Source: Candidatus Nomurabacteria bacterium (GTDB taxonomy: Bacteria; Patescibacteriota; Minisyncoccia; Phycocordibacterales; UBA9973). From it: a stretch of DNA of 33,311 nucleotides. Positions 1 through 33,311 of this stretch are shown piece after piece. Under the pieces are notes generated by a model. It was not told where the DNA came from. It saw only the letters and a list, made by a program, of their open reading frames with translations, and did not search any database. A program made the position numbers and the translations under genes. Position 1 is the stretch's first letter. Every line of letters begins with the position of its first letter. The stretch spans positions 1 to 33,311 of the forward strand of contig CALQYS010000010.1 in assembly GCA_943348755.1 (NCBI GenBank), written 5' to 3'.

Positions 1-165
1 AAAAAAGTCGGTTCGAACTTTAAAATTTTAGATCGAACCGTACTTTTTGAGCCACGCGGAGCGTGGAAAACCCTTTTGGATTCTGGATTCGGCGGGGGGA
101 ATTCAGAACAGACGGCGCTTCGCGCCGACCATATTTTTGGTTCGGAAACCATTTTCGAAAAATTG

Positions 166-252
166 CGGATGGGGTGAGATTCGAACTCACGGTCCCCTTT
201 CAGGGACGACAGTTTTCAAGACTGTTCCTTTAGACCGCTCAGGCACCCATCC
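166..252 (-). tRNA. tRNA-Ser (anticodon TGA)
   Basis: Reverse complement GGATGGGTGCCTGAGCGG...CAGTCTTGAAAACTG...GTTCGAATCTCACCCCATCC folds as a class II tRNA with long variable arm; 7-bp acceptor GGATGGG/CCCATCC; anticodon TGA. Confidence 0.93.
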
Positions 253-261
253 CTCTTTTAT

Positions 262-501
262 TTATTTCATTGACGACAATGCTTCTCTGAAATCTGTCTT
301 CACTTCTACCCAACTTTTCTTTGCTACTTTGAAAATATAAATAATTTCCAAGATTGCTAAAGTGTTTAATAAAAGTAGCGCGACGAACCACTTCTTGTGA
401 TTATGCTTTGCAGCTGTCCACACAGCGTAGATCTTCCAAGGAATAGTCCAAAGAGCCACTAATATTATGAATATGTTTACAGACAATGGCAATTGAGTCA
501 C
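262..501 (-). CDS. small membrane protein (DUF5652-like)
   Basis: 79 aa, two hydrophobic segments, GTG start with TATGAT 6 nt upstream; resembles small two-TM proteins common in CPR genomes. Confidence 0.6.
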   Translation of the reverse strand: MTQLPLSVNIFIILVALWTIPWKIYAVWTAAKHNHKKWFVALLLLNTLAILEIIYIFKVAKKSWVEVKTDFREALSSMK

Positions 502-547
502 GGCAAAATCATACCAGAAAAATTATATTTATGCTAGTATCTTCCTT

Positions 548-1000
548 ATGATAAAAGGAAGATTTCTAGGCATTGATTATGGTACAAAAAGGATCGGAGT
601 GGCGGTCTCGGACGAAAATATGACGCTTGCCTTTCCAAAAGAGATCGTGCCAAATAACGCAGATACAATGAAAAGACTAGGAGAAATTATTGTGCAGGAA
701 GGCATCCGTGAGATCGTGGTGGGGGAATCAGTTGATTTTTCTGGAAAATTAAATGCTTTGTCGGCTCGAATTGATGTATTTATTTTAGATTTAGAAGAAA
801 AATTTAAATTACCCATTCAGAAGCAAAAAGAATTTCTGACTTCGGTGGAAGCGCGGAAGGGGACAAACACCAAGGCAAATATAAGCCCGTCACAGGCACA
901 CAGTAAAGTGAAACAAATAAAAAGCGGACGGATAGATGCTAGTGCGGCTGCATTGATACTTCAGAGGTATTTAGATAAAATAAATCAAAAAAAGATATAA
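548..1000 (+). CDS. ruvX: Holliday junction resolvase-like RuvX/YqgF
   Basis: N-terminal FLGIDYGTKRIGVAVSDE motif and YqgF-type length (150 aa). Confidence 0.9.
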   Translation: MIKGRFLGIDYGTKRIGVAVSDENMTLAFPKEIVPNNADTMKRLGEIIVQEGIREIVVGESVDFSGKLNALSARIDVFILDLEEKFKLPIQKQKEFLTSVEARKGTNTKANISPSQAHSKVKQIKSGRIDASAAALILQRYLDKINQKKI

Positions 1001-1007
1001 TAATCAG

Positions 1008-1337
1008 ATGATAAATATAGACGATTTTGCAAAAATAGAAATAAAAGTGGGGCAAATTTTATCAGTGGAAAAAGTACCAGAGACGGATAAATTACTAAAA
1101 TTGTCAGTTGATCTGGGGGAGGTACAGCCCAGGCAGATAATTTCAGGTATTTCTTTGTATTTTCCAGATCACTCTATTCTCGTTGGCAAAAAATGCATGT
1201 TTGTTGCCAATTTAGAACCCAGAATAATTCGCGGTCTAGAAAGTCAGGGCATGATCTTGGCAGTTTCGACTGAAGACGGTAAATTTTCCTTGCTAGAGCC
1301 AAATAAAGAGATACCTGTTGGCGTGAGGGCTAGATAA
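1008..1337 (+). CDS. stand-alone tRNA-binding (EMAP-II/MetRS-beta-like) domain protein
   Basis: DFAKIEIKVGQILSVEKVPETDKLLKLSVDLG...RQIISGI typical of the MetRS C-terminal tRNA-binding domain; 109 aa. Confidence 0.85.
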   Translation: MINIDDFAKIEIKVGQILSVEKVPETDKLLKLSVDLGEVQPRQIISGISLYFPDHSILVGKKCMFVANLEPRIIRGLESQGMILAVSTEDGKFSLLEPNKEIPVGVRAR

Positions 1338-1365
1338 AAGTCTTATTACATAGTACAATATTGTT

Positions 1366-2460
1366 ATGTCTAGTCATTTATTCGACAGATTTTTCCGTAG
1401 GTTTTTCCCGGTGCCTCGATTTTTAGCAGAACCCTTTTTTGGTCTAGATATCTCAGATGAATCATTGAAATTTGTAGAACTTATCGATACAAAAGATGGC
1501 ATGGATGTCGGTCGGCATGGAGAGCGTGCCATTCCTCCTGGTATCATAGAATCAGGCAAGATCAAAAATCCTAAAAGGATGGAAGAAATTTTAATGAAGC
1601 TTAAGACAGAAGTTGGAGTGAAGTCAGTCCGTGTATCTCTTCCAGAAGAACAAGTTTATCTTTTTAAACTCCGATTAGAAAAATTAGGGTTGGAAAATGT
1701 TAGAGAAAGCATTGAACTTGCTCTTGAAGAACACATACCTCTACAGGCGTCCGATACCATCTTTGATTATGAATTACTAAATCAAGATAAAGAAAGTCTA
1801 GAGCTTCAAGTCGCGGCCATCCCCAAAAATATCATTGAAAGTTACTTAACCATATTTAAAAATGCACAAATCAGAGCTCAGTCTTTCGAACTTGAAGCTC
1901 AAGCGATTTCTAGATCAGTGGTTAAAAATGGCGACCTAGAGACTTACATGATTGTTGATTTTGGAGAAAAGCGTACGGGTATTTTTATCATATCGCGCGG
2001 TGTTGTGATGTTTACCTCTACACTGGATGTAGGTGGAGTGATGCTTAGTGATATGATTGCCAAGAATTTTAAAATAAGTTTCGAAGAGGCAGAAAGTATG
2101 AAAAGGAAATATGGTCTCCTGCGTAATACTGCCAACAAAGAACTATTTTCTGTGCTTTTGAACAGTGTTTCTATTTTGCGTGATGAGATAGTAAAACATT
2201 CTCTGTATTGGCATACACATAAAGATGAAGAAGGTAAAAGCAATCCGCCAATCAAAAAAATTATTCTATGTGGCGGGGATTCTAATTTGATAGGCCTTCC
2301 TGACTATTTGTCCATTAGTATTAAAACTGAAGTGGAAATGGCTAATGTGTGGTCTAACATTATTAATACAGAGGATCATATCCCTGAAATCGACTTTAAA
2401 AGAGCGCTCTCATTTGCTGCTGCCCTCGGGCTTGCTTTGAGGGATTATAAAAATAGTTAA
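1366..2460 (+). CDS. pilM: type IV pilus assembly ATPase-like protein PilM
   Basis: FFGLDISDESLKFVELI, VDFGEKRTGIFI, LCGGDSNLIGLPDYL: actin-like PilM fold motifs; followed by pilN/pilO-like ORFs. Confidence 0.85.
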   Translation: MSSHLFDRFFRRFFPVPRFLAEPFFGLDISDESLKFVELIDTKDGMDVGRHGERAIPPGIIESGKIKNPKRMEEILMKLKTEVGVKSVRVSLPEEQVYLFKLRLEKLGLENVRESIELALEEHIPLQASDTIFDYELLNQDKESLELQVAAIPKNIIESYLTIFKNAQIRAQSFELEAQAISRSVVKNGDLETYMIVDFGEKRTGIFIISRGVVMFTSTLDVGGVMLSDMIAKNFKISFEEAESMKRKYGLLRNTANKELFSVLLNSVSILRDEIVKHSLYWHTHKDEEGKSNPPIKKIILCGGDSNLIGLPDYLSISIKTEVEMANVWSNIINTEDHIPEIDFKRALSFAAALGLALRDYKNS

Positions 2461-2463
2461 TTT

Positions 2464-3048
2464 ATGATTAATTTAATCCCTAATAAAGAAAAAAAAGAAA
2501 TAGCCAAAAGTTTTTATTATAGACTTGTTGTCTTGCTTTTGGTTATGCTCGGTGTGTCTTTTTTTGTCGCTTTTATCGCCATTTTACCATCTTATTTTTT
2601 ATCCTCGACTAAAAGTAGTATCGTAGATGCCAAACTAGAAATGCAAAAGAATGAACCAGTACTTTTACCAGAAGAAAAAACTCTTGCAATGATTAAAGAC
2701 TTAAACAGCAAGCTAAGTCTTATTGAAAAAAATGAAAATAATACATTCACTGTTTCCAACAAAGTTATAAACGCTATTATCTTAAAGAAGATGTCTAGTA
2801 TAAAAATCACTGATATTTCCTATGAAGATAGTTTCCCAAGTGGATCTTTACAAGGCAAAAAAATAAGCATTCAAGGCACGGCGCCCTCTCGAGAAGTTCT
2901 GCTTTTGTTTCGTAAGGCTCTCGAAGACGATAGCAATTTTAAGAGTGTCAACCTGCCGATTTCTAATTTTGTAAAGGGATCTAATATCCAATTTTATTTA
3001 AGTTTAATGCCCCGTCTGGGTGACGCAGCCGGGCAACCTTCACAATAA
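2464..3048 (+). CDS. pilN: PilN-like inner-membrane pilus assembly protein
   Basis: MINLIPNKEKKEI start, single N-terminal TM, position after pilM. Confidence 0.7.
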   Translation: MINLIPNKEKKEIAKSFYYRLVVLLLVMLGVSFFVAFIAILPSYFLSSTKSSIVDAKLEMQKNEPVLLPEEKTLAMIKDLNSKLSLIEKNENNTFTVSNKVINAIILKKMSSIKITDISYEDSFPSGSLQGKKISIQGTAPSREVLLLFRKALEDDSNFKSVNLPISNFVKGSNIQFYLSLMPRLGDAAGQPSQ

Positions 3049-3049
3049 T

Positions 3050-3589
3050 ATGCAAAGCAACTTTCTAAAAATACCATTGCTCCTCTCTGTAATATTTTTT
3101 GTGTTTTCTTCGTCTATTTTTATATTTCTTTATAAAGCCATAAATAATTCTGTAATAGAATCACAGTATAAAGAAGGGAAATGGCAAGGTGAGGCTTTGA
3201 GACGTAACGAGATAAAAACGTTGAACGATTCGGCTAAAACCGTAGAGAGTGATAAAGTACAATTAGAAAAACATTTTGCGCAAAGTTCTGACATTGTGCC
3301 CTTTTTAGATACCATCGAAGGATTAGCTCCAAAAGTGGGTGTAAAGACGGAAGTGACTTCTGTTGATATTTCAGATGATCGCATTACACTTTTGGTTAGC
3401 ATGAAAGCATCAGGAAATTTCAGCAGTCTGTATAAATTTTTAACACTTTTAGAGAATTCTCCATATCAATTAGAGTTTACGGGGGTTAATATACAGAAAG
3501 AGACGGGGGCAGATGTTGGCAAAAAAAGCAATTTGTACCCGAAATGGAATGTGACTTTTAAGATAAAACTTTTAAGTTTTACATTGTAG
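3050..3589 (+). CDS. pilO: PilO-like pilus assembly protein
   Basis: MQSNFLKIPLLLSVIFFVFSSS single-TM protein after pilN; ATG at 3050 preferred over track start GTG 3020, which overlaps pilN. Confidence 0.6.
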   Translation: MQSNFLKIPLLLSVIFFVFSSSIFIFLYKAINNSVIESQYKEGKWQGEALRRNEIKTLNDSAKTVESDKVQLEKHFAQSSDIVPFLDTIEGLAPKVGVKTEVTSVDISDDRITLLVSMKASGNFSSLYKFLTLLENSPYQLEFTGVNIQKETGADVGKKSNLYPKWNVTFKIKLLSFTL

Positions 3590-3600
3590 AATAAAAAAAT

Positions 3601-3912
3601 ATGAAAAAATTATTCAAAAGAGAAAAAAATTTTACAAAAGACAAAGAAACTTTCAGGTTGAATATAAATTTCTATTGGCAATTAGCCGTGTTAATAATGT
3701 TTATAGTAATTATTCTATCTTCAGTCTTTGGTTATTATCTTTTTGTACAAATAAACCAGGAATCTGTTGTATCATCTGGTGGCGACAGTCCTAAGATCGA
3801 GACAGTCAAAAAAGAAAGAGTCGAAAAGGTCCTAGAGTATTTCTTAGAAAGAGAAAAAAATTCAAATAGAATATTAAACTCTCTGGCACCTATCATTGAC
3901 CCATCGCTCTAA
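3601..3912 (+). CDS. hypothetical single-TM protein, pil operon associated
   Basis: 103 aa, one TM, directly after the pilO-like gene. Confidence 0.6.
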   Translation: MKKLFKREKNFTKDKETFRLNINFYWQLAVLIMFIVIILSSVFGYYLFVQINQESVVSSGGDSPKIETVKKERVEKVLEYFLEREKNSNRILNSLAPIIDPSL

Positions 3913-3918
3913 ATTTTG

Positions 3919-3990
3919 TGCCCTCGGTAGGAATCGAACCTACATCAAGGCCTTAGAAGAGCCTTGTTCTATCCATTGAACTACGGGGGC
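3919..3990 (-). tRNA. tRNA-Arg (anticodon TCT)
   Basis: Reverse complement GCCCCCGTAGTTCAATGGATAGAAC AAGGCTCTTCTAAGGCCTT...GGTTCGATTCCTACCGAGGGCA; loop CTTCTAA gives TCT. Confidence 0.92.
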
Positions 3991-3994
3991 GCGG

Positions 3995-4067
3995 TGCGCG
4001 ATGTAGGACTCGAACCTACGACCTTGATGGTGTAAACATCCTGCTCTACCAACTGAGCTAATCGCGC
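3995..4067 (-). tRNA. tRNA-Val (anticodon TAC)
   Basis: Reverse complement GCGCGATTAGCTCAGTTGGTAGAGC...TTTACAC...GGTTCGAGTCCTACATCGCGCA; acceptor GCGCGAT/ATCGCGC. Confidence 0.93.
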
Positions 4068-4118
4068 AAATTGAAAACGCTTGTAATTATAGAACATTTC
4101 CACTAAGATTTCAATATT

Positions 4119-4904
4119 ATGAAAATAAAAATTTTATACGAGGATCCTGATATTTTGGCCATAGAGAAACCTTCAGGAATTTCAGTGCATAGCGACGGGC
4201 GCAGTACTGATGAGACGATCGCTGATTGGGTACTCCAAAATTATCCAAAAATGAAGAATGTGGGAGAACCCATGTCGGATATACCGCGTCCAGGGATTGT
4301 CCACAGGCTAGATCGAGAAACCTCCGGAGTAATGTTGCTTGCCAAAAATCAAAAAACTTTTGAAAATTTGAAAAAGCAATTTCAGGACAAGGAAGTGAAG
4401 AAAACATATGTAGCGATCGTTTCTGGTTCTGTCCGTAATGATCGAGGGGTGATAAACAAACCAATCGGCCGTAGTCCACGGGATTTCCGTCGATACTTGG
4501 CGGGACGTGGAGTGCGAGGAGAGATACGCGAAGCGGTTACTGATTATAAGGTTTTGAAAAGGTTTGAAGTAGAAGAGAGTAAAACTTCGATGCTTTCGAA
4601 ATTTTCACCCCTGCGCCCGCAAGCGGGACCCTCGGGGATAAAAATTTCAAAACCATCTTCGTTTAAGTTCACCTATCTTGAAATAAAACCTAAAACCGGC
4701 CGGACGCACCAAATCCGTGTGCATATGAAATATTTAAATCACCCTGTCGTATGTGATGAGCTCTATAATCCTGCCGCTCCGTGTCCAAAGGGGATAACAC
4801 GTATGGCTCTTCATGCGCAGTCTATAGAATTTAAAGATCTAAAGGGTAAAAATGTCAAAGTGGAATCACCTGTGCCACTGCAGTTTAAAAAGGTGCTAAA
4901 ATAA
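4119..4904 (+). CDS. RluA-family pseudouridine synthase
   Basis: IVHRLDRETSGVMLLAKN and LEIKPKTGRTHQIRVHMKYLNHPVVCDELY motifs. Contains an in-frame palindromic insertion near 4578-4665. Confidence 0.92.
   Translation: MKIKILYEDPDILAIEKPSGISVHSDGRSTDETIADWVLQNYPKMKNVGEPMSDIPRPGIVHRLDRETSGVMLLAKNQKTFENLKKQFQDKEVKKTYVAIVSGSVRNDRGVINKPIGRSPRDFRRYLAGRGVRGEIREAVTDYKVLKRFEVEESKTSMLSKFSPLRPQAGPSGIKISKPSSFKFTYLEIKPKTGRTHQIRVHMKYLNHPVVCDELYNPAAPCPKGITRMALHAQSIEFKDLKGKNVKVESPVPLQFKKVLK
4598..4648. repeat. in-frame palindromic insertion within the rluA-type gene
   Basis: GAAATTTT CA CCCC TGCG CCCG CAAG CGGG ACCCTC GGGG ATA AAAATTTC nested inverted repeat; flanking 4590-4597/4649-4660 is also partly complementary. 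Confidence 0.7.
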
Positions 4905-4908
4905 AAGA

Positions 4909-6606
4909 GTGGAAACAAGGAATTGTCAAAACTGTAAGAAAGATTTTACAATAGAAAAAGAGGATTTTTCCTTTTATGAAAAGATGAAAGTTCCAGCTCC
5001 GACTTGGTGTCCGGAGTGTCGCATGATTCGGAGATTTTCTTTCGGCAACGCTTGGAATTTATTCTGGCGTAATTGTGATTTGTGTAAAGAGAGAACTATG
5101 TCCATATATCCGCCAGATAAAAAACTTACCATATATTGTCCGAAATGCTGGTGGGATGACTCATGGGATGGAACAGAATATGCCATGGACTACGATCCGA
5201 AGCGCAATTTTTTTGAGCAGATTAATCAGCTAAGCGAAAAAACGCCTTTTGTCGCCCTAGATAACCTGTATCCAAGTTTAAAAAATTCTAACTACTCTAA
5301 TGCACTTTCGTGGTGTAAGGATTGCTACATGATATTTTGGGCGGATTATTGTGAGGGCGTATTCTATTCTTCACTTTTAAATGGTTTAAAATACAGCTCA
5401 GATTGTATAAGAGGGTATGAATCAGAGCTATGTTATGAATCTATAGGTTTTAATAAAAATTATCGCACTTTTTTCTGCGATGAATGCGATACTTGTGTAG
5501 ATGTATGGTTTTCAAGGAACTGTTACAGTTGTACAAATTGCATAGGGTGTGTAAATCTTCGCGGGGCTTCTAATTATATTTTTAATATTAAGTACTCCAA
5601 AGAAGAATATGAAAGACAAGTAAAAGAACTTAGGCTAGATTCGTGGGTTAAATTACGAGAGTTGGAGAAAAAATCACATGATTTTTGGCAAACTTTACCA
5701 TACAGAGAATATAACGGGCATTCTCTCAATGTAAATGTCACGGGCGATCATGTTTACACGTCCCGCAATTCGAAAGAAATGTATATTGCGAATGATGCAG
5801 AAAATTGTAAATGGTGTCAGCTTATAACAGTAGGTCCGGCAAAGGATTGTATGGATTATTCTGGTTGGGGGAATAATGCCAACTTGATCTACGAGTGTAT
5901 TGGAGTAGGGGAAAATGTAAGTAATGTGATGTTTTCATTCATATGCACTCCTGATCTGCTTAATTTACAATATTGTACTTGGAATATTTCCGGCAAGAAT
6001 AATTTTGGATGCGTTAATCTTAAAAGAAAATCTTACTGCATTTTAAATAAACAGTATACAAAAGAAGAATTTGAAAAAACACGCGAACAAATCATAAAAG
6101 ACATGAAGGTAAATCCTTATGTGGATAAACTCGGTCGCAAGTTTTATTATGGAGAATTTTTTCCTCCAGAAATGAGCAAATTTCCTTATAACCACTCAAA
6201 TGCCATGAAGTTTTTCCCAAAAACCAAAGAGGAAGTATTAGCGCAGGGTTATCTATGGGACGATTCGGAAAATCCCACATTCTCGACAACTATAAAAAGC
6301 GAGGATTTACCAGATGCAATAAAAGATACACCGGAAACTATTTTAAACGAAGTTATAAAATGCTCGAATTGTGCTCGTTCTTATAAAATAGTCCAAGGAG
6401 AACTTAACCTGCTTCGTAAAATGAATTTACCGATACCACATGAATGTCCGAAATGTAGAGAAAATAAAAGATTTGCGCGGATGACCAAGCCTGGTATGTA
6501 TCATAGAACTTGCGATAAATGTAATAAAAATATTTACACACCTTATGCACCGGGAAGACCAGAAATAGTGTATTGTGTGCAATGTTATCAGGGGGAATTT
6601 GCATAA
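4909..6606 (+). CDS. cysteine-rich zinc-ribbon protein of unknown function
   Basis: 565 aa, 36 Cys mostly in CxxC pairs; homologous zinc-ribbon domains at both ends; internal GCVNL...YxKEExE repeat. Confidence 0.8.
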   Translation: METRNCQNCKKDFTIEKEDFSFYEKMKVPAPTWCPECRMIRRFSFGNAWNLFWRNCDLCKERTMSIYPPDKKLTIYCPKCWWDDSWDGTEYAMDYDPKRNFFEQINQLSEKTPFVALDNLYPSLKNSNYSNALSWCKDCYMIFWADYCEGVFYSSLLNGLKYSSDCIRGYESELCYESIGFNKNYRTFFCDECDTCVDVWFSRNCYSCTNCIGCVNLRGASNYIFNIKYSKEEYERQVKELRLDSWVKLRELEKKSHDFWQTLPYREYNGHSLNVNVTGDHVYTSRNSKEMYIANDAENCKWCQLITVGPAKDCMDYSGWGNNANLIYECIGVGENVSNVMFSFICTPDLLNLQYCTWNISGKNNFGCVNLKRKSYCILNKQYTKEEFEKTREQIIKDMKVNPYVDKLGRKFYYGEFFPPEMSKFPYNHSNAMKFFPKTKEEVLAQGYLWDDSENPTFSTTIKSEDLPDAIKDTPETILNEVIKCSNCARSYKIVQGELNLLRKMNLPIPHECPKCRENKRFARMTKPGMYHRTCDKCNKNIYTPYAPGRPEIVYCVQCYQGEFA

Positions 6607-6609
6607 GTA

Positions 6610-6686
6610 GAAGATTCTAAAAATAAATTTTGCCAGAGCATTCTCCTTATGACCTAACGCAGCAAAATTTGATTTTTAGAATCTTC
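6610..6686. repeat. long intergenic inverted repeat (hairpin C)
   Basis: GAAGATTCTAAAAATAAATTTTGC (6610-6633) and GCAAAATTTGATTTTTAGAATCTTC (6662-6686): complementary apart from one bulged base; 28-nt loop. Confidence 0.9.
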
Positions 6687-6706
6687 CGTGCTAAAGTGTT
6701 TTCACT

Positions 6707-7168
6707 ATGTCAGGGAACAAAGTTACAAATATAAAGTTCAGTCCGGTAAATATCGAAGCGCGCAAAAAGCTTAATTTTAAAGCTGGCGATACTGTCAACG
6801 TCTGGTCAAAGATTTTGGAAGAGAAAGTTGAAAAAAAGGGTGAGAAAAAGAAAGGGGACTCCAAAAAACCAGAAGCTAATAAATATCGACTTCAAGCTTT
6901 TGAAGGCATCGTTCTGGCTCGCAAACACGGCACAGAGATGGGGGCAACTTTTACAGTTCGTAGAATTGCTTCAGGCGTTGGTGTGGAAAGAATTTTCCCC
7001 CTATATTCTCCAATGGTAGATAAAATTGAGATAACTAAGAAATCTCGCGCTCGTCGATCAAAGCTTTATTACATCCGAAACAAAGCGGTGAAAGATGTTC
7101 GCAGTAAGATGCATTCAGTGACTGCTGTCCCTGAAGAAGAGGCCGTAGTCGAAGAAAAGACTGCATAG
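6707..7168 (+). CDS. rplS: 50S ribosomal protein L19
   Basis: FKAGDTVNVWSKI...FEGIVLARKHGTEMGATFTVRRIASGVGVERIFPLYSP...; Lys-rich insertion. Confidence 0.92.
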   Translation: MSGNKVTNIKFSPVNIEARKKLNFKAGDTVNVWSKILEEKVEKKGEKKKGDSKKPEANKYRLQAFEGIVLARKHGTEMGATFTVRRIASGVGVERIFPLYSPMVDKIEITKKSRARRSKLYYIRNKAVKDVRSKMHSVTAVPEEEAVVEEKTA

Positions 7169-7188
7169 TTTTGGTATAATCTAAACAT

Positions 7189-7275
7189 GCGCGGGTGGCG
7201 AAACTGGTAGACGTACTACCTTGAGGTGGTAGCGCCCGCAAGGGCATGGAGGTTCAAATCCTCTCCCGCGCACCA
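7189..7275 (+). tRNA. tRNA-Leu (anticodon GAG), encoded CCA
   Basis: GCGCGGGTGGCGAAACTGGTAGACG...CTACCTTGAGGTGGTAG...GGTTCAAATCCTCTCCCGCGCACCA; class II. Confidence 0.94.
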
Positions 7276-7284
7276 AAGTTATAG

Positions 7285-7307
7285 ACCCCAACAGGGGTTG
7301 CTTTTTT
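7285..7307 (+). terminator. intrinsic terminator after tRNA-Leu
   Basis: ACCCC AACA GGGGT then TGC TTTTTT. Confidence 0.75.
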
Positions 7308-7366
7308 GTTAAAATATGGTATACTCATTGGCGAACGTTCAACTAACAATACAACAACTTTTTCTC

Positions 7367-7510
7367 ATGAAAACATCCAAACCACGGAGTGTTGCAGTTC
7401 TTTTCTACCTGTTTGAAAGACGTTACGCTCTGGAAATTCACCAGATCAAACGACTCCAAGCTGGTCGCCACAAGCCCCCTTTTGTTAAAAGGAAGAGGAG
7501 GCATCGGTAA
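7367..7510 (+). CDS. possible small cationic protein (47 aa)
   Basis: MKTSKPRSVAVLFYLFERRYALEIHQIKRLQAGRHKPPFVKRKRRHR; -10-like TATACT upstream and strong hairpin downstream; no recognised family. Confidence 0.3.
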   Translation: MKTSKPRSVAVLFYLFERRYALEIHQIKRLQAGRHKPPFVKRKRRHR

Positions 7511-7515
7511 ATCGT

Positions 7516-7550
7516 CGCGCCGAGGAGACATGCACAGTCTCCTCGGCGCG
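7516..7550. repeat. perfect GC-rich hairpin, 14-bp stem, 7-nt loop
   Basis: CGCGCCGAGGAGAC ATGCACA GTCTCCTCGGCGCG. Confidence 0.9.
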
Positions 7551-7647
7551 AACTACTTTATGGCACCTTCTTTACCACATTTAAAACTTTTTCTTTAAAA
7601 TTAAACATAACTAAATCATCATAACATATGATATACTCCAATTGTTT

Positions 7648-7860
7648 ATGAAAGAATACATTATTAATAAAATCTACGAGTTGCGCATAGAAAAAGGAGT
7701 GACTCAAGAATCTCTAGCAGAAAAAGTAGGTGTAAGTCGTCAAACAATTATAGCGATCGAAAAAGGTAACTATACACCATCCATAAATCTATCACTAAGA
7801 CTTGCCCACTTTTTTGGTATGCCTGTAGAAAAAATATTTAAAATTTCTTATGAAAAATAA
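7648..7860 (+). CDS. XRE-family HTH transcriptional regulator
   Basis: MKEYIINKIYELRIEKGVTQESLAEKVGVSRQTIIAIEKGNYTPSINLSLRLAHFFGMPVEKIF: HTH_3 motif. Confidence 0.9.
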   Translation: MKEYIINKIYELRIEKGVTQESLAEKVGVSRQTIIAIEKGNYTPSINLSLRLAHFFGMPVEKIFKISYEK

Positions 7861-8212
7861 CATAAAAGAAATAATAGTTCCTCTCACTTTGGTCGTATTG
7901 GCAGTTTTACTTCTTAACCCTTTTCATTTTTGGATGCCGGACATGGCGGTGATGGGGATATTAGCCACACTTCTAGTTTTTTTTGGTGTATTTGCGAGCT
8001 TTATCCTTCGAGAAAAATCAATTGATGAACGTGATAATGTAAATCGTTCGCTTGCGGGGCGAAATGCATTTCTGGCTGGATCATCAATTCTCATGCTTGC
8101 TATTGTAGTACAAGGATATAAAGAAGCTATTGATCCATGGCTTGTGGTAGCCCTTATCGTAATGATCCTAGTAAAAATCAGTACTCGTATCTGGAGTGAT
8201 AAAAACTTATAA
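7850..8212 (+). CDS. membrane protein (DUF2178-like) paired with HTH regulator
   Basis: Four hydrophobic segments with conserved-looking REKSIDERD loop; start overlaps the HTH stop region. Confidence 0.6.
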   Translation: MKNNIKEIIVPLTLVVLAVLLLNPFHFWMPDMAVMGILATLLVFFGVFASFILREKSIDERDNVNRSLAGRNAFLAGSSILMLAIVVQGYKEAIDPWLVVALIVMILVKISTRIWSDKNL

Positions 8213-8231
8213 AAAGAGTTATCCACAGTAT

Positions 8232-8274
8232 AATGTAAAGTGTACTTTACATTGCTTTTTCTGTTGTATATAAT
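8232..8274 (+). promoter_or_regulatory. sigma70-type promoter with operator-like palindrome over the -35
   Basis: AATGTAAAGT GT ACTTTACATT (8232-8253, perfect 10-bp arms); TTTACA 8246-8251, 17-nt spacer, TATAAT 8269-8274. Confidence 0.7.
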
Positions 8275-8307
8275 TTTTACTATTAGTTATTAATTAATAT
8301 ATTTTTT

Positions 8308-8931
8308 ATGAAAAAAAATACAAGTATAGTTTTCGGCCTTATTGCGCTTATTGTCATGACAGGAGGAATTTATCCATTCATCAATAGTAGTAAAGTCTAT
8401 GCGTCAACAGATAGTAATAAAGATACGTTAATGCTTAAAAAACAAATGGAGGAAAAGGTTATGAAAGAAAAAAAGATGACCAAAGAAAAAGCAATGATGC
8501 AGAAAAAATTAATGGCAGAAAAAGAAAGAAAGATGAAAGCAAATACTCCAAAGACCAACCGCATGATGAAAAAAGATGAAACAAGTATGGTGAATAAAGG
8601 GGACACCATGATGAAGGCTGGCTCATACGAAACATATACACCCGAAAAGGTGTCGATGGCCTCTACTACTCACGATGTTGTATTGTTTTTCAGAGCAAGC
8701 TGGTGTCCGACATGTAGAGCAGTAGATTCAGATATTAAATCTAATCTATCAAAAATCCCTTCCAGCTTAACGATACTTGATGTAAATTACGACGATTCTA
8801 CTCTACTCAAACAGAAGTATGGCGTTACTTATCAGCATACATTTGTACAAGTAGATAAAGATGGAAACCTGATCAAGAAATGGTCTGGTAGCTCCACACT
8901 TGCTCTCATTGTTTCTGAAATTCAAAAATAA
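8308..8931 (+). CDS. secreted/membrane-anchored thioredoxin-like protein with Met/Lys-rich linker
   Basis: N-terminal hydrophobic segment; VVLFFRASWCPTCRAVDSDI CxxC active site; linker with 13 Met. Confidence 0.85.
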   Translation: MKKNTSIVFGLIALIVMTGGIYPFINSSKVYASTDSNKDTLMLKKQMEEKVMKEKKMTKEKAMMQKKLMAEKERKMKANTPKTNRMMKKDETSMVNKGDTMMKAGSYETYTPEKVSMASTTHDVVLFFRASWCPTCRAVDSDIKSNLSKIPSSLTILDVNYDDSTLLKQKYGVTYQHTFVQVDKDGNLIKKWSGSSTLALIVSEIQK

Positions 8932-8934
8932 AAT

Positions 8935-10695
8935 ATGACGCTTTTTATTATATCTTTCATTGCAGGTGTCCTTACAATTCTGGCTCCATGTATCTTGCCA
9001 CTTTTACCTGTTATCGTGGGACGATCTATTTCTGATACCACACTAAGTAAACGCAGGCTTTCCGCAATCGTTTTATCTTTAGGATTTTCAGTTTTTCTCT
9101 TTACATTACTCTTAAAGGCCACGACCCTATTTGTAAATATTCCGCAAGATTTTTGGAAATATTTATCTGGCGGGGTAATTTTCCTTTTTGGTCTAGTGAC
9201 TCTTTTTCCAAATCTCTGGGAAAGCCTCTCTTTTACTTCTAAAGTCAATCAAGAATCTAATAAAGTGTTAATGGGTGGATATCAAAGAAACAATATCTGG
9301 GGAGATATCATCGTTGGCGCGTCTCTTGGGCCTATTTTTTCTGCATGTAGCCCCACGTATTTTGTTATACTGGCTACAGTATTACCAGTCCGTCCAGCTC
9401 TAGGAATATTATATCTTCTTACCTATATTTTCGGATTGTGTTTAGCTCTCCTCCTCGTTTCGATTTTGGGTCAGAAGATTATGCAGAAATTAAATGTTGT
9501 TTCTGATTCTCATGGATGGTTTAAAAGGACCCTCGGGGTGATTTTCATTTTAGTCGCCATCGGGATACTTACCGGATATGACAAACAGTTACAAATTTCT
9601 CTTTTAGACGCTGGATTTTTTGATGTGACAAAAGTGGAACAAAATTTACTTGATAAAAATAAACAGCAAGAAAATAAGGCGACAGATATTAGCGTGCCTG
9701 AAATGCCCAAAAAAGAAGAATCACGGATTCCTAAAAATAATTTCTTAACTCTTGCACAGAAAAAAGAAAAATTTGTTCTTGCACCAGAGTTGAGTTCTAT
9801 AGATGGGTACATTAATACTAAAGGTCAGCCGATCACAATTTCTGAATTTAAAGGAAAAAAAGTTGTACTACTTGATATATGGACATATAGTTGTATAAAT
9901 TGTCGTAGAACCATCCCTTATCTCAACGAATGGTATAAAAAATATGAAGAAAAAGGCCTTGTCATTATTGGTCTTCATACGCCAGAATTTGCTTTTGAGA
10001 GAGTGCTCCAAAATGTTAAAGAAGCAGTTAAAGATCTTGGTATAAAATATCCCGTTGTCTTAGATAATGATTTTTCAACCTGGAATGCATACCAGAATCA
10101 ATTTTGGCCAAGGAAATATTTGATTGATATCGACGGATACATAGTTTACGATCATGCAGGAGAGGGGGACTATGCAGGGACTGAACTAGCTATCCAAAAA
10201 GTCCTAGATGAAAAAAATAGTCGTATTGGAGTGAAAGCCTCGATGGATGACAAAACAGTAAATCCAGCAGAAAAAATAATTGTTGATCCAAACAAGGTAA
10301 ACAGCCCAGAGATGTATTTTGGTTCTGCTCGAAATCAGTATTTGGCAAATGGTAATGTGGGAACTTCTAATACCCAGATGCTGAATGTGCCTACTAATCC
10401 AGTGCTCAATGCTCTTTATCTCAGTGGTACATGGTCTTTTAACCCAGAATATGCAGAAAATACAGGAGAGGCTTCGATTGTTCTTCGATATAATGCAAAA
10501 AATGTTTACATGGTCGCAAGCTCAAAAGATAGCATAGACCTGGAAGTCTATATAGATGGGAAATTTAGCCACATTGTTTCAATTAAAGGTGAGAAATTAT
10601 ATACGATAATCAAAGGTGAGGATTACGGGGAACACACTCTGATGTTAAAAATCAAAAATTCTGCTTTGAATGCTTTTACATTTACTTTCGGCTAA
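8935..10695 (+). CDS. DipZ-like protein: CcdA-type TM domain + TlpA-like thioredoxin domain + C-terminal domain
   Basis: APCILPLLPVIVGRS and SACSPTYFVI (CcdA-type), DIWTYSCINCRRTIPYLNEWYKKYEEKGLVIIGLHTPEFAFE (DipZ thioredoxin). Confidence 0.9.
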   Translation: MTLFIISFIAGVLTILAPCILPLLPVIVGRSISDTTLSKRRLSAIVLSLGFSVFLFTLLLKATTLFVNIPQDFWKYLSGGVIFLFGLVTLFPNLWESLSFTSKVNQESNKVLMGGYQRNNIWGDIIVGASLGPIFSACSPTYFVILATVLPVRPALGILYLLTYIFGLCLALLLVSILGQKIMQKLNVVSDSHGWFKRTLGVIFILVAIGILTGYDKQLQISLLDAGFFDVTKVEQNLLDKNKQQENKATDISVPEMPKKEESRIPKNNFLTLAQKKEKFVLAPELSSIDGYINTKGQPITISEFKGKKVVLLDIWTYSCINCRRTIPYLNEWYKKYEEKGLVIIGLHTPEFAFERVLQNVKEAVKDLGIKYPVVLDNDFSTWNAYQNQFWPRKYLIDIDGYIVYDHAGEGDYAGTELAIQKVLDEKNSRIGVKASMDDKTVNPAEKIIVDPNKVNSPEMYFGSARNQYLANGNVGTSNTQMLNVPTNPVLNALYLSGTWSFNPEYAENTGEASIVLRYNAKNVYMVASSKDSIDLEVYIDGKFSHIVSIKGEKLYTIIKGEDYGEHTLMLKIKNSALNAFTFTFG

Positions 10696-10709
10696 GATAT
10701 ACTCTCGAT

Positions 10710-11168
10710 ATGTTATTTTCGAATGAAATTTTAATGAGAATTATTATTGGTGTTTTGGCAGCGTGTGGTTTTTTCGTGGCTTCTCACATTTACAAACACA
10801 AAAAAGCTAAAAAGCCTCTTGTGTGTCCTGTGGGGTTTGATTGTAATTTTGTGGTACACAGTGACTATTCGGAATTCATGCATATACCGCTTGAACTCTT
10901 TGGGATGGGGTATTACGCTCTTCTTTCTCTATTTTATTTTCTTTCTCTATTTATTTTTGATGTTATGCCCATCAAGCTAGCCACTCTTGTGTTGTTGTCT
11001 TCTTTTGGCGCTTTTATCTTTTCCATATATCTTCTTGGTGTGCAAATTTTCGCACTAAAAAAAGGTTGTTCTTGGTGTATCGTATCGGCGGTTATTTCAA
11101 TTTTAATTTTTATCCTAACTGTACTTAACTACGACTTCGGTCATATTGCGCAGATTTTTTCCAAATAG
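10710..11168 (+). CDS. vitamin K epoxide reductase (VKOR) family protein
   Basis: CPVGFDCNFVVHSDYS...GMGYY...GCSWCIVSAVIS; four-TM, CxxC motif. Confidence 0.88.
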   Translation: MLFSNEILMRIIIGVLAACGFFVASHIYKHKKAKKPLVCPVGFDCNFVVHSDYSEFMHIPLELFGMGYYALLSLFYFLSLFIFDVMPIKLATLVLLSSFGAFIFSIYLLGVQIFALKKGCSWCIVSAVISILIFILTVLNYDFGHIAQIFSK

Positions 11169-11270
11169 AAAATAATAAAGTTTTAGAGACTTGGGAGCGC
11201 GACGGCGCGAGCACGAGGAATTTTTTAGCAAAAAAATATCCGTGCTCTAAAACTTTATTATTTTCTATTT
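11163..11270. repeat. palindrome-bracketed dispersed element, copy A
   Basis: Perfect 26-bp arms AAATAGAAAATAATAAAGTTTTAGAG / CTCTAAAACTTTATTATTTTCTATTT around a 56-nt core shared with 23216-23272 (reverse complement). Confidence 0.93.
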
Positions 11271-11293
11271 TTAGTGTATAAATAACACCACAC

Positions 11294-11366
11294 GGTGCCT
11301 ATGGTGTAACGGTTAACACATGAGCTTGTGGAGCTCTTGATCTGGGTTCGATTCCCAGTAGGCACC
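11294..11366 (+). tRNA. tRNA-His (anticodon GTG)
   Basis: GGTGCCTATGGTGTAACGGTTAACAC...TTGTGGA...GGTTCGATTCCCAGTAGGCACC; G-1/C73 compatible. Confidence 0.92.
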
Positions 11367-11371
11367 CATAA

Positions 11372-11785
11372 TTAATCAAATTTCTTTTCTTCTGCCACCG
11401 GCTCTAGATGACTCTCCATATGATCTAACTTTTTTTCTAGTTTATTAAGGGTGTTTTGCAAGTTTCGAATTTGAGTTTCCTCCGTCTCTATCTCTTCCTC
11501 CTCCCTTTGGGCCAACCTCTTTTCACCGATGAGTCCAGAGATGATAAGTCGTTTCCCTATAAACTCGGAGACGAACACACCCGTCAAAAGGAGAATAATA
11601 GTTCCTATTACAAAAGATGTGACACTGTTCATTTTTAGATCGTCTGCTAAGTGCCATAGTCCGCGCCAAAACAACACCACCCCAGTACCTCCCACAAATG
11701 CATAAACAATGGGGTAATGGCTGAGCTTCCCACGTATTAAGTCTTCCAGTTTATCGAAAAATCTTACGATCTTTTTGATTATCAT
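11372..11785 (-). CDS. hypothetical membrane protein with C-terminal coiled coil
   Basis: 137 aa, two TM segments then EEEEIETEETQIRNLQNTLNKLEKKLDHME. Confidence 0.65.
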   Translation of the reverse strand: MIIKKIVRFFDKLEDLIRGKLSHYPIVYAFVGGTGVVLFWRGLWHLADDLKMNSVTSFVIGTIILLLTGVFVSEFIGKRLIISGLIGEKRLAQREEEEIETEETQIRNLQNTLNKLEKKLDHMESHLEPVAEEKKFD

Positions 11786-11821
11786 ATTGCTTAATAATAC
11801 ACTAAGAGTAAGATTATTTCC

Positions 11822-12385
11822 ATGGAGCAGAGTAATTTATGGAATAATAAGGGTATTATTGAAATACTCAATAATAATAAAGTAGTTGTGATGCCCACCG
11901 ATACCTTGTATGGCATTCTCGGGAAAGCGTTCTATACTTCAGTAGTTAATCGTATTTATGTTATACGAAAAAGAAGTCCAGAAAAGCCCTGCATAATATT
12001 GATTGGAAATCTTGGTGAACTTATAAAATTTTCGATTAATTTATCCAAAGAGCAAGAAAAAGAAATCAGAAAGTATACAGAGCCCACGAGTTTTGTTCTC
12101 GATTGCCCTGACGAAAAATTTACATACCTACATCGCGGAACCCAAACTCTGGCTTTTCGTCTACCTACACAAAAAGATTTACAAGATTTATTAAAACAAA
12201 CTGGGCCACTTATCGCACCCTCGGCAAACCCAGAAGGTCTCTCTCCAGCAAAAAATATTACCGAAGCCCAAAAATATTTCGGGAATGCAGTCGATCTATA
12301 TATAGATGGAGGGGAAATACAAGGAAAAGCATCAAAGATAATAAAGTTAAACAAAGATGGTTCAGTGGAGATATTACGAAATTAA
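11822..12385 (+). CDS. tsaC: L-threonylcarbamoyladenylate synthase (Sua5/YrdC/TsaC)
   Basis: VVVMPTDTLYGILGKAF...RKRSPEKPCIILI...LIAPSANPEGLSPA. Confidence 0.92.
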   Translation: MEQSNLWNNKGIIEILNNNKVVVMPTDTLYGILGKAFYTSVVNRIYVIRKRSPEKPCIILIGNLGELIKFSINLSKEQEKEIRKYTEPTSFVLDCPDEKFTYLHRGTQTLAFRLPTQKDLQDLLKQTGPLIAPSANPEGLSPAKNITEAQKYFGNAVDLYIDGGEIQGKASKIIKLNKDGSVEILRN

Positions 12386-12546
12386 CTTGTAATTGGTGTT
12401 TCATGTATAATGAGGTTGTAAAGAGTTCTTTCTGCGAACTCCAATCAGCTAACAATCAACAAAAGGCAACTTCCGTGCATAAATATCTTTTTTCTCGGAA
12501 TCGTCTAAAAGAACGAATTCCAGAATTCATCGGTGGTCAATTTCTC

Positions 12547-13002
12547 ATGAAGACTAAGCTCAAGAAAGAGGATGTCAAACGTCTCATGAGTAGAGGCATC
12601 AGTGAGAGTGAGACACAGTTTCTCCTGAACGCTCAAGCTGAGGAGAGGGATAGTATGGTACTTAGGGGTGAAATTCAAGCTCTTGAGATACCAGACATGA
12701 ATCGGAAGATCGTGGTCGTTCATTTCACGTGGCTCTGTGAGCGACATCTGTTCTTCGATGCTTCTGATCAGTTGGTGCCAAAATGGGTGCCTATTCCTTC
12801 TGCTCCACAGTGCCACAAACTTATCAATGTTCATTTCATAAGTTACTACTTTCCTAAGTGGGGGAAGAGACTGAAGATGTGGACTGCCTTGGGCGAGTAT
12901 TGTCGTTTTTACAAACTCGATGACGACGATAACTTGATGAGAAATGGTGATGAGTTCGTGCCAGCCGGCTTTATTGAACACAAGCCGATGCTTGAAAGCT
13001 AA
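12547..13002 (+). CDS. hypothetical protein (151 aa)
   Basis: ORF between TATAAT-like -10 at 12406-12411 and terminator at 13029-13073; track start 12403 overlaps the -10 box, so ATG 12547 preferred. Confidence 0.6.
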   Translation: MKTKLKKEDVKRLMSRGISESETQFLLNAQAEERDSMVLRGEIQALEIPDMNRKIVVVHFTWLCERHLFFDASDQLVPKWVPIPSAPQCHKLINVHFISYYFPKWGKRLKMWTALGEYCRFYKLDDDDNLMRNGDEFVPAGFIEHKPMLES

Positions 13003-13028
13003 CTGTGGGTGCTTGTGATCTAACCCTC

Positions 13029-13073
13029 AAAAACGCTTGCTTAACCACTTAAATGTGTCACGCAAGCTTTTTC
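13029..13073 (+). terminator. intrinsic terminator
   Basis: AAAAACGCTTGC ... GCAAGCTTTTT. Confidence 0.65.
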
Positions 13074-13119
13074 ATTTATGTTACTGTTTTTGCTATACTG
13101 AAAATGACAGTGGAAAATT

Positions 13120-14136
13120 ATGAAAATACACAATAATTACAACCTATCTAAACTAAACACTTTTGGCATCTCTGTAAATGCTGAGTTTTTTATTGAGATA
13201 GAGAACGAGAATGAACTAAATGAGCTTTTAAGCACCTTGGAATTTAAAAATAATAAAAAATTATTTTTGGGAGGAGGTAGCAATGTGCTTTTTACCAAAG
13301 ATTTTGATGGGATGGTAATCTTAAATAAACTGAAGGGCATAGAAATTTTGACAGATGATGCTGAATCTATGGTCATCCGGTGTATGAGTGGAGAAATCTG
13401 GCATGACCTGGTTATTTTTACCGTCGAGCGGGGGTTGTGGGGCATAGAGAATCTTTCTCTTATTCCTGGCACTGTCGGTGCTGCGCCGATGCAGAACATC
13501 GGGGCATATGGAGCGGAACTTACGAACGTATTAGAAAATGTTGAAGCATTCGATATTAGCACAGGTGAGAAGAGGATTTTTAATACCGAAGAATGTAAAC
13601 TCGGGTATCGTGACAGTGTTTTTAAAAATAAATTAAAGGATAAATATTTTATTTCGGCTATCACCTTAAGATTAAGTAAAAAAATAAAAAAGAATCTTGC
13701 CTACAAGGCGCTGACTGAGTATTTAGCGAAGAATAAAATCGAAGTGAGCAATTCCAAAGATGTAAGCGATGCAGTAGCTGACATACGTAGGAGTAAATTG
13801 CCAGACCCGAAAGTCATCGGCAATGCTGGCAGCTTTTTTAAAAATGTATTTGTGGAAAAACCAGAATTAAAGAAGTTGCAAGAAAAATATCCGTTGATGC
13901 CTCATTTTGAAGAGGGTGGAGTGGTAAAGATTCCAGCTGGGTGGCTGATTGAGCAGTGCGGATGGAAGGGGAAAAGGGTGGGGAACGTGGGTGTACATGA
14001 CAGGCAAGCTCTAGTCTTGGTAAATCATGGAGGAGCCAAAGGCGGGGAAGTCTTAGATTTGGCTAATAAGATAATTGCTGATGTAAAGGAAAAATTTGGT
14101 CTGGAATTAGTTCCGGAAGTTAATTTAATCCGGTAG
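13120..14136 (+). CDS. murB: UDP-N-acetylenolpyruvoylglucosamine reductase
   Basis: NTFGI...LFLGGGSNVLF...LSLIPGTVGAAPMQNIGAYGAEL...GYRDSVFK...GNAGSFFKNV...AGWLIEQCGWKG. Confidence 0.96.
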   Translation: MKIHNNYNLSKLNTFGISVNAEFFIEIENENELNELLSTLEFKNNKKLFLGGGSNVLFTKDFDGMVILNKLKGIEILTDDAESMVIRCMSGEIWHDLVIFTVERGLWGIENLSLIPGTVGAAPMQNIGAYGAELTNVLENVEAFDISTGEKRIFNTEECKLGYRDSVFKNKLKDKYFISAITLRLSKKIKKNLAYKALTEYLAKNKIEVSNSKDVSDAVADIRRSKLPDPKVIGNAGSFFKNVFVEKPELKKLQEKYPLMPHFEEGGVVKIPAGWLIEQCGWKGKRVGNVGVHDRQALVLVNHGGAKGGEVLDLANKIIADVKEKFGLELVPEVNLIR

Positions 14137-14168
14137 TGAGACTTTTACCAAAGCTCCACTACCGGATT
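14127..14168. repeat. inverted repeat overlapping murB stop
   Basis: AATCCGGTAGTG (14127-14138) / CACTACCGGATT (14157-14168), perfect 12 bp; murB TAG lies inside the left arm. Confidence 0.88.
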
Positions 14169-14231
14169 GATTTAAGGCGTTTTTGGTGTATAATTGGTAA
14201 ATAAATCTTAATAATTAACCAATAAAATTTT

Positions 14232-15056
14232 ATGGAAACACTAGAATCAAATAAGATAAAGATGTTTAAGGGTCTGTTTGTCTTGGTAGTTATTTTGTCG
14301 GTGTATTTCACTGTTAAAACTTTTGGAGATATAAGGGGAGGTCGTATGATGTGGGATCGCAACGATACTCCAGCCACCATCTCATTTTCTGGTCATGGAG
14401 AAGTTTCAGCTGTGCCAGATATAGCAAATGTTTATTTCAACATCAGTAAAGATGCAAAAACAATCAAAGAAGCTCAAGAAGCAGTGGCTGTAGTTGAGAA
14501 AAAGGCGCTTGATTTCTTGAAGACCAAAAGTGTAGATGAAAAAGATGTAAAGACAAACAATGCGTCTTTCTATCCTAAATATGATTATCAACAGAGAATT
14601 TGTCCTCCAGTTTCCGTAGGTGGTACTACTACTTTACCTTCTTATTACTGTGGTGGAGGCAAGCAAGTGCTTGTCGGCTATACATCGAGCGAGAGTATTA
14701 CTGTAAAGATCCGTAATACAGACGATGTCGGTGCTATCATGCAGGGTCTTGGTACTACAGGTGTCTCTGATTTGAGTGGTCCTAATTTTTCGATAGACAA
14801 GGAAGATTCTTTAAAAGCGGAAGCTAGAAAGAAGGCAATTGATGATGCGAAGGGAAAGGCGGAAGTCTTAGCAAGGGATCTTGGAGTTCGATTAGTAAAA
14901 ATTGTCAGTTTTGACGAGTCTGGCAGAGGCTATCCGATGATGTACGCAAAGGACTCGATGATGAACTCTGGTGCAGTTTCTGCTGCTCCCGCACAACTCC
15001 CAAAGGGTGAAAATACAATTAGCTCTGATGTGACGATAACTTACGAGATAAGGTAA
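14232..15056 (+). CDS. SIMPL domain (DUF541) protein
   Basis: ATISFSGHGEVSAVPDIANVYFNISKDAKTIKEAQEA...; single N-terminal TM. Confidence 0.88.
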   Translation: METLESNKIKMFKGLFVLVVILSVYFTVKTFGDIRGGRMMWDRNDTPATISFSGHGEVSAVPDIANVYFNISKDAKTIKEAQEAVAVVEKKALDFLKTKSVDEKDVKTNNASFYPKYDYQQRICPPVSVGGTTTLPSYYCGGGKQVLVGYTSSESITVKIRNTDDVGAIMQGLGTTGVSDLSGPNFSIDKEDSLKAEARKKAIDDAKGKAEVLARDLGVRLVKIVSFDESGRGYPMMYAKDSMMNSGAVSAAPAQLPKGENTISSDVTITYEIR

Positions 15057-15075
15057 TTTGTGGTATTATTCTAGA

Positions 15076-18000
15076 GTGAATAGGAGAAAACAAGATCTAA
15101 TTTTTTTGACGACTTTTGTCCTACTTTCTTTTTCTATTGCCTTTAATAAACCAAAGTCTTTTTTTGAAATAATTTTTAATAGCTTTGATGGTGTGCAGAA
15201 TCAAGCTGCAGTAGTAGAAGCTCCCCTTTTTGAATCGGATGTAATTACAACTCCCTTGGCTACTCTACCAAGCATTACTAAAATTATTCCTAGGAATTTT
15301 ACCCCCAAATCTAGTTCTAGAAAGACAGCCGCCACCGTTAATTCTACTCCATGTTATGTATACACTCCCGATTACGGTACCCCCGCTGCCACCTTTTCTG
15401 TAACTGTAGCTCGAAGTACAAATATTAGTGATACTAAAATTATTCAAGTGGCTCACCAGAATCCACCGACTATTTTACAGGATATGTATTTTGTGCCGTC
15501 AAATCCTAATTCAAGCTGTTTGTTGTTGTTACTTTACAATGAGGCTGTAGTCGAGTCTTTTGTGGCAAATGGTGTTATTATTCCGGCCATTGAGTGGGGA
15601 TTGTCCTATTATTATAATTCCTACGAGTACTTTCTTACTCCGATGGGTACTTTTTATGCGAATGCTTTTCAGGAAATAGCAGCCAGTACTGTTCAACAAA
15701 GAATAGACAGGGAGGATACCATCATAAGGCATATTGATGGAAACCACACTCTTATTAATCGGCAGGCAAACCATCCAATTTCTTCCAATCCATCTTGGTA
15801 TTACTACGTAGATTCTTCTGGTCCCGCTACTAACTGTCAAAAAATCTCTGGCACGGGCCCTAAAAAGATCATTTTCATGAGAGGGGATGGATGGAACTCA
15901 TGGACAGCTGATTTACTTTGGTATGCTACTGCCGCTCGGGACCAGCTACTTTTTACTGAACCTTTTAAAACACCCGCAGATCAGTTTTCGTTTTACGTCG
16001 ATTTAAAGAAGCAAAGCCAATCAGCCGCACTTACTGGTACTGTGGCTACAGTTAAGGCTCAGTCAAGTTGTATTGTTTCTGCCAATGAAGATGTTACGTA
16101 TGTCTATTTGTATAAAGATACTGGTACAAGTAAGGGGACATTCTCACTGCCAAAATCTTCAAGCGCAAACGGTAGGGTCTCCTTTATTGAGTATGCGGAT
16201 TTTACAAATGCTACTAAGGGAGCCCTCACCATTGTCCGTGAAATCGGTCGTAATATTGGTAATCTTTTTTATGAAGTAAATCCAAGTCCGGCAAGTACAT
16301 CGGTAGTTACGATAGAAAATAACTGCGGGTTCAATCCGTTTACGGCATTTAGGGATTCAGCAACCAATCATATTTACGGTGCGGTTGATCAGAGCCCTTG
16401 TTTTAGAAGTCCGTATTATCGTCCCAATGGAACGAGTCTGATGGGCACTGGTTACAGCTCGTCTTTAGCCGTTACAAATCCCGCAAATAAATTTGACGTG
16501 ATAAGTTGCGGATACATTAAGGCCGGTTTGGCCAATGAGGCTTTAACAAAAGACAACGCTTTGAAATATTGGCCCGCCTGTAAAGCGTTAGATACAGCGA
16601 AAGATGGAATTCCGCCGGTTATATCTACAGCGCAGACGCCGACGATTGTATCAATCTACAGAGCACTGCCTACATCTTATGTACAGAACGGGACTTTAGA
16701 TGTTTCAGAATTAGCCATAACAAGAGGTAGTGAAGCCACAATTATAGGTAGCGGATTCACCTCTACAGGCAATAGTGTTTATCTTACAGATCGTGACGAT
16801 CCCTTAAAAGTATACGATATTACAAACCTAACAAGTTCTAATTCTGGACAAATTTTAAAATTCACCATACCAAGTGAAATACCCCCTGGCATATTCAATA
16901 GGTATTCTGTCAAAGTAGGTGCATTAAATAGCGATTGGAGTAACAGTATTAATTTCGATCTTCATGGCGCTGACCCAAATAACCTTGTAGCGCAGGCCAT
17001 CAAAAAGGGGCAATTTGATTTCTCTTGGTCAGATAATTCATCCGATGAACTTAATTTTGAGTTAGAATCTTTTTCTGAATCGAGAGCTAAATTTATAAAA
17101 ACCGATAATATTAATTCTCAGGTCGGTGTTGTTTCTGGTCCCAGTTCGTTTATAAAGACTGGCATTCTTCCTTCAAAGACAGGTACATATCGTCTGCGGG
17201 CAAAATTTGGGGATGGTGAATATTCTGATTACACAAACACAGTAACGGTTACTAGTCTTCCAAAACCTCTGCCGCCTGTTTTGTCTGCGGTTTCCGGTCC
17301 GAATAATACTATAGTGTTATCTTGGACTATAACGGATGCTGAAGGGATCACTGGATACGATATTGACAGTATCCCTTCGGGCGATCATGTAACTGATGAA
17401 ATGTTAGCTAACCCGGGCGCCTTAACATATTCTTTTATCGACGGATTAACTGAGAGGAGTGATGGCCGAGTTATTACATTGGCATCCAATACAATGTATT
17501 GCTATGTAGTGATTGCTAAGGTTAACCTTGTAAATCGATCTGATGATAGTAATACAGCATGCGCTAGGACTAGTCTTATCGGTATCTCATTTGATATACC
17601 AACTGATCCTTTAGTAGGAAATCAAACCATTCCACTTAATATCGGTAATACAGCCACCGGTCAAATTTCCTCAGTCGATTTTAGTATAGATGGGGTGAAT
17701 GTAGGTACAGATAATTCTGCTCCGTGGAATATGTCGTTTGACACGACTCAGTTTGCAAACGGCACTCATAATATATCTTCAATAATTCGCTACGTATCTC
17801 CCAAACCTCCCACAATTACACCACCTCAACCGATCACAATCAATAATCCTTTACCACCGGCTCCAGTTTTAGATTCATCTAATAGGGAACGCGCAAGTCG
17901 TGGGGATTTTATTGGGGGACGTTCTATAACTGTTACAGGTTCTGGGTTTAGCTCAACTGGTAACCGGGTGCAATTAACAATGCCAACCTCAGTAATTCGA

Positions 18001-18612
18001 GGAAGAAATAATCCTACTAGTATTTTAAATAAAACGAAATTCAATCTTGCGAGTATCATAGACTCACTTGTACCAACTCCGACAACTGTAACTGGTTCAT
18101 TGACTACATATGAAATTAATAATATTCCTAGTAGTACTGGTACGAGTATTATGTTTACTATTCCCGCAGGCATACCTACAGCAACTTATACTCTGAAAGT
18201 TGCAGCATTAAATAGTGGGTGGAGTGAGGGTGTGTCGGTGCAGATTTATTCTAGGAGACTTACTTTGATGGATGAAAGTAAGGGGGCAGGAACAAATCCT
18301 GGTCCAACACCAAATCCAAATCTTCCACCGAATCCAAATGTCACCGCTGGACGTTCTCTCACTGTTCGTATTGTTTCGGGCTCCATTTTTACTCCGACTG
18401 GTAATAAGGTTAAACTTACGTCTTCTAATTCTTCCAATGGTTCACCTCAAACTTATGAAGTTAATAATATTCCTAGTAGTGATGGCAAAAATATCACCTT
18501 TACTATTCCAGCAGACATACCTGCCGCGACGTACGAATTAAAAATTATAACTTCGAATGGCAAAACGAGTCTACCGATTTCTGTAAATATAACCACGCAT
18601 GCAGACCAATAA
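15076..18612 (+). CDS. large secreted protein: M64-like domain lacking HExxH, FN3/Ig-like and IPT/TIG-like repeats
   Basis: N-terminal TM; TEPFKTPADQFSFYVDL and IVREIGRNIGNLFYE; GSEATIIGSGFTSTGNSVYL-type IPT repeats. GTG 15076 preferred over TTG 15058. Confidence 0.75.
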   Translation: MNRRKQDLIFLTTFVLLSFSIAFNKPKSFFEIIFNSFDGVQNQAAVVEAPLFESDVITTPLATLPSITKIIPRNFTPKSSSRKTAATVNSTPCYVYTPDYGTPAATFSVTVARSTNISDTKIIQVAHQNPPTILQDMYFVPSNPNSSCLLLLLYNEAVVESFVANGVIIPAIEWGLSYYYNSYEYFLTPMGTFYANAFQEIAASTVQQRIDREDTIIRHIDGNHTLINRQANHPISSNPSWYYYVDSSGPATNCQKISGTGPKKIIFMRGDGWNSWTADLLWYATAARDQLLFTEPFKTPADQFSFYVDLKKQSQSAALTGTVATVKAQSSCIVSANEDVTYVYLYKDTGTSKGTFSLPKSSSANGRVSFIEYADFTNATKGALTIVREIGRNIGNLFYEVNPSPASTSVVTIENNCGFNPFTAFRDSATNHIYGAVDQSPCFRSPYYRPNGTSLMGTGYSSSLAVTNPANKFDVISCGYIKAGLANEALTKDNALKYWPACKALDTAKDGIPPVISTAQTPTIVSIYRALPTSYVQNGTLDVSELAITRGSEATIIGSGFTSTGNSVYLTDRDDPLKVYDITNLTSSNSGQILKFTIPSEIPPGIFNRYSVKVGALNSDWSNSINFDLHGADPNNLVAQAIKKGQFDFSWSDNSSDELNFELESFSESRAKFIKTDNINSQVGVVSGPSSFIKTGILPSKTGTYRLRAKFGDGEYSDYTNTVTVTSLPKPLPPVLSAVSGPNNTIVLSWTITDAEGITGYDIDSIPSGDHVTDEMLANPGALTYSFIDGLTERSDGRVITLASNTMYCYVVIAKVNLVNRSDDSNTACARTSLIGISFDIPTDPLVGNQTIPLNIGNTATGQISSVDFSIDGVNVGTDNSAPWNMSFDTTQFANGTHNISSIIRYVSPKPPTITPPQPITINNPLPPAPVLDSSNRERASRGDFIGGRSITVTGSGFSSTGNRVQLTMPTSVIRGRNNPTSILNKTKFNLASIIDSLVPTPTTVTGSLTTYEINNIPSSTGTSIMFTIPAGIPTATYTLKVAALNSGWSEGVSVQIYSRRLTLMDESKGAGTNPGPTPNPNLPPNPNVTAGRSLTVRIVSGSIFTPTGNKVKLTSSNSSNGSPQTYEVNNIPSSDGKNITFTIPADIPAATYELKIITSNGKTSLPISVNITTHADQ
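18109..18201 (+). repeat. IPT/TIG-like internal repeat, copy 1
   Basis: YEINNIPSSTGTSIMFTIPAGIPTATYTLKV; 22/31 identical to 18454-18546 product. Confidence 0.85.
18454..18546 (+). repeat. IPT/TIG-like internal repeat, copy 2
   Basis: YEVNNIPSSDGKNITFTIPADIPAATYELKI. Confidence 0.85.
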
Positions 18613-18615
18613 CAG

Positions 18616-18644
18616 TTGACTTTTTGGCCTAAAAAGAGTAGTAT
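18616..18644 (+). promoter_or_regulatory. sigma70-type promoter for secE-nusG-rplK
   Basis: TTGACT, 17-nt spacer, TAGTAT. Confidence 0.65.
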
Positions 18645-18650
18645 TAAAGG

Positions 18651-18672
18651 AGCCCTGAGAGGGGCTTTTTTA
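18651..18672 (+). terminator. terminator-like hairpin directly after the promoter
   Basis: AGCCC TGAGA GGGGCT TTTTT. Confidence 0.7.
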
Positions 18673-18698
18673 AGAGGTAAATTATTTTTAATACTCAA

Positions 18699-18884
18699 AT
18701 GTCTAAAGTTACTGAATATTTCAAAGAAACGAAGACCGAATTAAAGCATGTTATATGGCCTAACAGGCGTCAAACGCTTTACTATACGTTAATGGTCATC
18801 GTTTTGTCTGTGATTGTCGCATATTATCTGGGTGTATTTGATTTTATATTTTCTAGAGGTCTAGAGAAGATAATTAATCTTTAA
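18699..18884 (+). CDS. secE: preprotein translocase subunit SecE
   Basis: YFKETKTELKHVIWPNRRQTLYYTLMVIVLSVIVAYYLGVFDFIF; upstream of nusG. Confidence 0.93.
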   Translation: MSKVTEYFKETKTELKHVIWPNRRQTLYYTLMVIVLSVIVAYYLGVFDFIFSRGLEKIINL

Positions 18885-18904
18885 AATATTAGCATAAATT
18901 TATC

Positions 18905-19447
18905 ATGAAACAGGAAGAACAAGGAGCTAGAAACTGGTATGCTATTCATACGTATGCTGGATACGAAAATGTTGTTTTACGTAATTTGAAACAACGTATT
19001 GATTCTCTAGGTATGAATGACAAGATTTTTAATGTTATCGTTCCGATCGAAAAGAAGATAAAAATCAAAGGAGGTAAAAGAGTAGAGGTAGAAGAAAAGA
19101 TTTACCCTGGCTATGTGCTGGTGGACATGATCGTGACAGATGATTCTTGGTATGTGGTACGTAATACTCCACGAGTGACGGGTTTCGTCGGTGCGGGCGT
19201 GAATCCTGTGCCACTTCGTAAGGATGAAGTAGACTATTTGTTTAAGAAGATGGACGCTGGGACTGCTAAGCACAACATCGACATGACGGTCGGTGAGAGT
19301 ATTTTGATCACTGATGGTCCATTTAAAGATCTGGAAGGAAAGATAAGTTCTGTTGACGAGGAACGTGGTAAGGTGAAAGTGCTTGTTTCCATGTTCGGTC
19401 GTGAGACTCCAGTCGAGCTCGACTTCTTGCAAGTTAAGAAAATATAA
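18905..19447 (+). CDS. nusG: transcription termination/antitermination factor NusG
   Basis: [15 protein letters not shown]...[11 protein letters not shown]...[12 protein letters not shown]...[10 protein letters not shown]. Confidence 0.96.
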
Positions 19448-19480
19448 GCTAATCTACAGGTAATAATTTAAAATAAGAAA

Positions 19481-19906
19481 ATGGCGAAAAAAATAACTAA
19501 AAAAATAAAACTACAAATACAAGCGGCAAAAGCTACACCTGCGCCGCCACTTGGTCCAGCGCTTGGTCAGGCAGGCATCAACATCGGCGATTTCGTCACT
19601 AAATTCAACGCTGCTACCGCTAAAATGGCGGGAGACAAAGTTGGTGTTTCTATTACTGTTTATGAAGATCGCAGTTATGACTTTGTGGTAAAAACTCCAC
19701 CTGTCACTGGTCTTATTTTGAAGGCAGCCGGGGTAGAAAAAGGTTCTGGCAAAAACGCTGCAACTAAAGTTGGAAAGATCACTCGCGCTCAAGCACTTGA
19801 AATAGCTAAAAAGAAAATGCAAGATTTAAATTCTAAAGATGATGAAGGAGCCATAAACATCATTGCGGGCTCTGCTCGAAGTATGGGCATAGAGGTGAAA
19901 GGCTAG
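19481..19906 (+). CDS. rplK: 50S ribosomal protein L11
   Basis: [39 protein letters not shown]...[12 protein letters not shown]. Confidence 0.97.
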
Positions 19907-19917
19907 AAGTTACTAAA

Positions 19918-20754
19918 ATGTTACTTAAAAAGAAAAGAACTTTAGTCATGGGGATACTAAATGTTACCCCAGACTCTTTTTCTGATGGCGGACTCTATTT
20001 TAAAAATACAGATAAAGCTTTCAAACAAACCCAGTTGATGCTAAAAGCTGGCGCAGACATCATTGATGTCGGCGGTGTTTCGACTCGGCCGGGGTCATTA
20101 CCTGTTAGCGTGGGTGAAGAGATGCGCAGAGTGCTGCCGGTGATTAAAAAAATTCGACAGAAATTTTCAAAAATAATTATATCCATCGATACCAACAAAT
20201 CTGAAGTTGCAGAAGCGGCAATTATGGCTGGAGCCAATATGGTGAACAGTTTAGGTGGTTTTAATTTTGATAAAAATTTAGCCAAGATTGTCGCGGACAA
20301 GAATGTTCCAGCGGTTATTTATCATATAAAAGGTGAGCCTAGGACCATGCAGTCTGGAGAAATAAAATATAAAAATGTGGTTTCCGAAATCAATAAATTT
20401 TTCCGAGAACAAATTACCATTGGAAAAAAGTTCGGTATCAGGAGAGAACAATTTATTCTCGATCCTGGCATAGGCTTTGGTAAATCAGTCGAGCACAATC
20501 TGACCATCATCAGAGAATTAAAGAAATTCACCAAATGGAATTTGCCCTTACTCATCGGTGTTTCCCGTAAAAGCCATTTAGGCAAAGTTTTACAAAGTAA
20601 ACTAAATTTACAAGAAGTCCCAAGTGACAAAGAAAGACTCGAAGCAGGCCTGGCTGAGACTGCTTTTGCTGTTTTGAATGGAGTAAATATTGTGCGGACT
20701 CATGACGTTCTCGAGACAAAAAAATTCCTTGCGGTATTAGATGAATTACGATAA
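19918..20754 (+). CDS. folP: dihydropteroate synthase
   Basis: VMGILNVTPDSFSDGG...GADIIDVGGVSTRPGS...DPGIGFGKSVEHNL...GVSRKSHLG. Confidence 0.95.
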   Translation: MLLKKKRTLVMGILNVTPDSFSDGGLYFKNTDKAFKQTQLMLKAGADIIDVGGVSTRPGSLPVSVGEEMRRVLPVIKKIRQKFSKIIISIDTNKSEVAEAAIMAGANMVNSLGGFNFDKNLAKIVADKNVPAVIYHIKGEPRTMQSGEIKYKNVVSEINKFFREQITIGKKFGIRREQFILDPGIGFGKSVEHNLTIIRELKKFTKWNLPLLIGVSRKSHLGKVLQSKLNLQEVPSDKERLEAGLAETAFAVLNGVNIVRTHDVLETKKFLAVLDELR

Positions 20755-20764
20755 TATGACTTAC

Positions 20765-21439
20765 ATGAAACACCAAACATTTTTTAATCAGCTTTCAGAA
20801 GTAATAGAGAAGAAATCCATTCTCAATCATCCATTTTATAAGTGCTGGCAGGCAGGCAAACTCGAGAAGAGCGAATTACAGGAATACATGAAACAGTATT
20901 ACCATTTTGAGAATGCTTTCCCACGGTTCATGAGTGGAATTCATACAAATTGTGAAAATGCGGAAATGCGTAAAGTCATGTTGAAAGATTTAATCGGTGA
21001 AGAAGGCGAAGCCACGAATCATGTTGATCAACTCATCACTTTCTCCAGAGCCCTAGGTTTGTCAAAAGATGAAGTCATTAATTCCAAAGCGAATCAAAAT
21101 ACTGCTGATGCTATAAAAACATTTTTAGAATTGGCCCAGGACAAAAATATAAAAAAAGGTTTGGCAGCGCTTGCTACTTATAAAGAACAAATTAGAAAAG
21201 TAGCAGAGACCAAAGAACACGGACTCAAAGAATACTATGGAATTCAAAGCGATTACGCCCTTCAGTTTTTTAGGACTCATGCGAAGAAAAATGTGGCTTG
21301 GCACGAACTTTTAGATGAGATGATTTCAGAAAAAGAATATCCTGTTGCCCTTGGTGCTGTTAATTCTCTTTGTGATGCTTGGTGGCACTATCTAGACGGC
21401 GTCACGACTCCATCCATGAAAAAAAGGATGGTCTGTTAA
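20765..21439 (+). CDS. CADD/CT610-like (heme-oxygenase-like fold, PqqC/TenA superfamily) protein, candidate pABA synthase
   Basis: ILNHPFYKCWQAGKLEKSELQEYMKQYYHFENAFPRFMSGIHTNCENAEMRKVMLKDLIGEEGEATNHVDQ closely resembles remembered Chlamydia CADD (CT610); adjacent to folP. Confidence 0.8.
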   Translation: MKHQTFFNQLSEVIEKKSILNHPFYKCWQAGKLEKSELQEYMKQYYHFENAFPRFMSGIHTNCENAEMRKVMLKDLIGEEGEATNHVDQLITFSRALGLSKDEVINSKANQNTADAIKTFLELAQDKNIKKGLAALATYKEQIRKVAETKEHGLKEYYGIQSDYALQFFRTHAKKNVAWHELLDEMISEKEYPVALGAVNSLCDAWWHYLDGVTTPSMKKRMVC

Positions 21440-21445
21440 AACCCC

Positions 21446-22168
21446 ATGCAGATTATTCCAATTAAAACTACGATATTCCGCGCCCACGGAGATTTGTTGG
21501 AATTTATCTTTAAATATATTAAAAAGCTTCCGGAAAAGTCTGTTTTGGTTGTGACTTCAAAAATTGTAGCGCTATCTGAGGGCCGAACAGCAGAGCCTGC
21601 AGGTGAAAAAGGAAAAATTAAACTCATAAAAAGAGAGAGCAGTTTTGCTCTAAAAACCAAGCACACTTGGTTAACCATCAAAGATGGCATGGTCATGGCC
21701 TCTGCTGGTATTGATGAATCAAATGCTGATGGGAAGATAATTTTACTTCCAAGAGATAGTTTCAAATCGGCTGAAACAATCCGTAGGGCTTTGTGTAAAA
21801 AATTTAGCATTAAAAATCTGGGTGTACTCATAACAGACAGCCGACTTTTTCCTTTGCGCGCTGGAGTGGTGGGGGTTGCACTTGGTTACGCGGGTTTCAA
21901 TGGTTTGCGGAACTATATAGGCCAAAAAGATATTTTTGGAAGAAAATTAAAAATGTCCAAAACGGACATAGCAGACAGTTTGGCAACGGGGGCTGTGCTC
22001 TGCATGGGCGAGGGAGAAGAGAAACAGCCACTTGCTGTGATAAAAGACGCTCCTGTCGTTTTTACTAAAAAAATTAATAGAAATGAACTTATCATTGACC
22101 CCACAAAAGACATTTACGCTCCACTTTTTGCCGATTTGAACAAGAATAAAAAAAATGTTAAAAGATAA
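21446..22168 (+). CDS. COG1478 (F420-0:gamma-glutamyl ligase CofE-like) protein, candidate folate gamma-glutamyl ligase
   Basis: VLVVTSKIVALSEGR...LLPRDSFKSAETIRRAL...LGVLITDSRLFPLRAGVVGVALGYAGFNGLRNYIGQKDIFGRKLKMSKTDIADSLATGAVLCMGEGEEKQPLAVI. Confidence 0.85.
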   Translation: MQIIPIKTTIFRAHGDLLEFIFKYIKKLPEKSVLVVTSKIVALSEGRTAEPAGEKGKIKLIKRESSFALKTKHTWLTIKDGMVMASAGIDESNADGKIILLPRDSFKSAETIRRALCKKFSIKNLGVLITDSRLFPLRAGVVGVALGYAGFNGLRNYIGQKDIFGRKLKMSKTDIADSLATGAVLCMGEGEEKQPLAVIKDAPVVFTKKINRNELIIDPTKDIYAPLFADLNKNKKNVKR

Positions 22169-23189
22169 GCCTCCCAAGAAAATACTTACTCCATATTTGA
22201 TCGAACTCATTACTAAATTAGCTCCAAAAGTCGGAGCGAGGGTTGTCATAGAACCACAGTGGGGGATAGCAGCGCAGATAATTTACAGAAATGGGGTAAT
22301 ACGTTCTGTTCGCATGTATTCCCTCGACTTAAACCATATTGCCTCTTCTGACATTGCTCGGGACAAAGATTATGCTAAATTTTTCATGAAAAAAAGAGGG
22401 TATCCAGTTGCAGAAGGCAAAACTGTGCTGGAAGATAATTGGGCCGACGCAGTAAAAAGTAATCAGCGAATTCCCTACGGAGTAAAGTATGCTAAGAAAC
22501 TAGGTTATCCGCTCATCGTCAAGCCAAACAGTAAAAGCCAAGGTTCGGGTGTGTGTCTTGTTCACAACAAGGCTGAATTAGTCATGGGCCTAAAGGAAAT
22601 ATTTAAATGGGATCGGGTGGCTATCATTGAGCGGTACTTGCCTGGACAAGATTATCGGATTGTTGTTTTAAATAAAGAAATTATTTCGGCTTATGAAAGA
22701 ATTCCACTATCTGTCACAGGAGACGGACGATGCTCAATACTTAAACTTCTAAAAGAAAAACAGCAATCTTTTATTAAATCCGGCAGGGATACTAAAATAA
22801 ATTTTAAAGATAGGAGAATTAAATTAAAATTAAAACATGCTGGATATAATCTGAATACTATTTTAGCAAAAGACGCAAAAGTTTATCTGCTTGATAATGC
22901 TAATTTATCTACCGGCGGGGACTCGATAGACGTGACTAACTTCATTCATCCCGGATTTCGTAAAATTGCTATAAATCTAACAAAAGATATGGGGCTTCGT
23001 ATGGCCGGCGTGGATATTATGGTTATAAAAGGGGATATCACTAAAAATCCAGAAGAATGTAATTATTACATTATAGAAATAAATGCTGCTCCGGGGCTGG
23101 ATCACTACGTCACTACAGGTAAAAAACAGAAGAAAATAGTTGAGGCAATGTATTTAAAAGTCTTGAAAGCGCTTGGCAAAAAAGACTGA
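22155..23189 (+). CDS. ATP-grasp amino-acid ligase (RimK/cyanophycin-synthetase-like)
   Basis: KKLGYPLIVKPNSKSQGSGVCLV...IIERYLPGQDYRIVVLNKEIISAYERIPLSVTGDG...YYIIEINAAPGLDHYV; overlaps the CofE-like ORF by 14 nt. Confidence 0.85.
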   Translation: MLKDKPPKKILTPYLIELITKLAPKVGARVVIEPQWGIAAQIIYRNGVIRSVRMYSLDLNHIASSDIARDKDYAKFFMKKRGYPVAEGKTVLEDNWADAVKSNQRIPYGVKYAKKLGYPLIVKPNSKSQGSGVCLVHNKAELVMGLKEIFKWDRVAIIERYLPGQDYRIVVLNKEIISAYERIPLSVTGDGRCSILKLLKEKQQSFIKSGRDTKINFKDRRIKLKLKHAGYNLNTILAKDAKVYLLDNANLSTGGDSIDVTNFIHPGFRKIAINLTKDMGLRMAGVDIMVIKGDITKNPEECNYYIIEINAAPGLDHYVTTGKKQKKIVEAMYLKVLKALGKKD

Positions 23190-23192
23190 TAC

Positions 23193-23295
23193 AGCAAAAT
23201 CATTAGTAAATACAGCACGGATATTTTTTTACTAAAAAATTCCTCGTGGGAGCTTACGTCGCGCTCCCAAGTCTGTATTTACTAATGATTTTGCT
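23193..23295. repeat. palindrome-bracketed dispersed element, copy B
   Basis: Perfect 23-bp arms AGCAAAATCATTAGTAAATACAG / CTGTATTTACTAATGATTTTGCT; 57-nt core is copy A's core in reverse orientation. Confidence 0.93.
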
Positions 23296-23324
23296 TTCTC
23301 TCCTTTTTGGAGTATATTAAGGAA

Positions 23325-23831
23325 GTGAAAAAATCGACTAAAAAATTTGCAAAACACCAAAGGCCCACTTGGGACGAGTATTTTTTGCAAATGGCTGAGC
23401 TTGTCGGTTCTCGGGGCACTTGCGATCGTGGATATGCGGGGACGGTAATCGTCAAAAACAAACGTCTTTTGGCAGCTGGTTATGTCGGTTCACCTGTTGG
23501 ATTGCCACATTGCGACGATGTTGGACATGAAATGCATACTGTTACCAATGAAGAAGGTTTAGTTTCAAGACACTGTATTCGTACTGCGCATTCGGAAACA
23601 AATGCGATAGCTAACGCTGCGCGTTTCGGTATAGCGATAGATGGCGGGACAATGTATTCGAAAATGGTGGCTTGTTATGCATGTGCGAAAGTTATCGTGA
23701 ACGCGGGTATAAAACGTTTTGTGGCGTCTCAAGACTATCATGTAAGTGCCAAAACTAAAGAAATCTTCAAAAAAGCTGGCGTCAAACTTGATATTATAAA
23801 TAAAAAAGTTGAATCATATAAAGATCAATAA
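23325..23831 (+). CDS. dCMP deaminase (ComEB-like)
   Basis: CDRGYAGTVIVKNKRLLAAGYVGSPVGLPHCDDVGH...HCIRTAHSETNAIANAARFG...MVACYACAKVIVNAGIKR. GTG 23325 preferred. Confidence 0.92.
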   Translation: MKKSTKKFAKHQRPTWDEYFLQMAELVGSRGTCDRGYAGTVIVKNKRLLAAGYVGSPVGLPHCDDVGHEMHTVTNEEGLVSRHCIRTAHSETNAIANAARFGIAIDGGTMYSKMVACYACAKVIVNAGIKRFVASQDYHVSAKTKEIFKKAGVKLDIINKKVESYKDQ

Positions 23832-23832
23832 C

Positions 23833-24162
23833 ATGTCCATAGATTTCAAAGAATTACAAAAAGAAATAATGAGGAATAGGAAAGAGAAAGGTTTTGCTAA
23901 TGACATTACCAACGACTTTTGTCGTGCATACGAAGAACTTTCTGAAGCATTTTCTCGATACAACAAGGGGCAAGATGGGGTAGCAGAAGAATTTGCTGAT
24001 GTGATCATCTTTCTTCTCGGTATGTCTTATAATCTGGGTTTCGATTTAGAAAAAGAGCTCGTAGCCAAAGTGGAAAAAAATAAAAAGAGAAAATACAGGA
24101 AAGAAAAGTCTCCTGGCGGTAAAGATATATTTATTCGTATCAAGACTCCTGAAGATCCTTAG
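23833..24162 (+). CDS. MazG-like nucleotide pyrophosphohydrolase
   Basis: FCRAYEELSEAFSRYNKGQDGVAEEFADVIIFLLGMSYNLGFDLEKELVAKVEKNKKRKY. Confidence 0.85.
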   Translation: MSIDFKELQKEIMRNRKEKGFANDITNDFCRAYEELSEAFSRYNKGQDGVAEEFADVIIFLLGMSYNLGFDLEKELVAKVEKNKKRKYRKEKSPGGKDIFIRIKTPEDP

Positions 24163-24644
24163 ACTTTTTCGTATATTTTGAACGTAAAATTGTAAGGGTG
24201 TTTTTCGTCTTTTGGATGAAACTTTTCAGAAATTATCTTCCATTCATTTATGTTAAACTCTGGGAAAAATGAATCTGCTGGGACTTCTGCTTCCACATGC
24301 GTCAGATACATTCGATTTAAATAAGGCAAAGCCAGTTTCAATATTTCGCCTCCACCAATAATAAAAACCTCTTTTTCTTTCTTACATTCTTTTATAGCAT
24401 CTTCTACACTATGCACTATGGTTGCATTAGGTATTTTGTAAGATTTGTCCCTTGTGATAATAATATTTTTCCGTTCCGGTAAAAGTTTGCCCATGGAGTC
24501 GTAAGTTTTACGTCCCATGATGACTGTATGTCCACGAGTTATATCTTTGAAGTTTTTTAAATCATCGGGTAAATGCCAAGGCAGTTTATTACCAAAACCC
24601 AGTCCTCTATTTTTACCAAAAGCTATGACGCAAGATAAAATCAT
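24159..24644 (-). CDS. folA: dihydrofolate reductase
   Basis: LSCVIAFGKNRGLGFGNKLPWHLPDDLKNFKDITRGHTVIMGRKTYDSMGKLLPERKNIIITRD...EVFIIGGGEI. Confidence 0.96.
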   Translation of the reverse strand: MILSCVIAFGKNRGLGFGNKLPWHLPDDLKNFKDITRGHTVIMGRKTYDSMGKLLPERKNIIITRDKSYKIPNATIVHSVEDAIKECKKEKEVFIIGGGEILKLALPYLNRMYLTHVEAEVPADSFFPEFNINEWKIISEKFHPKDEKHPYNFTFKIYEKV

Positions 24645-24650
24645 ATTTAT

Positions 24651-25604
24651 TTATACGGCGATAGGTGCCTTGATGCCTTCGTGGGGGTTATAATCGACTA
24701 ATTCGAAGTCCTCTATGGTAAAGTCTTCAATTTTCATTTTCTTTGGATTTATTTTCATCTTTGGCAAGGGGCGGATATCATTTTTGCGGGATATTTGCAG
24801 TTTCGCTTGCTCTAAATGATTCGAATATAGATGCACATCTCCACCAGTCCAGACGAATTCTCCAACCTTGAGGCCGCAGATCTGCGCGATGATCATGGTG
24901 AACGTGGCGTATGAGGCGATATTGAAGGGGACCCCGAGGAATGTGTCACATGAACGTTGGTATAGCTGGCAGGAGAGCTTGCCGTCTGCTACATAAAATT
25001 GGAAGAAGCAGTGGCAGGGAGGCAGTCCGGCCTTTGCCATCTCTTCTATGTCAGCCACATTCCAAGCTGAGACTATGAGCCTTCTAGAGTCGGGGCTTTT
25101 TTTGATTTGTTCAATCACGTTTGCGAGCTGATCTATATGTTTATTATTTGGTGCTGGCCAGCTACGCCACTGATAGCCATAAATTGGTCCAAGATTGCCG
25201 TATTCTTTCGTAAATTTCTCATCTGTCTTTATTTTTTCCACAAACTCTTTTATTCCAGTATTCCATTCTTCTGATCCTGTTTTTGGAACTTCTTTTTTAT
25301 TCCTAATCAAATATGCCTTGTATGGCCATTCGTCCCAGATATGCACATTGTTGTCTGCTAGATATTTCAAATTTGTATCTCCGCGCATAAACCATAAAAG
25401 TTCATGGATAATGGATTTGATCGGTACTTTCTTGGTGGTGAGGAGAGGGAAGCCGTCCTCTAGATTAAAGCGCATTTGATAGCCGAGCAGGCTCTTAGTA
25501 CCCGTACCCGTGCGGTCAGTTTTCGTGGCACCATTTTTCATGATGTGCTCAAGGAGGTCCAAGTATGATTCATCTACATGTTTACCAATAAGTTTATTCT
25601 GCAT
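24651..25604 (-). CDS. thyA: thymidylate synthase (ThyA)
   Basis: [19 protein letters not shown]...[62 protein letters not shown]. Confidence 0.97.
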
Positions 25605-25640
25605 AGTTTCATTATACTTTTCTGATTAGATTATGAAACA

Positions 25641-25669
25641 TTGACAATTTATATTCAAAGTGCTATACT
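25641..25669 (+). promoter_or_regulatory. consensus sigma70-type promoter for DEAD-box helicase
   Basis: TTGACA, 17-nt spacer, TATACT. Confidence 0.85.
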
Positions 25670-25693
25670 TGATTCATCATTCTCTGTATATAC

Positions 25694-25714
25694 ATATTGG
25701 GAGTGACCCAATAT
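25694..25714 (+). promoter_or_regulatory. 5'UTR hairpin ending 2 nt before the helicase start codon
   Basis: ATATTGGG AGTGA CCCAATAT, perfect 8-bp stem; ATG at 25717. Confidence 0.75.
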
Positions 25715-25716
25715 TT

Positions 25717-26991
<1,275 letters not shown>

Positions 26992-27033
26992 ACTTGTTTG
27001 CAAAGTTAGCTGTACTCTATATAATTGGTCCAT

Positions 27034-27489
27034 ATGGTAATCGACGGACAACCGGGTGGTGCAAAGAAAAATAAAAAAGAAATTGGGCTTGAGTTTCAAG
27101 TTGGAGCTGAGGGTATTTCTTACGATTATCTTAATAATACTCTAATGGGTGTTATGTATTCAAAAGCACTTTTAGGTGTACCAGGATTTAAAGTGTCTGA
27201 TTATGCTACTTCAGAAATAGAATTAAAGAAACAAATTTTAAAAACAATAAAAAATTTCCCTTCCTATACCGAGTATATGATGGAACATGGTGTCACAAAA
27301 GGTAAAGGAAAAGCATTTCAGTTGAATGATTTTTTAACACCAAAAGGTAATGAAATTGTTGCTAGATTAGATGAAATTACTCTAGAAATTAAAAGTCTTT
27401 ATGTAGAGGATCCAAAAACACTAAAAGTAGAAAATGCATTAAAATTATTCCAAGAAGTTGATGAACTTATAAAAGCTCAAGATAGATAG
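27034..27489 (+). CDS. hypothetical protein (~151 aa)
   Basis: ORF bounded by TTGCAA-16-TATAAT promoter and terminator; no family recognised. Confidence 0.6.
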   Translation: MVIDGQPGGAKKNKKEIGLEFQVGAEGISYDYLNNTLMGVMYSKALLGVPGFKVSDYATSEIELKKQILKTIKNFPSYTEYMMEHGVTKGKGKAFQLNDFLTPKGNEIVARLDEITLEIKSLYVEDPKTLKVENALKLFQEVDELIKAQDR

Positions 27490-27507
27490 AATCAGAAAAA
27501 CATGAAA

Positions 27508-27538
27508 TAAAAAAACTCCACGTTTGGTGGAGTTTTTT
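27508..27538. terminator. bidirectional intrinsic terminator between convergent genes
   Basis: AAAAAACTCCAC GTTT GGTGGAGTTTTTT. Confidence 0.88.
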
Positions 27539-27782
27539 AGGCTTTAATCAATCCAGCTTTAATGAGGGTGGCATAAGCGCCGTTTTTCTTCATGGTGCGC
27601 ATGCCTTTAGTGGAAATCTCAATATTTAAGAATTTATTTATTTCCGGCACGAAGATTCTCTTCTTTTGAAGGTTTATGTTCTTTCGTACTCGGCCAGTCG
27701 GGTTAAACTTCGTGGCACGGGTTCTATTGGAGTATCCTCCTCCGACAATTGAACCCTTTTTTGTTATTGCACATATTTTCAT
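27537..27782 (-). CDS. rpmB: 50S ribosomal protein L28
   Basis: MKICAITKKGSIVGGGYSNRTRATKFNPTGRVRKNINLQKKRIFVPE; internal start at 27782 matches the L28 N-terminus. Confidence 0.9.
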   Translation of the reverse strand: MKICAITKKGSIVGGGYSNRTRATKFNPTGRVRKNINLQKKRIFVPEINKFLNIEISTKGMRTMKKNGAYATLIKAGLIKA

Positions 27783-27841
27783 AACGGATTTTATGGTATC
27801 ATTAAAACCATTATAATGCAAACGAAGAGTACCAAAAACAA

Positions 27842-28465
27842 ATGACCGATGGCACAAACGCAATTTTCTATGTAGCAGTGCTGGTGATGTCTATAGTCAT
27901 TCATGAAGTTTCGCATGGTTTCATGGCAGAATACTTTGGCGACTCTACGGCGCGCTTTGCAGGCAGGCTGACTCTAAACCCACTCAAGCATCTAGATCTT
28001 TTCGGGTCTATCTTTTTACCCCTATTCTTGGTTTTATCAAATTCTCATTTTTTATTCGGTTGGGCGAAGCCGGTGCCATATAATCCAGATAATTTGAGCA
28101 GTAAAAAGTGGGGGACTATCGCTGTAGCGGGAGCGGGGGTACTGGCGAATTTTTGTATGGCCGTTATATTTGGAATCATTATTCGCCTTACAGCAGGGGC
28201 ATCTTTACCAGAAGGTTTTTATTTTATAACCTCTCTAATTGTGATAGTTAACCTTGCTTTGGGGATATTTAATTTAGTTCCAATACCACCACTTGATGGC
28301 TCTAAGATACTTTTCTCACTTCTGCCCTCATCTTTCTCCTCATTTCTCTTCAAGTTTGAGCAGTACTCTTTGATTTTATTGATATTGTTTATCGTCTTTT
28401 TCGCCGAATATTTATCGCCAATATTGGCATTTGCCTTTCATTTTCTGACTGGTCTTGCATTTTAG
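27842..28465 (+). CDS. site-2 protease family (M50) membrane metallopeptidase
   Basis: VIHEVSHGFMAEYFGDSTARFAGRLTLNPLKHLDLFGSI...FNLVPIPPLDGSKIL. Confidence 0.93.
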   Translation: MTDGTNAIFYVAVLVMSIVIHEVSHGFMAEYFGDSTARFAGRLTLNPLKHLDLFGSIFLPLFLVLSNSHFLFGWAKPVPYNPDNLSSKKWGTIAVAGAGVLANFCMAVIFGIIIRLTAGASLPEGFYFITSLIVIVNLALGIFNLVPIPPLDGSKILFSLLPSSFSSFLFKFEQYSLILLILFIVFFAEYLSPILAFAFHFLTGLAF

Positions 28466-28483
28466 TTTTTAAAATAGTATATT
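28455..28483 (+). promoter_or_regulatory. sigma70-type promoter for rpsL-rpsG-fusA
   Basis: TTGCAT, 17-nt spacer, TATATT; inside the 3' end of the M50 gene. Confidence 0.6.
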
Positions 28484-28551
28484 GCTCTCGTAGTCCTTAA
28501 GGGGCTATTTTGTTTCTCTGTAGTCTTTTTTGTCAATTTAAGTCAAATTTA

Positions 28552-28977
28552 ATGGCCACAATTAATCAATTAGTTAGAAAAGGTAGATTTAAAGCTCACC
28601 CGAAAGACAAGACGGTGGCTTTGACACGTGGATTCAATGTTCTTAAAAATAGACCAGTCTTTTTCTCTTCACCTTTCAAGCGTGGCGTTTGTACCAAAGT
28701 CTCCACAACCACTCCAAAGAAACCGAACTCTGCTCTACGAAAGATCGCCCGCGTACGTTTGACTAACGGCATGGAAGTCACCGCTTACATTCCAGGTGAA
28801 GGGCACAATCTCCAAGAACACTCCGTCGTTATGATTCGTGGCGGACGCGTGAAGGACTTGATCGGAGTGCGATACCACATCGTTCGTGGTGTGCTCGACA
28901 CACAAGGAGTAGAGAAGAGGAGACAAGGACGTTCGTTATATGGTAATAAGAAACCAAAAGAAGCAAAGGCGAAATAA
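28552..28977 (+). CDS. rpsL: 30S ribosomal protein S12
   Basis: [12 protein letters not shown]...[61 protein letters not shown]. Confidence 0.97.
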
Positions 28978-29006
28978 GACGAAGTAATAAAAAATAATTT
29001 AAAAAA

Positions 29007-29477
29007 ATGAGACGTAAAGTAAAAAATAGAAATATAGTAGCGCCGGACTTCATCTACAATTCTACAAAATTGGAGAAGTTCATCAACTACATCATGTGGT
29101 CTGGCAAGAAGGAGACGGCTCGCAAGGTCATGTACGCTACTTTTGATGTCATCAAAGAAAAAACAGGTAACCCAAATCCTCTCGAAGTTTTCGATCTAGC
29201 TATGAAGAACGCTGGTCCTTTGACGGAAGTTCGTTCAAAGCGTATCGGTGGTGCGAACTACCAGATCCCGATCGAGGTCCGCCCTGAGAGACGTAGTGCT
29301 TTAGCTATGCGCTGGATTCGTGATGCTGCTCGCGGTGGAAAGGGCAAGCCAATGCATTTAAAACTCGCTGACGAAATAATATCTGCTTCCAAGAACGAAG
29401 GTTCTGCTATTAAAAAGAAAGAAGATACTCACAAAATGGCTGAAGCCAACAAAGCTTTTGCTCACTTTGCTTGGTAA
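29007..29477 (+). CDS. rpsG: 30S ribosomal protein S7
   Basis: FINYIMWSGKKETARKVMY...RSKRIGGANYQIPIEVRPERRSALAMRWI. Confidence 0.97.
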   Translation: MRRKVKNRNIVAPDFIYNSTKLEKFINYIMWSGKKETARKVMYATFDVIKEKTGNPNPLEVFDLAMKNAGPLTEVRSKRIGGANYQIPIEVRPERRSALAMRWIRDAARGGKGKPMHLKLADEIISASKNEGSAIKKKEDTHKMAEANKAFAHFAW

Positions 29478-29483
29478 AAATAT

Positions 29484-31634
29484 ATGGAAAGAGATTATCC
29501 ACTTGAAAAAGTTAGAAATTTTGGAATTATTGCGCACATTGATGCTGGGAAAACGACCACGACTGAGCGCGTGCTTTATTACACTGGTAAGAAGCATAAA
29601 ATAGGTGAAGTACACGAAGGGGAGACTACGACAGACTGGATGGAACAAGAACGAGAACGTGGTATTACCATCACAGCTGCAGCAGTCACCTGTTTCTGGA
29701 CTCCGACATACGCTCCAACAGATAAGACTAAAACTCATCGCTTTAATATCATCGATACTCCTGGACACATCGACTTTACGGTGGAAGTAAAGCGTTCTCT
29801 TCGCGTGCTCGATGGAGCCGTGGTTGTTTTTGACGGTGTGGCGGGTGTAGAACCTCAGTCTGAGACTAACTGGAGATACGCCGATGAAGCCAAAGTGCCT
29901 CGTGTTTGTTTCATAAATAAATTAGACCGAACTGGTGCTTCTTTTGAACACTCTTATGCCACTATTTTAGACCGACTAAGTAAGAAAGCTGTTCGTGTAC
30001 AGATCCCTATTGGTCTCGAAGAAAAATTCGAGGGTGTTATAGATTTGCTCCGCATGAAGGCCTTTTACTTTGAGGGAGAGATGGGCAACAAAGTTATTGA
30101 AAAAGAAATTCCGGAAAATCTAAAGGCTGATGCGGTGAAATATCATTCTGAACTTGTAGAAAAGATCGTAGAGACTGATGACAAGATGATGACGGAATAT
30201 CTAGAAGGGATAATCCCTGGCATAGATGTTTTGAAGAAGACTCTCCGTAAAGCTGTGATCGAAAACACCATTTTCCCAGTTTTTACTGGTTCTGCCTTGA
30301 AGAATAAAGGTGTTCAGCTAATACTCGATGCGGTCATAGATTACTTGCCAGCTCCGACAGACATCGCGGCGGTTTCGGGTATTGATCCAAACAATGATGA
30401 TAAAGTAATCACACGAAGCGCCTCTGATAAAGAACCTTTTTCGGCACTTGCCTTTAAAGTCGCGACTGATCCATTCGTTGGTCAGATCATTTTCTTTCGT
30501 GTCTACTCTGGAACGCTTTCTGCTGGTACATATATATACAATCCTCGTACTCGTAACAAAGAGCGTATCGGACGTATTCTCCGAATGCATGCAAATGACC
30601 GCGAAGAAGTGAAGCAGGTCTTTGCGGGAGAAATCGCGGCGGCGGTTGGTTTGAAAGACACCATTACCTCCGATACAATCTGTGATGAAAATAATCCTAT
30701 TGTCTTAGATAGAATAGTTTTCCCCGAACCTGTTATTTCTCTACGTATAGAACCAAAAACAAAAGCTGACCAAGAAAAAATGGGTATGGCTTTGAACCGT
30801 CTCGCACAGGAAGATCCGACCTTTAGAGTCAGCACTGATCAGGAGACAGGGGAGACCATCATCGCCGGTATGGGTGAGCTGCACCTCGAAATCATCGTGG
30901 ATCGCATGAAGCGTGAATTTACCGTCGAAGCAAATGTGGGCAAGCCTCAGGTGGCCTACCGTGAGACGATCAACAGCAATGCCGAAGCAGAAGGTAAATA
31001 TATCAAGCAGTCTGGCGGACGTGGTAACTACGGACACGTGAAGATCAAGGTTAAGCCAATGGAAATGCTCACGAAAGAGGAGCTAGAAGATTTACCAAAG
31101 AATACCAAAAGATCTCCTGGATTTGAGTTCGTAAATACCATTAAAGGAGGTGTAATTCCGCAAGAATACATCGCTCCATGTGAAAAGGGATTCAAAGAAG
31201 GTCTTGATCGTGGAGTTTTAGCAGGGTTTAAAATGGTGAATGTATCTGTGGAACTCTGGGACGGTAGCTACCACGAAGTGGACTCGAACGAAATGGCTTT
31301 CAAAATCGCTGCTTCAATGGCCGTGCAGGATGCATGTAAACGAGCGAACCCAGTCATCTTAGAGCCGATGATGAAAGTAGAAGTTGTGACTCCAGATAAA
31401 TTCATGGGTGATGTCACAGGCAATCTTTCCTCGAAGCGCGCACTCATCGAAGGTATGGAAGACCGCGGTATGAACAAAGTCATCAAAGCTATCGTGCCTC
31501 TATCTGAAATGTTTGGATATATGACTGGACTACGCTCTATGACCGAAGGCCGCGCTTCATTCACTATGGAATTCTTCAGATACGATATCGTGCCAAACAA
31601 CGTCGCTGAGACTATTATTGCGGCGAGAAAATAA
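29484..31634 (+). CDS. fusA: elongation factor G
   Basis: [25 protein letters not shown]...[12 protein letters not shown]...NKLDRTGA; full length 716 aa. Confidence 0.98.
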
Positions 31635-31667
31635 AAATAGCAAAATTTCGTGCTATTTTGCTATTTT
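31634..31667 (+). terminator. terminator-like hairpin after fusA
   Basis: AAAATAGCAAAAT TTCGTGCT ATTTTGCTATTTT, perfect 13-bp stem overlapping the fusA stop. Confidence 0.75.
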
Positions 31668-31684
31668 CTGTTAATATAACAGAA

Positions 31685-32767
31685 ATGTTAACTACGCCTT
31701 TTTACGACCCAGAGAAGTCCTATAAAGAAAACTTTGAGAAGGGTCCTTTTGGGGCTTTTGCCGATGGAAAAGTAATACAAAATAATAGTAACCAAAAGTA
31801 TGACTTCTTGGGTTTTAAAGTCAATTCACCCTTTGGCATACCAGCTGGACCGCTTATTAATGGGAATTTCGTGCAAGCTGCGCTCGACAAAGGTTTCGAT
31901 ATTGTGACTTACAAGACAGTTCGAAGCGACACATACCCATGTCACCCCTGGCCCAATGTTCTTTCTGTAAAAGTAAATGGTGATTTAACTTTTGAGAAAG
32001 CCAAAGGAAAGCTCATAGCGGATCATGAATATACGATGCCTATCTCTATTACTAATTCTTTCGGCGTCCCTTCTTTTAGCCCCGAATTTTGGCAAAAGGA
32101 TTTGGCGAAAGTTGTAAAAGACGCCCGTCCTGGGCAGATCGTCATTGGAAGTTTCCAAGGTACCAAAAAGGAAGGACAAAGTGTGGAAGAATATATAAAT
32201 GATTTTCGCAAAGTTGCCAAACTTCTCAAAGATACGGGGGTAAAAGTAGTAGAAGTGAACTTAAGTTGTCCAAATGAAGGCACGAATAATTTACTTTGCT
32301 ACGATACGGATCGTAGTGTAAAAGTGGTCAAGGTGATAAAAGAAGAAATAGGGCAAATCCCGCTCATCATCAAGATTGCTTATTTTAAAGATGAAGATGT
32401 GTTGCGAAATCTTGTAAAATCAATTGGGCCAATAGTTCAGGGGATTTCTGCGATAAACACTATCCCAGCTCAGATTGTCGATAAAAATGGCATGCAAGCT
32501 TTGCCCGGAGAAGGACGTTTGTACAGCGGGGTCTGCGGGCATGCCATAAAGTGGGCGGGGTTAGATATGGTAAAAAAATTAAAAAAGTTGCGAGAAGAAT
32601 TGGGCTATTCTTACACCATTATCGGCGTCGGCGGAGTCACGGAGCCAGAAGAATTTTTTGAATACAGAGATGCCGGGGCGGATATCGTCATGTCTGCGAC
32701 CGGTGCGATGTGGAACCCTTATCTTGGCAGAGATATTGCTTTGGAGATAAAGAAAAAGTTAAGATAA
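31685..32767 (+). CDS. pyrD: dihydroorotate dehydrogenase-like protein
   Basis: FLGFKVNSPFGIPAGPLINGNFV...VVEVNLSCPNEGTNNLLCYD...IIGVGGVTEPEEFFEYRDAGADIVMSATGAMWNP; followed by pyrE. Confidence 0.85.
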   Translation: MLTTPFYDPEKSYKENFEKGPFGAFADGKVIQNNSNQKYDFLGFKVNSPFGIPAGPLINGNFVQAALDKGFDIVTYKTVRSDTYPCHPWPNVLSVKVNGDLTFEKAKGKLIADHEYTMPISITNSFGVPSFSPEFWQKDLAKVVKDARPGQIVIGSFQGTKKEGQSVEEYINDFRKVAKLLKDTGVKVVEVNLSCPNEGTNNLLCYDTDRSVKVVKVIKEEIGQIPLIIKIAYFKDEDVLRNLVKSIGPIVQGISAINTIPAQIVDKNGMQALPGEGRLYSGVCGHAIKWAGLDMVKKLKKLREELGYSYTIIGVGGVTEPEEFFEYRDAGADIVMSATGAMWNPYLGRDIALEIKKKLR

Positions 32768-32771
32768 ATCT

Positions 32772-33311
32772 ATGAATGAGGCTATTAATATATTAAAGAA
32801 AGTGGGAGCGGTACTGGCTGATGACCATTTTGTTGGGACTTCAGGGCTTCATTTTGATGCTTATGTGAATAAGGATTTTTTGTATCCGCACACAGCCGAG
32901 ACTTCTGAGATTTGTAGATTGATGGCGGAGAAATGCAAAGATAAGAATATCGAAGTCGTCGTCGGTCCGGCGCTCGGCGGGATCATTCTTTCTCAATGGG
33001 TTGCTCACCACCTGAGTGGTATGTGTGGAAAGGAAGTTTTAGCAGTATATACAGAGAAAACAGCAGAGGGTGGGCAAGCTTTCACTCGGGGATATGAAAA
33101 TTGTATAAAAGGTAAAAGAGTGCTGATAGTCGAGGACATAATAACCACTGGTGGTTCATTGCTTAAATCTGCAACTGCAGTTAAAGGTGCAGGGGGGAAT
33201 TTGGTGGCTGTATGTGCGATGGTAAACAAAAATGAAGATATAAAAGAAAATATAGACGGTGTGCCGTTTTATTCTCTAACTGATTTATTTATACCTACGT
33301 ATGAAGCTGGT
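32772..33311 (+). CDS. pyrE: orotate phosphoribosyltransferase, truncated by window end
   Basis: MNEAINILKKVGAVLADDHFVGTSGLH...VVVGPALGGIILSQW...GKRVLIVEDIITTGGSLLKS; not in the ORF track because no stop in window. Confidence 0.9.
   Translation, partial: MNEAINILKKVGAVLADDHFVGTSGLHFDAYVNKDFLYPHTAETSEICRLMAEKCKDKNIEVVVGPALGGIILSQWVAHHLSGMCGKEVLAVYTEKTAEGGQAFTRGYENCIKGKRVLIVEDIITTGGSLLKSATAVKGAGGNLVAVCAMVNKNEDIKENIDGVPFYSLTDLFIPTYEAG

Follow-up and report, generated by a model that had tools for sequence, protein, structure and literature searches.

We present evidence for small hairpin elements in the Parcubacteria, each consisting of a constant core set between inverted arms that are private to the individual copy. 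Two of these, copies A and B, lie in the window, by which we mean the entire 33,311-nucleotide stretch of Candidatus Nomurabacteria DNA analyzed here. Comparison of sites between sister species establishes that copies of the core are mobile. We incline, with some reserve, to the interpretation that A and B are small non-coding mobile hairpins of Parcubacteria, in which insertion or a later round of hairpin-primed synthesis generates a templated inverted duplication of one flank.

A constant core within private arms

Copy A (11163-11270) and copy B (23193-23295, minus strand) possess arms that are perfect over 26 bp and 23 bp, respectively, and the arms of A are unrelated to those of B (Table 1). 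Their cores are identical over the first 16 nt and differ at a single position (C/T) in the last 33 nt, with a middle segment of 7 nt in A and 8 nt in B. Direct reading bears out what an earlier note on this DNA had described, namely the recurrence of the core at 23216-23272 on the other strand, this degree of core identity, and perfect 26-bp arms of A unlike those of B; the stop codon of the VKOR gene, which it placed in the left arm of A, is indeed found there (11166-11168 within 11163-11188). The 16-mer ACTTGGGAGCGCGACG yields two matches with up to three mismatches as against 0.07 expected from shuffles, and the folding z-scores relative to shuffles are -9.3 for A and -10.0 for B.

Table 1. 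Coordinates of copies A and B and of the neighboring genes in the window
Feature	Position	Strand	Remarks
VKOR gene (PF07884)	10710..11168	+	stop codon inside the 5' arm of copy A
Copy A, 5' arm	11163..11188	+	26 nt; outer AAATAG is the last VKOR codon plus stop (native)
Copy A, constant core	11189..11244	+	56 nt
Copy A, core hairpin 1	11197..11208	+	GCGC-GACG-GCGC; 4-bp stem with compensatory changes family-wide; GACG loop conserved
Copy A, core hairpin 2	11212..11244	+	CACGAGGAATTTTTTAGCAAAAAAATATCCGTG; compensatory changes family-wide
Copy A, 3' arm	11245..11270	+	fully complementary to the 5' arm; regarded as its inverted copy
tRNA gene	11295..11366	+	downstream of copy A; anchor for the empty orthologous site in G008
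Copy B, 3' arm (core orientation)	23193..23215	-	perfect complement of the 5' arm; probable inverted copy
Copy B, core	23216..23272	-	57 nt
Copy B, 5' arm (core orientation)	23273..23295	-	23 nt; resembles the spacer in the empty species G017

The source genome (G000, 694 kb) contains four strong copies in all, two of them outside the window. Across the family the core shows a two-hairpin fold, with 97.9% of the cells paired and 16 of 17 pairs changed on both sides, values equaled by no shuffle, the alignment having been fitted to this structure, which somewhat favors it. At E <= 0.1 a covariance model recovers matches in 78 of the 80 genus genomes and in 172 of the 297 genomes from the order; at E <= 1e-6, a phylum-wide sample of 290 genomes contains 11 with matches. 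When 85,462 species were scanned for the exact pattern, 58 loci emerged; where their records carry a telling name it is of the Parcubacteria type (Nomura-, Yonath-, Taylor-, Vogel-, Giovannonibacteria, and others), and some are labeled only 'uncultured bacterium'. The genomes compared are species representatives, mostly drafts; an assembly artefact is an unlikely source of the copies, because they occur in many independent assemblies and the gene frames that they interrupt stay open. Rfam returned no match to the core at the gathering score (only tRNAs were detected in the window, and the best sub-threshold match was far below the cut-off), and the open-licence literature yielded no description of such elements in Parcubacteria.

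The privacy of the arms extends to the whole family: among 94 distinct copies, 71 reach an arm score of at least 12, whereas exchanging arms among copies lowers that share to 0.4%. The pairing fraction in this set is 0.97 beside the core and approximately 0.8 at 15-18 nt, after which it drops. What the arms of different copies share is restricted to 3-10 nt at their inner ends (GAG/CTC, frequently AGTTTTAGAG), a stretch that travels with the core; AGTTTTAGAG, the innermost 10 nt of the 5' arm of A, recurs in other copies in this manner. Some subfamilies have conserved inner arms, and in G350 we observed nested arms, wherein copies with a common core and common inner arms differ in their outer arms. 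Neither outcome that would have spoken against the earlier note, an absence of further copies or an ordinary repeat with identical arms throughout, was obtained: a search of the genome and its relatives, with comparison of the arms, recovered further copies whose arms are not the same everywhere. On a genome-wide scale, G000 has 42 inverted repeats with an arm score of at least 15 and a loop of up to 130 nt, as against 0 in one order-1 Markov shuffle. We rejected the idea of a fixed unit with 18-bp arms, which is contradicted by subfamilies with longer conserved stems, and also the capture of arms from elsewhere in the genome, arm matches being no better than those of random windows.

The arms are further patterned in composition: over the 94 copies they are T-rich at 7-10 nt and purine-rich at 17-20 nt from the core, and their outer halves are A-rich across families. 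Copying of random flanks does not predict such a positional pattern, for which target preference or later selection may be responsible.

Filled sites, empty sites, and further hairpin families

The nearest relative of the source genome found here, G008, has approximately 75-80% identity in the flanks. A number of sites carry an element in only one of these two genomes, the other being empty there, and elsewhere different core families occupy the same point. In the genes for dus and cysteine desulfurase the core is inserted in-frame, in both orientations at the same site, and empty alleles exist. Similar in-frame insertions are present in tsaD and uvrD, and in these conserved genes the frame remains open across the element; Pfam confirms the Dus, TsaD, and UvrD identities and, for cysteine desulfurase, the class-V aminotransferase fold. 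The variable loop of dus and cysteine desulfurase is a hot spot, receiving in-frame insertions of many unrelated hairpin families genus-wide (L095-L154). Copies are also frequently placed after genes. Inspection of filled/empty pairs by eye revealed no obvious flanking direct target repeats, and a search among these species representatives for a close genome pair with exact before/after sites found none.

The genomes G000 and G008 contain at least seven further families (F2-F8, among loci L155-L258) with constant cores of 30-85 nt in locus-specific perfect arms; a constant core in private arms is not limited to the core of A and B. One F2 hairpin (CTGCGTTAGGTCATAAGG..GGCTCTTG), with its own locus-specific arms, lies in the window at 6610-6686 on the minus strand. 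The end of the SpoU-type methyltransferase gene is likewise a hot spot, where three species have the A/B core and a further three have hairpins of other types (L038, L086, L009, L216, L234, L321). In G008, tandem GAAAATGCGA repeats directly adjoin an F3 hairpin arm on its outer side (C4:47974, L249) and are absent in G000; they are possibly a trace of the insertion process. A pair of orthologous terminator-like hairpins with perfect 17-bp arms (G000 C1:84788, L207; G008 C8:10453, L231) differs in arm sequence between the species, indicating that ordinary hairpins in these genomes also change both arms together.

Origin of the arms

The most informative sites are those where an arm overlaps the conserved end of a gene. 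At the site of copy A, G008 retains the VKOR and tRNA genes and lacks the element, having a 7-bp inverted repeat there; as the 5' arm of A holds the VKOR end, its 3' arm would be the inverted copy. A comparable case is L007 in G029, whose 5' arm holds the end of GspE (..SEE*): its empty ortholog in G017 has the same GspE end with the right flank directly after it, and the filled site adds beyond the core TTATTCCTCAC, an inverted copy, with the right flank not lost. In L009 of G009 the gene-side arm contains 21 nt from a conserved C-terminus (..FRISNI*) and encodes F-R-I-S-N-I-stop, whose homologs are the ends LFRILDL* (G000), LFRILKI* (G008), and LFRILNL* (G017); 21 of 23 positions of this arm are matched in the opposite one. 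An arm of L172 similarly holds the VQTK* of a conserved gene. At site B, the spacer of the empty species G017 resembles one arm of B (p 0.003), and in G008 an unrelated F8 element copies the same flank as B (0 of 200 shuffles). The exchange of cores between fixed arms at this site (F1 in G000, F8 in G008) was discarded as an explanation, the outer arms being shared via the shared native flank. Pooled over A, B, and L007, the gain of the native-side arm is 50.0 versus 31.1 +/- 6.6 in shuffles, with 9.0 for the opposite arm. For copy A alone the native-arm test is not significant (p 0.18); these p-values are exploratory, as sites and cut-offs were chosen while looking. For the ends of the VKOR, GspE, and SpoU-type methyltransferase genes, comparison of the sequences supports the proposal of a native arm paired with its inverted copy.

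Gene ends lie within the 5' arms of some copies and the 3' arms of others, implying that either flank can be the copied one; a rule that the 5' arm is always native, which A, B, and L007 had suggested, was accordingly dropped. In the other core families, neither arm is recognizable in the empty allele at many sites, some of them examined with two outgroups; pooled, these sites retain a signal (209.5 versus 173.3 +/- 9.3) that is missing from most of them taken singly. The suggestion in the earlier note of one native arm and one inverted copy is supported wherever an arm overlaps a conserved gene end; as several copies of other core families have neither arm recognizable in the empty sister site, the evidence establishes an inverted-copy origin for a subset of the copies.

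These observations can be accommodated by a scheme in which the mobile unit would be the 56-nt two-hairpin core together with a short inner stem, some 3-10 bp in length. By folding back on this inner stem (GAG/CTC), one end of the unit might allow a polymerase to copy approximately 15-25 nt of the adjacent host DNA, and the copied strand would then rejoin the chromosome, either during insertion or shortly afterward. Template switching at a later stage could keep the arms alike and sometimes flip the core, which would explain both the joint divergence of arms and the flipped cores. In a further move the unit may take its inner arms along and acquire new outer ones, as the nested arms in G350 would suggest, and the responsible enzyme may serve several core families in trans.

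A competing account, to which we assign a minor share of the likelihood, is that the arms grow after insertion: the unit would enter with little or no arm, and template switching at the inner stem would copy one flank across, homogenize the arms, and flip the core, making the inverted copy a later mutation. Template switching at inverted repeats is known to homogenize arms and invert spacers (PMC8604942), and both effects are seen here, in the orthologous dus copies, which differ in arm sequence yet remain complementary, and in the occurrence of the core in both orientations at one site; ordinary terminators with perfect arms that differ between orthologs fit the same process. Taken by itself, template switching is a mutational process at existing repeats and does not explain the dispersal of a constant core. 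Against growth after insertion, G350 copies with identical cores are already long-armed, so that growth would have to be fast, and L007 acquired its inverted copy with its right flank intact.

Less probable still is the arrival of a complete hairpin, perhaps out of another genome, whose arms had formed at an earlier site. The joint absence of arms and core from the empty allele at several sites and the conserved inner arms of some subfamilies would agree with such an arrival, but at gene ends one arm is the conserved coding sequence of the host gene itself. Likewise, G350 copies common in core and inner arms differ in their outer arms, which argues that the latter were not inherited from the donor copy.

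That the elements are structured RNAs or bidirectional terminators under selection, with a conserved head and a variable but compensated stem, appears distinctly improbable. The covariation of the core, the placement after genes, and the A-rich 5' and T-rich 3' arm halves, which resemble those of terminators in the same genomes, could all be read in this way; they have to be set against the in-frame copies in both orientations within conserved genes and the variation in both presence and core family between sister species at the same site. An intrinsic terminator would have a GC-rich stem followed by a T run: here the stem is T-rich beside the core, and a T run is lacking downstream of the 3' arms of L007 and L012, in agreement with the view of the earlier note that this does not look like a simple terminator. 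Its further suggestion that the core inserted into hairpins already present is scarcely tenable, as no empty orthologous site has a hairpin of the same arms and coreless tips are C-rich as opposed to the T-rich arm ends beside the core, notwithstanding the existence of coreless perfect hairpins and the short inverted repeat at the copy A site in G008.

Relationship to known elements and implications

We return to the preferred reading of mobile hairpins with a templated inverted duplication of one flank. Among described elements, the Rickettsia palindromic elements (RPEs) are small palindromic dispersed repeats of a reduced genome that form several families and lie in-frame in unrelated genes (PMC10969869), as do our elements in dus, cysteine desulfurase, tsaD, and uvrD. 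RPEs are about 150 bp with a family-conserved sequence, whereas here only the 56-nt core and the innermost arm are conserved and the arms are site-private; RPE sequences also end in CGTC (PMC3733652), whereas GACG/CGTC here is the apical loop. MITEs have conserved terminal inverted repeats, flanked by direct repeats when young (PMC10969869). Our elements are similarly short, non-coding, hairpin-forming, and mobile by site comparison, but past the innermost ~10 nt the terminal arms of one copy bear no relation to those of another, which upholds the earlier note in setting them apart from a standard MITE. Since the terminal arms are not conserved between copies, we group them with the small palindromic mobile elements, outside both RPEs and MITEs.

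The REP/RAYT system also comprises hairpin repeats that are sometimes within genes, with REP stems of 5-13 bp tagged by GTAG or CGTC (PMC3733652). A check for terminal tags located the GACG loop inside the core and GTAG only in an internal loop of one G350 subfamily. Y1 transposases, frequent within the genus, were rejected as a partner, there being no Y1 match in G000, with its four strong copies, or in other carriers such as G021 and G100. Mitochondrial repetitive/double-hairpin elements, too, are dispersed hairpins of small genomes and are described as mobile. To our knowledge, flank-derived, locus-specific inverted arms are not a known feature of these elements.

More tentatively, and at somewhat worse than even chances, we raise the possibility that several unrelated cores together constitute an undescribed class of Parcubacteria mobile hairpins, whose insertion would produce an inverted rather than direct target duplication by fold-back synthesis, with the arms carried along and re-wrapped at the next site; under such a process, the fold-back duplication at each target would give every copy its private arms. 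As far as we know, DNA elements leave direct target repeats or none, and an inverted flank-copy scar is known from no described mobile element. If true, the inverted flank copy would suggest that insertion follows a different chemistry. The elements are widespread among the reduced genomes of the small, mostly uncultured Parcubacteria, a large group, and because they enter dus, tsaD, cysteine desulfurase, and other conserved genes without breaking the frame, they may be a source of new protein segments. They would also illustrate a route by which perfect hairpins with private arms arise, structures that are easily mistaken for terminators or regulatory RNAs.
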